From Chryseobacterium aquifrigidense (GTDB lineage Bacteria; Bacteroidota; Bacteroidia; Flavobacteriales; Weeksellaceae): DNA of 64,000 nucleotides. Shown one piece after another: positions 1 through 64,000 of the stretch (the stretch's first letter is position 1; every line of letters begins with the position of its first letter). Both the position numbers and the translations under genes were made by a program. The stretch is taken from assembly GCF_006716485.1 (NCBI RefSeq), contig NZ_VFPD01000001.1:1301096-1365095 (forward strand). The letters are read 5' to 3'. The notes below the pieces were generated by a model, which did not search any database, was not told the origin of the DNA, and saw only the letters and a list, made by a program, of their open reading frames with translations.

Positions 1-90
1 AACTCAGTGAAAATGCATTCTTGAAATATATTTTTTGCCTGCCATCTCCATACGGAAAAAAAGAGGAGAGCGTAAAAGATTATAAAAAAG

Positions 91-118
91 AAAAACCGTT
101 CTATGCAGAACGGTTTTT
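91..118. terminator. Rho-independent terminator for the T9SS protease gene
   Basis: Perfect 12 bp inverted repeat (arms 91-102 and 107-118, loop ATGC) with A-rich and T-rich outer edges, so it could work in both directions. It lies just past the 3' end of the minus-strand protease gene. Confidence 0.8.
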
Positions 119-151
119 CCCATCGTTTAATTTTAAAAAGTGTATTAATTA

Positions 152-3082
152 CTAATTTTTAATAAATCTCTTAGAAGATTCTCCAATTTGAATCATATAA
201 GCTCCTTTGATAAGATTGCTTACGTTTACAGAACCTCTTTGAAGTTTTCCTGAGTCAATTAGTTTTCCACCCATATCGAAGATCTTATAATCTTCTGAAG
301 TTGTATTGGAAATATAAAGCATATCTCTCACAGGGTTTGGATAAAGCTTCACATCTGTGATCAGATCTTTTGTATTATGAAGATCTCCTTTTCCTGAAGA
401 AACAATATTAAGCGTATAGTCTTCTACCTGTCCGTAAGTAAATGCTTCACATGAAGAAGTAGGGATTGAGCTATACTTCATCATTACTCTCATTCTTGTA
501 GAGCCAACGGTAGCAGTAGCCGGGATTGTAATAGATCCTGTAACCGGGCTGGTGGTAGAACCTGCTTTTGTCCATGCCAATTCTCCGCTGTCGGTGAAGT
601 CTCCATCTCCGTTGTAGTCAATATAAACTGCATAGGCTTCGCTATATTTTGTAGAAGTCCATACCGGAGTGATAGAAATTGTATAAGCACTTCCTCTGGT
701 AACATTTGTAGAGACTGAAGTGAAGTTTTCGTAACCTGCAGTTCCTGTAGAAGTATTGTTAATAGATCCGAATGTTACATTTCCAATTCTTTCATCTGCT
801 GTATTGGATGCTGAAGAAGAGCAATATGTAACCGTTCCTCCTGAAAGGGTAGTTACACTTACGGTGTTGCTGGAAACAGAAGCATTTCCTGCTGCATCTT
901 TTGCCTTAACAGAGAAAGAATAGGTAGTAGCAGGAGTAAGTCCTGTTACAGTATAGGTAGTAGAAGCCGTAGAACCAATTAATGAAGCTCCCTGATATAC
1001 ATCATATCCTGTAACTCCAACATTGTCTGTAGCTCCGGACCATGAAAGGTTAGTGGTAGTAGAAGTAGTTCCTGACGCAGCAAGGGTAGGAGCTGTAGGT
1101 GCAACAGTATCAGGAGTTCCCGAACCTGCATTTACGGAGATGTTGGCATTGTTAACATCAAAGAAAATGTGGTTTGATCCTTTTACCATAATTCTTCCTG
1201 TCGTTGTATTGGCATTAGGAATCGTTACTGCCTGTGAACCGTCATTTGGTGTTCCTGCCAATAGAGTAGTCCATGTATTTCCGCTGTCTGTAGACCAAAG
1301 GATATCTACGTTAGCAGCATTGACTCCGTTGGCTGTAGTTCCTGCAACGTTCCAGGTAATAGTTTGAGAACTTCCTCCGGCATACGTTGTTGCTGAATTC
1401 TGTGAAGTGATGTTAAATGGTCCTGCAGTTCCGTTAACGGTGATTACAGCATCATCGGAATTATTTCCTGAACCTCCTGCTTTGTTGTCGCGAACGGTAA
1501 ATCTGAAATTCAATGTTCTGGCAACTGAAGAAAGTGCTTCTACTGTAATTTCAGAACCTGCGGTAGTGGTTGCTCCTGCCAGAACGGAAGCCATTCTAGG
1601 GAAGTATCTTGCCGGGGAAGTCGTTGGAGTCCATGATCTGAAGTTAGGCCCTGAAGCTTTTGTTGCACTGGCTGCTGAACTTGCTCCTGTTTGAGAAGAA
1701 GAAGCGTTATCCATTTGTTCCCAGATGTATGTTAATGAATCTCCATCGGCATCCGTTCCTGTACCTGTCAGTACGAATGGAGTTCCTTTCGGAATGGTAT
1801 AATCTAATCCTGCATTAGCTGTTGGGATTGCATTTCCTGTGTTGGTATTAACAGAGCAGGTTTTAGCTTTAATATTATTAGTGATCTGCTGGATACTTAT
1901 TGCATGGAAAAATGCATCAGAATGTGGTTGAATATCCTGGCTGGTAATTCCAGCATAACCCATGATTGTTGATCCTGAACCCGGCTCCATATTGGCACCT
2001 GTTCCTTCATTGTTCATGGAGAAGGTGTGGTTTCCGCCGAACTGGTGTCCCATTTCGTGAGCCACATAGTCGATATCGAAATTATCTCCTGAAGGGATAG
2101 CATCCGCCGGAGAAGTGTATCCGCTTCCTTTAGATCCGTTGGTACAGATACAGCCGATACATCCTGCGTTTCCACCACCTCCTGAAGCACCGAACAAGTG
2201 ACCGATGTCATAATTGGCTTCACCAATCACAGAAGTTAATGTACTTTGTAGTTGAGAGTTCCAGCTGCTCATTCCTGAAGCTGCAGAGTAAGGGTCTGTA
2301 GAAGCATTGGTGTAGATGACAGCATCATTGTTGGCGATAAGAACCATTCTGGCTGCGAAATCTTTTTCAAAAACACCGTTTACGCGGGTCATCGTGGTAT
2401 TCATTGCCGCTAAAGCCTGAGCTTTTGTTCCTCCGAAGTAAGTGGTGTATTCTCCTGTACAGGATAGTGCCAGTCTGAATGTTCTCAATTTGGCATCATC
2501 AGCATTGGGTCTTGCGGCAAGAGCAGAATTGGAAACTCCTTTCTGTGCAGCATCTACCACAGTACATTCAAATTTGTTAAGATCATCTTTTTTGTCAGAT
2601 TTTCGGTATACTACGTACGAAGAAAGATCTTTGGTGTAAGGCTCGATGAAAACAGCCGATTTATCACCATAAATTTCCATAGAAGACAGTCCTAGTGGAG
2701 AAACACTGAAATAGACTGTGGAATTAGGATCATCCAGACCTTGTCCTACATAGGATTTGATATCCGGATATTTTGCTGCCAACTCAGGGGCAAAATTGGA
2801 ATTCTCCCTCACTTTGAAATTTTCCATTCTGCCTTCAGAATTGGGAAAAGAAATAATGAGTTCAGATTTTTCGCCTGCAGCCAGTCTTTTGGGAGCTTTA
2901 GCCAGTATGTTTTTCAATCCGTTGATGTCCAGGTTGTATACCTTGGGATTGCTGATACTGGTTTTGTTTTCAAAGATCTCTGATGAAGTTTTTTTTGAAC
3001 CTTCAGACCAAAGACGGTCAGTCTGTGCGAAAGAAATACCCGAGATAAGGAGCATTCCAATCAGCGTTAATTGTTTTTTCAT
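152..3082 (-). CDS. Secreted reprolysin-like metallopeptidase with FN3, GEVED and T9SS sorting domains
   Basis: Predicted secreted zinc endopeptidase of the metzincin (M12B/reprolysin-like) type, 976 aa. A Sec signal peptide (about residues 1-20, ending SFAQ) is followed by a propeptide-like region, then the catalytic domain at about 200-415. The zinc site is HEMGHQFGGNH with H342, E343, H346 and H352, and a Met-turn TIMGYA follows. A fibronectin type III domain lies near 660-745, a GEVED domain near 790-890, and a type A T9SS sorting domain with LYPNP at the C-terminus. The family fold implies export through Sec and T9SS to the surface or medium. Its substrate cannot be read from the sequence. 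It appears monocistronic, with its own -7 element (3112-3119) and terminator. Confidence 0.93.
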   Translation of the reverse strand: MKKQLTLIGMLLISGISFAQTDRLWSEGSKKTSSEIFENKTSISNPKVYNLDINGLKNILAKAPKRLAAGEKSELIISFPNSEGRMENFKVRENSNFAPELAAKYPDIKSYVGQGLDDPNSTVYFSVSPLGLSSMEIYGDKSAVFIEPYTKDLSSYVVYRKSDKKDDLNKFECTVVDAAQKGVSNSALAARPNADDAKLRTFRLALSCTGEYTTYFGGTKAQALAAMNTTMTRVNGVFEKDFAARMVLIANNDAVIYTNASTDPYSAASGMSSWNSQLQSTLTSVIGEANYDIGHLFGASGGGGNAGCIGCICTNGSKGSGYTSPADAIPSGDNFDIDYVAHEMGHQFGGNHTFSMNNEGTGANMEPGSGSTIMGYAGITSQDIQPHSDAFFHAISIQQITNNIKAKTCSVNTNTGNAIPTANAGLDYTIPKGTPFVLTGTGTDADGDSLTYIWEQMDNASSSQTGASSAASATKASGPNFRSWTPTTSPARYFPRMASVLAGATTTAGSEITVEALSSVARTLNFRFTVRDNKAGGSGNNSDDAVITVNGTAGPFNITSQNSATTYAGGSSQTITWNVAGTTANGVNAANVDILWSTDSGNTWTTLLAGTPNDGSQAVTIPNANTTTGRIMVKGSNHIFFDVNNANISVNAGSGTPDTVAPTAPTLAASGTTSTTTNLSWSGATDNVGVTGYDVYQGASLIGSTASTTYTVTGLTPATTYSFSVKAKDAAGNASVSSNTVSVTTLSGGTVTYCSSSASNTADERIGNVTFGSINNTSTGTAGYENFTSVSTNVTRGSAYTISITPVWTSTKYSEAYAVYIDYNGDGDFTDSGELAWTKAGSTTSPVTGSITIPATATVGSTRMRVMMKYSSIPTSSCEAFTYGQVEDYTLNIVSSGKGDLHNTKDLITDVKLYPNPVRDMLYISNTTSEDYKIFDMGGKLIDSGKLQRGSVNVSNLIKGAYMIQIGESSKRFIKN

Positions 3083-3111
3083 ATTAAATATTAAATTTGA
3101 TTGTGGAATAT

Positions 3112-3119
3112 CAAAGCTA
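3112..3119 (-). promoter_or_regulatory. -7 element of the T9SS protease promoter
   Basis: On the minus strand this reads TAGCTTTG, matching Bacteroidota TAnnTTTG, 30 nt upstream of the start codon at 3082. Confidence 0.55.
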
Positions 3120-3399
3120 ATAAAAAATATATTACGAAAAACGAAATTTTTTAAGGAATATTTAAACTTTTTACCTAATATATTATGTGATGCATTGAAT
3201 ATAATTGAAAAAGCTCATTAATAAAAGAAAAGTGAAAGCGACAAAAGAGTTTTAATTTGTAAAAAAAAAGAAATAAATGTATTTTTTTTATTAATTTATT
3301 AAAATGAGACAATAAAATTTACTTATTATTTAATTATATGTAAATAATATTAGTAAGTTGACTTTTGGTAAATATTGCCATATGCCGTGATTCTATCAA

Positions 3400-3430
3400 T
3401 AAAAAAAGCTGTTTCAAAATGAAACAGCTT
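3400..3430 (-). terminator. Terminator of the acyl-CoA dehydrogenase/DinB operon
   Basis: Inverted repeat of 11 bp (arms 3406-3416 and 3420-3430) with a run of A at 3401-3407, which is a T tract on the minus strand. It sits 23 nt after the DinB stop codon. Confidence 0.8.
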
Positions 3431-3452
3431 ATTTTATTAATACAATTATTAA

Positions 3453-3950
3453 TTACATTTTATCGTCAGCAGTAGGGCCGTAAAGTCCGGGAACTTTATT
3501 TCCGGTTGATCTTAAGTAAACAACCAGCTCGCCTCTGTGATGGTACAAATGATTGTAAAGAAAAGCTCTTATCACCTGAACTTTCGGCATGGGAGGGAAA
3601 AGTACATTTCCATCCATTTCCATTTTCCACTCATTGAAATAAGTGTTTTCATCAGAGTTTTCAAGAACTTTCTGTGCGTTGGCAACATTTTCTTCAAATT
3701 TCGCAAGGATATTCTCCGCTTTGGAAATATCTCCTTTGTCATACCTGTACGTACCCATATCAAAAATATCCTTATTGAAAGTGGAGTCGTACCAATTGTA
3801 TACTTCAGCAATGTGAGAAGCCAGCTGACCGGTTGTCCAGTTTTTTTCGGATGGTTTCCAGTCCAGTGCGCTGTCGGGGATTGCCTGTAAAATTTTTCTG
3901 GTGTTTTCAGCTTCATGCAGAAATTCACCTAAAAGTGCCTGTTTAATCAT
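3453..3950 (-). CDS. DinB family protein
   Basis: 165 aa four-helix-bundle protein of the DinB/YfiT superfamily, which includes metal-dependent thiol transferases and many members of unknown function. The usual metal-binding triad is visible: H46 in ASHIAEVYNW, and H134 and H138 in NHLYHHRGE. There is no signal peptide, so it should be cytoplasmic. It starts 21 nt after the acyl-CoA dehydrogenase gene and shares its terminator, so the two are probably cotranscribed. The exact substrate is unknown. Confidence 0.85.
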   Translation of the reverse strand: MIKQALLGEFLHEAENTRKILQAIPDSALDWKPSEKNWTTGQLASHIAEVYNWYDSTFNKDIFDMGTYRYDKGDISKAENILAKFEENVANAQKVLENSDENTYFNEWKMEMDGNVLFPPMPKVQVIRAFLYNHLYHHRGELVVYLRSTGNKVPGLYGPTADDKM

Positions 3951-3971
3951 TTGTATTGGGATTTTAACATG

Positions 3972-5111
3972 TTATTTCGTAATATCTCTTCCGATTACCA
4001 GTCTCTGGATCTCAGAAGTTCCTTCGCCTATAGTACAAAGTTTAGAATCTCTATAGAACTTTTCAGCAGGGAAGTCTTTTGTATAACCGTACCCTCCAAA
4101 GATCTGAACCGCATTGTTTGAAATTCTCACGCAAGCTTCAGAAGCATATAGTTTTGCCATAGCTCCTTCTTTTGTCATTTTTTGTTTTGCATTTTTAAGA
4201 GTAGAAGCTCTCTGGATAAGAAGTTCAGCAGCATCAATTTCTGTTGCCATATCTGCTAACATAAAGTTAATTGCCTGGAAATCTGCAATAGGTTTCCCGA
4301 ACTGATGTCTTTCTTTAGCATATTTCAAAGCCGCTTTATAAGCTCCTCTTGCAGTACCTAAACTTAATGCAGCAATAGAGATTCTACCGCCATCCAACAC
4401 TTTCATAGCCTGTTTGAAACCTTCCCCAACTTCTCCTAAACGGTGAGAATCCGGTACACGTACATTATCAAAAATTAATTCTGCTGTTTCAGAAGCACGC
4501 ATTCCTAATTTATTTTCTTTTTTTCCGGAAGTAAAACCAGGCATTCCTTTTTCCAAAACAAAAGCTGTAGAGTTATTTTTAGCTCCTATTTCTCCTGTTC
4601 TTGTCATGACTACCGCAATATCTCCTGAAATAGCGTGTGTGATAAAGTTTTTAGCTCCGTTGATGATCCACTCATCACCATCTTTTACAGCAGTGGTAGA
4701 CATGCCTCCTGAATCTGAACCGGTGTTGTGCTCAGTAAGTCCCCAAGCCCCGATTACTTTTCCGGAAGCCAGCTGAGGAAGCCATTTGTGTCTTTGTTCT
4801 TCATTTCCAAATTCATAAATATGGTTGGTGCAAAGTGAGTTGTGTGCTGCTACAGAAAGACCAATAGATGGGTCAACCTGAGAAATTTCGTCCAGAATAG
4901 TAACATACTCATGATAACCTAAGCCGGAACCTCCATATTGTTCAGGAACTACAATTCCCATAAAACCCATCTCCCCTAATTGGTGGAATAAGTCTTTTGG
5001 AAACGTTTGGCTTTCATCCCATTCCATAATATTCGGTCTGATGTTCTTTTCTGCGAATTCTCTAGCGGTTTCCGCTATCATTTTGATGTTGTCAATAGTC
5101 TCTGTATTCAT
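3972..5111 (-). CDS. Acyl-CoA dehydrogenase
   Basis: FAD-dependent acyl-CoA dehydrogenase (379 aa from this start), which catalyses alpha-beta dehydrogenation of acyl-CoA thioesters in fatty-acid or branched-chain amino-acid breakdown. Family signatures are GAWGLTEHNTGSD in the middle domain, FGGYGYTKDFPAEKFYRD, and the C-terminal IGEGTSEIQ with the catalytic-base-type Glu. An ATG 66 nt further upstream would add a hydrophobic, non-conserved stretch. I prefer 5111 because a minus-strand -7 element (TATCTTTG, 5130-5137) lies just upstream of it and inside the longer version. Chain-length specificity is not resolved. Confidence 0.93.
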   Translation of the reverse strand: MNTETIDNIKMIAETAREFAEKNIRPNIMEWDESQTFPKDLFHQLGEMGFMGIVVPEQYGGSGLGYHEYVTILDEISQVDPSIGLSVAAHNSLCTNHIYEFGNEEQRHKWLPQLASGKVIGAWGLTEHNTGSDSGGMSTTAVKDGDEWIINGAKNFITHAISGDIAVVMTRTGEIGAKNNSTAFVLEKGMPGFTSGKKENKLGMRASETAELIFDNVRVPDSHRLGEVGEGFKQAMKVLDGGRISIAALSLGTARGAYKAALKYAKERHQFGKPIADFQAINFMLADMATEIDAAELLIQRASTLKNAKQKMTKEGAMAKLYASEACVRISNNAVQIFGGYGYTKDFPAEKFYRDSKLCTIGEGTSEIQRLVIGRDITK

Positions 5112-5129
5112 ATAATAATAGTTAGTTCC

Positions 5130-5137
5130 CAAAGATA
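5130..5137 (-). promoter_or_regulatory. -7 element for acyl-CoA dehydrogenase
   Basis: Minus-strand TATCTTTG (TAnnTTTG type), 19 nt upstream of the preferred ATG at 5111. It supports the shorter start. Confidence 0.6.
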
Positions 5138-5302
5138 ACCAAATTGATGGAATGCTAAAATAAATTATTTCATTCATACTATGTAAAGGGTAATTCCTTT
5201 AATTATCAAAATTTTATATTTAAATAATTAATACTTTCTTAATAAAATATTCAATCTTTTCCATGTTTTATTTCACTATTTTAGTTCCCCAATTTTTAAG
5301 GC

Positions 5303-7216
5303 ATGAAAAAAATTCTACTTCCTATCATTTTGATTTCTTCTTATATTTCTGCGCAGATCCCTGCCGGAGATTATGACGGGACAGCCGGACTGACGGGATA
5401 TGCCTTGAAATCAAAAATCCACGATATCATTTCGGAAAAAATGATCAACTGGCATTATGACGACCTTAAGGTGTTATATGCTCAGACTGATCTGGATAAA
5501 TATTATGATCACGATGCCTCTAACACTCAATACTTACTGGATATCTATTCTGAAATTCCTTCAGGGCCAGATTCTTATGAATATACTGCTGATCAGCTGG
5601 TAGCAGGTGTCGGTATGGAAGGGCAAGGGTATAACAGAGAACACATGATGCCGCAAAGTACATTCAGTACAAGCTCTTCCATCAGCGATTATCCTATGTA
5701 TTCGGATCTGAATTTTATAATTCCTGTTGATGGATTTATCAATCAGCGGAGAAGCAATTATCCTTACGGAATAGGAAATAACACGAATCATTATATTTTT
5801 TCCAACACTTCGAGGATATCAAACGCAGCTATTCCAAATTATCCATATACCGGAAGAGTGTATGAGCCTGTCAATGAATTCAAAGGTGACATAGCAAGGT
5901 CATTGTTGTACTTTGTTGTACGGTATGAAGGGAAGTTAGGCTCATTCAATACGGCTTATACGACTTCTGCTAATCTTACTCCTGCTACGGATCAATGTCC
6001 CCTGGATGGTACGGAAGAAAGAGCGGTAGAACCTGCTTATATTGCTATGCTGAAACAGTGGAGTACGGCAGATCCGGTTTCGCAAAGAGAAATTGACCGC
6101 AACAATGCTGTTTATGTCATACAAAAAAACAGAAATCCATTTATTGATCATCCTGAATGGATTGATATGATCTGGTCCGAAACGCCTGACAATATTCCTC
6201 CTGCTGCTCCAGGATCACTGGTTTCAACACAGCAGAACGCTTATTTTGTAAATTTGAACTGGACGGCGTCTCCCGATGCTGATATTTTAGGATACAGGAT
6301 TTATATGAATGGCTCCACGACACCTGTTGCGGTTACCAAAGGGACTTCCATTAGTATAGATCATTTGACTCCGTCAACCACTTATACTTTTACAGTGAAA
6401 GCTTTTGATAAAGCCTATCTGGAATCTCCATTCAGCAATACGGTGACCGCTTCAACGATTGCTTCTGATTCATATGCTCCGGATCTGATGATTACAAAAT
6501 ACATATCCGGAACCAATACGGAATTTGTGAAGAACAATGCTCTGGAAATCGTAAATAAAACAGGACACGAGGTTAATTTAAATAATTACAGAATTAATAT
6601 TCAGTTTAAAAATAATATATCAGGGGCCTTCTATAATGGTGATACGTATGAACTGGAAGGCAAAGTAGGAAATAACGAAACGTTTGTCATCCTGAATCCA
6701 AAAGGTACTTTATCATGCTATAATCCTGATGAAGCAAGGTTTGTAACGGCTTCTGATCCTATGATGTTTGCGGGAGGGAATTATGTGGAGCTTGCATATA
6801 ATAAAACAGTTACCATAGATGCAATTGGGGTAAAATACACCACCAATAACAATGGGAATGTATCTTTATACAGAAAGAGTACAATTCATCAGCCTAACGA
6901 TTCGTTTACTATCAGTGAATGGGATTCCTATCCGTCCAATTACTGCCAGAATCCGGGTGGTACATTGTCTACAGCAGATTTGATTACTGTTAATACAGAG
7001 TTTGCAATATATCCGAATCCTGTTTATGATAATTTATATGTAAATGGAGAAGTTACCAATGTGAAAACAGCTCAGATTATAGATCTTTCAGGAAAAGTAA
7101 TCTATACCGAAAAAGATCCTTTCAGATATAAGAAAAATATATCTGTACAAGGGATTCCAGCAGGAATATATTTCTTAAAGCTTGATGAAAAAGCCCATCA
7201 GTTTATTAAAAAGTAA
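5303..7216 (+). CDS. Secreted endonuclease I family nuclease with FN3, lamin-tail-like and T9SS sorting domains
   Basis: 637 aa secreted DNase-like protein. An N-terminal signal peptide (about 18 residues, ending YISAQ) precedes an endonuclease I/NucM domain carrying the His-containing motif REHMMPQSTF and the downstream YSDLNFIIPVDGFINQRR region. A fibronectin type III domain follows (about 297-384). Next is a region that resembles a lamin-tail domain (about 390-525), then a T9SS type A sorting signal (AIYPNP near 570 to the end). The family degrades extracellular DNA or RNA non-specifically, so a nutritional or biofilm role is inferred. It is monocistronic and followed by a strong hairpin at 7258. 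Confidence 0.92.
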   Translation: MKKILLPIILISSYISAQIPAGDYDGTAGLTGYALKSKIHDIISEKMINWHYDDLKVLYAQTDLDKYYDHDASNTQYLLDIYSEIPSGPDSYEYTADQLVAGVGMEGQGYNREHMMPQSTFSTSSSISDYPMYSDLNFIIPVDGFINQRRSNYPYGIGNNTNHYIFSNTSRISNAAIPNYPYTGRVYEPVNEFKGDIARSLLYFVVRYEGKLGSFNTAYTTSANLTPATDQCPLDGTEERAVEPAYIAMLKQWSTADPVSQREIDRNNAVYVIQKNRNPFIDHPEWIDMIWSETPDNIPPAAPGSLVSTQQNAYFVNLNWTASPDADILGYRIYMNGSTTPVAVTKGTSISIDHLTPSTTYTFTVKAFDKAYLESPFSNTVTASTIASDSYAPDLMITKYISGTNTEFVKNNALEIVNKTGHEVNLNNYRINIQFKNNISGAFYNGDTYELEGKVGNNETFVILNPKGTLSCYNPDEARFVTASDPMMFAGGNYVELAYNKTVTIDAIGVKYTTNNNGNVSLYRKSTIHQPNDSFTISEWDSYPSNYCQNPGGTLSTADLITVNTEFAIYPNPVYDNLYVNGEVTNVKTAQIIDLSGKVIYTEKDPFRYKKNISVQGIPAGIYFLKLDEKAHQFIKK

Positions 7217-7257
7217 ATCATCTAAGGATTTAAACAATATCATTTTTGTGACAAGCC

Positions 7258-7290
7258 AAACCTAACAGGTTTTAAAAACCTGTTAGGTTT
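7258..7290. terminator. Hairpin after the endonuclease gene
   Basis: Perfect 15 bp inverted repeat (7258-7272 and 7276-7290, 3 nt loop) followed by a T-rich stretch. The near-symmetric arm AACCTAACAGG resembles dispersed flavobacterial repeats, so it may double as a repeat element. Confidence 0.7.
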
Positions 7291-7318
7291 ATTTTTATAT
7301 GGTGTGGAAATAATTCAA

Positions 7319-7346
7319 GAGATTGCTTCGCTTTACTCGCAATGAC
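7319..7346. repeat. Short hairpin-forming intergenic repeat
   Basis: The segment contains ATTGC and GCAAT arms around a CTTCGCTTTACTC-type loop. From memory, similar 'GATTGCTTCG...CGCAATGAC' units recur in flavobacterial intergenic DNA. Only one copy is seen in this window. Confidence 0.4.
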
Positions 7347-7350
7347 TTTC

Positions 7351-7462
7351 CTAGCCCTGATAGGAGCGGTTACCCCGGAGTATAAGTGGGAGAGTTGAAG
7401 GGTTAAGCAGCCGGAACAGTAAGGAGCGAGGAGTATGAGCGGATAGCAGGAACAGCTTCTTA
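7351..7462 (+). ncRNA. Structured RNA candidate resembling the Flavo-1 motif
   Basis: The 5' part (AGCCCTGATAGGAGCGG from 7353) and the 3' part (GAGCGGATAGCAGGAACAGCT, ending about 7457) can pair as AGC/GCT and CCTG/CAGG. The near-symmetric GAGCGG and ATAG elements face each other inside, and an A-rich tail follows. This arrangement recalls the Flavo-1 RNA family of Flavobacteriia, as far as I remember it. GC content is well above the flanks. No conserved protein is encoded. It lies between the endonuclease and satD genes. Confidence 0.5.
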
Positions 7463-7629
7463 AAAAAAAAGAAAAAAGTAGAGTTAAAGTTAATATAATA
7501 ACAAAACATCAAACATTTTTTTACATTTCTGTAATTTTGCGGTTTTATGTAACTTCTTAAAAACCTTGTGTTTACTGCATTATTGATATAAGCTGATTCA
7601 CTAATAATCAATATCTATAAGTGTTTCTG

Positions 7630-7668
7630 CTTATATTTTTTATATATAAGTAATTATGCTTATATTTG
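7630..7668 (+). promoter_or_regulatory. satD promoter with repeated CTTATAT sites
   Basis: A -7 element TATATTTG (7661-7668) ends only 4 nt before the satD ATG, predicting a leaderless or near-leaderless mRNA. CTTATAT occurs directly repeated at 7630-7636 and 7659-7665, and in inverted orientation (ATATAAG) at 7644-7650. This is a plausible operator for the HTH-containing SatD itself. Confidence 0.5.
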
Positions 7669-7672
7669 CAGT

Positions 7673-8278
7673 ATGATAGCGGTCATTACCGGTGATATTA
7701 TAAATTCACAGCATGCGGACACTGAAGTTTGGATTACCAGGCTTAAACATCTTCTCGAAAAATGGGGAAGCGCTCCTCACACATGGGAAATCTACAGGGG
7801 AGACGAGTTTCAGTTCAAGTGCAAAATTGATGAAGTTTTCTGGCGTTTTCTAGCTATAAAATCTCTTATTAAAAGTGTCGAAAATCTGGATGTAAGAATG
7901 GCCATAGGTATTGGTGAGGAAAGTTTCTCTTCTGAGAAAATCACTGAATCTAACGGTACAGCTTATGTTAATTCAGGAAGATTGCTTAATGATCTTAAAA
8001 GTGATGGTCATACCGTTGCTATTAAAACATCCAGTGACCCGGTGGACAGGGATCTTAATATCCTGCTGAAATGGTCTTCCAAGGATTTTGATAACTGGAC
8101 CATGGCTACAGCAGAGATTATTCATGAAATGATTATGAATCAGGATATCACGCAGGAAGATCTTGCTAAAAGATTTGCTATTTCACAGTCTTCGGTAAGC
8201 CAGAGACTGAAACGAGCCAACTATGAGCTTATTGTGGAAACCAATCAGTATTTCAGAAAGAAAATCTCAGAATTATAG
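7673..8278 (+). CDS. SatD family protein with C-terminal helix-turn-helix
   Basis: 201 aa protein matching the SatD family, which begins with the typical MIAVITGDIINSQ. The C-terminal third (about 155-190, ITQEDLAKRFAISQSSVSQR) is a clear helix-turn-helix, so DNA binding is likely. In streptococci satD lies in a secretion and acid-tolerance locus, but its biochemical role is unknown. It is followed after 2 nt by the DUF3307 membrane protein gene, its usual partner, implying one transcript. The promoter abuts the ATG and carries repeats that could be autoregulatory sites. Confidence 0.8.
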   Translation: MIAVITGDIINSQHADTEVWITRLKHLLEKWGSAPHTWEIYRGDEFQFKCKIDEVFWRFLAIKSLIKSVENLDVRMAIGIGEESFSSEKITESNGTAYVNSGRLLNDLKSDGHTVAIKTSSDPVDRDLNILLKWSSKDFDNWTMATAEIIHEMIMNQDITQEDLAKRFAISQSSVSQRLKRANYELIVETNQYFRKKISEL

Positions 8279-8280
8279 GC

Positions 8281-8976
8281 ATGATCTTCATCAAACTCAT
8301 ATTGGCACATCTACTTGGAGATTTTATACTTCAGCCAAATTCATGGGTTGCAGATAAGGAAAACTATAAACTGAAAAGTAAGTTTTTATACATTCATGTT
8401 CTGATTCACACTGTTTTAAGCCTGATTTTTCTTTGGGATCTTCAGCTTTGGTGGGTTGCCGTATTAGTGGGAATCACTCACTTTATTATTGATGCGGCCA
8501 AGCTTATTTTCCAGAATGTAAAGACTAAGAAAAGATGGTTTTTCATTGATCAGCTGCTGCATATTCTTGTGATTGCCGGAGTTTCTTTTTATTTCCGGGA
8601 ATTCAGCTTCGGATTTTTAGAGAATCAGGAATTTTTAAAGATCATTATGGCAGCACTGTTCTTAACCACACCTGCTTCTATTTTTATCAAAATCTTATTG
8701 TCATCCTGGACACCTGCTCCGGATGGCCCCAACACTATTCAAACCGAATCTTTATCAAGTGCCGGAAAATATATCGGAATTTTAGAACGTCTGCTGGTTT
8801 TCACCTTTATTATGGTGAATCACTGGGAAGGCGTAGGGTTCATGGTAGCTGCCAAATCTGTTTTCAGGTTCAGCGACCTTGCACAGGCAAAACAGAGAAA
8901 ACTTACAGAATATGTATTAATTGGTACACTGCTGAGTTTTGGACTGGCTGTCTTAACAGGAATAATAATAAAATAA
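8281..8976 (+). CDS. DUF3307 family integral membrane protein
   Basis: 231 aa polytopic membrane protein with about six hydrophobic segments. The N-terminus LILAHLLGDFILQPNSW is typical of DUF3307, and a His-rich HFIIDAAK segment follows. The start codon is 2 nt after the satD stop, so translation is probably coupled. No enzymatic function is established. The repeated pairing with SatD suggests that SatD senses for, or regulates, this membrane protein (inference). Confidence 0.82.
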   Translation: MIFIKLILAHLLGDFILQPNSWVADKENYKLKSKFLYIHVLIHTVLSLIFLWDLQLWWVAVLVGITHFIIDAAKLIFQNVKTKKRWFFIDQLLHILVIAGVSFYFREFSFGFLENQEFLKIIMAALFLTTPASIFIKILLSSWTPAPDGPNTIQTESLSSAGKYIGILERLLVFTFIMVNHWEGVGFMVAAKSVFRFSDLAQAKQRKLTEYVLIGTLLSFGLAVLTGIIIK

Positions 8977-9012
8977 ATCAATAAATCTAACTACAATTTA
9001 GAAAGTAAAATT

Positions 9013-9735
9013 ATGAGTCAAAAGAAAGAAATGTTGTACGAGGGGAAAGCAAAACAAGTATTTGCAACCGATAATCCTGATGAAGTAGTAGTACGTTTCA
9101 AAGACGATGCTACAGCATTTAATGCTCAAAAAAGAGGTCAGGTAGACCTTAAAGGAGAAATGAACAACGCGATCACAACTCTTATTTTTGAATATTTAAA
9201 TGAAAAAGGGATCAAAACTCATTTCATCCAAAAATTAGACGAAAGAGAGCAGCTGGTAAGAAAGGTTTCTATCATTCCTTTGGAAATGGTAGTAAGAAAC
9301 TACTCTGCAGGAAGTATGGCACAAAGATTAGGAGTAGAAGAAGGAATTAAATCTCCGGTAACGATCTTCGATATCTGCTATAAAAAAGATGAGTTGGGAG
9401 ATCCGCTTATCAATGACCACCATGCCGTTTTCTTAGGAGCAGCTACTTATGAAGAGCTTGACGAGATGTATGAATTATCTTCAGATATCAATGATATCCT
9501 TATCGACCTGTTTGACAAAATCAATATCATCCTGGTAGATTTCAAAATCGAATTAGGTAAAACTTCAGACGGTGAAATTATCCTTGCTGACGAGATTTCT
9601 CCAGATACCTGCAGACTTTGGGACAAAGATACTATGAAGAAGCTTGACAAAGACAGATTTAGAAGAGACTTAGGAGAAGTTACTGAGGCTTATGTAGAAA
9701 TCTACAACCGTCTTAAAAATCTTTTACAGAAATAA
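9013..9735 (+). CDS. purC: Phosphoribosylaminoimidazole-succinocarboxamide synthase
   Basis: SAICAR synthetase (240 aa, normal length for the bacterial enzyme). It joins CAIR and aspartate with ATP in the eighth step of de novo purine synthesis. Visible signatures are the N-terminal [32 protein letters not shown] and the substrate-loop [12 protein letters not shown]. It is cytoplasmic. The next gene, purF, belongs to the same pathway 126 nt downstream. Confidence 0.97.
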
Positions 9736-9816
9736 GCTTTCAGAGAAGGGTTATTATTCTGAAAACAATTTGTTATTTAAAACAAAAATTAAAAACTGAA
9801 GTTAACTTAGACTAAT

Positions 9817-9846
9817 TTCTAACATCTAATATCTAACTTCTAATCA
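9817..9846. repeat. Degenerate short tandem repeat before purF
   Basis: The purC-purF spacer contains about four degenerate copies of a TCTAAyaT-like 8-10 bp unit. A similar low-complexity spacer lies at 38121-38167. Confidence 0.4.
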
Positions 9847-9861
9847 TTAGAAAAAATAGAA

Positions 9862-11361
9862 ATGAAAAGTTTAGACATTCATAAAAGTGAATATTTAAAA
9901 CAGTTTGAAACCCAGACTTACGGAAGAAATCTTTTCAGAACTCAGGAAGAGGAAAGACTGGATGCTCCCAATGAAGAGTGTGGGATCTTCGGATTGTATT
10001 CAGATAATGATCTGGATACTTTCTCTCTTTCTCAGTTTGGTCTTTTTGCATTACAGCACAGAGGTCAGGAAGCTTGTGGTATTTCCGTTTTAAAAGAGGG
10101 CAGAATCACAAACATGAAAGACGAAGGACTGGTTTTAGATGTTTATAAAGAAATTCAGGAACCTGAAACTTTTATGGGAAATTCTGCAATTGGGCATACC
10201 CGTTATACCACTGCAGGAGATAAAAAGAAATATAATTTTCAGCCATTTTTCGCCAAAAACGAATATGACCAGATTATACTTTCAATAGCACATAATGGTA
10301 ACCTTACCAATGCAAAAGAATTAAAAGCAGAATTAGAGGCTGAAGGCGTAGTTTTCAGAGCTACTTCCGATTCTGAAGTGATCCTGAGACTGATCCAGAA
10401 AAACCTTGATTTAGGTCTTCGTGGAGCTATTAAAGCAACAATGGAAAAGATTGAAGGAGCATATTCTGTAGTTGGGATGACCAGAAATAAATTCTTTGCG
10501 TTCAGAGACTTCAACGGTATCCGTCCGTTAGTGTTGGGAGCGATCGATGAGCGATCATATGTAGTGGCTTCAGAATCTGTTGCATTAGATGCTGTAGGCG
10601 CTCAGTATGTGCGTGATATCCTTCCGGGAGAGATCATTTATACCAATGAAAATGAGCCCGGAAAACTTCATTCTTATATGATGGATGAAGCAAAAGGTAA
10701 GCAGAGAATCTGTTCTTTCGAATATATTTATTTTGCAAGACCGGACTCTACCTTAGAAAATATCAATGTATACGAGATCAGAGAAAAATCCGGAGAGAAA
10801 ATCTGGGAACAGGCTCCTGTAGAAGCTGATTTGGTGATTGGAGTTCCGGATTCCGGAGTTCCTGCTGCTATTGGTTTCTCTAAAGCTTCAGGAATACCTT
10901 TCCGTCCTGTTTTGATCAAAAACAGATATATCGGAAGAAGCTTCATTGTTCCTACACAGGAAATGAGAGAAAGGGTAGTGAACCTTAAACTGAACCCTAT
11001 CATCTCTGAGATGAAGGATAAAAGAGTAGTGATCATTGATGATTCTATCGTTCGAGGGACAACTTCTAAAAGACTGGTCAAAATTCTAAAAGATGCAGGA
11101 GTAAAGGAAATCCACTTCAGAAGTGTTTCTCCGCCAATCATTGCACCATGTTATCTGGGAATTGATACTCCGTCTAAAGATGATCTGATCTCTGCCAACA
11201 TGACGACAGAAGAACTTAAAAATTATTTAGGAGTAGATTCCTTGGAGTTTTTAAGCATAGATAACCTGAAAACTATTTTAGGATCTGCCAACCACTGCTT
11301 CGGATGCTTTACAGAAGAATATCCTGTAGGAAAAGGAGAAGAGGTAGATTTATTCAACTAA
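9862..11361 (+). CDS. purF: Amidophosphoribosyltransferase
   Basis: Glutamine PRPP amidotransferase (499 aa), which makes phosphoribosylamine, the committed step of purine synthesis. The catalytic Cys40 of the class II glutaminase domain (EECGIFGLYSD) follows a 39-residue N-terminal extension. That extension must be removed or accommodated, because the enzyme needs an N-terminal Cys. The PRPP loop VVIIDDSIVRGTT is present. Cysteines in QRICSFEY, APCYLGID and NHCFGCFTEE match the four ligand positions of the [4Fe-4S] cluster in the Bacillus-type enzyme. A strong terminator follows. Confidence 0.96.
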   Translation: MKSLDIHKSEYLKQFETQTYGRNLFRTQEEERLDAPNEECGIFGLYSDNDLDTFSLSQFGLFALQHRGQEACGISVLKEGRITNMKDEGLVLDVYKEIQEPETFMGNSAIGHTRYTTAGDKKKYNFQPFFAKNEYDQIILSIAHNGNLTNAKELKAELEAEGVVFRATSDSEVILRLIQKNLDLGLRGAIKATMEKIEGAYSVVGMTRNKFFAFRDFNGIRPLVLGAIDERSYVVASESVALDAVGAQYVRDILPGEIIYTNENEPGKLHSYMMDEAKGKQRICSFEYIYFARPDSTLENINVYEIREKSGEKIWEQAPVEADLVIGVPDSGVPAAIGFSKASGIPFRPVLIKNRYIGRSFIVPTQEMRERVVNLKLNPIISEMKDKRVVIIDDSIVRGTTSKRLVKILKDAGVKEIHFRSVSPPIIAPCYLGIDTPSKDDLISANMTTEELKNYLGVDSLEFLSIDNLKTILGSANHCFGCFTEEYPVGKGEEVDLFN

Positions 11362-11385
11362 TCTCTTTATTGAAATAATAAATAG

Positions 11386-11414
11386 AAGAGCCGGGTTTGT
11401 AATCCGGCTCTTTT
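11386..11414 (+). terminator. purF terminator
   Basis: GC-rich 9 bp stem (AAGAGCCGG at 11386-11394, CCGGCTCTT at 11404-11412) followed by T-rich sequence, 24 nt after the purF stop. Confidence 0.88.
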
Positions 11415-11473
11415 GTTGTTTAAATGTAGCAAAAGCTTAATATTCCTGTATTATACAGTATATAATGGAGTTT

Positions 11474-11481
11474 TAATTTTG
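11474..11481 (+). promoter_or_regulatory. -7 element for the glycerophosphodiesterase gene
   Basis: TAATTTTG (TAnnTTTG type), 20 nt upstream of the ATG at 11502. Confidence 0.5.
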
Positions 11482-11501
11482 ATGGATTAAAACTTCAGGA
11501 T

Positions 11502-12449
11502 ATGAAACATCTATTTTTCCCGGGTATTTTTATGATATTTGCCCAGCTTTATTCTTCACAGACTTTTGATAATCAGGCGCACCGCGGAGGGAAATCCCTT
11601 TACCCCGAAAATACAATCCCGGCCATGAAAAATGCTTTGAAAATGAATGTGACCACCCTGGAAATGGATCTGGTCATAACGAAGGACAAAAAAGTTATTC
11701 TTTCTCACGATGCCTTTCTCTCACCGGAGCTCGTTACAAAACCGGATGGAACTTACATTCCTAAAGATTCAGGTTTTTATTACAAAATTTATGAGATGCC
11801 TTATGCAAAAATCAAAACATTTGATGTCGGATTAAAAAAATTGAATAACTATCCGGATCAAAAGAAAATTAAAGCTCAGAAACCTCTTTTTTCAGAGGTT
11901 ATAGATGCTTGTGAAGCCTATTCCCGTGAATTGAAAAGACCACTGCCTTTTTACAATATTGAAACAAAGACACGTCCTTTTTCTGATAACATTTTTCATC
12001 CTGAGCCAAAAGAATTTGTAGATTTGATGATGAAGATTATTATAGAAAAAAAGATTCAGGACAGGGTAATTATCCAGTCATTTGATCCAAGAACGCTGGA
12101 AATCCTTCATCAACAATATCCTAAAATCAGGACTGCTTTACTCGTGGAAAAAGTAGATGATAAAAAACGGGCTCAGCAGCAGGCTTATTTTAAAAATATT
12201 TCCGTGGAAAAATTCAAAATGTATCCCAATCATTTGAGTGGAGTAGCCGGAGATATGAAGTTCCTGAGTTTTACTCCCACTATTTACAGCCCTGAACATA
12301 GTCTTGTTACCCCGCAATTAGTGCAGGAATGTCATTCATTAGGCATGAAAGTAATCCCATGGACTGTGAATACCAGAGAAAGACTGAAGGAATTAAAAGA
12401 CATGGGAATAGACGGTGTTATCAGTGATGATCCGAGAATATTCGAATAA
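11502..12449 (+). CDS. Exported glycerophosphodiester phosphodiesterase
   Basis: 315 aa GDPD-family enzyme with a signal peptide (about 20 residues, ending YSSQ). It is predicted to hydrolyse deacylated phospholipids to glycerol-3-phosphate and an alcohol in the periplasm. The TIM-barrel signature AHRGGKSLYPENT and the metal/catalytic residues in LEMDLVITKDKKVILSHD are intact. IIQSFDPRTL and the C-terminal VIPWTVNT follow. It has its own promoter and terminator, so it appears monocistronic. Confidence 0.93.
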   Translation: MKHLFFPGIFMIFAQLYSSQTFDNQAHRGGKSLYPENTIPAMKNALKMNVTTLEMDLVITKDKKVILSHDAFLSPELVTKPDGTYIPKDSGFYYKIYEMPYAKIKTFDVGLKKLNNYPDQKKIKAQKPLFSEVIDACEAYSRELKRPLPFYNIETKTRPFSDNIFHPEPKEFVDLMMKIIIEKKIQDRVIIQSFDPRTLEILHQQYPKIRTALLVEKVDDKKRAQQQAYFKNISVEKFKMYPNHLSGVAGDMKFLSFTPTIYSPEHSLVTPQLVQECHSLGMKVIPWTVNTRERLKELKDMGIDGVISDDPRIFE

Positions 12450-12464
12450 CCCTTTTTAATATAA

Positions 12465-12494
12465 ATAGCCGGAAGAAAACTTCCGGCTATTTTA
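12465..12494 (+). terminator. Terminator of the glycerophosphodiesterase gene
   Basis: Perfect 11 bp stem (12465-12475 and 12480-12490) with an AAAA loop followed by TTTT. It may also serve the convergent beta-barrel gene ending at 12541. Confidence 0.9.
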
Positions 12495-12540
12495 TGCGTG
12501 CAGATTACGCTGCACTTAGGGTTAAAAAATTGGTCGTTGA

Positions 12541-13260
12541 TTAGAATTTATAATTCAGGCCTAACTGAAATACTCTGTTGTTATTTTCAGCTGCAGACAT
12601 GCTCTTATCAATCTTTGTTAAGCTGTTTACATATCTTGCATTGATACCGATATTGGAAGTGATGTCATATCCTAAACCAAGGCCTAAACCGAAGTTGAAT
12701 TTGTTGATCATGTCTTTATCAATATCTGTAGAGTGAGAACTTGAAGTGGTAGTTGTAACACCTCCTGTAGTACTTGCTACAGTAGATTCTCCTTTATTTT
12801 TTCCGTTGATGAAATAACTGAATTCAGGTCCTGCTTCGATATAAAACTTATCCGTAGGTCTCATTTGAACCATTAACGGAACTGAAATGTAATCCATTTT
12901 TACTCTGCTCTGTACCTTAGTTTTTACATTCGTTACTCCATTGTCAGTTTCTGTAGAATACATTACATCTTTTGCACCCATTTGGTTATATAATACCTCT
13001 GGCTGGAAGCTGAATTGTTTTGAAATTGGAATATTAACGAATACACCCGCGTGGAAACCTAGTTGTTGAGTGTTGATTCCAAACTTCTGCTGGCTGAAAT
13101 AAGCTGAGTTTCCTCCGGCTTTGATCCCGAATCTAATAGGCTGAACATCATTTTTTAGTGGTGATGCATTTACTGTTTTCGTTTCTGTCTTTGTTTCTGT
13201 CTCCTGAGCAAAAGCTAGCGTACCAGCAGTTAATGCTAATCCTAAAAATAACTTCTTCAT
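12541..13260 (-). CDS. Outer-membrane beta-barrel (porin-like) protein, paralogue 1
   Basis: 239 aa protein with a signal peptide (MKKLFLGLALTAGTLAFAQ) and the alternating beta-strand pattern of the small PorT/OmpW-like outer-membrane barrels common in Bacteroidota. It ends in a final strand (VFQLGLNYKF) with terminal Phe. Shared family blocks are RFGIKAGGN, FSFQPEVLYNQMGAK, DYISVPLMVQMRP, FYIEAGPEFSYF and FGLGLGLGYDITSNIGINARY. It is the longest of the five paralogues and carries a Ser/Thr-rich loop at about 155-170. Ligand or transport role is unknown. A sigma-54-like element lies upstream. Confidence 0.88.
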   Translation of the reverse strand: MKKLFLGLALTAGTLAFAQETETKTETKTVNASPLKNDVQPIRFGIKAGGNSAYFSQQKFGINTQQLGFHAGVFVNIPISKQFSFQPEVLYNQMGAKDVMYSTETDNGVTNVKTKVQSRVKMDYISVPLMVQMRPTDKFYIEAGPEFSYFINGKNKGESTVASTTGGVTTTTSSSHSTDIDKDMINKFNFGLGLGLGYDITSNIGINARYVNSLTKIDKSMSAAENNNRVFQLGLNYKF

Positions 13261-13625
13261 AATTTTATTTTTTTAATTTTACTATTTGTGTGTCGGATAA
13301 TCTCTCAATCAGACTCGAATTATTTTGCAAAATGCTTGCCAAAGTTAAAAAATGCCTGTTTATAAGGGTTTTCAGATGTTTTTTGGAAAGTTTTTTTTTA
13401 ATCATTTATCCCTTTTTGATGAATAAACATATTGTAAAATGACTGTTTTATGAAAATAGTTGAATGCTCAATAAGCTTTATTGTTGATAATTAAAATGAT
13501 AAAAAAAAAGAAACAGAGTACTATTTTCAGGAATTACTCAGCCTTCTTGGATTTTATTGAGAGACAGAAATAAAAAAACCGGACTATTAAAGCCCGGGAC
13601 CAGTTTTTGAAAATAATAAAGATCT
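13261..13625. other. Intergenic region between barrel paralogues 1 and 2
   Basis: 365 bp. Apart from the sigma-54-like element at 13326-13342 and a weak imperfect hairpin (about 13573-13608) that may terminate paralogue 2, it is AT-rich and I see no gene. Confidence 0.55.
13326..13342 (-). promoter_or_regulatory. Sigma-54-like -24/-12 element upstream of paralogue 1
   Basis: Minus strand reads TTGGCAAGCATTTTGCA: TGGCA..., GG-N10-GC spacing and TTGC, a full match to the RpoN promoter core. The predicted start point is near 13316, giving a leader of about 55 nt before the ATG at 13260. Confidence 0.6.
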
Positions 13626-14324
13626 CTATTTAAATTGATAAGCTACGCCAATCTGAAGTGCATTATTTCTGACTTTAGTACCATAATCGTTTTTGAAAAT
13701 TCCTGTTACTCCCGCTGTAAATCTGGCTGTCACTCCAAAATTTTGAGTGAAATAATATCCTGCACCAATTCCGATTCCGAAATTGAACTTATTATATAAT
13801 TTCATTGGAATTTTATTGTCGAAACTTTCAGTACTAGTACTCGTTGTATCATTGTATCTTATTTCATTTCTTCCGTCTCCTTCTATTTTTCCTCCTAAAA
13901 GTAAGCCGAATTCCGGCCCTGCTTCCACATACAACTGAGGAAGAATGTGGTATTGAACCATTACAGGAAGGGTAAGATAATTTAAATTTGTCTTATAAGT
14001 ATATTCCTGCTTTGTGTAAGAATTTTCTGAATGATGAATGAAAATATCTTCGGTTTTTGAACCTAATTGACTGAAAAGAAGTTCGGGTTGTATACTGAAT
14101 TTTTCAGCAAGAGGAATATTCGCAAATACTCCGATATATGAACCAGCTTTCACTTTTTCACTATTATCTACTTCGTTTCTTTCGCCTCTGCTGAAAGTAG
14201 AGCCGTTGAAACCGGCCTTAATCCCAAATCTAACTGAAGGTGCTGTGGTGACAGGCTGTTCTTTTTCCTGAGCATTCATTAAAAAAGAGCCGACAAATGT
14301 AAGTCCTAGAAAAAATTTTTTCAT
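13626..14324 (-). CDS. Outer-membrane beta-barrel (porin-like) protein, paralogue 2
   Basis: 232 aa. Signal peptide MKKFFLGLTFVGSFLMNAQ, then family blocks RFGIKAGFNGSTF, FANIPLAEKFSIQPELLFSQ, LTLPVMVQYHILPQLYVEAG and FNFGIGIGAGYYFTQNFGVT, ending IGVAYQFK. Its signal peptide and loops are the most divergent of the five, which fits an older duplicate. The start is set by the signal peptide and by a full sigma-54-like element 28 nt upstream (14351-14367). It is predicted in the outer membrane; the ligand is unknown. Confidence 0.87.
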   Translation of the reverse strand: MKKFFLGLTFVGSFLMNAQEKEQPVTTAPSVRFGIKAGFNGSTFSRGERNEVDNSEKVKAGSYIGVFANIPLAEKFSIQPELLFSQLGSKTEDIFIHHSENSYTKQEYTYKTNLNYLTLPVMVQYHILPQLYVEAGPEFGLLLGGKIEGDGRNEIRYNDTTSTSTESFDNKIPMKLYNKFNFGIGIGAGYYFTQNFGVTARFTAGVTGIFKNDYGTKVRNNALQIGVAYQFK

Positions 14325-14350
14325 GGTTTAAGTTATTTTTTTTGTTTTGC

Positions 14351-14367
14351 GGCAAAATATCTGCCAT
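14351..14367 (-). promoter_or_regulatory. Sigma-54-like element upstream of paralogue 2
   Basis: Minus strand reads ATGGCAGATATTTTGCC with exact GG-N10-GC spacing. The -12 GC is about 28 nt before the ATG at 14324, implying a leader of about 16 nt. Confidence 0.6.
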
Positions 14368-14401
14368 AAAGATGAGAAATGATAAAAATCATGCTGTATG
14401 C

Positions 14402-14684
14402 GAAAAAGTCAAGCTTAAACTAATAAACCTGACTTTTTCTATTGAAATCAAAATGTATTCTATTGATAAAACAAAATATCCTCAATATTCTGTTGTGCAC
14501 TCTGTTGGACAGCCCAACCTGACACAGTTCTCGTTAAAAGGTGATGGTAATAGTTAGATTTTAATTTTGATATTCAATTGAATATCAACTGAATCAAAGC
14601 ATACTCATTGTGAAAACAAGACCGTAAGTTGGAAATTTCCGGATAGAGTACAATCAATTATTCAATACGCAAATTTCTTGCCAA
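14402..14684 (-). ncRNA. Candidate small RNA between barrel paralogues 2 and 3
   Basis: This 447 bp gap (14325-14771) has no convincing CDS. On the minus strand it carries its own sigma-54-like element TTGGCAAGAAATTTGCG (14668-14684, exact GG-N10-GC) and, about 220 nt later, a terminator-like hairpin (arms 14402-14411 and 14430-14439, GAAAAAGTCA). Between them are a perfect 22 bp palindrome (14567-14588) and a GTTGG/CCAAC hairpin near 14510-14524. Together these define a possible structured transcript of about 250 nt. Alternatives are a decayed sixth paralogue's promoter, or a long leader for paralogue 2. Confidence 0.35.
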
Positions 14685-14704
14685 AAAATAGACAAATAAT
14701 AAAA

Positions 14705-14730
14705 AAGCCGGATTATATTAAATCCGGCTT
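14705..14730 (-). terminator. Terminator of barrel paralogue 3
   Basis: Perfect 10 bp stem AAGCCGGATT/AATCCGGCTT, with an A run at 14701-14706 that is a T tract on the minus strand. It lies 42 nt after the stop at 14772. Confidence 0.88.
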
Positions 14731-14771
14731 TGTATTGATGAGTAGTTTGCTTTAAAAGCTAAACTGATTTC

Positions 14772-15365
14772 TTAGAATTTATAAGCTAAACCAAACTGGA
14801 ATACACCATTTTTAGCTTTATCTTCAGATAGATCTGGTCTGTTTTTAGCAACGTCTGTTAAACCTGCAACATATCTTGCAGTAACTCCGATGTTCTGTGT
14901 GAAGTAGTATCCTGCTCCAAGGCCAATTCCGAAGTCAAAACCTTTGAAAAGATCTTTAGCATCTGCAGAATTGGAATTAGCTTTCAGTTTTGAGTTAACC
15001 AAAAAGCTGAACTGAGGTCCTGCTTCCAGATATAGGTTAGGAAGAGCATTATATTGAAGCATTAATGGTACAGAAATATAATCCAGATTTACTTTTACAT
15101 CATTACTTCCTTTAATCTTTGCTCCCATTCCGCTGTACAATACTTCCGGTTGGAAAGAGAAGTCCTGAGCTACAGGAATGTTAGCAAACAATCCTCCGTA
15201 GAATCCAGCTTTAGAATTGAAGTCATTCTCGGTAAGAGTAGAGATATTAAGACCTGCTTTTATTCCAAATCTAACTGGAGAAGATGAAGCAGTAGAAGTT
15301 GAAGTCTTTTGAGCGAAAGTAAAAGTACCTGCTACTAGGGCAAGACCTAAAAGAATTTTTTTCAT
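14772..15365 (-). CDS. Outer-membrane beta-barrel (porin-like) protein, paralogue 3
   Basis: 197 aa, the shortest copy. Signal peptide MKKILLGLALVAGTFTFAQ, then RFGIKAGLNISTL, FANIPVAQDFSFQPEVLYSG, LDYISVPLMLQYNALPNLYL and FDFGIGLGAGYYFTQNIGVT, ending VFQFGLAYKF. It is closest to paralogues 4 and 5 (a VAGLTDVAKNRP segment is shared with paralogue 5), pointing to recent tandem duplication. It has its own terminator and a sigma-54-like element. Predicted outer-membrane location; function unknown. Confidence 0.88.
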   Translation of the reverse strand: MKKILLGLALVAGTFTFAQKTSTSTASSSPVRFGIKAGLNISTLTENDFNSKAGFYGGLFANIPVAQDFSFQPEVLYSGMGAKIKGSNDVKVNLDYISVPLMLQYNALPNLYLEAGPQFSFLVNSKLKANSNSADAKDLFKGFDFGIGLGAGYYFTQNIGVTARYVAGLTDVAKNRPDLSEDKAKNGVFQFGLAYKF

Positions 15366-15415
15366 AAGTTTTATATTTTAATAGTTATTAAGTTTTATTT
15401 AACATTTCATTAAGA

Positions 15416-15432
15416 ATCAAACGGTGTGCCAA
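15416..15432 (-). promoter_or_regulatory. Sigma-54-like element upstream of paralogue 3
   Basis: Minus strand reads TTGGCACACCGTTTGAT: a perfect -24 TGGCAC half and a -12 half TTGA, differing from TTGC at one base, with correct spacing. Confidence 0.5.
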
Positions 15433-15503
15433 AGTTATAGTATGTTGTAAATCTGCTATTCAACATATGTTTATAAGAATAATTTTTTCATTTATGCTAA
15501 AAA

Positions 15504-15526
15504 AGTCGGATTAAATTAATCCGACT
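15504..15526 (-). terminator. Terminator of barrel paralogue 4
   Basis: Perfect 10 bp stem AGTCGGATTA/TAATCCGACT with an upstream A run (a T tract on the minus strand), 45 nt beyond the stop at 15571. Confidence 0.85.
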
Positions 15527-15570
15527 CCACTTTAATTATAAAAACTTAATGAAAAAAGCTTACTAAAGCT

Positions 15571-16191
15571 TTAGAATTTGTAATTTATTCCTACCTGGAA
15601 TACGCCATTTTTCACAGAGCCCTCTCTGTCATATCCGTAAAGATATCGATGACTTTTATTTACAATATCAGATAATCCTGCAGTATATCTTACATTCACA
15701 CCGATATTTTTAGTGAAATCGTAGCCAGCGCCCAATCCGATTCCAAAATCAAAACCTCTGGTCGCATCTTTAAGGTGTAAACTTCCCACATTGTTTTTCA
15801 GTCTGGCATCCATTAAGAAGCTAAATTGAGGCCCGGCTTCTACATAAAAATTAGGGAGTGCTTTATATTGAAACATTACAGGAACAGAAATATATTCCAA
15901 TTCAAGTTTTGCATTACTTCCTCCTTTCTCTTTAGCTCCCACAGCACTATATAATACTTCTGGCTGAACAGAGAAATCCTTAGCGACAGGAATGTTTACA
16001 AAGACACCACCATAGAATCCGGCTCTTGACTTCATATCCATATTAGAAAGATTGGAAACATTCAATCCTGCTTTCAAACCGAATTTGATTTTAGAAGAAG
16101 ATGGAGTAGTAGCTTCAGTAGAAGTTGAAGTGCTTTGAGCAAAAGTAAAAGTACCTGCAATAAGTGCCAGGCCTAGAAAAATCTTTTTCAT
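15571..16191 (-). CDS. Outer-membrane beta-barrel (porin-like) protein, paralogue 4
   Basis: 206 aa. Signal peptide MKKIFLGLALIAGTFTFAQ, a Ser/Thr linker, then KFGLKAGLNVSNL, FVNIPVAKDFSVQPEVLYSA, LEYISVPVMFQYKALPNFYV and FDFGIGLGAGYDFTKNIGVN, ending VFQVGINYKF. It is highly similar to paralogue 3. A basic, Tyr-rich loop (HRYLYGYDREG) near the C-terminus is unique among the copies. Predicted outer-membrane barrel; ligand unknown. Confidence 0.88.
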   Translation of the reverse strand: MKKIFLGLALIAGTFTFAQSTSTSTEATTPSSSKIKFGLKAGLNVSNLSNMDMKSRAGFYGGVFVNIPVAKDFSVQPEVLYSAVGAKEKGGSNAKLELEYISVPVMFQYKALPNFYVEAGPQFSFLMDARLKNNVGSLHLKDATRGFDFGIGLGAGYDFTKNIGVNVRYTAGLSDIVNKSHRYLYGYDREGSVKNGVFQVGINYKF

Positions 16192-16232
16192 AGATTAGTT
16201 TAATTTTTTATGTTGTTTAACGTCCGAGAAGC

Positions 16233-16249
16233 AACAAACAATATGCCGC
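16233..16249 (-). promoter_or_regulatory. Weak sigma-54-like element upstream of paralogue 4
   Basis: Minus strand reads GCGGCATATTGTTTGTT: GGCA and TTTG halves at the same spacing as in the other copies, but with CGG and TTGT substitutions. It is the weakest of the six. Confidence 0.35.
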
Positions 16250-16354
16250 TAAACCCCATGTATAAAGACTTTATGGGTTTTTAACAAATCGATAATTCAT
16301 CAAAATGGGATGTATTTTTGCTGTTTTATGAACTCTTTGTTATTTTAACATAAA

Positions 16355-16388
16355 AAAAGAACAGATTAAAAAATTAATCTGTTCTTTT
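16355..16388 (-). terminator. Terminator of barrel paralogue 5
   Basis: 14 bp inverted repeat (16355-16368 and 16375-16388) with flanking A/T runs, 36 nt after the stop of paralogue 5. Confidence 0.85.
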
Positions 16389-16423
16389 CTATTGAATATA
16401 AAATTTGTTAGTGAATGTGTAGC

Positions 16424-17059
16424 TTATTTAAATTTATAAGCTAATCCTACCTGGAATAGGTTGTTTCTTGTAGCATCGGATCCGCTAGGTCTGTTTTTCG
16501 CTACATCTGTTAAACCTGCTACATATCTGGCAGTAAGTCCTAGGTTCGGAGTGAAATAATATCCTGCACCAAGACCAATACCAAAGTTAAATGTATTTAG
16601 ATTGTCTTTGTAGTTATCTGTAGTGTTAGACTGTCCATTTGATTCATTTTTGAACTTGTTTTTAGCACTTACCATGAAACCAAATTCCGGTCCTGCTTCT
16701 ACATAAAGATTTGGGATCAGGTTGTACTGGAACATTACTGGTACAGTAATATAATCTAATTTAGTAGAAGCGGAATATTTTGTTCCTGCTACTGTATAAT
16801 CTGATTTATTACCATATTGTGAATATTGAACCTCCGGCTGAACGCTGAATGAAGCTGCTAATGGAATGTTGGCAAATACACCTGCGTTGAATCCTATTTT
16901 AGATTTCTGATCATCAAGACCGCTATCTTTTGAAAGGGAAGAAACGTTCATACCTCCTTTTACCCCAAATGTTACCGGATTAGAAGATGTGTTTCCTGTC
17001 TGTTGAGCGAATGCGAATGTTCCTGCAGTTAACGCTAATCCTAAAATTAACTTTTTCAT
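16424..17059 (-). CDS. Outer-membrane beta-barrel (porin-like) protein, paralogue 5
   Basis: 211 aa. Signal peptide MKKLILGLALTAGTFAFAQ, then TFGVKGGMNVSSL, FANIPLAASFSVQPEVQYSQ, LDYITVPVMFQYNLIPNLYV and FNFGIGLGAGYYFTPNLGLT, ending VGLAYKFK. Strand order and conserved turns match paralogues 1-4. All five lie in the same orientation with separate promoters and terminators, so they can be expressed independently. Predicted outer-membrane barrel with unknown ligand. Confidence 0.88.
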   Translation of the reverse strand: MKKLILGLALTAGTFAFAQQTGNTSSNPVTFGVKGGMNVSSLSKDSGLDDQKSKIGFNAGVFANIPLAASFSVQPEVQYSQYGNKSDYTVAGTKYSASTKLDYITVPVMFQYNLIPNLYVEAGPEFGFMVSAKNKFKNESNGQSNTTDNYKDNLNTFNFGIGLGAGYYFTPNLGLTARYVAGLTDVAKNRPSGSDATRNNLFQVGLAYKFK

Positions 17060-17141
17060 AACTTTAATTTTTTTAATTTTACTCTTTCTTAATTTTAAAT
17101 TTTACTACTGTTCAGCATTTTCAGTTGAACGCAGAGTATCT

Positions 17142-17158
17142 TTCAAATTGCTTGCCAA
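17142..17158 (-). promoter_or_regulatory. Sigma-54-like element upstream of paralogue 5
   Basis: Minus strand reads TTGGCAAGCAATTTGAA: perfect TGGCAAG -24 half and TTGA at -12 (one mismatch to TTGC) with the same spacing as in the other copies. Confidence 0.5.
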
Positions 17159-17186
17159 AAATATTTTTTATGATTAAAATCAATAA

Positions 17187-17215
17187 AAAAATCACTTAGT
17201 GTTTAAGTGATTTTT
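17187..17215 (-). terminator. aroB terminator
   Basis: 12 bp stem AAAAATCACTTA/TAAGTGATTTTT (17187-17198 and 17204-17215), on the downstream side of aroB. Confidence 0.75.
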
Positions 17216-17336
17216 AAAATATCTTATTGATTATCAATGTTTTTGCAATTTTAAATAAATGTTTGTTTAGACATGATCTAAATTGACAATTTTGTCAAAA
17301 ACAAGCCGTAAATCAAATTTTTTTTTGAAAAAAATG

Positions 17337-18383
17337 TTAAGCATCGTTCAATTTTCTATAAAAAGATAAAGATTCAAGGATATTTTCCTGGCTGCACTGA
17401 TGATCGTAATGGCAAGAACCTACTCCTGAAAGCAGGGAAAAATTGATTTTACTGTCTGTATTCTTTTTATCATTCAGTAATAATGCCGTGATATCTTCAT
17501 CTTTAAAATCACTGATATCAAGGTAAGGATAATACCTCTGAATGTTTTCAATGATTATTTTTGAATCTTCCTGTGAAATAAGGTTTTCAAGATAAGCCAG
17601 ATGAGCTTCAGCAATCATTCCCATAGCTACAGCTTCGCCGTGAAGAATTGGATTTTCCTGCTGTAAACATAAACTTTCCACAGCATGGCCTATGGTATGT
17701 CCGAAATTAAGTGTTTTTCTAATGTTCTGCTCATGGAAATCCTGATCTACCACATTTTGTTTAATATTCATAGAAGCTTGGATATGGGGAACGACTGTTT
17801 CCACTTCCAGCTTACGGATCTGAATCAGCTGATCCCAATGATTTTTATCAGCAATTAATCCATGCTTCAGCATTTCCGCGAATCCACTTCTTAATTCTTT
17901 AAATGGTAATGTTTCTAAGAATTTTGGGAAAATAAAGATTTGCTCAGGGAAAGCAAAAGTTCCCACCATATTTTTATAGTGCATCAAATCGATCCCGGTT
18001 TTTCCACCAATAGAAGCATCACACATGGATAAAAGGGTAGTAGGGATGTTGATAAACTGTATTCCTCTTTTATAAGTAGATGCAACAAATCCACCCATAT
18101 CCGTAATTACTCCACCACCAAGGTTGATAACCAATGCTTTTCTGTCTGCCTGCATTTCTGTAAGAATTTCCCAAAGCTGATTGGCTGTCTGGATATTTTT
18201 CATTTCCTCCCCGGCTTCAATCTCCAAAATTTCAAATCCAAGGTCTGTTTCCATATTTCCTAAAAGAATAGGAAGACAGTATTCATGCGTGTTTTCATCT
18301 ACCAGAATGAAAATTTTACTGAATTTTTTTTCGTGAAGAAACTCGTTGAGCTGAGAAAAATTATCGTTTAATATTGTTATCAT
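17337..18383 (-). CDS. aroB: 3-dehydroquinate synthase
   Basis: 348 aa NAD- and divalent-metal-dependent enzyme that cyclises DAHP to 3-dehydroquinate, the second step of the shikimate pathway. The NAD-binding NLGGGVITDMGGFVAS is present, with IPTTLLSMCDASIGGKTGID and the metal ligands in SGFAEMLKHG, FGHTIGHAVE and LHGEAVAMG. Length is typical. It diverges from the pseudouridine synthase gene. A minus-strand -7 element TAACTTTG lies at 18423-18430. Confidence 0.96.
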   Translation of the reverse strand: MITILNDNFSQLNEFLHEKKFSKIFILVDENTHEYCLPILLGNMETDLGFEILEIEAGEEMKNIQTANQLWEILTEMQADRKALVINLGGGVITDMGGFVASTYKRGIQFINIPTTLLSMCDASIGGKTGIDLMHYKNMVGTFAFPEQIFIFPKFLETLPFKELRSGFAEMLKHGLIADKNHWDQLIQIRKLEVETVVPHIQASMNIKQNVVDQDFHEQNIRKTLNFGHTIGHAVESLCLQQENPILHGEAVAMGMIAEAHLAYLENLISQEDSKIIIENIQRYYPYLDISDFKDEDITALLLNDKKNTDSKINFSLLSGVGSCHYDHQCSQENILESLSFYRKLNDA

Positions 18384-18422
18384 CTTCTATTGTATGTAAA
18401 GTTAAAAATGTAAACTATAGTG

Positions 18423-18471
18423 CAAAGTTATGATTCTTAATTTTTAACTCGTAACTAAATTACTATCTTTG
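18423..18471. promoter_or_regulatory. Divergent -7 elements for aroB and the pseudouridine synthase
   Basis: Minus-strand TAACTTTG (18423-18430) points to aroB. Plus-strand TATCTTTG (18464-18471) lies 15 nt before the pseudouridine synthase ATG. Both match TAnnTTTG. Confidence 0.6.
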
Positions 18472-18485
18472 CATAAATTTTTAGA

Positions 18486-19667
18486 ATGAGCAGAGATAAT
18501 AATAATTCAGATAGACCAAAGAGACCAAGAATTTCAACCAAGAAAAGTTCTGATGATTCTCGTGCTTCCAGATCTGGAAATTCTTCAGGATCAAAACCTT
18601 TTAAAAAGCCTTTCTCTAAAGATGGAGGAAAAAAAGGCCCGGAACATAAAGGATCCAACTCAAGATTTGAAAAGAAACCTTTCAAAAGAAATACCGACAG
18701 TTTCGAAAATTCCAATGACGAATCAGGATCAAAATCTGAAAGAAAACCTTATATCACGAATAAAAGTGAGAGCTATGAGAAGAAATCTTTTGGAAAGCCT
18801 AAGAGAGGAGGAAAGAATTTCGATACAAGAGATAAGTACGAAAGAGGCAGCCTGAAATACGGAAGAAGACCATCTAATGGTGAAGAAAGAAATGATGACA
18901 AAACAAGATCTTTTGTACAGAAAAGAAGGCTGAATAAAATTGAAAAAGATGTTCATAAAGACAGCATCCGTCTTAACAAGTATATCGCTAACTCCGGAAT
19001 CTGCAGCAGAAGAGAAGCTGATGACCTGATTACTCAGGGGTTGGTAGAAGTCAACGGAAAGGTGGTAACTGAGATGGGATATCAGGTACAGAAAACAGAC
19101 AGAGTGGTTTTTGATGGACAAAGTATTACTCCTGAAAAGCCTGTATATGTACTTTTGAATAAGCCTAAAGGTTATATTTCTACTACAAAAGATGATAAAG
19201 CAAGAAAAACTGTAATGGATCTTGTAGCGAATGCTTCTCCTTACAGACTTTTCCCGGTGGGAAGACTGGATCGTTCCACAACAGGAGTTATCTTACTGAC
19301 CAATGACGGTCACATGACTAAAAAACTGACGCATCCTTCTTTTGATGCTAAAAAGATTTATCATGTAACATTGGATAAAAAGCTTACTGGTGAAGATTTA
19401 CGTCTTATTGCAGAAGGAATCCGTCTTGATGAAGGAGTAGCTGTTGTTGATCAGATTTCATATATCGAGGGGAAACCTAAGAATGAAATTGGAATTGAGA
19501 TCCACATCGGATGGAACCGTGTTATCAGAAGAATTTTCCAAAGATTAGGGTACGAAGTAGAATCTTTAGACAGAGTAATGTTTGCCGGATTAACGAAGAA
19601 GAATATCAAAAGAGGACACTGGAGAATCCTTACAGAACTGGAAGTGAACAACCTTAAAATGCTTTAA
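18486..19667 (+). CDS. RluB/RsuA-family rRNA pseudouridine synthase with long disordered N-terminus
   Basis: 393 aa. The C-terminal two thirds are an S4 RNA-binding domain (about 160-205) plus a pseudouridine synthase domain with the catalytic-Asp motif VGRLDRSTTG (D262), as in enzymes that modify 23S or 16S rRNA. The first 155 or so residues are a low-complexity Lys/Arg/Ser/Gly-rich extension with repeated KKPF- and SGS-like stretches, absent from E. coli RluB. It is probably disordered and may help bind ribosomal RNA. Which rRNA position is modified cannot be read from the sequence. Confidence 0.9.
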   Translation: MSRDNNNSDRPKRPRISTKKSSDDSRASRSGNSSGSKPFKKPFSKDGGKKGPEHKGSNSRFEKKPFKRNTDSFENSNDESGSKSERKPYITNKSESYEKKSFGKPKRGGKNFDTRDKYERGSLKYGRRPSNGEERNDDKTRSFVQKRRLNKIEKDVHKDSIRLNKYIANSGICSRREADDLITQGLVEVNGKVVTEMGYQVQKTDRVVFDGQSITPEKPVYVLLNKPKGYISTTKDDKARKTVMDLVANASPYRLFPVGRLDRSTTGVILLTNDGHMTKKLTHPSFDAKKIYHVTLDKKLTGEDLRLIAEGIRLDEGVAVVDQISYIEGKPKNEIGIEIHIGWNRVIRRIFQRLGYEVESLDRVMFAGLTKKNIKRGHWRILTELEVNNLKML

Positions 19668-19761
19668 TATAATGATGAATATGAGTTATAAATGATGAAT
19701 TATAGATTCAGGGATTGTAACTTAGTTCATTCTTTCAAAAAGTATCTTCAGGATAAAAAAC

Positions 19762-19793
19762 AAAAAGCGCAGAATTGTTTTCTGCGCTTTTTT
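19762..19793. terminator. Bidirectional terminator between the pseudouridine synthase and nicotinamidase genes
   Basis: 13 bp stem with core GCGCAGAA/TTCTGCGC, flanked by A5 and T6 runs. It can serve both convergent genes. Confidence 0.9.
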
Positions 19794-19843
19794 ATTGTAG
19801 TAAGCTGTGAATTCCAAAATTCATAACTCATCATTAAAAAGAA

Positions 19844-20449
19844 TTACCCTAACACGGTTACTCCTTTCTCAATCATTTCATAGATAGCATCTCTGCCATT
19901 GTCAGGTTTTACATTTACTGCACGTGTTCCGTTGAAATGAAGACACGTAACATATCCGTTAGCTACCGCATCCTGTGCTGTGAACTTGACACAATAATCT
20001 AATGCAAGACCTACGATTTCTACCAATTGAATGTCGTGATACTTCAGGAAATCATCCAGTCCGGTTTTCATGAAATGGTTATTATCCTGGAAACCACTGT
20101 AGCTGTCTATCTCAATATTTTTACCTTTCTGTACGATATGGGTTACTTTGTCTCTGTTCAGATCTTTATGGAATTCTGCTCCGAAAGTTCCCTGAATACA
20201 GTGATCCGGCCACATAAACTGTGGAACACCATTTAAAATAATACTTTCTCCTACCTTTCTTCCATTGCTGCTTGCAAAACTTTTGTGACCGGCAGGATGC
20301 CAGTCTTGTGTAAGAACTATCTGATCATATGCATTTTCCTCCATCAAGAGATTGATGTATGGAATAATTTCGCTGGCTCCAGGGACTGCAAGTGCTCCGC
20401 CTTCACAAAAATCATTCTGTACATCGACTATTATTAACGCTTTTTTCAT
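19844..20449 (-). CDS. pncA: Nicotinamidase
   Basis: 201 aa isochorismatase-fold amidase that converts nicotinamide to nicotinate for NAD salvage, and commonly hydrolyses pyrazinamide. The catalytic triad is visible: D9 (IIVDVQNDF), K108 (VQKGK) and C153 (LDYCVKFTAQDA). The metal site includes D49 and H51 in TQDWHPAGH. It is cytoplasmic and appears monocistronic. Confidence 0.93.
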   Translation of the reverse strand: MKKALIIVDVQNDFCEGGALAVPGASEIIPYINLLMEENAYDQIVLTQDWHPAGHKSFASSNGRKVGESIILNGVPQFMWPDHCIQGTFGAEFHKDLNRDKVTHIVQKGKNIEIDSYSGFQDNNHFMKTGLDDFLKYHDIQLVEIVGLALDYCVKFTAQDAVANGYVTCLHFNGTRAVNVKPDNGRDAIYEMIEKGVTVLG

Positions 20450-20637
20450 ATTTTGATTTCTCGAATTTTTGATAAATTTACAAAACTAATCTTCAAAAAT
20501 TTGTCCAAACCTGAATTATCGGACAAATCGGCAACATAAATTTTCAATGCTTATCCATGAAGGGTATAAAAATTACAATATTTGAATTTTGTCTGCAGCC
20601 TGTTGTGTTTTGAGGCTTAAACCAAAAATCAATAGCT

Positions 20638-20645
20638 TATCTTTG
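20638..20645 (+). promoter_or_regulatory. -7 element for the DEAD-box helicase
   Basis: TATCTTTG, 19 nt upstream of the ATG at 20665. Confidence 0.55.
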
Positions 20646-20664
20646 CAGGAAATAAGTATTTTTT

Positions 20665-21807
20665 ATGTCATTTGAATCGTTAGGATTATCACACAATATT
20701 ATTCGTTCTGTCAAAAAATTAGGGTATTTAAAACCTTTCCCCATACAGGAGCAGGCTGTTCCTGTCATTTTACAAGGGAAAGATCTTATGGGAATTGCCC
20801 AGACAGGTTCCGGTAAAACAGCTTGTTTTGTGATGCCGATTTTAGAAAAATTACAGAATGCGGAAGTAAAAAAAGACCGTAATGTTCAGGTTTTGATATT
20901 GGTTCCTACGCGTGAACTGGCTATTCAGATCGATGAAGTGTTCAGGGCATTCACAGATAATTTAAAGAGAGAAGTCCGCACAATGGCAGTGTATGGAGGA
21001 GTTTCTATTAATCCACAGATGAAGGGAATGTTTGGGGTGGAAGTTTTGATTGCTACTCCGGGACGTTTGCTGGATTTAATTGATCATAATGCGTTGAGTA
21101 TTTCAGGAATTAAACATTTGGTGATTGATGAAGCTGATAAAATGTTTCAGCTAGGCTTTGGTGAAGAAATGAATAAACTTTTTGCCATGATGCCTGTAGC
21201 AAAGCAAACTACATTGTTTTCAGCTACTTTGAATGATAAAGTTTCAGAAATGAAAGAACGTCTTTCTATCAATCCTACGATTATTGAAATTAAAAAAGAA
21301 GAAGTTGAAATTGATAATATCGAACAGCTGGCCTATCATGTTGCTCCGGAGAACAAAGGTCCATTTTTACGATATCTGATCAAAGAAAAGAAAGTAGAAA
21401 AAGCTTTGATTTTTGTTTCCTCTACAAGATCTGCGGATAATCTGGTGGAGAAGCTTAAAAAGAATAAAATAAAAGCGGTGGCCATCCACAGCCAGAAATC
21501 TCAGGGAGCACGAAGAAATAATCTGGAAGAATTTAAAGTAAACGGAGCTCAGATCTTGGTGGCTACAGATTTAATCGGGCGTGGGATTCATATTGAATCG
21601 CTGCCATGTGTTATCAATTACGAGTTACCCCGTTCGCCGCTGGATTATATCCACCGCATTGGTAGAACAGGACGTGCCCATGAAAAAGGAACAGCAATCA
21701 CCATTTTGACGGATGATGAATTGCAGCATTTCAGAGTCATCCAAAAGAAAATGGGTAGAAAAGTTACGCTGCAAAGAACAGAAGGTATTGATTTACACGG
21801 ATATTAA
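20665..21807 (+). CDS. DEAD-box RNA helicase (RhlE-like)
   Basis: 380 aa ATP-dependent RNA helicase with all core motifs: Q motif region (PFPIQEQAVP), motif I AQTGSGKT, Ia PTRELAIQ, II VIDEADKM, III SAT and VI HRIGRTGR. It lacks a long C-terminal extension, so it is a minimal RhlE-type enzyme, probably acting in ribosome assembly or RNA turnover. Some track-style annotations might call it DeaD, but its short length argues against that. It is monocistronic with its own promoter and terminator. Confidence 0.92.
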   Translation: MSFESLGLSHNIIRSVKKLGYLKPFPIQEQAVPVILQGKDLMGIAQTGSGKTACFVMPILEKLQNAEVKKDRNVQVLILVPTRELAIQIDEVFRAFTDNLKREVRTMAVYGGVSINPQMKGMFGVEVLIATPGRLLDLIDHNALSISGIKHLVIDEADKMFQLGFGEEMNKLFAMMPVAKQTTLFSATLNDKVSEMKERLSINPTIIEIKKEEVEIDNIEQLAYHVAPENKGPFLRYLIKEKKVEKALIFVSSTRSADNLVEKLKKNKIKAVAIHSQKSQGARRNNLEEFKVNGAQILVATDLIGRGIHIESLPCVINYELPRSPLDYIHRIGRTGRAHEKGTAITILTDDELQHFRVIQKKMGRKVTLQRTEGIDLHGY

Positions 21808-21822
21808 TTATTAACAATAAAT

Positions 21823-21858
21823 AAAAAGGTTTCAGTCTATACAATTGAAACCTTTTTT
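21823..21858 (+). terminator. Helicase gene terminator
   Basis: 12 bp stem AAAAAGGTTTCA/TGAAACCTTTTT (21823-21834 and 21846-21857) followed by T. Confidence 0.85.
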
Positions 21859-22024
21859 AATGAAAAACCGGTACCACAAAAATCATTATCGGTATAATTA
21901 ATGCTTTATTCACTTTAAACTCTTGAATTTTTGATAAATTCGCACAAGCTGATATTCACAACTTATTTTACTAAATAATGAGAGTACAAATCGGCAATAA
22001 TTAAAAAAAAATAAACCCTGAATA

Positions 22025-22561
22025 ATGAGTGATTTAGAGAAAAAAAAGTTTCCCATAGGACCGTTTGAAGTGCCTGAAAACATCTGTGATACTACATTGG
22101 ATACTTATATCAAAGTGATCAAAGACTTTCCTGGCCGGCTAAAGAATCTCATTGAACATTTTACAGACGATCAGTTGGATACTCCTTACAGAGAAGGAGG
22201 TTGGACGGTAAGACAGCTTGTGAATCATCTTTCTGACAGCCATATGAACAGTTTTATCCGTTTCAAACTGGCTCTCACAGAAGAAAACCCTACCATAAAG
22301 CCTTATGATGAAGCGAAATGGGCGGAACTTCAGGACAGTTTTCATATGCCTGTAAAGCCGGCAATGAGAATGTTGAAAGGAACACACCAGAGATGGGTAA
22401 CACTTCTTAAAAGCCTTACCAATAAACAATTTGAACGAACTTTCCATCATCCTGAACACAATAAGAATTATAATTTAAGAGAAAGCCTGGCTTTATACGT
22501 GTGGCATTGTAATCATCATTTTGCCCATATTGAAAATCTGAAGATAGAAAAAGGTTGGTAA
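22025..22561 (+). CDS. Putative bacillithiol S-transferase / YfiT-type metal-dependent hydrolase
   Basis: 178 aa DinB-superfamily protein matching the YfiT/BstA branch, whose Bacillus members transfer bacillithiol to electrophiles. Metal ligands fit H68 (VRQLVNHLSDSH) and the C-terminal pair H164 and H168 in HCNHHFAHIE. The N-terminal FPIGPFEVPE is typical of the family. The presence of YtxJ in the same overlapping gene set supports a thiol role. It is the first gene of a four-gene operon. Confidence 0.85.
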   Translation: MSDLEKKKFPIGPFEVPENICDTTLDTYIKVIKDFPGRLKNLIEHFTDDQLDTPYREGGWTVRQLVNHLSDSHMNSFIRFKLALTEENPTIKPYDEAKWAELQDSFHMPVKPAMRMLKGTHQRWVTLLKSLTNKQFERTFHHPEHNKNYNLRESLALYVWHCNHHFAHIENLKIEKGW

Positions 22562-23016
22562 GGAAGAGTCTCAATAATCCAATATATTATCAGGAAATTA
22601 TAGAAAGAATTTCCCTGTTATCTGAAAATTCTCATGGAAAATGGGGGAGAATGAATGTATGTCAAATGCTAAAACATTGTGACCTGGTTCTTCAGGTAGC
22701 TTTGGAAAAGGTGGAACTTCCCCGTATTAATGTGACGTTTAAGACAATTGGGATTTTTACTAAAATAGAAATGCATATTTTCAATAATGGAATTCCCAGA
22801 AATATGCCTACTTTTCGAAAACTAATCGTTAATTTTGAATGTGATTTTGATGTATCAAAAGCCAATCTGCTGAAAACGCTGGAAGAATTCCGGGAACTCT
22901 GTGAAAAAAACAGGCTGCCGGACCGCCACAGACTATTTGGTAAAATGACTGAAAAAGACTGGACATTTTTAGAATACAAGCATCTGGATCACCATCTAAA
23001 ACAATTTAATGTATGA
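22555..23016 (+). CDS. DUF1569-like DinB-superfamily protein
   Basis: 153 aa protein with a DinB-like pattern: an early WGRMNVCQMLKHCDLVLQ motif and a C-terminal YKHLDHHLKQF with paired His. It is probably a DUF1569 member of unknown activity. The start is TTG at 22555, overlapping the previous stop by 7 nt. The first in-frame ATG is 32 codons later and would remove conserved N-terminal helix sequence. Its 3' end overlaps ytxJ by 4 nt (ATGA), so translation is probably coupled. Confidence 0.75.
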   Translation: MVRKSLNNPIYYQEIIERISLLSENSHGKWGRMNVCQMLKHCDLVLQVALEKVELPRINVTFKTIGIFTKIEMHIFNNGIPRNMPTFRKLIVNFECDFDVSKANLLKTLEEFRELCEKNRLPDRHRLFGKMTEKDWTFLEYKHLDHHLKQFNV

Positions 23017-23393
23017 GTTTTTTTGATAAAATATTTGGCGGTAAAAGCGAAACCCCTGACCAAAAAACATTCTGGAAAAAGATAGAATCTGAAGAGGATC
23101 TTACTAAAGCGATAGAAGATTCCTTTCAGAATAAGATCGCAATATTTAAACATTCTACAAGTTGCTTTATCAGCAGAACTGTTCTGAAAAATTTTGAAAA
23201 AGAAGTAGAAAACTCAGAACAGCCAGTGAATGTATACTATCTGGATTTGTTAGCTCACAGACCTGTTTCTAACAAAATTGCAGCAGATTTTGAAATCAGA
23301 CATGAAAGTCCGCAGCTGATTGTCATAGAAAACGGAAAACCTGTTAACAGTGCTTCACATCAGGATATTTCTTTAAGCCAGATTGTATCATGA
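23013..23393 (+). CDS. ytxJ: Bacillithiol system redox-active protein YtxJ
   Basis: 126 aa thioredoxin-fold protein of the YtxJ family, a monothiol bacilliredoxin thought to remove bacillithiol from mixed disulfides. The single active-site cysteine is C51 in FKHSTSCFISRTVL, and the cis-Pro segment is ESPQLIVIENG. No signal peptide is present. ATGA overlaps join it to both the DUF1569-like gene upstream and the Crp/Fnr gene downstream. Confidence 0.88.
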   Translation: MSFFDKIFGGKSETPDQKTFWKKIESEEDLTKAIEDSFQNKIAIFKHSTSCFISRTVLKNFEKEVENSEQPVNVYYLDLLAHRPVSNKIAADFEIRHESPQLIVIENGKPVNSASHQDISLSQIVS

Positions 23394-23986
23394 AGAATAT
23401 AAATAATTATCTAGCTAAAGTTTTAAATGTTCCGCTCCAGAATGTGAACACCTGCAGCCTGCACTATGAAGTAAAGAAAATCCCTAAAAATCAGTTTCTT
23501 CTCCAGTACGGCGAAATCTGCAGACATATTTTCTTTGTAGAAAAAGGACTGATAAAGATGTATTCTATTGATAAAAACGGGAAGGAGCATATTATTCAGT
23601 TTGCTCCGGAAAGCTGGCTGATCTCTGACCGAAGCAGCCTTTATTTCAATGAGAAATCCATTTATTATATAGAAGCAGTAGAAGATTCTGAAGTTTTGTT
23701 TCTTCATCCTGATTTCTTCAACAAATTGGTAGAACAGTTTCCGAATAGCATAGAAAGGAGTGATTTCCTTCTTCAGAAACACATCAGAAGCCTTCAAAAC
23801 AGGATCAATTCCTTGTTGGGAGAGACTGCAGAAGAAAGATATATGAAATTCATCAAAATGTATCCGGACTTACTGCTGAGAGTTCCACAATGGATGATTG
23901 CCTCTTACCTGGGAATTACTCCTGAGAGCCTGAGCCGTGTAAGAAAGGAGCTGGCAAGAAAAAATTTCATCCCGGATAACAAATAG
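23390..23986 (+). CDS. Crp/Fnr family transcriptional regulator (bacillithiol operon)
   Basis: 198 aa. An N-terminal cyclic-nucleotide-binding-like beta-roll (about 25-115) is followed by a dimer helix and a C-terminal HTH (PQWMIASYLGITPESLSRVRKELAR). There is no Fnr-type cysteine cluster. It ends a four-gene operon whose junctions overlap, so it may regulate the operon or the thiol response. It is divergent in sequence from the Crp/Fnr pair at 27151-28400. The ligand is unknown. Confidence 0.87.
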   Translation: MKNINNYLAKVLNVPLQNVNTCSLHYEVKKIPKNQFLLQYGEICRHIFFVEKGLIKMYSIDKNGKEHIIQFAPESWLISDRSSLYFNEKSIYYIEAVEDSEVLFLHPDFFNKLVEQFPNSIERSDFLLQKHIRSLQNRINSLLGETAEERYMKFIKMYPDLLLRVPQWMIASYLGITPESLSRVRKELARKNFIPDNK

Positions 23987-24110
23987 AAAAGGCTGGGAGA
24001 TGGAGGCTTGAAATTCTGGTGAATATAAAAGAACTTTAACAGCTCTTGTTTAGATTTATCAATAAAAGTTGAGATCAATTATTTTAAAACTATTTTAGCT
24101 TCCATCTTCC

Positions 24111-25532
24111 TTACTTCAAATAAATCCTTTTGGCAAGCTGTCCCACCTGTCTGAGTTTTGCCTGTGTATCTTCCGACCATGGAAGCCCTATGCAGAGCCT
24201 CATACAGTTTTCAAACTGCTCCTGAAAAGTGAACATTCTTCCGGGGGCAATACTTATATTCTGCTTGATAGCCAGATCGTATAATTCTGTTGTGCGAATC
24301 TTTTTATCAAATTCTACCCATAAGGACAAGCCTCCCTGCGGACGGCTGGTTTTTGTTCCTTCAGGAAAAGATTCTGCAATGGTTTGTACATAATTCTGAT
24401 AATTGAACTGTAATGTTCTGCGAAGCTGCTGGAGATGCTTTTCATATTTTCCGGATTTCAGAAAGTTGGCAACAGCTTCATTCACAATAGAAATAGAAGA
24501 TGTAGAATGCAGAAGTTTAAGTTTCATGATTTTGTCTTTATACTTCCCCGGAGCAATCCAGCCCACACGATAGCCGGGAGCCAGAGTTTTTGAAATAGAG
24601 CTGCAGTACAGTACATTTCCGTCTTTATCGAAAGATTTACAGCATTTCGGACGGCTGGAACCAAAATAAAGGTCTCCATAGACATCATCTTCTATCAACG
24701 GAATATTATTTTCGGAAAGTATTTTTACAATTTCTTTTTTATTTTCATCAGGCATACAGCTTCCCAAAGGTGAATTAAAATTGGGAATCAACAGGCACAG
24801 ATCTACTTTGGGAATTAATTTTTTTAAAGCCTCAATTTCTATTCCGGTCGTAGGATGGGTAGGAAGTTCCAGAACTTTTAAACCCAATCCGTTGGCCAAC
24901 TGAAGGATTCCAGGATAGCAGGGACTTTCAATCGCAACAGTATCTCCAGGTTTTCCTAAAGCCATTAAACAAAAAGAAAGAGCATTCATCCCACCATTGG
25001 TGGTAATCAGATCATTTTCGCTCAGATTTCCTCCCCATTGTAAGGAACGTACTGCAATCATTCTTCTTAATTTCAGATTTCCCTGAAGTTCTTCATATTC
25101 AGTACCACCATCTTTTAATTCCCTGGTAGCGTTTATAATTTCTTTCTTCAGTTTAGCCTGAGGTAAAAGATCTCCTGATGGAATTCCAATAGAGAAAAAG
25201 GTAAGGTCCTTTTTACCCATATTTTCATACACTTTACTGATCAGTTCATCCGGTTCATCGTTATTGGCGATCAAGGACGGGCGGCTTACTTCCGGCAAAG
25301 GAAGTTTTACAGAGAGCAGCTGGCTTACAAAATAACCAGACTGTGGCTTAGATTCTACCAAAGACTGGGATTCCAGTTCCAGAAAAACACGCTTGGCTGT
25401 ATTCATACTTACCTGATGTTCCTGGCATAGCATTCTTACGGAAGGAAGCTTGTCTCCTGTCTTTAGAATACCACTTCTTATCTGTCCTGCAATGCCATCT
25501 GCAATTTCCGTATATAAAAATTCCTTGCTCAT
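24111..25532 (-). CDS. MocR-type GntR regulator / aminotransferase fusion (paired with EamA)
   Basis: 473 aa. A winged-helix GntR domain (about 1-75) is fused to a fold-type I aminotransferase domain. The PLP lysine is K315 in SSISKTLAPGYRVGWIAPG, with EDDVYGDLYF and NSPLG as further PLP-site signatures. MocR proteins usually use PLP as an effector or sensor rather than as catalysts. It is divergent from the EamA transporter gene 96 nt away, a common regulator-target arrangement, so it probably controls that transporter. Confidence 0.9.
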   Translation of the reverse strand: MSKEFLYTEIADGIAGQIRSGILKTGDKLPSVRMLCQEHQVSMNTAKRVFLELESQSLVESKPQSGYFVSQLLSVKLPLPEVSRPSLIANNDEPDELISKVYENMGKKDLTFFSIGIPSGDLLPQAKLKKEIINATRELKDGGTEYEELQGNLKLRRMIAVRSLQWGGNLSENDLITTNGGMNALSFCLMALGKPGDTVAIESPCYPGILQLANGLGLKVLELPTHPTTGIEIEALKKLIPKVDLCLLIPNFNSPLGSCMPDENKKEIVKILSENNIPLIEDDVYGDLYFGSSRPKCCKSFDKDGNVLYCSSISKTLAPGYRVGWIAPGKYKDKIMKLKLLHSTSSISIVNEAVANFLKSGKYEKHLQQLRRTLQFNYQNYVQTIAESFPEGTKTSRPQGGLSLWVEFDKKIRTTELYDLAIKQNISIAPGRMFTFQEQFENCMRLCIGLPWSEDTQAKLRQVGQLAKRIYLK

Positions 25533-25628
25533 ATTTTTAAACTGTGCTCATGCAAATATACAAAACTGATACTGTGTTTATTTAATTATCCTTTCTAATT
25601 TTGAATATCAATTAAAAGCTTGAATAAA

Positions 25629-26513
25629 ATGATGACAAAACAAATCTCAAAGGATGAAAATATAAGTGGCTGGATCAATGGTTTTATAGGGGTGGTCTTA
25701 TTTAGTGGTGGTTTGCCGGCCACTAAGTTAGCCGTAATGGAAATGAGCCCTACTTTTGTAACAATTGTCCGTGCAGCTGTCGCTGGAGTCTTAGCGCTTA
25801 CCGTTTTGTGGCTGGGAAAAGAAAAACGTCCCGTCAAAAAAGATTTGATCCCATTATTGCTGGTTTCCCTTGGCTGTGTGGTAGGATTTCCCCTTCTTTC
25901 TGCATTGGCTCTTCAGTATCTTACTTCTGCCCATTCTATAGTATTTCTGGGAATGCTTCCTCTGGCAACTGCGGTATTTGGAGTGATGCGTGGCGGAGAA
26001 AGACCTCATCCTGTATTTTGGTTTTTTTCAATTGTAGGAAGTCTTCTGGTTATCGGCTATGCTGTTTCGCAGGGAATATCAGCCTCACCTGTTGGCGATA
26101 TTCTAATGCTGCTTGCCGTAATTTTATGTGGTATGGGCTATGCTGAAGGAGCTAAATTATCCAAAACCTTAGGAGGATGGCAGGTTATTTCCTGGGCTTT
26201 GGTATTGGCACTACCAATTATGATTCCTTTATTTTTTATTTATTTTCCTGATGATATTCAGAATGTGAGTTTTCAGGGATGGTTTGGAATGGCTTATATT
26301 TCTCTCTTCAGTATGTTTATTGGATTTATATTCTGGTATAAAGGATTAGCACAGGGAGGAATAGCTACTGTTGGTCAGCTTCAGTTACTTCAGCCTTTCT
26401 TTGGGCTGGCATTGGCGGCATGGCTTCTTCATGAGCAGGTAAGTATAGGAATGCTAGGGGTGACAGTAGGGGTGATTTTATGTGTTGCAGGAACTAAGAA
26501 ATTTGCGAAATAA
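25629..26513 (+). CDS. EamA/DMT family transporter
   Basis: 294 aa inner-membrane protein with ten predicted helices in two EamA repeats (first near 15-145, second near 160-290), as in drug/metabolite exporters such as RhaT- and YdcZ-like proteins. The ATG at 25629 is chosen; TTG at 25620 is also in frame. It diverges from a MocR regulator, suggesting a substrate related to amino acids or vitamin B6 (inference). It may equally export another metabolite. Confidence 0.9.
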   Translation: MMTKQISKDENISGWINGFIGVVLFSGGLPATKLAVMEMSPTFVTIVRAAVAGVLALTVLWLGKEKRPVKKDLIPLLLVSLGCVVGFPLLSALALQYLTSAHSIVFLGMLPLATAVFGVMRGGERPHPVFWFFSIVGSLLVIGYAVSQGISASPVGDILMLLAVILCGMGYAEGAKLSKTLGGWQVISWALVLALPIMIPLFFIYFPDDIQNVSFQGWFGMAYISLFSMFIGFIFWYKGLAQGGIATVGQLQLLQPFFGLALAAWLLHEQVSIGMLGVTVGVILCVAGTKKFAK

Positions 26514-26527
26514 TTAAATATAAAGCA

Positions 26528-26545
26528 TTATGACTTAAGTCATAA
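26528..26545. promoter_or_regulatory. Crp/Fnr-type operator upstream of the small lipoprotein
   Basis: Perfect 18 bp palindrome TTATGACTTAAGTCATAA with Crp geometry TGA-N6-TCA. Its centre is about 37 nt upstream of the end of the -7 element TACCTTTG at 26567-26574, the position expected for class II activation. Confidence 0.6.
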
Positions 26546-26566
26546 GAAAGCTGCTTTACAATAGTC

Positions 26567-26574
26567 TACCTTTG
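26567..26574 (+). promoter_or_regulatory. -7 element for the small lipoprotein gene
   Basis: TACCTTTG, 26 nt before the ATG at 26600 and downstream of the palindrome at 26528. Confidence 0.6.
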
Positions 26575-26599
26575 AACTATCACCACAAAATAGAGTATT

Positions 26600-26833
26600 A
26601 TGAAGATTATTATGTCAAGCCTGCTTATAGCAATTATTGTCCTGAGTTGTAAAAAAGAATCCAAAACAGAAACCCATGTTACGACAGACACTGTCATAGC
26701 TGATACCATAAGGACGGATTCTGTTTCTCCCGTAAGTCCAATCGCTTCCGATACAATCCATCGTGATACGGTTTCCTCAAAAAAACTTACAGATACTACA
26801 GGAGCCCATCAAAATAAAATCCCAAAGAAATAG
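26600..26833 (+). CDS. Small lipoprotein with Thr/Asp-rich tail
   Basis: 77 aa. Hydrophobic N-terminus with lipobox IVLSC (Cys17), followed by KKES and a repetitive tail of DT/SDT units (TDTVIADTIRTDS and SDTIHRDTVSS). It is predicted to be lipid-anchored and short enough to be unstructured. No family is recognised. It carries the clearest Crp-type operator in the window and opens the stress island. Confidence 0.75.
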   Translation: MKIIMSSLLIAIIVLSCKKESKTETHVTTDTVIADTIRTDSVSPVSPIASDTIHRDTVSSKKLTDTTGAHQNKIPKK

Positions 26834-27150
26834 TAGTTTTTTCTGTTATTACTTTGAAAAACCCGTTTTCATTAAGTGAAAACGGGTTTTTATTGTATTG
26901 GATTTCAATATACTGTACAATCTATAGCTTAAACATGTGGTATCAAAAAATCAATTTAATTGCATTTTTACTACCGATATTTGGTCAATAAATGAAAAAC
27001 ATGGCTGAAGTTATTAAAATTTTTAACTTTTTTTAACTTTAGGAATAATCATTAAGGTGCGGTTTTTGCATGCATATTACAATCGATTACCAATATTTTT
27101 ACTAAGACTAAGAAGAGGAGAAGAAGAAAACAACACCAAAAACAACTATT
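26834..27150. other. Intergenic region before the tandem Crp/Fnr genes
   Basis: 317 bp. After the lipoprotein terminator it is AT-rich, with two copies of a TTTTTAACTTT-like stretch near 27020-27045. A purine-rich leader (AAGAGGAGAAGAAG) and an AC-rich stretch precede the ATG at 27151. No gene is seen. Confidence 0.5.
26857..26893 (+). terminator. Terminator of the small lipoprotein gene
   Basis: Perfect 15 bp stem (26857-26871 and 26877-26891) with loop TTAAG and T-rich 3' side. Confidence 0.9.
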
Positions 27151-27747
27151 ATGGTTATCGACGAAAACATTTTGATTTCAGCGGGAGCAGAAACGAGACA
27201 TTATACCCCTTCAGAAGTGATATTCTGTGAAGGGGATATTCCTAATTATTATTACCAGATTATTAAAGGAGAAGTAAAACTTAACAATTATAACGAGGAA
27301 GGAAAAGAGTTTATTCAAAACATTTTATCCGATGGAGAAAGCTGTGGAGAATCTATTCTATTCATAGAGAAACCTTATCCTATGAACGCTGAAGCCATTA
27401 CAGAGTGCAGTGTTCTAAGACTTCATAAATCCATTTTTTTCAACTTACTGAACCAGAACCCTGAATTATATATGGAGGTTAACAGTTTTCTTTCTGAACG
27501 CCTTTATTATAAATTTATTATGATGCAGAATCTTTCTTCTCAAAACCCATCCATCAGGCTTAGGGGTCTTATGGATTATTTGAAGAGTTTTCAGAAAGAT
27601 GCACGTCCATATTCATTCCTGATTCCATTAACGAGGCAGCAAATGGCTAGCCTAACAGGTCTTTGTGTGGAAACCGCGATAAGGACGATTAAGCATATGG
27701 AAAGAGATAAAATCGTGAGAATTGAAAATCGTAAAATCTTATATTAA
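27151..27747 (+). CDS. Crp/Fnr family regulator, stress island copy A
   Basis: 198 aa with a cyclic-nucleotide-binding-like domain (about 20-115), a long dimerisation helix and a C-terminal HTH (LTRQQMASLTGLCVETAIRTIKHM) ending RIENRKILY. No Fnr-type N-terminal Cys cluster is present. It is close in sequence to copy B 38 nt downstream and to the partial gene at the right edge (LTRQQ.A.LTGLCVET core). This set looks like a recent paralogous group. Candidate TGA-N6-TCA sites flank the pair. Confidence 0.88.
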   Translation: MVIDENILISAGAETRHYTPSEVIFCEGDIPNYYYQIIKGEVKLNNYNEEGKEFIQNILSDGESCGESILFIEKPYPMNAEAITECSVLRLHKSIFFNLLNQNPELYMEVNSFLSERLYYKFIMMQNLSSQNPSIRLRGLMDYLKSFQKDARPYSFLIPLTRQQMASLTGLCVETAIRTIKHMERDKIVRIENRKILY

Positions 27748-27785
27748 ATTTCTATCATTATTTATTTAAAAACCTATTTGATGTT

Positions 27786-28400
27786 ATGAAAACAATCAGC
27801 TGTATGAATATTGATGAAAGTCTTCTGTACTCTTTTGGTGCGGAAGACAGGGATTATAAAAAGCGGGAAGCGGTTTTTAGAGAAGAGGATCATGCACTTT
27901 ATTACTTTCAGATCAGTGAAGGGAAGGTAAAATTGAATAATTATAACGAAAACGGAAAGGAATTCATTCATAATATTCTGGGCAAAAAACAAAGCTTTGG
28001 GGAAGCCATGCTTTTTCTCAACCAGAAATATCCAATCAATGCCATATGTCTTGAAGATTCCCGGATTATCAGACTTCCCAAAAATAATTTCTTTGAAATG
28101 ATCACACAGAACCCTGATCTTTCTCTTGAAATGAATGCCTGTTTTTCACAGGAAATTTTTTATAAATTGAAAATGGTACAGAGCCTTGCATCAGAAAACC
28201 CTATGCAGAGGCTCAAGGGTTTACTGGAATATCTTAAAAGCTATCATGATGAAGACTGCCAAAAATGTTTTCACATTGAATTTACAAGACAACAGATTGC
28301 CAACCTTACAGGTATGCGTGTGGAAACAGTGATCCGCACCCTGAAAAAAATGGAAAAAGAGGGTAGTATTATCCTAAAAGACAGAAAAATTTTGTATTAA
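27786..28400 (+). CDS. Crp/Fnr family regulator, stress island copy B
   Basis: 204 aa paralogue of the preceding gene. It shares the segment YYFQISEGKVKLNNYNENGK, the YLKSYHDEDC linker and the HTH FTRQQIANLTGMRVETVIRT. Cysteines at the DCQKC linker are unique to this copy and could be redox-sensitive (inference). It is probably cotranscribed with copy A. A Crp-type palindrome lies just after its stop codon, in front of the KGG gene. Confidence 0.88.
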   Translation: MKTISCMNIDESLLYSFGAEDRDYKKREAVFREEDHALYYFQISEGKVKLNNYNENGKEFIHNILGKKQSFGEAMLFLNQKYPINAICLEDSRIIRLPKNNFFEMITQNPDLSLEMNACFSQEIFYKLKMVQSLASENPMQRLKGLLEYLKSYHDEDCQKCFHIEFTRQQIANLTGMRVETVIRTLKKMEKEGSIILKDRKILY

Positions 28401-28410
28401 TCTGCATTAA

Positions 28411-28426
28411 CATGATTCAGGTCATA
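28411..28426. promoter_or_regulatory. Crp/Fnr-type operator upstream of the KGG gene
   Basis: CATGATTCAGGTCATA, an imperfect palindrome with TGA-N6-TCA geometry like the 26528 site. Its centre is about 36 nt upstream of the end of the -7 element at 28448-28455, almost the same spacing as the first site. Confidence 0.55.
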
Positions 28427-28447
28427 AAAAAGTGAATTATTCTAACG

Positions 28448-28455
28448 TATATTTG
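28448..28455 (+). promoter_or_regulatory. -7 element for the KGG-protein transcript
   Basis: TATATTTG. The predicted start near 28462 gives a leader of about 155 nt before the ATG at 28616. Confidence 0.5.
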
Positions 28456-28615
28456 ACATACATTCTTTCACAATTCTTAAGCCCTTAGTAAAAGGCAAGC
28501 AAAAAGCATTTCGCTTTTATTATTATTTAAAATTATCGACACCCAATTGTTGCCGTCTAATACTAGTCACGGACTGCAATAGACATCACTAAATATTAAT
28601 AAAAAAAATTCAGTT

Positions 28616-29419
28616 ATGAACACTAGAAATTCAAGAAGCAACAGCTCAAGAGGACGTTCGCATTCGCCAGAAAACCTTGAAGAAGTATATCAATTAGGAT
28701 ATGATCATGGTTTTAATGATGCAACCAGAGATGAAGATTATGACGATGATTTTTCAGAATATGAAAATTATTTTGATAATGAAAATGACGATTATGATGA
28801 TGATGATTACGATGAAGATGATTATGATGAATACGACGACGATTATGATGATGAAGATGATGAAGATTATGATGATGACGAAGAAGACGATGATGATCAG
28901 AGAGGTCGTAGAGGAGGAAGAAGCAGTTCCAGAGGCGGAAACGGTAACCAGCAGAGAGACAGTCAGGGAAGATTTACTTCCGGTAGAGGCGGTTCTCGTG
29001 GAGGAAACGCCGGTGGTGGTTCCCGCGGACGTTCAAATTCTGGTTCCGGCTCCAGATCAGGAGGCAGAGGCAGGTCATCATCAGGAGATGGTACTTCAAG
29101 AAGAGGTTTCGCTTCCATGAGCAAAGCTGAGCGTACAAGAATTGCCAGAATGGGAGGCCAGGCTTCTCATGGTGGAGGCAGATCTTCTAACTCAGGTTCC
29201 GGCTCAGGAAGAGGAGGTTCATCAAGATCAGGAAGCAATAGTAATAGCTCAGGAAGAGGAGGTTCAAACTCAAACTCAAACTCAGGAAATTCAAGAAGAG
29301 GATTTGCTGCAATGAGTAAATCTGAGCGTACAAGAATAGCCAGAATGGGAGGCCAGGCATCCCACGGAGGCGGAAGATCTTCAGGTCGTTCCGGATTCGG
29401 AGGCAGACGTAATTCATAA
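28616..29419 (+). CDS. Acidic/Gly-rich protein with two KGG-like stress repeats
   Basis: 267 aa. After a short SR-rich start comes a strongly acidic Asp/Glu/Tyr block (about 40-98). A Gly/Arg/Ser-rich linker follows, then two copies of a GFA(S/A)MSK(A/S)ERTRIARMGGQ unit (about 162-185 and 230-255). The unit resembles the KGG motif of YciG-type stress proteins and plant group 1 LEA proteins. The protein is almost certainly disordered, and a desiccation or general-stress role is inferred. The next gene encodes a YciF-like protein, mirroring the enteric yciGFE-katN arrangement. Confidence 0.82.
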   Translation: MNTRNSRSNSSRGRSHSPENLEEVYQLGYDHGFNDATRDEDYDDDFSEYENYFDNENDDYDDDDYDEDDYDEYDDDYDDEDDEDYDDDEEDDDDQRGRRGGRSSSRGGNGNQQRDSQGRFTSGRGGSRGGNAGGGSRGRSNSGSGSRSGGRGRSSSGDGTSRRGFASMSKAERTRIARMGGQASHGGGRSSNSGSGSGRGGSSRSGSNSNSSGRGGSNSNSNSGNSRRGFAAMSKSERTRIARMGGQASHGGGRSSGRSGFGGRRNS

Positions 29420-29430
29420 TTCTTTTTCCA

Positions 29431-29470
29431 GGATTGCCTCTTTAGCCATATAAAGAGGTAATCCTTTAAT
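29431..29470 (+). terminator. Terminator/attenuator between the KGG and ferritin-like genes
   Basis: 14 bp stem (29431-29444 and 29451-29464) with one G-U pair, loop GCCATA, and a moderate T-rich tail. The next ATG is at 29490, so it could also modulate that gene. Confidence 0.65.
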
Positions 29471-29489
29471 AACAAACACCATTCACACC

Positions 29490-30077
29490 ATGCCCAATAA
29501 AATATTAGAAACCAATAGTGCAGTTTCTGCCACCAAAAAAGGTACGGCAGATAAGACAACTGTCAATGAGGATGAAATGAAAAATTCTCCCCTTCACAAG
29601 TTCTTTGTGAGTGCCCTAAAGGATATTTATTTTGCTGAAAATGCAATTCTGGATGCATTGGAAAAAATGCAGGAAGCAGCTACTGCTGAAGAATTGAAGG
29701 ATGCTTTTGAAGACCATCACCTTCAGACCCAAAAACATGTTAAGCGTTTGGAAAAAGTTTTCAAGCTCATTGATGAAAAGCCTGAAAAGAAAGAATGCAA
29801 GGCAATTAAAGGGATTATTGAAGAAGGTGAAGAAGTTATCAAAGCTACAGAAGACGGTACTGCAACGAGAGATGTCGCCCTTATTATTGCGGCACAGAAA
29901 GTAGAACATTACGAAATCGCCACATATGGCGGTTTGGCTCAGCTTGCCATAACGATGGGACATGATAAGGCAGCCGATCTCCTTGAAAGAACACTTCAGG
30001 AAGAAGAAGATACCGATTCTTACCTTACAGATATTGCAGAGACATCCATCAATTTTGATGCAGAACAAGAAGACTAA
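29490..30077 (+). CDS. YciE/YciF-family (DUF892) ferritin-like protein
   Basis: 195 aa. An N-terminal low-complexity tail precedes the ferritin-like four-helix domain. Family signatures are LKDIYFAENAILDALEKM, FEDHHLQTQKHVKRLEKVF with the E/H metal-type residues, AAQKVEHYEIATYGGLAQLA and ERTLQEEEDTDSYLT. Such proteins accompany catalase and KGG genes in stress loci, and binding of iron or manganese is inferred. Cytoplasmic. It follows the KGG gene and precedes two unknown small genes and katE. Confidence 0.9.
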   Translation: MPNKILETNSAVSATKKGTADKTTVNEDEMKNSPLHKFFVSALKDIYFAENAILDALEKMQEAATAEELKDAFEDHHLQTQKHVKRLEKVFKLIDEKPEKKECKAIKGIIEEGEEVIKATEDGTATRDVALIIAAQKVEHYEIATYGGLAQLAITMGHDKAADLLERTLQEEEDTDSYLTDIAETSINFDAEQED

Positions 30078-30084
30078 ACTATAT

Positions 30085-30120
30085 AATAAGCCATGTAGCT
30101 TGTTCTATATGGCTTATTTT
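30085..30120 (+). terminator. Terminator after the DUF892 gene
   Basis: Stem AATAAGCCAT/ATGGCTTATT (30085-30094 and 30109-30118) followed by T-rich sequence. Confidence 0.7.
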
Positions 30121-30124
30121 AATC

Positions 30125-30442
30125 ATGAAATCAAAATATATGGACTGTCAGAAAATTATAAAAACACTGAGACATAAAGATTTTGTAAAAGTATCCCATA
30201 CCGGAAAGTGTTTCGAGGATGGAGCTGCAGTTTATGCGAAAGAGATCAAAGAAAATATCTTTCTTTTATTCATTATTCTGAAAGATATCGATATTGAAAA
30301 TATACAGGCATTAATTGCTCATTTCGACTGTTTTGGCAGTATAGGATTAAAAGAACCGGAACAGATCATGTTTTATTTATCCATAAAAGATAAAAATGAC
30401 CTTCATTATTTTGAACAGTATTTGAAAGTTTCCAATAACTAA
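30125..30442 (+). CDS. Unknown small protein in the stress island (105 aa)
   Basis: I do not recognise a family. It has a basic N-terminus, a beta-strand-like hydrophobic core (AKEIKENIFLLFIILKDIDI) and a C-terminus that alternates helix- and strand-like stretches, with no signal peptide. It could be a small alpha/beta domain. A second in-frame ATG at 30140 would shorten it by five residues. It lies between a ferritin-like gene and another unknown gene, in line with katE. Confidence 0.6.
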   Translation: MKSKYMDCQKIIKTLRHKDFVKVSHTGKCFEDGAAVYAKEIKENIFLLFIILKDIDIENIQALIAHFDCFGSIGLKEPEQIMFYLSIKDKNDLHYFEQYLKVSNN

Positions 30443-30457
30443 TACCATTTTTTGAAT

Positions 30458-30826
30458 ATGACATTTGAAAACGACACTTTGCAACAGTCCGAATTGAACA
30501 ACAAAAATAATGCAATAGAGAATGAGTCTTTATTTCCGTCTGTTATGAATTCTTACGGAGTGACAGCTTTTCTGATTAAGTCTTTAGAAAAGATTAAGAA
30601 CAATGCTACCTGTGAAGTTCTGAAAGGAGTTATAGATACTTATCTCGAAGAATATATCCTCAATATCCAGGAGTTTCATTCTAATAACACAACGAAAACT
30701 ACGGATATGGATGCTGAAATAAGATATGAATCTCCCGCATTTACTTTATATGCCAAAACAGCTTATTATAAAGTTCTGAAGGAGGAAGAATATATCAACA
30801 GGCTTCTCGAAATTCTGGGAAAATAA
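30458..30826 (+). CDS. Unknown small helical protein in the stress island (122 aa)
   Basis: No family recognised. It has an Asn/Glu-rich N-terminal tail and then amphipathic helical stretches (AFLIKSLEKIKNNATCEVLK and YYKVLKEEEYINRLLEIL). A four-helix fold similar to small metal-binding proteins is possible but not shown. TTG at 30452 is also in frame; ATG at 30458 is chosen. It is 69 nt upstream of katE. Confidence 0.6.
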   Translation: MTFENDTLQQSELNNKNNAIENESLFPSVMNSYGVTAFLIKSLEKIKNNATCEVLKGVIDTYLEEYILNIQEFHSNNTTKTTDMDAEIRYESPAFTLYAKTAYYKVLKEEEYINRLLEILGK

Positions 30827-30894
30827 GACAGATTAATTTCTGTACCCCATGATTTACTGCTTTTGAAAGAAAATACACCAACCACAAAAAGATT

Positions 30895-33033
30895 ATGAAT
30901 ATGAACACCAACGAACACAACAAGAAAGCAGAACAACTGGATGTACACACTACTTCCAATGAAAATGAAAAACTGACTACCAATCAGGGCTTAAAGATCA
31001 ATAACAACCAGGATTCTTTAAAAGCCGGAGAACGCGGCCCTTCATTACTGGAAGATTTCATTCTGAGGGAAAAGATTACCCATTTTGATCATGAAAGAAT
31101 TCCTGAAAGAGTAGTTCACGCCAGAGGTTCCGGCGCACATGGCGTTTTTAAACTAACTAAAAGCCTTGCAGAGTACACCAAAGCAAAATTTTTAACAGAA
31201 CTGGGAAAAGAAACACCTGTATTTGTACGGTTTTCAACTGTAGCAGGGAGTAAAGGAAGTACAGATCTTGCAAGAGATGTCCGCGGATTTGCGGTTAAAT
31301 TTTATACTGAAGAAGGAAATTATGACCTGGTAGCCAATAATATGCCGGTATTTTTTATTCAGGATGCCATCAAGTTTCCTGATTTGGTACATGCTGTAAA
31401 ACCTGAGCCTGACAATGAAATTCCACAGGCTGCATCTGCCCATGATACATTCTGGGACTTTATTTCACTGATGCCCGAAAGTATGCACATGATTATGTGG
31501 CTAATGAGCGACAGAGCCATCCCGAGAAGCCTGAGAATGATGGAAGGCTTCGGAGTACATTCTTTTAAATTCATCAATGAGGCAGGAAAAGTACATTTTG
31601 TAAAATTCCATTTTAAGCCCAGATTAGGCGTGCATTCCGTAGCCTGGAGTGAAGCTCAGATGATTTCGGGAGTAGATTCTGACTTCCATAAACGGGATCT
31701 TTGGGAAGCCATAGAAAACGGCGATTATCCGGAATGGGATTTTGGGGTACAGCTTATTCCTGAAGAAGATGAACACAAATTTGATTTTGATCTTCTTGAC
31801 CCTACCAAAATAGTTCCTGAGGAAGAAGTTCCTGTGGAAATCTTCGGAACTTTAACACTTAACAGAAATCCGGATAATTTCTTTGCAGAAACCGAGCAGA
31901 TTGCTTTTCACCCGGGACATATCATTCCAGGAATAGATTTCACCAATGATCCGCTGCTGCAGGGAAGATTATTTTCATATACCGACACCCAGCTCTCAAG
32001 ACTGGGGTCGCCCAATTTCCATGAAATACCGATCAACAGATCCATCAATACGGTTCATAACAACCAAAGAGATGGTCATATGAGACAGCAGATCGTGAAA
32101 GGAAAAAGCAGCTATGAACCGAATTCCATAGGCGGCGGATGTCCTTTTCAGGCCATGATGTCTGAAGGCGGCTTTACGTCTCAGCAGGAAAGAGTTTCAG
32201 GAGTGAAAATCAGAGAAAGGAGTAAAAGCTTTGTAGATCATTATTCACAGGCAAAATTATTCTATAACAGCCAGTCTGCACCGGAGAAAACACACCTTCA
32301 GAATGCATTGATCTTTGAACTGTCAAAAGTAACCCGTCCTGAGATCAGAGAAAGACTGGTAGGGCAGCTTGCCTATATTGATACGGATCTTGCATGGAAA
32401 GTAGCAGAAAAATTAGGAGTGGAAGTTAAAAAACTGGAATGGCCTAATCAAAGCCTGCCGGCGGATAGTAACATCATAGACCTTCAAAGCGAAGAAAGAG
32501 AACCACATACAAAGTTTTCTGATGCTTTAAGCATGATGAATACCATTAAAAATACAATTAAGAGTCGGAAAATAGGCTTTATTCTTGCTAACGGTGCAGA
32601 TGGAGGAGCTGTCAATGATCTTAAAACAAAACTTGAAGCAGAAGGCGCCAGAGTGGAACTGATTGCAACAAGTGTTGCTCCGGTAAAACTCAATGACGGT
32701 TCCGAACTGACTCCCAAACATTCTCTTACCAGTACGGCAAGTGTCTGTTTTGATGCTCTTACCATCTGTCCGGGAGAAGATTCCGTAAAAGAATTGATGA
32801 TTGCTGAAAACAAACACCTGGTTCTGCATTTCATCAATGAAGCTTATAAACACTGTAAAGCAATTTACTTTGGAAAAGATACGGAGGTACTTTATCATAA
32901 TTCCAATGTATCAGCGAAACAACATGAGGATCCTGCAATCATTACATGGGAAGACAGTGATCCATCAGATAAATTCATCCAGGCTATTGCTCAGCACAGA
33001 GTCTGGGATCTTGAAAAGGAGAGAAACGCGTAA
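30895..33033 (+). CDS. katE: Large-subunit catalase (HPII type)
   Basis: 712 aa monofunctional haem catalase of clade 2, which decomposes hydrogen peroxide. The distal His is H75 ([12 protein letters not shown]), the conserved Asn is N148 ([11 protein letters not shown]) and the proximal haem Tyr is Y362 ([13 protein letters not shown]). His339 matches the E. coli HPII residue that cross-links to the haem Tyr. The C-terminal flavodoxin/DJ-1-like domain (about 560-712) is typical of large catalases. Stationary-phase or stress expression is usual for this class. It begins a run of closely spaced genes. Confidence 0.96.
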
Positions 33034-33084
33034 TCATAAAAACATCCTTCACACCAACACCAATCACTTTAAATATTTTAGATT

Positions 33085-34263
33085 ATGAAAGCAGCCGTTT
33101 TTCACTCACCGGGTAATATTACCTGTGACACCGTAGAAGATCCCAGAATTCTGGATGAAAATGATATTATTCTGAGAGTAACCTCCACAGCCATCTGTGG
33201 CAGTGATCTCCATATGTATTCCGGAGGAATTCCGCAGGCCAGACCCATGGTAATGGGACATGAATTTATGGGTATTGTAGAAGAGACCGGGAAGAACATC
33301 AGCCATCTAAAAGTAGGTGACAGGGTAGTAGTTCCTTTTCCCATCGCTTGTGGAAGCTGTTTCTTCTGCCAGCATGATCTTCCTACTGCATGTGAACACA
33401 GTAACCCTGATTATTATGGACCGGAAGGAGGTATTTTTAAAGAAAAAGGCGGTGCCTTGTTCGGGTATACCGACCTTTATGGAGGATACAACGGCGGACA
33501 GGCCCAGTATGTAAGAGTTCCATATGCAAATTTTGGCCCCAGAAAAGTTCCGGAAAACCTTACTGATGAACAGGTATTATTCCTTACAGATATTTTCCCC
33601 ACAGGCTACACAGGAGTGATGTGGGGAGAGCTTAAAGGAGGAGAAACCGTTGCTGTTTTTGGAGCAGGCCCTGTAGGTACAATGGCCGCCAAAAGCGCCG
33701 TTCTTCATCATGCGAAGAAAGTTATTGTAATTGATACCCTTCAATACAGATTAGACAGAATTAAAATGCTTACAGGATGTGAAACCATTTTGTGGGAAGA
33801 TGCTGAAAGCACTATTGAGCAAATCAGGGATATGACAGACGGCCGGGGTGCTGATCTTTGTATTGAAGCTGTAGGTTTTGAACCGGAAAGAAGTTTTATA
33901 GACCGTGCAAAAGCTGTTTTGAACTTTGAAAAAGGCTCAATCAAAGTTCTCGAAGCATGCATGAGCGCGGTACGCAGAGGTGGCATTGTTTCTGTTCTGG
34001 GAGTTTATCCCGTTAATTATGACAATTTCAGACTTGGACAGATTTTTGACAAGGGAATTACACTTAAAGCAGGACAGTGCAATGTTCATCCTATCATCGA
34101 TAAGCTCTTGGACTATGTGGTGACCGGAAAAATCACCCTTGATGATGTTATTACCCACCGTTTATCTCTTGATGAAGTAAGCAAAGGATACGAAATTTTT
34201 GATAAAAAAGAAGACGGATGTGTAAAGGTCGTTCTTGACCCGTGGAAGCTGACAGGCTTTTAA
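33085..34263 (+). CDS. Zinc-dependent alcohol dehydrogenase (formaldehyde-dehydrogenase-like)
   Basis: 392 aa medium-chain NAD(P)-dependent dehydrogenase. Catalytic zinc ligands fit C38 and H59-E60 (MGHEF). A structural zinc site is formed by C89, C92, C95 and C103. The Rossmann motif is VAVFGAGPVGTMAA. The insertion after the structural zinc resembles glutathione-independent formaldehyde dehydrogenases. The true substrate (aldehyde or alcohol) is uncertain. It follows katE by 51 nt and ends 41 nt before the CinA gene. Confidence 0.92.
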   Translation: MKAAVFHSPGNITCDTVEDPRILDENDIILRVTSTAICGSDLHMYSGGIPQARPMVMGHEFMGIVEETGKNISHLKVGDRVVVPFPIACGSCFFCQHDLPTACEHSNPDYYGPEGGIFKEKGGALFGYTDLYGGYNGGQAQYVRVPYANFGPRKVPENLTDEQVLFLTDIFPTGYTGVMWGELKGGETVAVFGAGPVGTMAAKSAVLHHAKKVIVIDTLQYRLDRIKMLTGCETILWEDAESTIEQIRDMTDGRGADLCIEAVGFEPERSFIDRAKAVLNFEKGSIKVLEACMSAVRRGGIVSVLGVYPVNYDNFRLGQIFDKGITLKAGQCNVHPIIDKLLDYVVTGKITLDDVITHRLSLDEVSKGYEIFDKKEDGCVKVVLDPWKLTGF

Positions 34264-34304
34264 TTAAAAATAAACGATACACCAATTACTCAAAATTTAA
34301 TAGT

Positions 34305-34805
34305 ATGGATTTTCAGAAAAATCTTTTAGAATATATAAGTCAGTCACTGATGACCACCGATGAAACCATTTCAATTGCAGAAAGTGTTACTTCAGGATGC
34401 TTGCAGCTGGCTTTTTCACAGATGCCCAATGCGTCTATGTTCTACAAAGGAGGAATGACGGCTTATTCTTTGTCAGAAAAAGTAAAATTACTAAAGGTTG
34501 ACAGACAGGAGGCCGAAGAATGTGATTGCGTTTCAGAGAATATTGCGGAGACGATGGCTTTAAATGTAGCAAGACTTTACGAATCCGACTGGTCTATTGC
34601 CACTACCGGCTACTGCACGCCAATCAGAAATTCAGGATATAAAATTTTTGCCTATTTCTCATTTTCTTACAAAGGTGAGATTGTCCTAACTAAAAAACTG
34701 GAATTACATCCGAAAACACAAGCTCTAAATGCCCAGCTGTATTACACCGAATTTATTTTGGGATGTTTTAAAAGTGAACTCAACAGGCTTTTAATCTTAA
34801 AATAG
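34305..34805 (+). CDS. CinA-domain protein (PncC-like nicotinamide-nucleotide amidohydrolase)
   Basis: 166 aa. This is a stand-alone CinA C-terminal domain, of which PncC deamidates NMN to NaMN. Signatures are SIAESVTSGCLQ, GGMTAYS and the ATTGYC segment. The start is ATG at 34305; an upstream ATG (34242) overlaps the dehydrogenase gene and adds an unconserved stretch. Its place in the stress operon suggests repair or recycling of pyridine nucleotides (inference). Confidence 0.85.
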   Translation: MDFQKNLLEYISQSLMTTDETISIAESVTSGCLQLAFSQMPNASMFYKGGMTAYSLSEKVKLLKVDRQEAEECDCVSENIAETMALNVARLYESDWSIATTGYCTPIRNSGYKIFAYFSFSYKGEIVLTKKLELHPKTQALNAQLYYTEFILGCFKSELNRLLILK

Positions 34806-34809
34806 ATCT

Positions 34810-35607
34810 ATGGAACGCAAAAATCAATATGCCCTTATTACAGGTGCTACCAGCGGTATAGGCTACGAACTGGCAAAACTGTTTGCAAAGAATGGTTATG
34901 ACCTTGTTATTGTGGCCAGGAATCATGAGGAGCTGAAAATGAAAGCCGATGAATTCAAAAATTACGGAATAAACGTGATCAGCATCTCCAAAAATTTATT
35001 CCTGGAGGAAGAAGTTTATTCTCTTTATTCAGAATTAAAAATGAATGGAATAAGCCCTGAAATATTGGTGAATGATGCCGGGCAGGGAGTGTACGGAAAA
35101 TTTCAGGATACGGATATCCACAGAGAAGTAGACATTGTTCAGTTAAATATCATTTCAGTCATCATATTGACCAAACTGTTTTTAAAGGACCGTCTGCCCA
35201 AGGGTTCAGGAAAAATTTTAAATCTGGCTTCTGTAGCCAGTAAAGCCCCTGGTCCGTGGCATTCGGTTTATCATGGTACGAAAGCATTTGTATTATCATG
35301 GTCTGAAGCCATCCGTGAAGAACTTAAAGATTCAGGAATTACAGTGACAGCACTTTTACCGGGACCAACCGATACTGATTTCTTTAATAAAGCAGATATG
35401 AACAGAAGTAAAATACTGGAAGACAGAGATAATCTGGCCTCTCCTGAAGAAGTGGCTGCTGATGGTTATCATGCTCTGATGAACGGTGATGATAAAATAG
35501 TATCAGGTTTAAAAAATAAGCTTTCTGTAGCAATGGCGAATATAGCCAGTGACAGTATGGCAGCTCATAGAATGGCAGAAATGCAGAAGCCTTCAGCAGA
35601 AGAATAA
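34810..35607 (+). CDS. SDR family oxidoreductase (first of pair)
   Basis: 265 aa classical short-chain dehydrogenase. The N-terminal NAD(P) motif is TGATSGIGYELA, the catalytic tetrad Tyr-Lys is YHGTK and the Ser lies in NLASVASK. The substrate is unknown. It starts 4 nt after the CinA gene, so it is cotranscribed. It is distinct in sequence from the second SDR. Confidence 0.9.
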   Translation: MERKNQYALITGATSGIGYELAKLFAKNGYDLVIVARNHEELKMKADEFKNYGINVISISKNLFLEEEVYSLYSELKMNGISPEILVNDAGQGVYGKFQDTDIHREVDIVQLNIISVIILTKLFLKDRLPKGSGKILNLASVASKAPGPWHSVYHGTKAFVLSWSEAIREELKDSGITVTALLPGPTDTDFFNKADMNRSKILEDRDNLASPEEVAADGYHALMNGDDKIVSGLKNKLSVAMANIASDSMAAHRMAEMQKPSAEE

Positions 35608-35617
35608 AAGGATATGT

Positions 35618-36367
35618 ATGATAGGAAAATTAGAAAATAAATCTGTTTTAATTACCGGAGCAGACAGCGGAATCGGTAAGGCGGTAGCACTACTTTTTGC
35701 TCTGGAGGGTGCGGATATTGCAATCATCTATCATTCCAGTGACAACGACGCAGGAAGAACAAAGGCGGAAATTGAAAATCTGAATAAAAAATGTATCATT
35801 TTTAAAGGAGATATCAATGATTATGATTTCTGTGAAGAAACGGTAAAAGAAGTGATATCGGCATTCGGAAAAATTGACATTCTCATTAATAATGCCGGAA
35901 TTCAGTTTCCTGCAGAAAGTATTGAGCAGCTTGAAGAGAAAAACATCCGGCAAACCTTTGATTCCAATATTATAGGAATGATTTTATTAACGAAAGTAGT
36001 ATTTCCATATCTGAACGAAGGCGGAAGTATTATCAACACTACCTCAGTTTCAGCGTATCAGGGACATCCGGAACTTATTGATTATTCCGCAACAAAAGGT
36101 GCTATCGTTTCCTTCACCCGCTCGCTGGCACTACAGGCAAAGCCAAAAGGAATCAGGATCAATGCCGTTGCTCCGGGACCTGTTGCTACGCCGCTTACCG
36201 AAGAAACTTTTGATCAGGAGAAAGAAAATCCGGATAAACCTCCTTTGGAAAGAAATGCTACTCCCGAGGAAATAGCTTCCAGCTTCCTGTTTCTTGCAAG
36301 TAAAGATGCTTCACAGATTACGGGGCAGGTACTGCATCCCAACGGAGGACTGATAGTAAACGGTTAA
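35618..36367 (+). CDS. SDR family oxidoreductase (second of pair)
   Basis: 249 aa from this start. TGADSGIGKAVA cofactor motif, YSATK active site, and a C-terminal ITGQVLHPNGG typical of FabG- and glucose-dehydrogenase-like SDRs (YhdF/YgfF group). ATG at 35618 is preferred; an upstream in-frame ATG (35549) lies inside the first SDR gene. The substrate is unknown. It sits 10 nt after the first SDR, consistent with one mRNA. Confidence 0.9.
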   Translation: MIGKLENKSVLITGADSGIGKAVALLFALEGADIAIIYHSSDNDAGRTKAEIENLNKKCIIFKGDINDYDFCEETVKEVISAFGKIDILINNAGIQFPAESIEQLEEKNIRQTFDSNIIGMILLTKVVFPYLNEGGSIINTTSVSAYQGHPELIDYSATKGAIVSFTRSLALQAKPKGIRINAVAPGPVATPLTEETFDQEKENPDKPPLERNATPEEIASSFLFLASKDASQITGQVLHPNGGLIVNG

Positions 36368-36403
36368 AGTATATAAAGTATAAAACATCAAAATAGTTAA
36401 AAT

Positions 36404-36568
36404 ATGAAAACTACAGCACTTATTTTAGGCGTTATCAGCCTGTTTGCTTTTACTTCCTGCCGATGTAATATTGATGAAGATGAAAACCGAAAAAGAGACC
36501 AGAAAAGCAGTTCGCCCAATGCCGATAAATCCGGTCTTCCTGAAAGTGATACCTTGAGTATCAGATAA
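36404..36568 (+). CDS. Tiny lipoprotein (54 aa)
   Basis: The short frame MKTTALILGVISLFAFTSC ends in a lipobox Cys19. It continues through a second Cys (C21) and an acidic/basic tail (DEDENRKRDQKS), ending DTLSIR before TAA at 36566. It is below most gene-finder size limits, but it lies neatly between two operon genes with small gaps (36 and 23 nt). Predicted lipid-anchored. No family recognised. It resembles other small Bacteroidota envelope lipoproteins only in general build. Confidence 0.65.
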   Translation: MKTTALILGVISLFAFTSCRCNIDEDENRKRDQKSSSPNADKSGLPESDTLSIR

Positions 36569-36591
36569 GTTTAACAATAAAATATTTGGTT

Positions 36592-38121
36592 ATGTATAGA
36601 GACGGTGCAAGAAAAAGCATATGGCAGGAAGAGGTCAGAAAATTTTCTACAGAAACTGATCTCAATTCATTATATGATGCAGTCATAGTAGGCGGCGGGA
36701 TTACCGGAACTTCAACAGCGCTGAAACTCCAGGAATCAGGAAAAAGATGCATTATCCTGGAAGCTGCGAATATTGGATTCGGGACAACCGGAGGTACAAC
36801 TGCCCATTTAAATGATTTCTTTGATACAACTTTTAATCAGGTTATCCGTGATTTTGGGCCGGATAATGCCCAACTGTATGCACAATCCGGAATTGATGCT
36901 ATAAGCATTATTGAAGATAATATTCAGAAATATCAGATCAGCTGTGATTTCAGAAGAAAATCAGCTTATCTCTTTGCTCTGGATGAAAAACAGGAAGAGC
37001 AGTTAAAAGATATTGTAGAGGGAGCAGCTAAGGTAGGCCACGAAATGAGTTATGTGAATGAGATTCCTTTTCCAATCCCATTCAGAGAAGCAGTGCTCAT
37101 TCCGGGTCAGGGGCATTTTCATCCGGTAAAATATATTAAAGGACTTTGCGAGGCTTTTATAAAACTGGGAGGTTATATTCTGGAAAATTGTCTTGTTGAA
37201 GAACACGATGAGCAGAAAGACTATGTTATTTTAAAAACTTCTCAGGGAGAAATAAAAGCAAAGCATGTAGTCTATGCCACTCATATTCCGCCGGGAGTGA
37301 ATCTGCTTCATTTTACGAACGCACCTTACAGAAGCTACGCCATGGCATTTACCATGAAAAATGATAAATATCCGTGGGAACTTGGCTATGATCTCTCTGA
37401 ACCTTATCATTATTACCGCATTCAAAATATTGATGGTGAAAATCTATTGATTGCAGGCGGTGAGGATCACAAAACAGGGCATGCCGATGATACCGGAGAA
37501 TGTTTTTCAATTCTTGAAAATTATATCAGAAAATATTTTGATGTGGAAACTGTATTTTACAGCTGGTCCAGCCAATATTATGAACCCGTAGATGGGCTTC
37601 CGTATATTGGAAAACTTCCCGGAAGTAATAAAAGAATTTTTACAGCTACCGGTTTCAGAGGAAACGGAATGATATTCGGGACTCTTTCCTCGCAGATATT
37701 GCATGATCTGATTATTACTGGAAAAAGTAAATATGGAGATCTGTTCAACCCTTCAAGAATAAAACCTATTGCCGGATTTTCAGATTTTGTAAAGGAAACC
37801 GCAACCGTAGCATTTGATTTTATAAAGGATAAAATTTTAACTGAGAAAATCGATTCTTTTTCAGAAGTTGGAGAAGGAGAGGCAAAAGTCATTAAGTATG
37901 AGTCCGAATCTTATGCCCTTTACAAAGAAAATGACGGTACGTTGCATCTTCTCAGAAGTACCTGTCCGCATGCCGGATGTCAGGTCCGGTGGAATAGTGC
38001 TGAGCTAAGCTGGGACTGCCCATGCCATGGATCAAGATTTGGTGTCAATGGGAAAATCCTTACCGGGCCCACCACAAAGAATCTGCAGAAAGTATTTCCT
38101 TATCAAAAACGTGATTCATAA
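36592..38121 (+). CDS. FAD-dependent oxidoreductase with C-terminal Rieske domain
   Basis: 509 aa. A DAO-family FAD domain with dinucleotide motif GGGITGTSTALKLQ spans about 1-390. A Rieske [2Fe-2S] domain follows, with C458-x-H460 (CPHAGC) and C476-x2-H479 (CPCHGS). The protein resembles YhfW/PuuB-type oxidases; the amine or imino acid substrate is unknown. Electrons may pass from the flavin to the iron-sulphur centre. ATG at 36592 is chosen over an in-frame TTG at 36586. It is in line with the stress genes. Confidence 0.9.
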   Translation: MYRDGARKSIWQEEVRKFSTETDLNSLYDAVIVGGGITGTSTALKLQESGKRCIILEAANIGFGTTGGTTAHLNDFFDTTFNQVIRDFGPDNAQLYAQSGIDAISIIEDNIQKYQISCDFRRKSAYLFALDEKQEEQLKDIVEGAAKVGHEMSYVNEIPFPIPFREAVLIPGQGHFHPVKYIKGLCEAFIKLGGYILENCLVEEHDEQKDYVILKTSQGEIKAKHVVYATHIPPGVNLLHFTNAPYRSYAMAFTMKNDKYPWELGYDLSEPYHYYRIQNIDGENLLIAGGEDHKTGHADDTGECFSILENYIRKYFDVETVFYSWSSQYYEPVDGLPYIGKLPGSNKRIFTATGFRGNGMIFGTLSSQILHDLIITGKSKYGDLFNPSRIKPIAGFSDFVKETATVAFDFIKDKILTEKIDSFSEVGEGEAKVIKYESESYALYKENDGTLHLLRSTCPHAGCQVRWNSAELSWDCPCHGSRFGVNGKILTGPTTKNLQKVFPYQKRDS

Positions 38122-38167
38122 ACCTTAAACCTGGAACTTTAAACCTTGAACTTTAAACTTTAAACTC
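38121..38167. repeat. AAACTTTAAACC-type low-complexity repeat
   Basis: The spacer before the DUF6766 gene has about four degenerate copies of an ACTTTAAAC(C/T)-like unit. It is probably a simple-sequence spacer, similar in style to 9817-9846. Confidence 0.4.
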
Positions 38168-38173
38168 AGAAAT

Positions 38174-38830
38174 ATGCAACGCACCAGTTTCCTTCATCGC
38201 AACAGCTTAAGCATTGTTTTGATTACTCTGATGATTATTTTTCTCGCAGGGCAGTTCTTTATGGGCTGGAAAACAGAAAATAAAGAACTCATTGAAAACG
38301 GCCAGCCTGCTTTAAAGATCGGTGAATATATCCATAGCGGGCATTTTATACAGGCGACCTTTGAAAACTGGGAAAGCGAATTTCTCCAGATGATGTTATA
38401 TGTTGTATTAACGATTTCTCTGCGGCAAAAAGGTTCCAGTGAATCAAAATCTATGACAGAAGAGGAAGATGTTGACAAAGAACCTGTGGCACATCCCAAA
38501 GCGCCATGGCCTGTTAAAAAAGGCGGCATATGGCTGAAGCTCTACAAACACTCTTTATCACTTGCTTTTGCAATTCTATTTCTGGCAAGCTTTATTTTGC
38601 ATTTCTATGGAAGTCTTAAAGATTTTAATGATGAACAAATAATGAAAGGGAAACCCCTTATAACGGCAATTCAATACATGTCAGAATCAAGGTTCTGGTT
38701 TGAATCTTTTCAGAACTGGCAGAGTGAATTTCTGGCCGTAGCTTCTCTCGTTCTTCTATCGATCTGGCTTCGTGAAAAAGGCTCTCCCGAATCAAAACCT
38801 GTTGATATGCCTCACGACGAAACTCCTTAA
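38174..38830 (+). CDS. DUF6766 family membrane protein with internal duplication
   Basis: 218 aa, four predicted transmembrane helices. Two halves repeat the same layout: helix, short loop, a FxNW(E/Q)SEFL block, helix, then a basic (L)R(Q/E)KGS(S/P)ESK tail (repeat 1 about 24-92, repeat 2 about 145-212). This indicates tandem duplication of a two-helix unit. The function is unknown. It is the last gene of the stress run, 52 nt after the Rieske protein gene. Confidence 0.82.
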   Translation: MQRTSFLHRNSLSIVLITLMIIFLAGQFFMGWKTENKELIENGQPALKIGEYIHSGHFIQATFENWESEFLQMMLYVVLTISLRQKGSSESKSMTEEEDVDKEPVAHPKAPWPVKKGGIWLKLYKHSLSLAFAILFLASFILHFYGSLKDFNDEQIMKGKPLITAIQYMSESRFWFESFQNWQSEFLAVASLVLLSIWLREKGSPESKPVDMPHDETP

Positions 38831-39615
38831 TTTTTATTCACCTTTGGCTTTGTCTGCATGATTGCAAAGTAGGATGCTGTGAATGCTGACAGGCTTTGGT
38901 ACCCCACTTTATAAGCTACTTCACTCAAAGTATATTGTTTGGTATCTATTAACTCAATGCTTTTTAAAATTCGGGTGAGCTGGAGGTATTTCTGTAAGGT
39001 AATTCCCGTTTCATTTTTAAAAATTCTCTGGAGGCTTCTCACAGACATCTGTGCTTTTTCAGCTAATGAATCAATATCCAGATTATATTTAAAATTGGAA
39101 TTAATATCATGGCACACGGGAATCAGCCTGGTGTCAGTGGGTACAGGGATTTCCAGACCGCTGCTTTCTTTGCAGAAATTGGGAAGACTCTTTAAAATGG
39201 CTTTAAAAAAAATGTCCTGTTCTTCATTTTCATCCAGAGATTGATTCCATTTTGAAGCATACAAAAGCATTTCCTTTAAAACCGGCGGAACAGCAAAAAC
39301 CTGAACATTCTGATAAAATTCATCCTCAAAAACAGATTTAAAAAGAAATACCATCAGATTCACCGTTTGCGCTTCTGAAGTTATTTTGTGGGCTTTCCCT
39401 GAAGGTATCCAGATGACATGATGTTGTGGGACAAGATAAATTTTCCGGTCAATATGGAAATACTGATAGCCTTCCTCTACAAAAGTAAGCTGTGCACGGC
39501 TGTGTTTATGCTCGTAATCATCATGTTTCCAGCTTTTTTCGCACCATACATAAGCTTCTTTGTTGATAGAATCTACAAAGTGGCTCTCCGTTTTTTCAGT
39601 CAGTCCACATTTCAT
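38827..39615 (-). CDS. AraC family regulator (adjacent to flavodoxin-RidA gene)
   Basis: 262 aa. A cupin-like N-terminal sensor (FVEEGYQYFHIDRK...WIPSGKAHKI) is followed by a C-terminal pair of HTH motifs (about 170-262, SVRSLQRIFKNETGITLQKY and LSEVAYKVGYQSLSAFTASY). It is divergent from the secreted flavodoxin-RidA gene. A 28-nt-spaced 11 bp inverted repeat in the shared intergenic region overlaps its ATG. Its 3' end overlaps the DUF6766 gene by 4 nt in convergent orientation. Confidence 0.88.
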   Translation of the reverse strand: MKCGLTEKTESHFVDSINKEAYVWCEKSWKHDDYEHKHSRAQLTFVEEGYQYFHIDRKIYLVPQHHVIWIPSGKAHKITSEAQTVNLMVFLFKSVFEDEFYQNVQVFAVPPVLKEMLLYASKWNQSLDENEEQDIFFKAILKSLPNFCKESSGLEIPVPTDTRLIPVCHDINSNFKYNLDIDSLAEKAQMSVRSLQRIFKNETGITLQKYLQLTRILKSIELIDTKQYTLSEVAYKVGYQSLSAFTASYFAIMQTKPKVNKN

Positions 39616-39673
39616 ATTGTCGTTTGGTATGTATATTTTGGCAAATTTAATAAAAACGACAATAGTAATTTTG
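39615..39673. promoter_or_regulatory. Divergent AraC/flavodoxin-RidA control region with inverted repeat
   Basis: Arms TATTGTCGTTT (39615-39625) and AAACGACAATA (39654-39664) form a perfect 11 bp inverted repeat. Minus-strand -7 TAAATTTG (39642-39649) serves araC; plus-strand -7 TAATTTTG (39666-39673) serves the flavodoxin gene and abuts the right arm. The left arm covers the araC start codon, a repressor-like position. Confidence 0.6.
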
Positions 39674-39731
39674 TATAATCAATGTAATCACTACATCATT
39701 ACTATCAATTATAATCTTTATCTTACTCAGA

Positions 39732-40868
39732 ATGAAAAAACTATGTCTTTTTTTTATTTTAATTTTATTATTTAATAACACTTACATCATGGCACAAACT
39801 AAAGCTAAAATATTGGTTCTGATCCATTCAGATAATGGTGGAACTTATGAACTGGCTAAGGAAGTCGCTAAAGGGATCGAAAGCGAAGATAATGCAGTTT
39901 CTTATATCAAACTTGTCAAAGCTTCAGAAAATCCACACCTGAAAAATCTTCCGGTAGCAACAGTGGATGAATTAACGTCTTATGACGGGATTGCTTTTGG
40001 TTCGCCTGTTTATTTCGGGAATATCAGTACAGGAATGAGCGAATTTTTATCCAAAACCGTTCAGTTATGGACCAATCATGCATTGGAAGGAGTACCTGCC
40101 ACCGTTTTTATGTCTGCAGGAAGCGGAGCGGGAAAAGAACTTGCTCTTCAGGCATTCTGGAACAGTCTTGCCGTACACGGAATGGTATTGGTTTCTAATG
40201 GAATTCGTGGAACAGAAGAACTGAATAAAACTGTTCCACAGGGAAATACTGTTTTGGGAGTTACCAGCATGGCTTCTTTAAAAGATGTGGAAAGACCTAC
40301 CAAAGGAGAACGAAATATTGCTGAACTCCAGGGAAGACATTTCGCAAAAGTAGCATTGGCATTAAAGGATACGCATCCTAAAAAAACATTAGCTGCTGTT
40401 GAAAATCACCAGAATTTCAGTGAAATACTGAAGAAAAAGAATATTACCCTTCCTCAGGTTCCCAAACCGGCAGGAAATTATCAGCCGTTCGTCCGTTCAG
40501 GAAATCTGGTATTTATCAATCAGGTCGCTTTAAAAGATGGTAAAATTTTAAATCCCGGGAAATTAGGCGTTGAAGTGAATGAACAACAGGTAAAAGAAGC
40601 TACAAAAGTAACGATGCTGAATGTGATTTCAGTGTTAAATGAAGCTGTAGGAGGAGATTTGAACAGAGTAAAACAATGTGTACAGCTTACCGGAATTTTC
40701 AATACCAAAGATGACTATACAAAACATGCAGACCTTATGAATGTAGCTTCTGATCTGGCTGTTGAAGTCTTTGGAGATAAAGGAAAACATGCCAGAGCAA
40801 CTTTGGGAGCTTCTTCTATTCCCGTAGGTTCTTCCGTAGAGATTCAGGCAGTTTTTGAAGTGGAATAA
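39732..40868 (+). CDS. Exported flavodoxin (WrbA-like) - RidA fusion protein
   Basis: 378 aa. A signal peptide (about 22 residues, ending IMAQ) precedes a flavodoxin/NAD(P)H:quinone-oxidoreductase-like domain (about 25-215, FMN-site IHSDNGGTYELAKEV and GSPVYFGN). A linker leads into a RidA (YjgF) domain (about 250-378) with the arginine-containing HARATLGASSIP block. RidA enzymes deaminate reactive enamines/imines. The combination is unusual, and the leader predicts export. It is controlled by the divergent AraC gene (inference). Confidence 0.85.
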   Translation: MKKLCLFFILILLFNNTYIMAQTKAKILVLIHSDNGGTYELAKEVAKGIESEDNAVSYIKLVKASENPHLKNLPVATVDELTSYDGIAFGSPVYFGNISTGMSEFLSKTVQLWTNHALEGVPATVFMSAGSGAGKELALQAFWNSLAVHGMVLVSNGIRGTEELNKTVPQGNTVLGVTSMASLKDVERPTKGERNIAELQGRHFAKVALALKDTHPKKTLAAVENHQNFSEILKKKNITLPQVPKPAGNYQPFVRSGNLVFINQVALKDGKILNPGKLGVEVNEQQVKEATKVTMLNVISVLNEAVGGDLNRVKQCVQLTGIFNTKDDYTKHADLMNVASDLAVEVFGDKGKHARATLGASSIPVGSSVEIQAVFEVE

Positions 40869-40898
40869 TTTTCCAATTTAAACAACAAAGTCACACAT

Positions 40899-41060
40899 CC
40901 GTGTAAATCTGTGGGAGAAAAATTTTATTTTACCACAAAAGTTTAAAACACTTAAATTGGCTTAAGTACAAATAAGCAGCAAAGAAGTCCACATAAGTCA
41001 AAAAATCTTTGCTTTTTGATTGCGCAACAACCGTGTAAATCCAAAAGAAATCTGCGGGAG
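40899..41060. repeat. Pair of CCGTGTAAATC...GGGAG intergenic repeats
   Basis: Two units share CCGTGTAAATC and ATCTG(T/C)GGGAG (40899-40918 and 41031-41060) between convergent genes. A related unit lies at 44367-44388. They look like decayed members of a dispersed flavobacterial repeat family. Confidence 0.5.
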
Positions 41061-42488
41061 TTAAAAAACCGAGATAATCTCTGCGATAACAGGGATACTT
41101 TGCTCCAGCTGCTCTTCAGAAAGCGCTCCATAGCTTAACCGGAATCCGTTCACATGGTTTTTACTGTATTGTTTAGGATGAATAATCTTAATATTTTTTT
41201 CCAGTAAAAGCTCTGTTATAGCATCCCAATCCGGTTTTGCTTTAGGAACGATCCAAAAAGCAAGACCTCCTTCAGGTAATGTAAAATCGGCAATGTCTTT
41301 CATATATTTTGTCAACAGTTCAAAGACAAAATCTCTTTTATTTTTATAATGAACAGTAGCTTTTCTGATATGCTTTTTTATGGCTCCTTCTTTAATTAGC
41401 TGAAGAACTGCCTGTTCCATGATGACATCTCCGTGTACATCAATAATCTTTCTCAGATCACCGATTCTTTTCAGAAGTTCCTGATTTTTTGTAGCCAGAT
41501 AGCCGATTCTTAAAGCAGGAGCAACCACCTTGCTTAAAGTTCCGATATATACATAATTGTGAAGCTCCGCAAAGCTTGAGATCGGGAGAATAGGACGGTA
41601 TCCGAAATGAAATTCGTTGTCATAATCATCCTCAATGATGGTGATATTGTATTGGTTGGATAATTCAATCAATCTTAATCTTCTTGCCAGGCTTAAAGTA
41701 ACCGTGGTAGGATATTGTCTGTGAGGAGTAATATATATCGCTTTTATATTCTGATGCTGTTTTAAGAGCTTTTCAACAGCCTCAATACTGATTCCGTCAT
41801 GATCCACTGGAACGGGCAAAAGCTGCGCTCCGGCATACTGAAACGCTTGCCATGCCGGCTGATATCCGGGATCTTCTACAATGACTATGTCTTCAGGGTT
41901 CAAAAGACTTTGGGCGGTGAGAAACATGCCCATCTGGCTTCCCCTGGTGATAGAAATGTCATTTTCTTGAATATGCATTCCACGCTGATGATTGAGCATC
42001 TGAGAGATCATTTTGCGGAATTCCACATCACCATGCTCATTTCCATAACCCATCATCTGCCATTTGGCTTTGATGCTAAAAATCTGTCTGTAGGCTCTTG
42101 CCAGCTCTGTTACGGGAGCTATTTTACTGTCCGGGTGGCCATCATCAAAATTAATTACCATTCCGGTAGAAACTGCCTGCTGGTCCAGAGGATGATGCAA
42201 TACATCTGCATTCTTTTCATGTAAGGCAGGAAGATTTTCAGAGACAAAAATTCCTTTTCGTTCTCTGGAAATTACCCATTCTTCATTAATCAACACCTGA
42301 TAGGCTTCTACAACCGTATTCCGGTTAATTTTTAAGGACTGGGCAAGATTCCGGCTTCCGGGAAGGGTGTCTCCAGCTTTTAATCTTCCTGAACGGATAT
42401 CACCGATGATGGTATCCGCAATCTGTAAATAAACGGCTTTATCAAGCTTTTTATCAATTTCTAATTCCAATTTCCAAGGGCGCAACAT
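41061..42488 (-). CDS. MocR-type GntR regulator / aminotransferase fusion (divergent from cupin gene)
   Basis: 475 aa. GntR winged helix (about 15-80, GSRNLAQSLKINRNTVVEAY) plus an aminotransferase-like domain with PLP lysine K320 (GTLSKVVAPALRIGY) and IEDDYDNEFHF. The domain resembles PdxR- and GabR-type regulators. It is divergent from a cupin gene with a DapA-like aldolase gene beyond, so it may control a small catabolic module. The effector is not deducible. Confidence 0.9.
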   Translation of the reverse strand: MLRPWKLELEIDKKLDKAVYLQIADTIIGDIRSGRLKAGDTLPGSRNLAQSLKINRNTVVEAYQVLINEEWVISRERKGIFVSENLPALHEKNADVLHHPLDQQAVSTGMVINFDDGHPDSKIAPVTELARAYRQIFSIKAKWQMMGYGNEHGDVEFRKMISQMLNHQRGMHIQENDISITRGSQMGMFLTAQSLLNPEDIVIVEDPGYQPAWQAFQYAGAQLLPVPVDHDGISIEAVEKLLKQHQNIKAIYITPHRQYPTTVTLSLARRLRLIELSNQYNITIIEDDYDNEFHFGYRPILPISSFAELHNYVYIGTLSKVVAPALRIGYLATKNQELLKRIGDLRKIIDVHGDVIMEQAVLQLIKEGAIKKHIRKATVHYKNKRDFVFELLTKYMKDIADFTLPEGGLAFWIVPKAKPDWDAITELLLEKNIKIIHPKQYSKNHVNGFRLSYGALSEEQLEQSIPVIAEIISVF

Positions 42489-42493
42489 CTGGA

Positions 42494-42550
42494 CTATCTA
42501 TTTATGTAAAAACTGAATCATTTAAACAGTCCAAAGATAGGGTAATTTTG
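42494..42550. promoter_or_regulatory. Divergent MocR/cupin control region
   Basis: CTATCT and AGATAG, together with GGACT and AGTCC half-sites, flank the central AT-rich core as an imperfect inverted repeat. A -7 element TAATTTTG (42543-42550) serves the cupin gene. Confidence 0.4.
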
Positions 42551-42589
42551 TCATGCAATAAAGCACAAAACCATAATAATTTTAAAATC

Positions 42590-43045
42590 ATGGACAAGAA
42601 ACAATTCAGTTCTAAAGATTTCCACGAAACATTTGCAAGACCGAAGTATGTAAAACCAAGCCATTTGATCCATAAAAATGTAGAAAATGCAGGAGAGCAT
42701 AATCAGTTTTCAACAGAAAGAAAACACCCTGTTTTTTTTGTAGATCTGCCAAGCAAAAATGTGAGTATGACCATTGGTGGATTAACTCCGGGGCAGCAAA
42801 CCAACAGACACCGCCACACCTATGAAACTGTATTATTTGTGATTGAAGGTAAAGGCTGGACAGAAGTAGAAGATGAAAGAGTGTACTGGGAGGCTGGAGA
42901 CGCTGTTTACATTCCTTCATGGGCATGGCACAAGCATCAGAATCTAAGTGATACGGAATCTACCAAATATATCGCCTGCGAAAATGCTCCTCAACTACAA
43001 AATCTGGGAGTGGCATTGAGAGAAGAGGAAGGAAGAGATCTTTAA
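42590..43045 (+). CDS. Cupin-domain protein
   Basis: 151 aa from this start. Single double-stranded beta-helix with metal-ligand pattern HRHTYE and, later, AWHKHQN. The central VIEGKGWTEVEDERVYWEAGD matches cupin motifs 1-2. It may be a dioxygenase- or isomerase-type enzyme or a metabolite sensor; the substrate is unknown. ATG at 42590 is preferred over an in-frame TTG at 42548. Divergent from MocR and co-directional with the aldolase gene. Confidence 0.85.
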   Translation: MDKKQFSSKDFHETFARPKYVKPSHLIHKNVENAGEHNQFSTERKHPVFFVDLPSKNVSMTIGGLTPGQQTNRHRHTYETVLFVIEGKGWTEVEDERVYWEAGDAVYIPSWAWHKHQNLSDTESTKYIACENAPQLQNLGVALREEEGRDL

Positions 43046-43054
43046 TATCAGAAA

Positions 43055-43153
43055 TTTAAACCATTAAGAGATCTGGCATTGCTAAACTATTTTGATATCG
43101 GAGATGATTTTCATTTCAAGGCGAAATTTGCTTAATCTTCTTAATGGTTTAAA
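43055..43153. repeat. Long-spaced inverted repeat between the cupin and aldolase genes
   Basis: 14 bp arms TTTAAACCATTAAG (43055-43068) and CTTAATGGTTTAAA (43140-43153) bracket a 71 nt spacer. It resembles the dispersed AAACCATTAAG repeats of Chryseobacterium-like genomes, as far as I recall. It could fold into a large hairpin in the intergenic RNA. Confidence 0.5.
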
Positions 43154-43182
43154 ATTATTTTAAAATTTTAAACGAACAGCAT

Positions 43183-44067
43183 ATGAAAAATGTTCCATTT
43201 AAAGGGATTATAGCGTATCCCATAACTCCTTTTGATGAAAAAGAAAAAGTAGACATTCCTCTTTTCAAGCATCTGGTAGAAAGGTTAATCACTTCCGGAA
43301 GTCACGGTATTGCGCCCCTGGGAAGTACAGGAGTAATGCCTTATCTGTCCGATGAAGAAAAAGAAGAAGTTACGGAAGCTACTTTACAGCAGGTAAAAGG
43401 AAGAATTCCTACACTGGTAGGGGTTTCCAATCTTACAACAGAAAAAACCATCCATCATGCTCAGTTTGCAGAAAAAGCAGGAGCAGATGCGGTGATGATC
43501 ATTCCTATGAGCTACTGGAAGCTAACTGACGACGAAATTGTAACACATTATGATGCCGTAGCCAGTAAAATATCAATTCCTATTATGGCGTACAATAATC
43601 CCGCAACAAGTGGAGTAGATATGTCACCGGCTTTACTGAAAAGACTGCTTGAAATTCCCAATGTAACCATGATCAAGGAAAGTACAGGAGACATCCAGAG
43701 AATGCATTGTCTGAGAAGGGAACTGGGAGAAGAAATAGCATTCTATAATGGTTCCAATCCTCTGGCACTGGCTGCATTTTCTGCAGGTGCTAGAGGTTGG
43801 TGTACTGCTGCTCCCAATCTTATTCCTGAGTTGAATATCAGTCTTTATCATGCCGTTGAAGAAGGAGATCTTGAAAAGGCAAAAAAGATTTTCTACCAGC
43901 AGTTTGATCTTTTAAAATTTATTGTGAATAAAGGATTGCCAAGAGCTGTGAAATCTGGACTGAATATTCTGGGTGAAGATGGCGGGAATCTGAGAAGCCC
44001 TTTAAAACCTCTTCACGAAAAAGAATCCGAAGAATTAAAAAATATTATTAAAACCCTTATTAATTAG
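43183..44067 (+). CDS. Dihydrodipicolinate synthase / N-acetylneuraminate lyase family aldolase
   Basis: 294 aa class I aldolase of the DapA family. Schiff-base Lys K165 (MIKESTGD), Tyr Y137 (AYNNP), and a GSTG motif at 47-50 where DapA has GTTGE. The GTTGE change argues for a function other than lysine synthesis, such as a sugar- or hydroxyproline-type aldolase. It follows the cupin gene by 137 nt with the inverted repeat in between. Confidence 0.87.
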   Translation: MKNVPFKGIIAYPITPFDEKEKVDIPLFKHLVERLITSGSHGIAPLGSTGVMPYLSDEEKEEVTEATLQQVKGRIPTLVGVSNLTTEKTIHHAQFAEKAGADAVMIIPMSYWKLTDDEIVTHYDAVASKISIPIMAYNNPATSGVDMSPALLKRLLEIPNVTMIKESTGDIQRMHCLRRELGEEIAFYNGSNPLALAAFSAGARGWCTAAPNLIPELNISLYHAVEEGDLEKAKKIFYQQFDLLKFIVNKGLPRAVKSGLNILGEDGGNLRSPLKPLHEKESEELKNIIKTLIN

Positions 44068-44076
44068 TACAATTAT

Positions 44077-44310
44077 ATGAAAAAGTCCATTTTTTATCAT
44101 GCATGATGTCCTGTATGTATGAGCGTAGAACACGATATCGTAAACCTTATAGGATTGGAAAATGTTGAGATTATCCATTTGGGTAATGACAGAGCCAAAA
44201 TTGAAAATGCTGAAAAGGCCGGTGTGAAATCTGTGCCTGCCTTAGTGACACCAAACGGAAATGTTCTACATATTAATTTTGGAGCATCTATGGAAGATGT
44301 GAAAAATTAG
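44077..44310 (+). pseudogene. Thioredoxin-like gene interrupted by an in-frame TGA
   Basis: From ATG at 44077 the frame reads MKKSIFYHA, TGA (44104-44106), CPVCMSVEHDIVNLIGL and on to IHLGNDR...VPALVTPNGNVLH before TAG at 44308. A Gly (GGA) at the TGA position gives the typical FYHAGCPVC active site of a small thioredoxin-fold family, so one G-to-T change explains the stop. Translation from the ATG at 44119 would give a 63 aa product without the CPVC pair. It may be a recent nonsense mutation, a sequencing error or, much less likely, recoding. Confidence 0.7.
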
Positions 44311-44330
44311 CAACAGTAATCTTATAATAA

Positions 44331-44358
44331 AAACGGCTCAAGAAATTGAGCCATTTTT
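44331..44358 (+). terminator. Terminator after the thioredoxin-like gene
   Basis: Stem GGCTCAA/TTGAGCC with GAAA loop (44335-44341 and 44346-44352) followed by TTTTTG. Confidence 0.75.
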
Positions 44359-44366
44359 GTTTTCCC

Positions 44367-44388
44367 ACTGTAAAATCTGTGGGAGATT
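44367..44388. repeat. AATCTGTGGGAGA-type repeat unit
   Basis: Shares AAATCTGTGGGAGA with the unit at 40899-40918, in another intergenic gap. Confidence 0.4.
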
Positions 44389-44408
44389 TATTGCTTATTC
44401 AGAACTTT

Positions 44409-44915
44409 CTAAATCGTTGCATTTCCTTCTACACCGTCAGAATTATCGGTTTTATTTCCTGTGATTGCAGCCGCTACAAAACTAAACAGGCTTACCAGTT
44501 TTCCCGCTTTGGTATCCCAGTAATAAGTTTCTTTAGGCTCTACACGGATAATTGTAACGTTGGGATCATCTTTACCATCAAACCACGCATTAGCCATTGG
44601 TGACCATTTATCTTCTATGGTTGCTTTGTCCTTATAAACAGAAGCTTCTCCGTATACTGAAAGATATTGGGAATCGCTGTTATTCATAAAAAACAGCTGA
44701 ACTCTCCGGTCTTCTTTGATTTCAAAATTCTTATTGCTGGTTCCACTGCTGATAAACCAAAGATTTCCGCTGTCATCCGTTTCCTGTAAGCTCATTGGTC
44801 TTGAATTGACAGGAACGGTTTCAAGTTCTGTACAAAACATGCATATTCTTGCTTTTTCTGAAAGTTCTTTAATTTTTTTAATCGCTTCGAGATGGGTAAG
44901 ATTTTCTGTTGACAT
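44409..44915 (-). CDS. Pyridoxamine 5'-phosphate oxidase-family (general stress protein 26-like) protein
   Basis: 168 aa split-barrel FMN-binding fold. Signatures are the N-terminal helix KIKELSEKARICMFCTELE, then LWFISSGTSNKNFEI, VQLFFMNNSDSQYLSVYGEASV and VEPKETYYWDTKAGK. Family members include general stress protein 26 homologues, whose role is loosely tied to oxidative stress. Monocistronic. The exact function is unknown. Confidence 0.87.
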   Translation of the reverse strand: MSTENLTHLEAIKKIKELSEKARICMFCTELETVPVNSRPMSLQETDDSGNLWFISSGTSNKNFEIKEDRRVQLFFMNNSDSQYLSVYGEASVYKDKATIEDKWSPMANAWFDGKDDPNVTIIRVEPKETYYWDTKAGKLVSLFSFVAAAITGNKTDNSDGVEGNATI

Positions 44916-45077
44916 GATATAATATTTTAGTTATTGGTATTCATTAAAATATTCAAATACCTGACCAAAAGGGAATAAAGTGTGGTACCTTACATAGATT
45001 TCTTATAGTTTTTTGGAAATCATGAAGAAACAGAATAATTCTTAATACATAAGGTGCAAAAATTTTATCAATTTTTA

Positions 45078-45149
45078 TCTCTCGCAGATCACACAGATTT
45101 CGCAGTTGATTGTATATATATCTGCGTAATTGGCAAAATCTGCGAGAGA
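45078..45149. repeat. CTGCGAGAGA inverted repeat
   Basis: Perfect 12 bp arms spaced 48 nt, with internal CTGCG units. It resembles dispersed palindromic elements of flavobacteria. Confidence 0.5.
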
Positions 45150-45214
45150 ATTAAATATTTGATTTTGCGTGTCTTAAATTTAGATATTGTATTTTCCTGT
45201 CAATATGTTTTACG

Positions 45215-45222
45215 TAAATTTG
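45215..45222 (+). promoter_or_regulatory. -7 element of the AraC regulator (45227)
   Basis: TAAATTTG ends 4 nt before the ATG, predicting a leaderless transcript. Confidence 0.5.
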
Positions 45223-45226
45223 ACGA

Positions 45227-46024
45227 ATGCAGATTTCGCCTCCCAAACACTTAGCATCTTATATCAGGCATTATATCTTTCTGGAAAATTCCAAAGAAGA
45301 TATAAAAAGTTTAAGGCTCTTTACTGATGGGAGCTCCGGGCTTATCTTATCCGGTGATATGAATCTCTATTCCGGTATTTCAAAAGAACGGATGCCACTT
45401 TCCTTTTTCTACGGATCATTACGCAGTTACAAAGATTTTTCTTCAAAAGGAAAATTTTCCCTGGTTGCAGTTGTATTTCAACCTTATTTTCTGAATATTC
45501 TTTTAAAAACTTCCGCCAAAGAAACCTGTAATCAGATTATTTCCGTGGAAGATGCTCTAAAAAGTAAACTGGAAGTATTTCAGGAAAAACTTTTTAATAA
45601 ATCAAATCCGTTAGCCATTATTAATGATCTGAATATCTTTTTTACCCATTTTTTATACGAAAGAATAAATACAGATCATCAATTAATAACAGCTGCACAA
45701 CGATATCTTCTTCAAAGTAAAGGTTCAGTATCCTCCCAAGAATTGCAGCATTTCACAGGTTATTCGGAACGCCATCTGGAAAGAAAATTTGAACACTATA
45801 TCGGAATGTCGCCCAAAAAATACGGAAATATCATCCGTCTCCATTACTTTCTAAGTATCCTGAATAATGGAACAGATGAAAAAAATATGACAATGCTTTC
45901 ATATGAAGCAGGATATGCTGATCAGTCACATCTTATCAGAGCATTTAAGAATAATATTGGGCTTACTCCTAAACAGTATTTGAAGACAGAAAATAAAATG
46001 GCGGTTAATTTTATTGAGCTGTAA
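45227..46024 (+). CDS. AraC-family regulator upstream of nitrilase
   Basis: 265 aa with an N-terminal domain like those of the DUF6597/DUF4469-type AraC sensors (HYIFLENSKEDIKSLRLF...) and C-terminal HTHs (about 170-265, LERKFEHYIGMSPKKYGN and MLSYEAGYADQSHLIRAF). It lies 65 nt upstream of a nitrilase-family gene in the same direction, so it may regulate it. The ligand is unknown. Confidence 0.85.
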   Translation: MQISPPKHLASYIRHYIFLENSKEDIKSLRLFTDGSSGLILSGDMNLYSGISKERMPLSFFYGSLRSYKDFSSKGKFSLVAVVFQPYFLNILLKTSAKETCNQIISVEDALKSKLEVFQEKLFNKSNPLAIINDLNIFFTHFLYERINTDHQLITAAQRYLLQSKGSVSSQELQHFTGYSERHLERKFEHYIGMSPKKYGNIIRLHYFLSILNNGTDEKNMTMLSYEAGYADQSHLIRAFKNNIGLTPKQYLKTENKMAVNFIEL

Positions 46025-46089
46025 CCTGCTATGGCGGTTTTATACAATTTTTACCAAGCAACACTACCTAGTTTTGCTAAAAAAAATCA

Positions 46090-47043
46090 ATGAATATTAA
46101 AATTTCAACGGCACAATTTGAAAATAAGAGTGGTGATAAAGCTTATAATCTATCCGTTATAGAAAAACTGGCTGGTGAGGCTGCAGCCAAAGGATCTCAT
46201 GTGATTGCTTTCCATGAATGCTCCATTACAGGCTATACCTTTGCCAGAAAGCTTTCCAGAGAACAGCTTCTTGATATTGCTGAACTTGTACCGGAAGGAA
46301 GAAGTATTAAAAAGTTGCAGGAGATTGCTGCTAAGCATGAGATCACCATCCTGGCTGGACTTTTTGAAAAAGATGCCCACGATAATCTTTTCAAAGCGTA
46401 CGTTTGTGTTGATAAAACAGGGCTGAAGGCAAAATACAGAAAACTTCATCCTTTTATCAATCCGAATCTTACACCCGGAAATGAGTATTGTGTGTTTGAT
46501 ATTATGGGCTGGAAGTGTGGAATTTTAATCTGCTATTATAACAACGTTATTGAAAATGTAAGAGCAACAAGGCTTCTTGGTGCAGAGATTATTTTTATGC
46601 CACATGTTACCATGTGTACCCCTTCTACAAGGCCTGGAGCAGGATTTGTGAATCCTGAGCTTTGGGAAAACAGGGTAGCGGATCCCACATCTTTACGTCT
46701 GGAATTTAATGGAATGAAGGGCAGAGACTGGCTGATGAAGTGGCTTCCTTCCAGAGCTTATGATAACGGAGCTTATATTGTTTTTTCAAATCCAATTGGG
46801 ATGGATGATGATCAGCTTAAAAACGGATGTTCCATGATTATTGATCCTTTCGGTGATGTGATTGCAGAATGCCGTTCCTGGGAAGACAGTTTTGAATCGG
46901 CTGTCATGATTCCAGAGAAGCTTACTCAGGCAGGAGGATATCGGTATATAAACGCCCGTAGACCTGATTTATACAGAGATATAATAGGGCAGGAGCATTC
47001 GTCTGAACAGAACGTTGTATGGCTGGATGATAAAACTGTTTAA
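46090..47043 (+). CDS. Nitrilase-superfamily carbon-nitrogen hydrolase
   Basis: 317 aa. The catalytic triad is visible: E43 (FHECSITGY), K118 (KYRKLHPF) and C148 (GILICYYNN). It is an amidase or N-carbamoyl hydrolase type; substrate unknown. Cytoplasmic. Preceded by an AraC gene and followed by a strong terminator. Confidence 0.9.
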   Translation: MNIKISTAQFENKSGDKAYNLSVIEKLAGEAAAKGSHVIAFHECSITGYTFARKLSREQLLDIAELVPEGRSIKKLQEIAAKHEITILAGLFEKDAHDNLFKAYVCVDKTGLKAKYRKLHPFINPNLTPGNEYCVFDIMGWKCGILICYYNNVIENVRATRLLGAEIIFMPHVTMCTPSTRPGAGFVNPELWENRVADPTSLRLEFNGMKGRDWLMKWLPSRAYDNGAYIVFSNPIGMDDDQLKNGCSMIIDPFGDVIAECRSWEDSFESAVMIPEKLTQAGGYRYINARRPDLYRDIIGQEHSSEQNVVWLDDKTV

Positions 47044-47046
47044 GAG

Positions 47047-47088
47047 TACAATTCCTCCATGATCATTCTGGAGGAATTGTATTTTTTT
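47047..47088. terminator. Bidirectional terminator after the nitrilase gene
   Basis: Perfect 13 bp stem (47047-47059 and 47069-47081) followed by T7. It is also close to the 3' end of the minus-strand rhodanese operon. Confidence 0.9.
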
Positions 47089-47443
47089 ATTGACTGAGCG
47101 TTTTCTGCAGATCTGTCCACGCTCCTCCGTTGTAGACCTGTTGAAAGCCTTTTTCTTTCAGAATATTTTCAACTTTTACACTTCGAAGCCCGTGCGAACA
47201 TACGGTGATATAAGTCTTTTTGGGGTCCAATTCCATGTAACGCTCTCTGATTGTTCCTAATGAAATATTGACAGAGCCTTCTATATGACCTGTTGCATAT
47301 TCTTTTTCCGTTCTTACATCAAGAATAACAGCTCCTTTTCTGACCAGTTCAGGTAATCCGTTATCTAAAGTCTGAAATCGGTATACCTTATAAATAACAT
47401 ATACCATAAAGGCTGTTCCGCAAAGTATAAGAAGACTTTTCAT
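47087..47443 (-). CDS. Membrane-anchored rhodanese-like protein
   Basis: 118 aa. An N-terminal hydrophobic anchor (about 1-20) is followed by a single rhodanese domain with active-site loop C82-S-H-G-L-R (ITVCSHGLRS), consistent with sulphur or phosphate-transfer chemistry. It is predicted to face the periplasm or cytoplasm. Its start overlaps the DUF3817 stop by 4 nt. It is third in the TetR-linked operon. Confidence 0.88.
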   Translation of the reverse strand: MKSLLILCGTAFMVYVIYKVYRFQTLDNGLPELVRKGAVILDVRTEKEYATGHIEGSVNISLGTIRERYMELDPKKTYITVCSHGLRSVKVENILKEKGFQQVYNGGAWTDLQKTLSQ

Positions 47444-47742
47444 AGTTTGCTAAGGATTTTTTTGTCAATATAAAATGTCCCGAATGGAATAAAGCAGGCA
47501 AGAATTACTTTCCATGTTATTTCTTTAAATTTCCAGTTCTGTTCCACGCCAACGCTCAATGTATTGAAGAGGAAAAGCAGGAATAATGTTCCGTGGACAG
47601 GTCCGATAAGTCTTACAAACAAAGGATTTCCCATCCAATATTTCATCGGCACAGCAATAAATACCAGCGTCAATAATGAAATTCCTTCCAGAATCGCCAG
47701 AATTCTCAGTCTGCCGATTTTTGTTTTAAATAAATTGATCAT
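47440..47742 (-). CDS. DUF3817 membrane protein
   Basis: 100 aa integral membrane protein with about three helices and the DUF3817 signature LIGPVHGTLFLLFLF. It overlaps the rhodanese gene and begins 3 nt after the upstream membrane protein. The function is unknown. It is often found next to small transporters and rhodanese genes. Confidence 0.82.
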   Translation of the reverse strand: MINLFKTKIGRLRILAILEGISLLTLVFIAVPMKYWMGNPLFVRLIGPVHGTLFLLFLFNTLSVGVEQNWKFKEITWKVILACFIPFGTFYIDKKILSKL

Positions 47743-47744
47743 AA

Positions 47745-48203
47745 TTATCTGAAATAAGGTCTGTTTGCAAAAGGAGAAAATGGCCAGGGAATGGCAATGA
47801 AAATAATGATCAGCGCACAGGAAAACCAGATGCCCATCGTTTTGAATTTTTCTTTATCTGAAAGCTTTCTTTTAGCCAGTGCAGAACCAATTGTAATGAT
47901 GATAATCGCTGTGATCATTAAAACCATATGAATCAATCCGAAAAACAGATGTTCAAAAGAATCTTTTGCTTCATGAAAATTTTTCCAGAAATATTGTATC
48001 ACCGGACTTTTAAGATAGAAAATCATTCCTAAGATTAACTGAATATGAGCAATTGTGGCTGTCCAGTGTCTTACAGAATCATCAGTTGCTGTAAATTTCC
48101 GATCTGAAAAATATCCTTTGAAAGCACGGAAAATTGCGTAGAGTAAGCTTAGTAAAACCAGCCATCGGGTTTGGGAATGTAAAAAAGTAAGAGTTTGATA
48201 CAT
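47745..48203 (-). CDS. Cytochrome-b-like small membrane protein
   Basis: 152 aa four-helix membrane protein. FLHSQTRWLVLLSLLYAIFRAF, HWTATIAHIQLILGMIFYL and GLIHMVLMITAIIIITIGSALAKR have conserved His in helices as in small cytochrome-b-like families. No function is certain. ATG at 48203 is chosen because the promoter/operator lies immediately upstream; an upstream ATG (48227) falls inside the control region. Confidence 0.75.
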   Translation of the reverse strand: MYQTLTFLHSQTRWLVLLSLLYAIFRAFKGYFSDRKFTATDDSVRHWTATIAHIQLILGMIFYLKSPVIQYFWKNFHEAKDSFEHLFFGLIHMVLMITAIIIITIGSALAKRKLSDKEKFKTMGIWFSCALIIIFIAIPWPFSPFANRPYFR

Positions 48204-48224
48204 TGTATATTTTTTTGAACACAG

Positions 48225-48232
48225 CAAAGGTA
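48225..48232 (-). promoter_or_regulatory. -7 element of the small membrane/rhodanese operon
   Basis: Minus-strand TACCTTTG, 22 nt before the ATG at 48203 and 5 nt downstream of the TetR-type palindrome. Confidence 0.6.
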
Positions 48233-48236
48233 TAAT

Positions 48237-48262
48237 AAAAACATACTAATTAGTATGTTTTT
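48237..48262. promoter_or_regulatory. TetR-type palindromic operator
   Basis: Perfect 26 bp palindrome with core ACATACTAATTAGTATGT, between the TetR stop and the operon promoter. It covers the expected -33 region, as expected for a TetR repressor site. Confidence 0.75.
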
Positions 48263-48273
48263 TGATAAAAAAA

Positions 48274-48864
48274 TTATTGCAGGCTTTGAAAATAAGACTT
48301 AAGCCCTTTTAAATAAACAAGATATACTTCTTTTGAATTCTCAACTTTTCCCAGGTTTCTGACTCCCCAGTACCCGGAAATAACGAAAACACTCACTTCT
48401 CTGGAATTGACGTTTTTCTTAATAATTCCGGCTTCTTTTCCTTTTTCAATATTGTTGGTGAAAGCTTCTTCCCATTCTTTTGACAGTTCATGCAAAGCCT
48501 GGGTAAAGGCGGTATGCCATGGCGCCATTTGCTGCACAAAATTAGAAGTAGGGCAGCCGTATTCCACTTTCAGAAAATCAGTTTCCATCAGGAGATTGTA
48601 GATGATCTCATAAATATTATCCAGTGGATTGCTGTTGTTTTGAAGAGATTCAATAAAGTTACGTCTGAAATTAGGTTTCATCAGCTCGTTAATAATAGCC
48701 AGACCCATTTCATCCTTGGTTTTAAAATGATAATAGAAAGCGCCTTTCGTCACCTGAGTCGTTGCAATAATTTCATCAATGCTTGTAGTCTGAAAACCTT
48801 TTACATAGATCAATTCGAACGCTTTCTGGAGAATAGTAAGACGGGTTGCTTCTGATTTCTTCAT
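48274..48864 (-). CDS. TetR/AcrR family regulator
   Basis: 196 aa. N-terminal HTH (QTTSIDEIIATTQVTKGAFYYHFKTKDEM) and an alpha-helical ligand domain. The perfect palindrome just downstream lies in front of the membrane/rhodanese operon, which is the likely target. The MFS gene on the opposite side (49014) could also be controlled, though no second copy of the palindrome is seen there. Confidence 0.92.
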   Translation of the reverse strand: MKKSEATRLTILQKAFELIYVKGFQTTSIDEIIATTQVTKGAFYYHFKTKDEMGLAIINELMKPNFRRNFIESLQNNSNPLDNIYEIIYNLLMETDFLKVEYGCPTSNFVQQMAPWHTAFTQALHELSKEWEEAFTNNIEKGKEAGIIKKNVNSREVSVFVISGYWGVRNLGKVENSKEVYLVYLKGLKSYFQSLQ

Positions 48865-49013
48865 TAAAACTGCTGATTATTATACAAAGGAACAAATTTT
48901 AAACTAAAAATAAAACTATCATTATTCTGATACTTTGATACAATTTAAATAATTTTTATAATACAAATATTCGCCGGAAATTTGCCTTGTCAATATCAAC
49001 AAAATACAAGACA

Positions 49014-50234
49014 ATGAACTTTCAAAAAGAAATACAGATCAATACTGCAGCACAGACAGCCAAAAGAGGTCTTCCTGCAGCTTTATGGGCATTAACGATA
49101 AGTGCCTTCGGAATAGGAACTACAGAATTTGTCATTGTAGGACTTCTTCCCACAGTAGCTTCAGATCTTCAAATTACTATTCCTTCAGCAGGACTTCTGG
49201 TAAGTCTTTATGCGATAGGAGTGGCTATCGGAGCACCCATCTTAACGGCACTCACAGGGAAAATCCCTCGCAAGATGCTGTTGGTATCCATCATGTTGTT
49301 ATTTGTTATCGGAAATGGGCTGGCATCTATAGCTCCCGGATTTATCACGTTAGTTCTTGCCAGAATACTTACAGGGTTTGCCCATGGGGTATATTTTTCC
49401 ATTGGTTCTACTATTGCAGCTTCGCTGGTTCCTGAAGAGAAGAGAGCGACTGCAATTTCCATTATGTTTGCTGGACTTACACTTGCTATTGTAACGGGAG
49501 TTCCGCTGGGGACATTTATAGGACAGCATTTCGGCTGGAGAGCAACTTTCATCGGTGTTTCAATCCTTGGGATCATCGGATTGACTGCCAGCTTGTTACT
49601 GGTGCCTAAAAATCTTAAAAATGGAAAAACAGCCTCTTTAAAAAGCCAGTTTAAAGTACTGGGCAACAGACGATTGATTTTCGCCTTTTTAATGACCGCG
49701 ATGGGATATGGAGGTACATTTGTGGTATTCACGTATCTGTCGCCTATTTTACAGAAAATTACAGGATTTCAGGAATCTACAGTTACTTTTATTCTTTTGA
49801 TTTATGGAATTGCCATTGCCCTGGGAAACCTGATTGGAGGAAAAGTAGCCAATAAAAATCCTCTGAATGCTCTTTTATGGATGTTTGCGGCACAGGGATT
49901 GGTATTGCTTGCGTTTTATTTTACAGTAAGCAGTCCGGTTTTAAGTATTATTACACTTTTCCTCTTAGGAGCTTTATCATTTGCTTCTGTTCCCGGACTT
50001 CAGCTATTGGTGGTACAGATTGCAGAAAAAGAACTCCCCGGAACTGAAGATGTTGCTTCAGGGATCAATATTGCGGCTTTTAATATCGGTATCGCCATTG
50101 GGTCTTATGCAGGAGGAATGATTGTGACATCTTCCTTAGGCCTGGGAAGCACACCGTGGATAGGAGCTTTATTCCTGTTGGTTACCGTATTGATAACGAT
50201 CTACAGTATCCGTTTAAGTAAGAAGAATATATAG
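49014..50234 (+). CDS. MFS transporter (DHA1-like)
   Basis: 406 aa with twelve predicted helices. Characteristic loop motifs are GAPILTALTGKIPRK after helix 2 and RILTGFAHGVYFSIG (a motif like that of the AraJ/YdhP group). It probably exports sugars or drugs. ATG at 49014 is chosen over an in-frame TTG at 48987. It is divergent from TetR. Confidence 0.9.
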   Translation: MNFQKEIQINTAAQTAKRGLPAALWALTISAFGIGTTEFVIVGLLPTVASDLQITIPSAGLLVSLYAIGVAIGAPILTALTGKIPRKMLLVSIMLLFVIGNGLASIAPGFITLVLARILTGFAHGVYFSIGSTIAASLVPEEKRATAISIMFAGLTLAIVTGVPLGTFIGQHFGWRATFIGVSILGIIGLTASLLLVPKNLKNGKTASLKSQFKVLGNRRLIFAFLMTAMGYGGTFVVFTYLSPILQKITGFQESTVTFILLIYGIAIALGNLIGGKVANKNPLNALLWMFAAQGLVLLAFYFTVSSPVLSIITLFLLGALSFASVPGLQLLVVQIAEKELPGTEDVASGINIAAFNIGIAIGSYAGGMIVTSSLGLGSTPWIGALFLLVTVLITIYSIRLSKKNI

Positions 50235-50559
50235 TTTTTATTACCCGTGTCAAGGTTTAAAACCTTGATATGGGTTGGTGAAAGGATCTTTCATCAAATA
50301 AAGTATAAATCAGAATGGCAGAGATATATTTATCTGCTTGTATGTTGCTTTTAAAATATTTCAGTTTAAAGAAATTTGTTTAATTCCAATTATTTAGCAT
50401 GCATGAAATTATAACTATTTGATGATAGAATATCTTTCATTAATTAAATGGTTTTGGTTAAAATCCTATGATATTCAATGATTTAACATAAAACAATAAT
50501 TTAATTATTGAGTGAATTATTATATATATTTATACTTTAATTGTAAAAAACACAAAATA
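50235..50559. other. AT-rich intergenic region before the 61-residue gene
   Basis: 325 bp. After the hairpin at 50244 it is very AT-rich with runs such as TATATATATTTAT near 50520. I see no gene or clear promoter apart from AT-rich stretches. Confidence 0.5.
50244..50274. repeat. CAAGGTTT hairpin after the MFS gene
   Basis: 15 bp stem with two G-U pairs (50244-50258 and 50260-50274) and no T run, so it is probably a dispersed palindrome rather than a strong terminator. Confidence 0.5.
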
Positions 50560-50745
50560 ATGAAAAATGTAAAAGCAGGTCAAATTTGGATTGCAGAAAC
50601 TTCCTGTGGGATTACAGCTACAACAACTCAGGATTGGACAGCACAACAAGCAACCGAATGGCGTGAAAGGGTTGAAGCAATTAATTGTAAAACACCTGTT
50701 TATTCTGGCTCTGATCCTAAACATCTTGCAAATAATCTCAATTAA
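50560..50745 (+). CDS. Unknown 61-residue protein upstream of GLPGLI
   Basis: No family recognised. A mixed N-terminus (MKNVKAGQIWIAETSCG) with Cys16 is followed by a Thr-rich stretch (ITATTTQDW), an amphipathic helix (AQQATEWRERVEAIN) and a second Cys. It has no clear signal peptide. It is too short to infer a fold. It precedes a GLPGLI-family gene by 67 nt in the same direction; a peptide partner is possible but unproven. Confidence 0.5.
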   Translation: MKNVKAGQIWIAETSCGITATTTQDWTAQQATEWRERVEAINCKTPVYSGSDPKHLANNLN

Positions 50746-50812
50746 TGTAAATTTAAGCACTTCTAGTGAAGATATTGGATTATAAGTGCTATTAAAAATT
50801 AAAATATCTCCG

Positions 50813-51664
50813 ATGGACTACCATAAAAAGTTACTTCAACTATTCGTTCTGTTGTGTAGTATTTTATCCTATGCTAAATCATACAAACAGGATACTTTGC
50901 GTGGTGAGTTTACCTATATGTTAAAAGCTAAATTTGATACTCGAACAGATAGCAAATATGAAGACCAATTCTTATTACAAATAGGTGATAAGCGTGCATT
51001 TTTTGCAAATACGGTATCACTAAAGGGAGATTCAGTAATGGCAAACGCAGGAACAACAACAAATAATCCAGATGGAAGTATAACGCTGGGATGGAAAAAG
51101 GGAACATTAATTCCAAAAACAGATTTTAACTTTACCATTATACAATCTAATGAAAACATACAGTATTTTGACTCAGCTTTCATGTCATTACTCACCTATA
51201 AAGAACCAGTGATAAAAAACTGGAATCTAGTGAATGAAACCAAAGTAATCAATACCATTCATTGCAAAAAAGCAGAAGTTTACTTCAAAGGCAGAAGATG
51301 GATTGCATGGTATTCAACAGATATACCTTTTCCGTATGGTCCCATGAAGTTCAGTGGATTGCCTGGCTTGATCATAAAAATCACAGATGAAAAAGGAGAT
51401 TATGATTTTGAATTGGTAAAATCTACGTCTAATTCCCAATTAAAAAACAGACAAGTCAATATTAAGAAAAGCAGATACACCGGAGCTGTAGAAACCACAC
51501 AGGCAAAATTAAAACAAGCACAGAGGAATGCAGAAACCAATGCAGCCGGCGTACTCGCAAGCTATGGAACTACCATTATAAAAGGACAGGAAATACTGAA
51601 GAAAAGAGAAAAAGAAAGAGAAGAAAATAAAAAATATCAAAATCCGCTGGAGTTGACACCTTAA
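50813..51664 (+). CDS. GLPGLI family protein
   Basis: 283 aa secreted/periplasmic protein. A signal peptide (about 24 residues, ending LSYAKS) precedes a beta-rich domain with the diagnostic SGLPGLIIKITDEKGDYDFEL. A C-terminal basic, helical tail follows (KKREKEREENKK). ATG at 50813 fits the signal peptide; a GTG at 50786 would add an odd N-terminus. The family is abundant in Bacteroidota and has no proven function. It ends 4 nt from the convergent PdeM gene. Confidence 0.85.
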   Translation: MDYHKKLLQLFVLLCSILSYAKSYKQDTLRGEFTYMLKAKFDTRTDSKYEDQFLLQIGDKRAFFANTVSLKGDSVMANAGTTTNNPDGSITLGWKKGTLIPKTDFNFTIIQSNENIQYFDSAFMSLLTYKEPVIKNWNLVNETKVINTIHCKKAEVYFKGRRWIAWYSTDIPFPYGPMKFSGLPGLIIKITDEKGDYDFELVKSTSNSQLKNRQVNIKKSRYTGAVETTQAKLKQAQRNAETNAAGVLASYGTTIIKGQEILKKREKEREENKKYQNPLELTP

Positions 51665-51668
51665 ATTA

Positions 51669-52313
51669 TCAAATTTCATAAATATCCGCATCCGTAAATA
51701 CAAAAAATGTACTTTTCTTAGGCAGATTTTTTGTATCCAGTCCTGTGAATTCGCTGAAAGCAGGTAATAATAATTGATTACTGCTAAGAGCAAAGCATGG
51801 AAGTCTGATATTTTTAATGGCAGAATTCAGGACAATTCCCGGGTGGATATGACCGGTAATCTGAAATCCGGATCTGGATGCATCAAAATCATGAATGAAA
51901 GTAATATCATCTATTTCCAGCCATTCAGCTTTGTGATTAAAGCATAATTTCTTTTCCAGCGCTTTTGAAATCCGGTCATGGTTTCCTTCAATAAGATAAA
52001 ACTGAATATCAGGATATTGGCTTTTCCATATACAGAATTCATCCACATCAGAATTGTCTCCGGCATGGAGCAAATCTCCAACCACTACAAACTTTTCGGG
52101 CTGAAAATATTCAATCAGAGCGGATAATCTTTCCAGATCACTTTTCATAATATGATTGGCCAGTGCAATGCCGTTTTTTCGGAAATGAGCGGTTTTCCCG
52201 ATATGAAGATCAGAAAGAACCAACGCTTTTTCTTTTTGCCAGAATACTGCCCGCTGATTGGTCAAAATGAAAGTTTCGTTTTGGATGGAAATATTTTTAG
52301 TTGCTATAAACAC
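51669..52313 (-). CDS. pdeM: Ligase-associated DNA damage response endonuclease PdeM
   Basis: 214 aa calcineurin-like metallophosphoesterase. Metal motifs are SDLHIGKTAHF, VVGDLLHAGD, IEGNHDR and TGHIHPGI. PdeM-type enzymes are found with the Lhr-like helicase, ATP-dependent ligase and MBL exonuclease in the ligase-associated damage response set. It is the last of that set in this orientation. It follows gpmA by 48 nt. Confidence 0.88.
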   Translation of the reverse strand: MFIATKNISIQNETFILTNQRAVFWQKEKALVLSDLHIGKTAHFRKNGIALANHIMKSDLERLSALIEYFQPEKFVVVGDLLHAGDNSDVDEFCIWKSQYPDIQFYLIEGNHDRISKALEKKLCFNHKAEWLEIDDITFIHDFDASRSGFQITGHIHPGIVLNSAIKNIRLPCFALSSNQLLLPAFSEFTGLDTKNLPKKSTFFVFTDADIYEI

Positions 52314-52361
52314 TTGATGAATTGAAAATTGAATGCTTAAAGTTAAACTATTTAAATGGGA

Positions 52362-52964
52362 TCAGCCCACTTTCCGGCTTACATGAAATTTTTCATCAAA
52401 AATATAGGTGAGGGGAAAACCGGTAGCAATCTCCCGTTCTAAAATCTCTTCAGGAGAAAGATGTTCCAGGTACATGATTAGGGCACGAAGGCTGTTTCCG
52501 TGGGCGACAATCAATACATTTTCGCCTTGTTTCAATAAAGGTCTTATCTGATTTTCAAAATAGGGAATAACCCTGTTGTAAGTATCTTTAAGGCTTTCTC
52601 CACCCGGAGGAATTACGTCGTAGGATCTGCGCCAGATATGAACCTGCTCATCACCATATTTCAAAGCCGTTTCCGCTTTATTTAATCCTTCAAGATTCCC
52701 ATAAGAACGTTCGTTTAATGCTTTATCTTTGATAACCGGAATATTGGGATTTCCTATTTCGTTCAGGATGATGGATAAGGTATGCTGTGCTCTGATCAGG
52801 GCAGAGGTGAATGCTATATCTATTCTTTCCCCTTTTAGCGCAAGACCTGCTTTTTTGGCTTCTTCAATACCGGCTTCAGTAATATCGATATCTTTCCACC
52901 CTGTAAATCTGTTTTCCAGATTCCAGAGTGACTGTCCGTGACGGACCAAGAATAATTTTTCCAT
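52362..52964 (-). CDS. gpmA: 2,3-bisphosphoglycerate-dependent phosphoglycerate mutase
   Basis: 200 aa histidine phosphatase-fold glycolytic enzyme that interconverts 3- and 2-phosphoglycerate. The active-site motif [10 protein letters not shown] carries His9, followed by [23 protein letters not shown] and [10 protein letters not shown]. It is shorter than the E. coli enzyme but within the B-type range. Its placement between the helicase and PdeM genes is unexpected for either pathway. Confidence 0.92.
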
Positions 52965-53311
52965 TATTTATATTATTTAAACTTCTGAGAAGTTATACTC
53001 TAAGTTACGATGATTATTTAAATTTATCAAGAAAATTAACGGAGAATATTAGGCTAAGAATAAGATTAAAACGATAGGTTTTTATTTGATTTTATCATTT
53101 TTAGAATCCCGCAAAGTCGCAAATTTTATATGATCTATTTTTATTTAAGTCACAAGAAAATTAAAGATTTTCAGGAAGATTAACGGGACTAAATTTTATC
53201 GGAGATAAAAATATTTGCGCCTTAAAACGTTATTATTATCAATTTTTTACGTCTTTACGATAAACAAATATCCATTGGCATATCTGTTCTTACAGAAAAC
53301 ACATTAACCGA
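52965..53311. other. Intergenic region before the Lhr-like helicase 3' end
   Basis: 347 bp. It contains a unit related to the 181 bp duplication elsewhere: near 53111-53140 the sequence resembles the GCAAATTTTATATGAT..TATTTTTA portion of the element at 55980. No gene is seen. Confidence 0.5.
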
Positions 53312-55765
53312 TTATAAAAGATCACTTATATTGGACAGTTTCAGCATCCTTTTAATTCTTGCATCCAAGCCTTCGCTGGAAAGTGTCTGCCTTAAGCTGT
53401 CTACCTTAATCGGGAAGCTGAGCGGAGTAAAAGAACGGGAATGTTTTAAAATAATTTCCGATTTTTCAATTCTTTTAAAAGCCTCTACAAGCCGCTGTTC
53501 CTGAAGCTGCATATTAAAGACTTCTGTGTACGCCTGTTTTATTAAAAAGTGATTGGGATCGTGGTCTTCCAATACTTTAAAAATTAATCCTGCAGAGCTC
53601 TGTAATGATTTGTTGGAGCGCTGCTGTCCTGCATAATTTTGAATCACCATTCCTGAAATCACAGCAATGTCCCGGAATTTTCTCCTTGCCATTTCCGCAG
53701 AATTAATGCTTGCAATCACATCATTCATAAGGTTTTCTCTGCTTAAAATCTGTTGTAGATTATCTTCATTTAAAGGAATTTCTTTATCGCTGAACAATTC
53801 AAAGCCATAGTCATTCATGGCCATGGAAAAGGAAATAGGAGCCAGTTTTGAGATCCGGTAGGCAATCAGAGCCGCCATTACTTCATGGACCAAACGTCCT
53901 TCAAAAGGATACATAAACAAATGATAGCCTTCACGGTTTTTGATCATTTCTACCAGAAACTCGTCTTCTTTGGGAATATGGGAATTTTTTTCCTGATTAA
54001 TTAGAAGCGGGTGCAAAAATTTAAGTTCTTTTTCTGAAGCTTTAGGATTTAAAGCATGCGAAAGTTTTTCTCTCAAAAAATGTCCCAGATTGGAACTCAA
54101 AGGAAGCCTTCCGCCGAGATAACTCGGAACCAGGGCTCTACCTTTAGCTGCCCTCACATATACCGTCATATCTTTAATGATGACAACTTCCAGTGTACGT
54201 CCGGCAAGAATAAATTTTTCCTCTTTTTTCAGCTTTGAAATAAAATATTCTTCAATCATTCCAATATAACCTCCGGATATAAATTTCACCTTCAGCATGG
54301 CATCACTCACAATCACCCCCATATTCATCCGGTGAAGCATCGCAATTTTCCTTGAAGTTACTTTATACAGACCGTCTTCCATAATGACAATTTTATGGAA
54401 TTCTTCATAGTTTTTTAATACACTGCCGCCGATGGTAAGGAATTCCAGAATGCTTTTCCATTCCTCATCCAGCATTTCCTGAAAAGCATACACTTTTCTG
54501 ATTCTTTCATACAGTTCGTCAGGATAAAAGCCATCTCCAACAGCCAATGTCATCAGAAACTGAACCAGCACATCGAAACATAAAACCTGTGGATCTCTTG
54601 GCTCAACCACTTTTTGTTTTACGGCTTCTTTCAGGGCTGAGACTTCAATAAGTTCCAAAGAATGGGTCGGAACACAATAGATTTTGGAAGTTTCAAAAGG
54701 GGAGTGGCCGCTGCGTCCTGCTCTTTGAAGAAACCGTGCCACTCCTTTGGCCGATCCTACCTGAATAACGGTGTCTACAGGTTTAAAATCAATTCCAAGG
54801 TCGAGGGATGAAGTAGAAACTACGGCTTTTAATTTTCCGGAACTTAAGTTTTCTTCAATCCAGATTCTTAAATGAGCATCAATAGAACTGTGATGAATTG
54901 CAATCTGGCCTGCAAAATCAGGATGTGCATCCAGCAATAGCTGATACCACATTTCACTCTGGCTTCTGGTATTCGTAAACACAATGGTAGATTTTGATTC
55001 AAGAATAATAGGAACCACTTTATCCGCCAGTTTATTTCCAAGATGTCCTGCCCAGGGTAATATTTCGATTTCCTCGGGAAAAACCGGCAGAATATCTATT
55101 TTTTTATGTTCTTTTGCAGTAATTTTTGTCTTTTTAATGTCATATGGAATAAGTACCTCCATAGCTTCATCCAGATTTCCGATGGTAGCTGTGATTCCCC
55201 AGATCTTAATCTCCGGAACATATTTTCTAAGTTGTGAAATTCCAAGTTCTACCATGACACCACGCTTTGAACCTAATAATTCATGCCATTCATCCACCGC
55301 AACACATTTAATTCCGGTGAAAAAACGTTCATTATTTTTCTGAGCCAGAAGCAAATGAAGACTTTCAGGGGTTACGACAAGAATTTCAGGCATCTTTTTT
55401 ACCTGCTGCTGTCTTACTTTGGGATCAGTATCTCCATTTCTCACGCCTACAGCCCAATCGAGCCCGATTTCGTCAATGGCTTCCTGCATCGCTTTTGCAA
55501 TATCTTTGGAAAGAGAACGAAGCGGTGTTATCCAGACCATTTTCAACCCTTTCTTATAATGTTCAGGATAATTTAGAAAGTCTGAAACCAAGGCTAAAAA
55601 CACGGAAAAAGTCTTCCCAAAACCGGTAGGAGCAACGACCATTCCGCTATATCCGCTCCCAAATTTCTTCCAGGTTTCCAGCTGAAATTTAAATGGGGCA
55701 ATACCTTTATCGGTCATCCATTGCTGAATGATCTTGAATCCGTTGCTATGTTCAAAAGCTGCCAA
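53312..55765 (-). CDS. Lhr-like DEXH helicase (ligase-associated)
   Basis: 817 aa from the TTG at 55765 (an 848 aa version from an upstream TTG at 55858 runs into a duplicated repeat). Helicase motifs: Walker A APTGFGKT, motif II DEWH and motif VI QRAGRSGH. The C-terminal extensions match the Lhr-core type associated with the DNA-ligase cluster. The start is uncertain; no ATG lies near the conserved N-terminus (FEHSNGFKIIQQW). Confidence 0.85.
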   Translation of the reverse strand: MAAFEHSNGFKIIQQWMTDKGIAPFKFQLETWKKFGSGYSGMVVAPTGFGKTFSVFLALVSDFLNYPEHYKKGLKMVWITPLRSLSKDIAKAMQEAIDEIGLDWAVGVRNGDTDPKVRQQQVKKMPEILVVTPESLHLLLAQKNNERFFTGIKCVAVDEWHELLGSKRGVMVELGISQLRKYVPEIKIWGITATIGNLDEAMEVLIPYDIKKTKITAKEHKKIDILPVFPEEIEILPWAGHLGNKLADKVVPIILESKSTIVFTNTRSQSEMWYQLLLDAHPDFAGQIAIHHSSIDAHLRIWIEENLSSGKLKAVVSTSSLDLGIDFKPVDTVIQVGSAKGVARFLQRAGRSGHSPFETSKIYCVPTHSLELIEVSALKEAVKQKVVEPRDPQVLCFDVLVQFLMTLAVGDGFYPDELYERIRKVYAFQEMLDEEWKSILEFLTIGGSVLKNYEEFHKIVIMEDGLYKVTSRKIAMLHRMNMGVIVSDAMLKVKFISGGYIGMIEEYFISKLKKEEKFILAGRTLEVVIIKDMTVYVRAAKGRALVPSYLGGRLPLSSNLGHFLREKLSHALNPKASEKELKFLHPLLINQEKNSHIPKEDEFLVEMIKNREGYHLFMYPFEGRLVHEVMAALIAYRISKLAPISFSMAMNDYGFELFSDKEIPLNEDNLQQILSRENLMNDVIASINSAEMARRKFRDIAVISGMVIQNYAGQQRSNKSLQSSAGLIFKVLEDHDPNHFLIKQAYTEVFNMQLQEQRLVEAFKRIEKSEIILKHSRSFTPLSFPIKVDSLRQTLSSEGLDARIKRMLKLSNISDLL

Positions 55766-55769
55766 TTTT

Positions 55770-56131
55770 ATTTTTTTTTGTTTTAACGCAAAACGCGTAA
55801 AGTTTTTATGATTTTGTTTACTTTTCGATCGCAAGGGCGTTTCACTTAGCAAAGGCAATTCTTACTATCGCTGAACGTAGTGTCTTTGCGAACAAAAAAT
55901 ATTACTAATAAGTTAAAATACCTTGCGCCATTGCGTTAACATTATTGTACTAATTTTTGTTTTAAATGCAAGGAGCGCTAAGATTTTATATGATATTTTT
56001 ACTTTTCGATCGCAAGGGCGTTTCACTCAGCAAAGGCAATTCTTACTATTGCTAAACGAAGTGTATTTGCGAACAAAAAATATTACTAATAAGTTAAAAT
56101 ACCTTGCGCCATTGCGTTAAAATCTATTGTA
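55770..56131. repeat. 181 bp tandem duplication (two copies)
   Basis: Best-conserved parts are 55817-55939 and 55998-56120 (123 bp, about six mismatches, offset 181). Outside that core, sequences at about 55770-55816 and 55950-55997 also align. This suggests a full 181 bp tandem duplication between the ligase and helicase genes. The right copy touches the ligase stop at 56124; the left runs under the upstream extension of the helicase frame. Confidence 0.75.
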
Positions 56132-57704
56132 TTAATTTTTTTATCTCTTCCAAATCATCAATTTCATCCACCGTTTTGTCTTTACGCCATCTTACAATTC
56201 TCGGAAACCGGAGGGCCACACCGCTTTTGTGGCGGTTGCTGAATCCTATGCCTTCAAAAGCAATTTCAAAGACAAGTTCTGCTTTTACTGTTCTTACAGG
56301 ACCAAATTTTTCAATAGCATTTTTAGTTACAAACCTGCTCACCTCCATAATTTCCTTGTCCGTCAATCCGGAATAGGCTTTGGCAATAGTTACCAAGGTA
56401 TCACCGTTTTTCACGGCAAAAGTATAATCGGTATAATAAGCACTTCGCCTGCCGCTTCCTTTCTGAGCATAGATGAGAACAGCATCAATGGTAAGCGGGT
56501 TGATTTTCCACTTCCACCAGTCGCCTTTTTTTCGCCCGGAATGATAGGGAGAGTTTTTTTGTTTCAGCATCAATCCTTCGCTGTTTATATCCCTTGAATT
56601 TTCACGGAGAACATCCAGTTCTTCCCATTTTTCAAAATCCAGACTTCTTGAAATAGTGATGCGTTCCGGATTTTCATTCAGCAATAATTCTTCAAGAAGC
56701 GCTCTTCTTGCCGAGATCGGTTTTTCTCTGAGATCGTTATCTTCCAGTTCCAATAAGTCGTAAACGAAAACTTCTATGGGGATTTCTGAGAGCATTTTTT
56801 TAGTTAAAGTTTTCCTGTTTAATCTTTTTTGTAATTCATTAAAATTTAAAACCTTACCTTCTTTCACTGCAAGTATTTCTCCATCCAGTACAAAGTTACC
56901 TTTCATGGCTTTTACGACTTCTGCAATTTCTGGAAATTGTTCTGTTACGAGCTCTTCACCTCTTGACCAGATGAAGACTTCGTCATTTCTTCGGATAATC
57001 TGTCCACGGATTCCGTCCCATTTGTATTCTACAAGCCATTCATCCGGATTTCCCAATTCTTCAGGCTCTTTTTCCAAAGGATAGGCGAGGCAGAAAGGAT
57101 AGGGTTTTGAATTGTCAGGATTCACATTTTCGGCATCAATAAGTTCTTTGAAAGAAACTTCATCCGGAAGCCATTTTCCCATTAAACTATGCATCAAAGC
57201 ACTTGATTCCTGGCCCGAAAATTTGGTCAGAGCATTGATTAATGTTTTATCTGAGACTCCAATCCGGAAGCTTCCACCGATTAATTTGTTGAAAATAAGA
57301 CGTTCAGTGTAATCCAAACCGTTCCATGATTGCAGTACAAATTCTTTTTTTTCTGTATCTGTTTTGCTTTTTAAGCTCACGATATCATTCATCCATTCTG
57401 ATAATGAACGTTCTATTTTTTCCTCGGGAGGTGGAAGAATCAATGATAAGGTTTCCCCGAGATCACCTACCGAAGAATAGGATTCCTGAAACAGCCAATA
57501 GGGAAGTTGTGTGATTTCCAGTGCCCATTCTTTCATGTAATTGGTATTGACATTTCTCTTAGGTCTTTTTCCGGTAAATAAGGCAATAAACCATACTTTA
57601 TCCTCATCAGGAGCACGTTCCAGATAATCAATGATAGCATCAATTTTAGCATTGGTTTTATTGGTCGTTTCCAATGCGTTGATAAGATCTGCAAAATGTC
57701 TCAT
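56124..57704 (-). CDS. ATP-dependent DNA ligase
   Basis: 526 aa. The adenylation motif is K228-W-D-G-I-R (LVEYKWDGIRG). Later motifs are DGEILAVKEGK, EGLMLK and WWKWK. It is the ligase of the ligase-associated damage response cluster. It overlaps the exonuclease gene by 4 nt. Cytoplasmic, acting on nicked or broken DNA. Confidence 0.93.
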   Translation of the reverse strand: MRHFADLINALETTNKTNAKIDAIIDYLERAPDEDKVWFIALFTGKRPKRNVNTNYMKEWALEITQLPYWLFQESYSSVGDLGETLSLILPPPEEKIERSLSEWMNDIVSLKSKTDTEKKEFVLQSWNGLDYTERLIFNKLIGGSFRIGVSDKTLINALTKFSGQESSALMHSLMGKWLPDEVSFKELIDAENVNPDNSKPYPFCLAYPLEKEPEELGNPDEWLVEYKWDGIRGQIIRRNDEVFIWSRGEELVTEQFPEIAEVVKAMKGNFVLDGEILAVKEGKVLNFNELQKRLNRKTLTKKMLSEIPIEVFVYDLLELEDNDLREKPISARRALLEELLLNENPERITISRSLDFEKWEELDVLRENSRDINSEGLMLKQKNSPYHSGRKKGDWWKWKINPLTIDAVLIYAQKGSGRRSAYYTDYTFAVKNGDTLVTIAKAYSGLTDKEIMEVSRFVTKNAIEKFGPVRTVKAELVFEIAFEGIGFSNRHKSGVALRFPRIVRWRKDKTVDEIDDLEEIKKLIQ

Positions 57705-58768
57705 GATTCCGGGGTTTCAAGGGTTTCTTTTTCAGATTCTTCTTCGTCTTCTCCGTAAAGTGTTTCTACAACATCTGCTTTAATTCCTATTTCGTTCAGG
57801 TACTTGGAAAAAACTTCTGTCTGTCCGTGGGTTACATGTACAAGTTCTGCTTCAGTTGCTTTTACGGTTTGTAATAGTCCTTTCCAGTCTGCATGATCGC
57901 TCATCGCAAATCCTGCGTCTGCACTCCGCCATCTTCTGGCACCGCGCACCTGCATCCAGCCGGAACATATTGCCGTAGCCGGATCCGGAATTTTCTTAAT
58001 GATATTACTGTCGAGTAAAGCTGGGGGTACAATGACAATTTCGTGTTCTACTTCTTTCGGACGTTCTCTGAAATCTGCAATGGTATATTCAGGAAGATCA
58101 ATTCCTACTGTTTCAAAAGCGTCATTCAGTTTTCCGATGGAATAGTGAACATATATTTTTCCCAGTTCTTCCACGGCTTTCATGATACGCTGGGCTTTCC
58201 CAAGAGAATATCCAATGAAAACAGAGGTTTTGTTATTTTCTTTATTCTTCAGCACCCAATTCTGAAGTTTGTTATTTAAATCCGGAACTTCCAGCCAGTT
58301 GTAAATAGGAAGACCAAAAGTACTTTCCGTTACAAATTCATTACACTTTACCAGTTCAAAAGGAGTGCTTAATCCATCATTCTGTACTTTATAATCTCCT
58401 GATATGACCGTTACATATCCTTTATATTCAAGCCTTATCTGTGCAGAACCGATGATATGTCCGGCAGGATGAAGTGAAAGTTTTACTCCGTTAATGGTAA
58501 TAGCTTCTCCATATTCTACGCTTTGGCATTCGATATCCGGTCCTATTCTTTGGTATAAAATAGGTTTTGTAAAATGATGACAAAGGTATTTTTTCATTCC
58601 CCAACGGGCATGATCGGCGTGACCATGGGTGATAACTGCCAGGTCTACAGGTCGCCAGGGATCAATATAAAATTTTCCCTGTGGACAGTAAATTCCTTTT
58701 TTGGTAAATGCGATTAATTTCAATGGTGTGACTGGTTTTACAAAAATACGCTTCAAAAACTTAACCAA
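57701..58768 (-). CDS. MBL-fold ligase-associated exonuclease
   Basis: 355 aa metallo-beta-lactamase/beta-CASP-like nuclease. Metal motif HGHADH (ITHGHADHARWG), and later HPAGHIIGSAQI and SDHADW. Members of this ligase-linked family are predicted DNA exonucleases. It opens the damage cluster. Its stop overlaps the ligase start by 4 nt. Confidence 0.9.
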   Translation of the reverse strand: MVKFLKRIFVKPVTPLKLIAFTKKGIYCPQGKFYIDPWRPVDLAVITHGHADHARWGMKKYLCHHFTKPILYQRIGPDIECQSVEYGEAITINGVKLSLHPAGHIIGSAQIRLEYKGYVTVISGDYKVQNDGLSTPFELVKCNEFVTESTFGLPIYNWLEVPDLNNKLQNWVLKNKENNKTSVFIGYSLGKAQRIMKAVEELGKIYVHYSIGKLNDAFETVGIDLPEYTIADFRERPKEVEHEIVIVPPALLDSNIIKKIPDPATAICSGWMQVRGARRWRSADAGFAMSDHADWKGLLQTVKATEAELVHVTHGQTEVFSKYLNEIGIKADVVETLYGEDEEESEKETLETPES

Positions 58769-58830
58769 TTTTAATAAAGTGGTATTTTTTATTGATTAAA
58801 AACTGAATGTTTTATGGAAAAATATCAAAA

Positions 58831-58855
58831 AAGCTGTCTCCACGTAAAACAGCTT
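58831..58855 (-). terminator. Terminator-like stem beside the S41 remnant
   Basis: AAGCTGT/ACAGCTT arms (58831-58837 and 58849-58855), with minus-strand T-rich sequence to the left. It would have ended the lost peptidase gene. Confidence 0.5.
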
Positions 58856-58887
58856 ATTATTTTATTTTTCATTAGAACATCGTTTAC

Positions 58888-59007
58888 CTAATCAATCCAT
58901 TGAAAGTCTCGGATGGTCTGATGAATGTAATAGTCAGACTGAATGCCTTTACCATCGATGGCCATATCCGGAATACGGAAACTTCTGGAGAGAGAGCATA
59001 TCCCAGT
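58888..59007 (-). pseudogene. Possible C-terminal remnant of an S41-type peptidase
   Basis: The minus-strand frame reads RSFRIPDMAIDGKGIQ, then SDYYIHQTIRDFQWID before TAG at 58888. The GKGIQ(P/S)D block is like the C-terminus of tail-specific (S41) proteases. Upstream is a TAA at 59008 and no in-frame homologous core, so it appears to be a fragment. Confidence is modest because only about 35 residues remain. Confidence 0.35.
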
Positions 59008-59048
59008 TTAAATTCGTTGCTGAGCATAGCTAAAAGAAGAAGAGGAGA

Positions 59049-59075
59049 TTAAAATTAAACGATGTTTAATTTTAA
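59049..59075. repeat. Perfect 12 bp hairpin
   Basis: TTAAAATTAAAC/GTTTAATTTTAA with a 3 nt loop; role unknown. Confidence 0.5.
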
Positions 59076-59277
59076 GTATATATCGGTTTTTACTTTTTAA
59101 AGATTACAATTTAATGATAAATCTATCTTTTTATGATGTAAAAGGAGAGTTATTAAGAAAAAACATGTAATTCTATTAGTTTTTTTTGAGCTTTTCAGCA
59201 ATATAAAAATGAACGTTGAGCCAATATTGGTCTTCTTAAAATCCTGGAATTTTGTATCATCATTAAAAAAGAATACA

Positions 59278-60069
59278 ATGAGTAAAACAATTTTAATTAC
59301 AGGTGCAGCAAGCGGATTTGGAAAGATTGCTGCTTTCGAACTTGCTAAAAAAGGACATCAGGTAATCGCTACTGCACAGATTTATCCTCAGATGAGTGAT
59401 TTAATCCGTGAAGCTAAAGAACAGGGAATAAATCTGACAGTGGATAAACTGGATGTAACCAACCCGAGAGATGTAGAGTATATTGTAAAGAAGTATGATG
59501 ATATAGATATTCTTATCAGTAACGCAGGAATTATGGAAGGTGGCCCTATTGCAGAACAGCCAGTAGATATTATCCGCTCTATGTTCGAAGTGAATGTATT
59601 TGGAGCGTTGAATCTTGCGCAGGGTTTTATCAAAAAGTTTGTTGAAAAGAAAAGCGGGAAGATTGTTTTTACCTCTTCAATGGGAGGGTTATGGACTGTT
59701 CCTTATGTTGCTGCCTATTGTGCTTCAAAACATGCGCTGGAATCTATTGCAGAAGGGTTGAAAACTGAGTTAGCTCCATTCAATATTAAAATTGCAACGT
59801 GTAATCCAGGAGTATTTGGGACTGGTTTCAATGACAGGGGAGTAGATTCTATTTTCCACTGGTATGATCCGAAAATCAACTTTACTCCGGAATCCGTATT
59901 TGATGGGGCTGCAGAATCTTTAGCACACCAGCTGGATCCGCAATCTATGGCAGACGTGATTGTAAACGTAGCATTAGATGACAATAGTAATTTCAGAAAC
60001 GTACATCCAAAGGAAACTGAAGATTTCGTAAAACAACTTCAGGCAGATGCCTGGACATCAAAAAGCTAA
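59278..60069 (+). CDS. SDR family oxidoreductase (GlcG-linked)
   Basis: 263 aa. TGAASGFGKIAA cofactor motif, YCASK active site, and a SSMGGLW segment. Substrate unknown. ATG at 59278 is chosen; an earlier frame adds an unconserved 23-residue stretch. It precedes a GlcG/HbpS-like gene and an AraC gene in the same direction, suggesting a small inducible operon. Confidence 0.9.
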   Translation: MSKTILITGAASGFGKIAAFELAKKGHQVIATAQIYPQMSDLIREAKEQGINLTVDKLDVTNPRDVEYIVKKYDDIDILISNAGIMEGGPIAEQPVDIIRSMFEVNVFGALNLAQGFIKKFVEKKSGKIVFTSSMGGLWTVPYVAAYCASKHALESIAEGLKTELAPFNIKIATCNPGVFGTGFNDRGVDSIFHWYDPKINFTPESVFDGAAESLAHQLDPQSMADVIVNVALDDNSNFRNVHPKETEDFVKQLQADAWTSKS

Positions 60070-60073
60070 TATC

Positions 60074-60475
60074 ATGGTACTGAATTATAAAACTGCAGAA
60101 AAAGCTTTACATGCCGCAAAAGAAAAGGCATTATCGATGAATATTCCTGTGAGTATTGCTGTAGTGGACACGGGAGGACATCTTGTTGCATTAGCGAGAC
60201 TGGACAGTGTTTATGGAGTAATTGATTTTGCGGTCAAAAAAGCGAAAACAGCTGTCATGTTTGGTGTAAACAGTGATATCATGGGAGGAATTATTTCTGA
60301 AACAGGAGTTCATGGTTATGGAATGCTGAATTCTAATGAAGGGCTTCTGACTATCGCGGGCGGCGTGGTCTTAAAAGATACAGACGGAAAGATCATAGGG
60401 GCAATAGGTTCTTCAGGAGGAACTCCGGAACAGGATAAGGAAATTGCAAGGGCAGGAGCGCAGGCTATTGCTTAA
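60074..60475 (+). CDS. GlcG/HbpS family protein
   Basis: 133 aa. Family signature: AVVDTGGHLVALARLD, GGIISETG..., LLTIAGGVVL and GAIGSSGGTPEQDKEIA. HbpS-like proteins bind haem; GlcG members are of unknown function. It starts 4 nt after the SDR stop and likely shares its mRNA. No signal peptide. Confidence 0.87.
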   Translation: MVLNYKTAEKALHAAKEKALSMNIPVSIAVVDTGGHLVALARLDSVYGVIDFAVKKAKTAVMFGVNSDIMGGIISETGVHGYGMLNSNEGLLTIAGGVVLKDTDGKIIGAIGSSGGTPEQDKEIARAGAQAIA

Positions 60476-60493
60476 ATTTCAGATATTTGTATC

Positions 60494-61297
60494 ATGGAAA
60501 ATACTTCTGAGATTATATTTGACAAATTGGTTTATTCATGCGCTTTTGAATCTTACAGAGGCCATGAAGAGTTTATCCCTCACTATTTTCTGGGATTTCA
60601 GATTTCAGGAGAAACGCATGCTTTTCATGAACAGGGGAAGACGGTGATCAAAGAAAATACGGTGGTCCTTGTTAGGAAAAATCAACTGATCAGAACGGTC
60701 AAATATCCTTCGGCTCATGAAAAGTATCAATTTATTTCTATTACGCTTGATGATGAAACACTAAGACAGTATGCCACTGAGAATAAAATTGCAGCAAATG
60801 CCATTTTTCCAGACCAGGAGCGGTTGTTTTTTGAGCCTGATGATTTTTTTAAGAGCTATTTTGCTTCTCTTATTCCTTATATTAATAAAACAAAGGAAAT
60901 ACCTCCAAAATTAGCTGCATTGAAGGTAAAGGAAGCCCTAGAACTACTGTTGCTGAGCAATCCGGACCTTAAGAACCTTCTTTTTGATTTTTCTGAACCT
61001 CATAAGATCGACCTTGCAGAGTTTATGAACAAAAACTATATGTTCAATGTGTCGGTAGATGCTTTTGCAAGGCTTACAGGGCGGAGCCTTTCAGGATTTA
61101 AAAGAGATTTCAATAAAATATTTAAAATGACACCGAAACAGTGGCTGAAAGAAAAAAGATTAAAGGAAGCCTATTATTTGATTAAAAATCAGGATAAAAA
61201 GCCTTCAGATATTTATCTTGATTTAGGCTTTGAGAATTTATCTCACTTTTATTCTTCTTTCAAAAAGAAATTTGGGATGACGACTACAGAGGTGTAA
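60494..61297 (+). CDS. AraC-family regulator of the SDR-GlcG group
   Basis: 267 aa. N-terminal cupin-like AraC sensor and C-terminal HTHs (LTGRSLSGFKRDFNKIFKMT and PSDIYLDLGFENLSHFYSSF). It lies 18 nt after glcG and is probably cotranscribed, so it may autoregulate the operon. Confidence 0.88.
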   Translation: MENTSEIIFDKLVYSCAFESYRGHEEFIPHYFLGFQISGETHAFHEQGKTVIKENTVVLVRKNQLIRTVKYPSAHEKYQFISITLDDETLRQYATENKIAANAIFPDQERLFFEPDDFFKSYFASLIPYINKTKEIPPKLAALKVKEALELLLLSNPDLKNLLFDFSEPHKIDLAEFMNKNYMFNVSVDAFARLTGRSLSGFKRDFNKIFKMTPKQWLKEKRLKEAYYLIKNQDKKPSDIYLDLGFENLSHFYSSFKKKFGMTTTEV

Positions 61298-61354
61298 TGA
61301 AAGTGATTAAAAAAACACAATATATATCATAAGCATTGCTGATTTGTCAGAAAC

Positions 61355-61392
61355 ACAAAGACACAGGAAATTAATCCTGTGTCTTTGTATTT
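61355..61392 (+). terminator. Terminator of the SDR-GlcG-AraC operon
   Basis: 14 bp stem ACAAAGACACAGGA/TCCTGTGTCTTTGT (61355-61368 and 61375-61388), short T tail. The sequence also resembles the dispersed CAAAGACAC repeats. Confidence 0.65.
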
Positions 61393-61459
61393 TCCTTTAT
61401 CTAAGAAATTATATTTTCAGTGATTTGCACCCTTCCTGAAACAGCAGGAAACCGGAATT

Positions 61460-61906
61460 TCACTTTTCAAAATCATAGAGGTTGATTCCTGTTTCGTCAT
61501 TTTTCATTTTTACCATTCTGGTATTCAATGGATAGAATATAAATTCTGCAGCTCCCTGAATTTTTGCTTCTAAAAGGTGTCCGGCTAAGGCTGTATAATC
61601 TTCTCTCCCCAGTGTAATGTGAAGATGCAGCGTTTGTTTTCCTTCTATTTCAGAAACATTTCCGGAAATATTGGTGACTTCCATCTGTTCTTTGAAAGTC
61701 CTGTCCACATATTTTTTGGTCGCCGGATTAAAGAAACGGAGAGTAGCTTCACTCACAGCTCCGATTCCGGTTACTTCTCCCGCCTTGATATTCTGATCCT
61801 GAATGAAATCGGTTAAAGTTTCTACTATATTGGAATGATTATCAAGACTAACGATGTAAATGTGATCTGTTTTTCTGGCAGACCAATGTTTTCCTTTATA
61901 ATTCAT
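61460..61906 (-). CDS. PPC/DUF296 domain protein
   Basis: 148 aa. PPC-fold signatures: GEVTGIGAVSEATLRFFNP, then HLHITLGREDYTALAGHLLEA, characteristic of bacterial AT-hook-less PPC proteins. Role unknown. It starts 11 nt after the 3-hydroxyisobutyrate dehydrogenase-like gene, so it forms a two-gene operon. Confidence 0.85.
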   Translation of the reverse strand: MNYKGKHWSARKTDHIYIVSLDNHSNIVETLTDFIQDQNIKAGEVTGIGAVSEATLRFFNPATKKYVDRTFKEQMEVTNISGNVSEIEGKQTLHLHITLGREDYTALAGHLLEAKIQGAAEFIFYPLNTRMVKMKNDETGINLYDFEK

Positions 61907-61917
61907 GACCTCTTTAT

Positions 61918-62763
61918 TTATTCTATTGTTTTTAAATAATTGATGATTCCTATAACGTCATCCTGACCGAAGCCTGTATTGTGTGCATTTTGATAAGTTT
62001 GAATCAGCGTTTCGGATAAAGGATAATCAGCACCCGCATCTTTGGCTAAACGGATGTCTTTCAGCATCAGGTCAAGGGCAAATGCCGGAGCGTACTTATC
62101 GGCTGTCAGCAGAGGGGTTTTTACTTTGGTAGCACCGCTTCCACTGGCACTCTCATTGATGATTTCCAGCATATCTGATCTTTCGACCCCTAATTTTCCG
62201 GCTAATAAAACTGTTTCTGCAAGTCCCTGATAAATGGCAGACAGAAAATAATTAATCGATAGTTTTCCTGCAATACCTTTTCCGTTTTCACCTAAATGTT
62301 TTACAGATTTTCCCATTTTCAAAAGATAGGGCATGGCACGCTGGATATCTTTTTCTTCACCTCCTGCCATAATGATAAGGGTTCCTTCCTGTGCCGGTTG
62401 GGTACTGCCTGCTACGGGGGCATCAATAAAAGAAGCCTCTTTTATTTTCAGAGCAGCAGACGTTGCAGCAGATGCTTCCAGAGAAATTGTGCTCATATCT
62501 ACAAAGAGTTTCCCCTGAATGTTTAAAGGAATAATTTCTTCATATACTGCTTTTACGGCAGAATCGTTGGTTAACATTGTAAATATGACATCACTGTTTT
62601 GAACAAGGTCTTTAACCTGGGTGTAGACTGTCGATTTTTCTTCAAAATCTTTAGCTTTTTCAACAGATCTGTTGTACACTGAAAGTGGAAATCCTGCTTT
62701 TTCAATATTCTTTGCCATAGGATGGCCCATATTTCCTAATCCGATGAATCCGATTTTTTCCAT
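61918..62763 (-). CDS. 3-hydroxyisobutyrate-dehydrogenase-family NAD(P) oxidoreductase
   Basis: 281 aa beta-hydroxyacid dehydrogenase fold. N-terminal Rossmann GLGNMGHPMAKNI, substrate segment DAPVAGSTQPAQEGTL and the catalytic lysine region GKGIAGKLSINY. The substrate is uncertain: 3-hydroxyisobutyrate, tartronate semialdehyde or a succinic-semialdehyde-type (GHB/GLYR1-like) compound. Operon with the PPC gene. Confidence 0.9.
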   Translation of the reverse strand: MEKIGFIGLGNMGHPMAKNIEKAGFPLSVYNRSVEKAKDFEEKSTVYTQVKDLVQNSDVIFTMLTNDSAVKAVYEEIIPLNIQGKLFVDMSTISLEASAATSAALKIKEASFIDAPVAGSTQPAQEGTLIIMAGGEEKDIQRAMPYLLKMGKSVKHLGENGKGIAGKLSINYFLSAIYQGLAETVLLAGKLGVERSDMLEIINESASGSGATKVKTPLLTADKYAPAFALDLMLKDIRLAKDAGADYPLSETLIQTYQNAHNTGFGQDDVIGIINYLKTIE

Positions 62764-62980
62764 TGTCCTGGTTACTATTTTGTTATTAATTAATTTTTTA
62801 TGTGATCAATCTCCTGAGTGAAGGGGAGTTTTCTGAGTTCAATTAAAGTATAAATATGTGTGTTTTGCAGCAAAATATCGACCAAACAGTTCTTTTATAA
62901 AACTAAGTTTTAATTATATTTTTATCTATAAGCTTTTAAAACCGGATAAACTTTCAGAAATTTGCAGCAAATAAGAAGTA

Positions 62981-63607
62981 ATGAAGATCGTAGATATAGA
63001 CAACTGGAACAGAAAAGAGCATTTTGAATTTTTTTCTACTATGGCAAGCCCTTATTTTGGATTTACAACAGAGGTGGATTGTACAAAAGCTTACGATACA
63101 GCCAAAAAAAAAGGGTATTCATTTTTTGCCTACTATTTCCACAAATCTATGGTAGCGGTCAATAGAGTGGAGGAGTTGAAGCTTAGAATTGTTGATGGGC
63201 AGGTGATACAGTTTGATACCGTTCATGCCGGCAGTACAATCGGAAGACCGGATGGAACTTTCGGTTTTTCATTCACTCCTTTCTCAGAAGATTTTGAAAC
63301 ATTCAATGCCGCGCTGCAGGAGGAAATAAAAGGAGTACACGAAACCACTGGGTTGAGATTAAGCAACGGAAGGCTGGGAAAAGATCACGTCAGACATACT
63401 ACCATTCCTTGGAATTCTTTCAGTGCGATTTTGCATCCTACAGATTTTAATACAGCAGAATCGGTTCCCAAAATTTCTTTTGGAAGATTCAATATCCGTG
63501 AAGGAAGAAAATATCTTCCGGTCTCTATTGAAGCACATCATGGACTGGCAGACGGAATTCACATAGCCAGATATCTGGAAGAGTTTCAGAAAGAGCTGGA
63601 GCAGTAA
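62981..63607 (+). CDS. Chloramphenicol-acetyltransferase-like protein
   Basis: 208 aa. CAT-type trimer fold with the catalytic-His motif EAHHGLADG near the C-terminus, where classical CATs have HHAVCDG. FGFSFTPFSEDFE and the PWNSFSAILHPT region also fit. It may acetylate chloramphenicol or another substrate; phenotypic resistance cannot be deduced. Monocistronic with a terminator. Confidence 0.87.
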   Translation: MKIVDIDNWNRKEHFEFFSTMASPYFGFTTEVDCTKAYDTAKKKGYSFFAYYFHKSMVAVNRVEELKLRIVDGQVIQFDTVHAGSTIGRPDGTFGFSFTPFSEDFETFNAALQEEIKGVHETTGLRLSNGRLGKDHVRHTTIPWNSFSAILHPTDFNTAESVPKISFGRFNIREGRKYLPVSIEAHHGLADGIHIARYLEEFQKELEQ

Positions 63608-63636
63608 TAAAGACCACATTTTAAAACAATTGTAAC

Positions 63637-63662
63637 AAAAGCTGGATTGAATCCGGCTTTTG
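63637..63662. terminator. Bidirectional terminator between the CAT-like and Crp/Fnr genes
   Basis: Stem AAAAGCTGGAT/ATCCGGCTTTT (one G-U pair; 63637-63647 and 63651-63661). Confidence 0.8.
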
Positions 63663-63666
63663 ATTA

Positions 63667-64000
63667 TTAATAATAAATCTTCCCGCGTTTTATTTTCAAA
63701 ACCTGATCCTTTTCCATATGTTTTATGGTTCTTATAACTGTTTCTACACATAACCCGGTGAGCGAAGCAAGCTGTTGGCGGGTAAGCGGAATCTGAAAAG
63801 AATAAGGGTTTTTATCATCATGGTAGCTTTTCAGATAATCCATCAGGAGTTTTAGTTTGGAAACAGGATTTTGGAAGGAAAGATTATAAAGCATGATATA
63901 TTTATAATACATTCTTTCAGCGAGACATTGGTAGACATTTAATGAAATTTCAGGGTTATTTTGGATCAGCTTCAGAAAGTTCTGTCCCGGCATTACAAAA
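63667..64000 (-). CDS. Partial Crp/Fnr family regulator (cut by window edge)
   Basis: The frame is open to the right edge, so the N-terminus lies outside the window. The visible part (FLKLIQNNPEISLNVYQCLAE..., LTRQQLASLTGLCVETVIRT, ending KRGKIYY) aligns well with copies A and B at 27151-28400, including the YLKSYHDD linker. A third member of this paralogue group. Confidence 0.85.
   Translation of the reverse strand, partial: FVMPGQNFLKLIQNNPEISLNVYQCLAERMYYKYIMLYNLSFQNPVSKLKLLMDYLKSYHDDKNPYSFQIPLTRQQLASLTGLCVETVIRTIKHMEKDQVLKIKRGKIYY

Follow-up and report, generated by a model that had tools for sequence, protein, structure and literature searches.

Sigma-54-type promoters before a tandem barrel array in Chryseobacterium, and a sixth promoter predicted to drive a noncoding RNA apparently descended from a barrel gene

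Introduction

Five tandem genes for outer-membrane barrels in a Chryseobacterium-like genome of 5.13 Mb are each preceded by a sequence resembling a sigma-54 promoter, and a sixth such element within the array has no barrel gene behind it. The locus raises two questions: whether the barrels form a module controlled by RpoN, and what would be transcribed from the sixth element. To our knowledge, sigma-54 regulation in Bacteroidota has been the subject of few experimental studies. The analysis was centred on a 64 kb window, that is, the whole stretch of DNA under study (C1:1301096-1365095). Genome stretches totalling 1.6 Mb served for comparisons within the host genome, and conservation was followed in a sample of 69 related loci, nearly all from named Chryseobacterium. 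The account given below, of an RpoN module whose sixth promoter makes a noncoding RNA descended from a barrel gene, is as a whole considered quite probable.

The barrel array and its sigma-54-type elements

The array lies on the minus strand, is read in the order g5, g4, g3, g2, g1, and is flanked by aroB (3-dehydroquinate synthase) and a glycerophosphodiester phosphodiesterase gene. All five products are outer-membrane barrels matching PF13568 over the cut-off (1.6e-27 to 6.8e-34), with 44-59% identity to g5.

12541..13260, minus strand: g1, barrel gene, 239 aa, OMP_b-brl_2 (Pfam PF13568, 1.6e-27)
13626..14324, minus strand: g2, barrel gene, 232 aa (PF13568, 9.7e-33)
14772..15365, minus strand: g3, barrel gene, 197 aa (PF13568, 2.6e-31)
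15571..16191, minus strand: g4, barrel gene, 206 aa (PF13568, 1.1e-31)
16424..17059, minus strand: g5, barrel gene at the head of the array, 211 aa (PF13568, 6.8e-34)

The motif TGGCA-N5-TTTG, at that exact spacing, is present in five copies in the window, all inside the array and on the coding strand (minus strand, 13328-13341, 14353-14366, 14670-14683, 15418-15431 and 17144-17157). A preliminary description of this DNA had placed the motif before every paralogue, which is correct for g1, g2, g3 and g5; g4 instead carries CGGCA-N5-TTTG, a weaker variant without the T of TGGCA that is conserved in close relatives. Its count of three full RpoN matches among six elements was confirmed, the complete GG-N10-GC form ending in TTTGC being found at 13327, 14352 and 14669 (g1, g2 and the orphan sixth element), with the C at -12 replaced by A in the g3 and g5 elements. 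The elements do not, as was also claimed, share the same relative place: the distance from the T of TGGCA to the ATG ranges from 42 to 98 nt (81, 42, 66, 57 and 98 nt for g1 to g5), with predicted leaders of 55, 16, 40, 31 and 72 nt in the same order.

13327..13341, minus strand: g1 sigma-54-type -24/-12 element TGGCAAGCATTTTGC; predicted start ~13315; kept in 53/56 g1 relatives
14352..14366, minus strand: g2 element TGGCAGATATTTTGC; predicted start ~14340; among 34 relatives, 11 full and 16 with a GGC variant
14669..14683, minus strand: orphan sigma-54-type element TGGCAAGAAATTTGC; predicted start 14657; one per genome in 78/148 genomes
15417..15431, minus strand: g3 element TGGCACACCGTTTGA; predicted start ~15405; kept in 34/46 relatives
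16234..16248, minus strand: g4 degenerate element CGGCATATTGTTTGT; predicted start ~16222; same variant in 8/9 relatives
17143..17157, minus strand: g5 element TGGCAAGCAATTTGA; predicted start ~17131; kept in 66/74 relatives

Across the genome TGGCA-N5-TTTG has 51 matches against 48 for a reversed control, so that about 0.04 copies would be expected per 3.8 kb. The motif is thus by no means rare genome-wide, yet five copies within 3.8 kb are far beyond chance. The Poisson probability of five copies in the array is about 1e-9, a figure to be read with the paralogy and hence non-independence of the sites in mind, and conservation across species is for that reason the better test.

Conservation of the elements and competing readings

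Before orthologous barrels across the genus the element is kept while the flanking sequence drifts. In an alignment of the g5 upstream regions of 65 species, built without use of the motif, TTTTGGCAAGCAATTTGAAAGATACT is a largely invariant block set apart from the start codon and an A-rich leader. Among g3 relatives the five spacer bases vary and both ends are constant. Barrel relatives in a further three genera of this family are preceded by TTTGGCAA-N3-ATTTGA. Core conservation figures conditioned on the motif were given no weight as evidence. The motif search in orthologous arrays that had been suggested earlier thus recovered the element for g5 (66/74), g1 (53/56) and g3 (34/46). The same element also stands before grpE (29/29 genomes) and before tonB (28/30). 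In 1.26 Mb of the host genome outside the array, TTGGCA-N5-TTTG was noncoding in 4/5 cases; the reversed motif and other spacings were mostly coding. The genes behind the off-array sites are tonB, grpE-dnaJ and one for a polysaccharide deacetylase; an activator gene is located two genes downstream of the last.

The genome encodes a single RpoN of 487 aa with the RpoN box ARRTIAKYRE, together with five enhancer-binding AAA+ activators carrying the loop GAFTGA or GSFTGA. A candidate activator site was identified upstream of g5:

17266..17282, no strand assigned: palindrome TTTAGA-N5-TCTAAA, candidate activator site, ~143 nt upstream of the predicted start of g5

This palindrome is found within one mismatch in 50/74 g5 relatives, with a variable spacer. 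A search for it before g1 to g4 yielded nothing beyond single weak matches, and a palindrome shared by all five barrels was rejected, since g5 alone has it.

Could the elements be ordinary Bacteroidota housekeeping promoters, with the TTTG of TTTGGCA serving as the -7 box TAnnTTTG, and GGCA and the downstream TTTG due to chance or to the leader? TAnnTTTG was detected within 150 nt upstream of 207/530 genes (39%), compared with 64/530 and 70/530 for two reversed controls, which makes the earlier assertion that most other genes have this box an overstatement. At g1, g3 and g5 of the host genome the box, as TAACTTTG or TATTTTTG, runs into the TTTGG of the element, an overlap that the preliminary description overlooked. 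In addition, g5 has a TTG at -33 at a fitting distance, the TA is kept in 22/66 g5 relatives and the full -33/-7 pair in 16/66, so that dual control of g5 is possible. However, the TA 4 nt before TTTG, as expected of a Bacteroidota housekeeping promoter at the -7 position, is near background at g1, g3, the orphan, grpE and tonB, and stands out only at g5 with those 22/66. What is conserved is instead an invariant GGCA with a TTTG exactly 5 nt on, which TAnnTTTG does not predict, and half of the tonB elements lack the TTTG before GCA yet keep TGGCA-N5-TTTG. Housekeeping overlap may therefore occur at g5, with the TA present in a third of cases, but would leave GGCA-N5-TTTG unexplained, and as a general explanation it is improbable. 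Equally, TGGCA-N5-TTTG might be no sigma-54 promoter at all and instead be bound by a repressor or another type of regulator, given that some copies are partly palindromic, e.g. TGGCAGATATTTTGCCG. Most copies, including those of g3, g5, tonB and grpE, are non-palindromic, however; spacing and base choice match a -24/-12 promoter, an ATG follows the sites at 40-100 nt, and PMC12316311 reports grpE as a sigma-54 gene in Bacteroidota. A regulator site was accordingly judged very improbable.

Taken together, the sigma-54 layout, the conservation before orthologues, the elements at grpE and tonB, and the presence of RpoN with five activators support the proposal, made in the preliminary description, of a shared RpoN-regulated outer-membrane module, which is the best reading of the five-barrel array at the level of sequence. 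From these features we infer transcription from the elements and its dependence on RpoN. RNA polymerase with RpoN would bind the lineage form TTTGGCA-N5-TTTG[C/A/T] of the -24/-12 promoter before each barrel gene, and the promoter-bound holoenzyme would wait there for an enhancer-binding ATPase. In the case of g5, the activator may bind TTTAGA-N5-TCTAAA ~143 nt upstream of the start.

A predicted noncoding RNA behind the sixth element

The element at 14669-14683, within TTTTTTGGCAAGAAATTTGCGTA, has no barrel behind it. Its type, TTTGGCAAGRADTTTGC, was found once per genome in 78/148 genomes of the genus, compared with one control hit. The RpoN holoenzyme would also read this promoter, giving a noncoding RNA of ~257 nt that ends at a hairpin terminator; the link between the sixth element and a predicted transcript of this kind had been overlooked in the preliminary description.

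14401..14657, minus strand: predicted noncoding transcript and small RNA candidate, ~257 nt; 34 species; fold z = -5.9, no conserved ORF
14402..14439, minus strand: terminator hairpin of the noncoding transcript; 15 pairs, compensatory changes at 2
14440..14459, minus strand: AATACATTTTGATTTCAATA, unpaired and near-invariant, preceding the terminator; 33 species

The same order, with the orphan element followed by a variable noncoding interior and then by AATACATTTTGATTTCAATAGAAAAAGTCAGG...CCTGACTTTTTC, was observed in 34 species including that of the window, with predicted transcript lengths of 103-259 nt. The 3' block of the transcript, consisting of AATACATTTTGATTTCAATAG and the terminator hairpin, is near-invariant, and in 23/30 loci sampled from whole genomes the orphan element is followed by this block and no barrel. 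Across the 34 species no conserved ORF was found in the predicted transcript, the longest being 34 aa and several species having none. At the level of sequence the transcript thus shows the hallmarks of a small RNA, namely a conserved promoter, an intrinsic terminator and no conserved ORF. The fold z of the window transcript is -5.9, or -3.3 without the terminator; the mean across species is -5.0, and falls to -1.7 without the terminator, so that the fold beyond the terminator is only moderate. The interior is poorly conserved and unalignable between subclades, and its structure shows a few compensated pairs among ten close relatives.

No Rfam family exceeded the gathering cut-off for the noncoding RNA. 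In target prediction, duplex energies of the conserved 3' stretch against 1339 gene starts were no better than those of shuffled seeds, and antisense k-mers near gene starts gave a weak excess at most. One candidate target, TATATGAAGAAACTTT, to which the RNA is antisense in one subclade, was rejected: its perfect matches in nine genomes apparently come from the locus of the RNA alone, and matches with one mismatch, which fell within another gene or upstream of an M16-like peptidase in 3/9, are not claimed as a target.

Probable descent of the noncoding RNA from a barrel gene

At eleven of the related loci a g3-like barrel of 184-193 aa lies behind the orphan promoter or one closely resembling it, and in most of these the 3' block, here TTTCAATAGAAA with the hairpin, starts 9-13 nt after the stop codon. 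A paralogous block follows g5 in the window and in many other species, which identifies it as a 3'-end module of this barrel family:

16352..16410, minus strand: g5 3' end block (TTCAATAGAAAA with hairpin), a paralogue of the 3' block in the noncoding transcript; model R1, 40 bits

A tree was built from the flanking genes aroB, GDPD, purF and rluB. Within it the 34 noncoding species, together with one species that lacks the element, form a single clade with support of 1.0, nested among gene-bearing species; nodes below this clade have support of 0.56-0.96. With the noncoding state confined to a single nested clade, one loss of the coding part is the simplest history. A barrel gene of ~190 aa was, on this evidence, most likely replaced once by an RpoN-driven small RNA: the coding sequence would have been lost once in one clade, with the promoter and 3' end of the barrel gene retained. 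A remnant of barrel coding sequence was looked for inside the RNA and none was found.

Two other explanations of the orphan locus were weighed. In most species the orphan has g2 downstream of it on its own strand, and it might serve that gene as a distal second promoter. The two are separated by a conserved terminator, however, g2 has an element of its own, and species without g2 still keep the orphan, which leaves this explanation very improbable. Alternatively, the sixth element and the 3' block might be the decaying, functionless relic of the lost barrel gene, and any transcription noise. The match of promoter and 3' block to intact barrel genes of sister species is consistent with this, as are the free divergence and shortening of the interior. 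A relic should lose its promoter first, however, and here both ends are kept in 34/35 descendants while the interior is unalignable. The orphan also survives at five loci where g2 too has been lost, and changes in the hairpin are compensated. A relic is therefore unlikely, and the retention of both ends, an interior free to change and persistence without g2 argue for a selected RNA. Our assessment leans towards a functional small RNA at the orphan locus. The fuller history is favoured by a narrow balance. In it, the ancestor of one large clade of Chryseobacterium underwent a single conversion of the barrel gene to a functional regulatory RNA, which is driven by RpoN, retains the promoter and 3' end, is co-induced with the barrels and regulates the envelope.

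Discussion

The array, tonB and grpE, with their defined promoter form, make up a compact and testable candidate regulon core. Beyond this, the locus of the sixth promoter is a phylogenetically resolved example of a protein gene that has apparently turned into a noncoding RNA with its promoter and 3' end kept, and appears to be an unusually clear instance of a bacterial gene becoming an RNA. Living sister species, C. defluvii among them, still carry the barrel gene, so that the origin of small RNAs is directly testable. Neither this array nor a Flavobacteriia small RNA driven by sigma-54 was found described in a literature search that covered few subscription journals.

Compared with sigma-54 -24/-12 promoters in general, the elements share the GG-N10-GC layout, the TGGCA and TTG core and the distance to start codons, and, as in other sigma-54 systems, RpoN and enhancer-binding proteins are encoded in the genome. 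They differ in that C, A or T comes after the TTTG on the -12 side, a lineage-specific form. In PMC12316311, sigma-54 dependence of grpE in Bacteroidota is stated, and the predicted sigma-54 regulon of Flavobacteriia includes TonB and heat-shock genes such as grpE; tonB and grpE, which carry the conserved element here, are shared with that regulon. Text searches of the paper gave no hit for a tandem barrel array, for Chryseobacterium or for a small RNA.

GlmY of Enterobacteriaceae is a sigma-54-dependent, envelope-related small RNA (PMC6075780). The Chryseobacterium RNA would share with it a sigma-54-type promoter driving a small RNA tied to the cell envelope. The two have no homology, GlmY is activated by QseF, and the Chryseobacterium RNA, unlike GlmY, sits in a barrel array and probably descends from a barrel gene. 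Small RNAs driven by sigma-E repress outer-membrane proteins, and MicA, RybB and MicL are 3' UTR-derived or OMP-regulating small RNAs under an envelope sigma factor. By analogy with GlmY and the sigma-E-driven RNAs, the RNA described here would most likely act in trans by base pairing, perhaps tuning envelope mRNAs when the barrels are on. With MicA, RybB and MicL it would have in common that an envelope sigma factor drives RNAs linked to outer-membrane proteins, and a conserved 3' end with a terminator; it differs in the sigma factor and in that the whole coding part appears to have been lost, with the promoter and the 3' end retained.

Possible allele exchange and variation at the head of the barrel array

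Sequences of g5, the gene at the head of the array, form two classes at odds with the species tree (L106, the Chryseobacterium culicis locus, 7001–7645; and the related stretch L330). By its flanking genes, L106 groups with the window, yet its g5 is only 67% identical to that of the window, compared with 85–89% for its g1 and g3. This discrepancy suggests that g5 may have undergone allele exchange.

Upstream of g5, the palindrome TTTAGACATGATCTAAA (window 17266–17282) is conserved with invariant arms and a variable spacer, and is a candidate activator site. In the related locus L092, the g5 element TGGCAAGTAATTTGA stands in two copies, one 228 nt and the other 90 nt ahead of the ATG, which suggests that the promoter region was duplicated. 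In L101 (Chryseobacterium sp. E1), four barrel reading frames were found, each a short fragment of 103–176 aa. Either the array appears to be disrupted, or there are frameshifts in the assembly.

The 3'-end module, consisting of TTCAATAGAAAA and a hairpin, lies in the window both behind g5 (16352–16410) and at the end of the predicted noncoding transcript (14400–14460), and in other species is found after other barrels of the same family. Within one subclade (L067, L068, L069, L071, L075, L076, L078, L079 and L119), the short form of this noncoding RNA contains a conserved AAAGTTTCTTCATATA stretch, running antisense to a start region of the ATGAAGAAACTTT type.

A further sigma-54-type element, at G000:C1:996892–996905 (stretches L012 and L149), belongs to a polysaccharide deacetylase lipoprotein gene; two genes downstream of that gene lies one for an activator whose loop reads GSFTGA.
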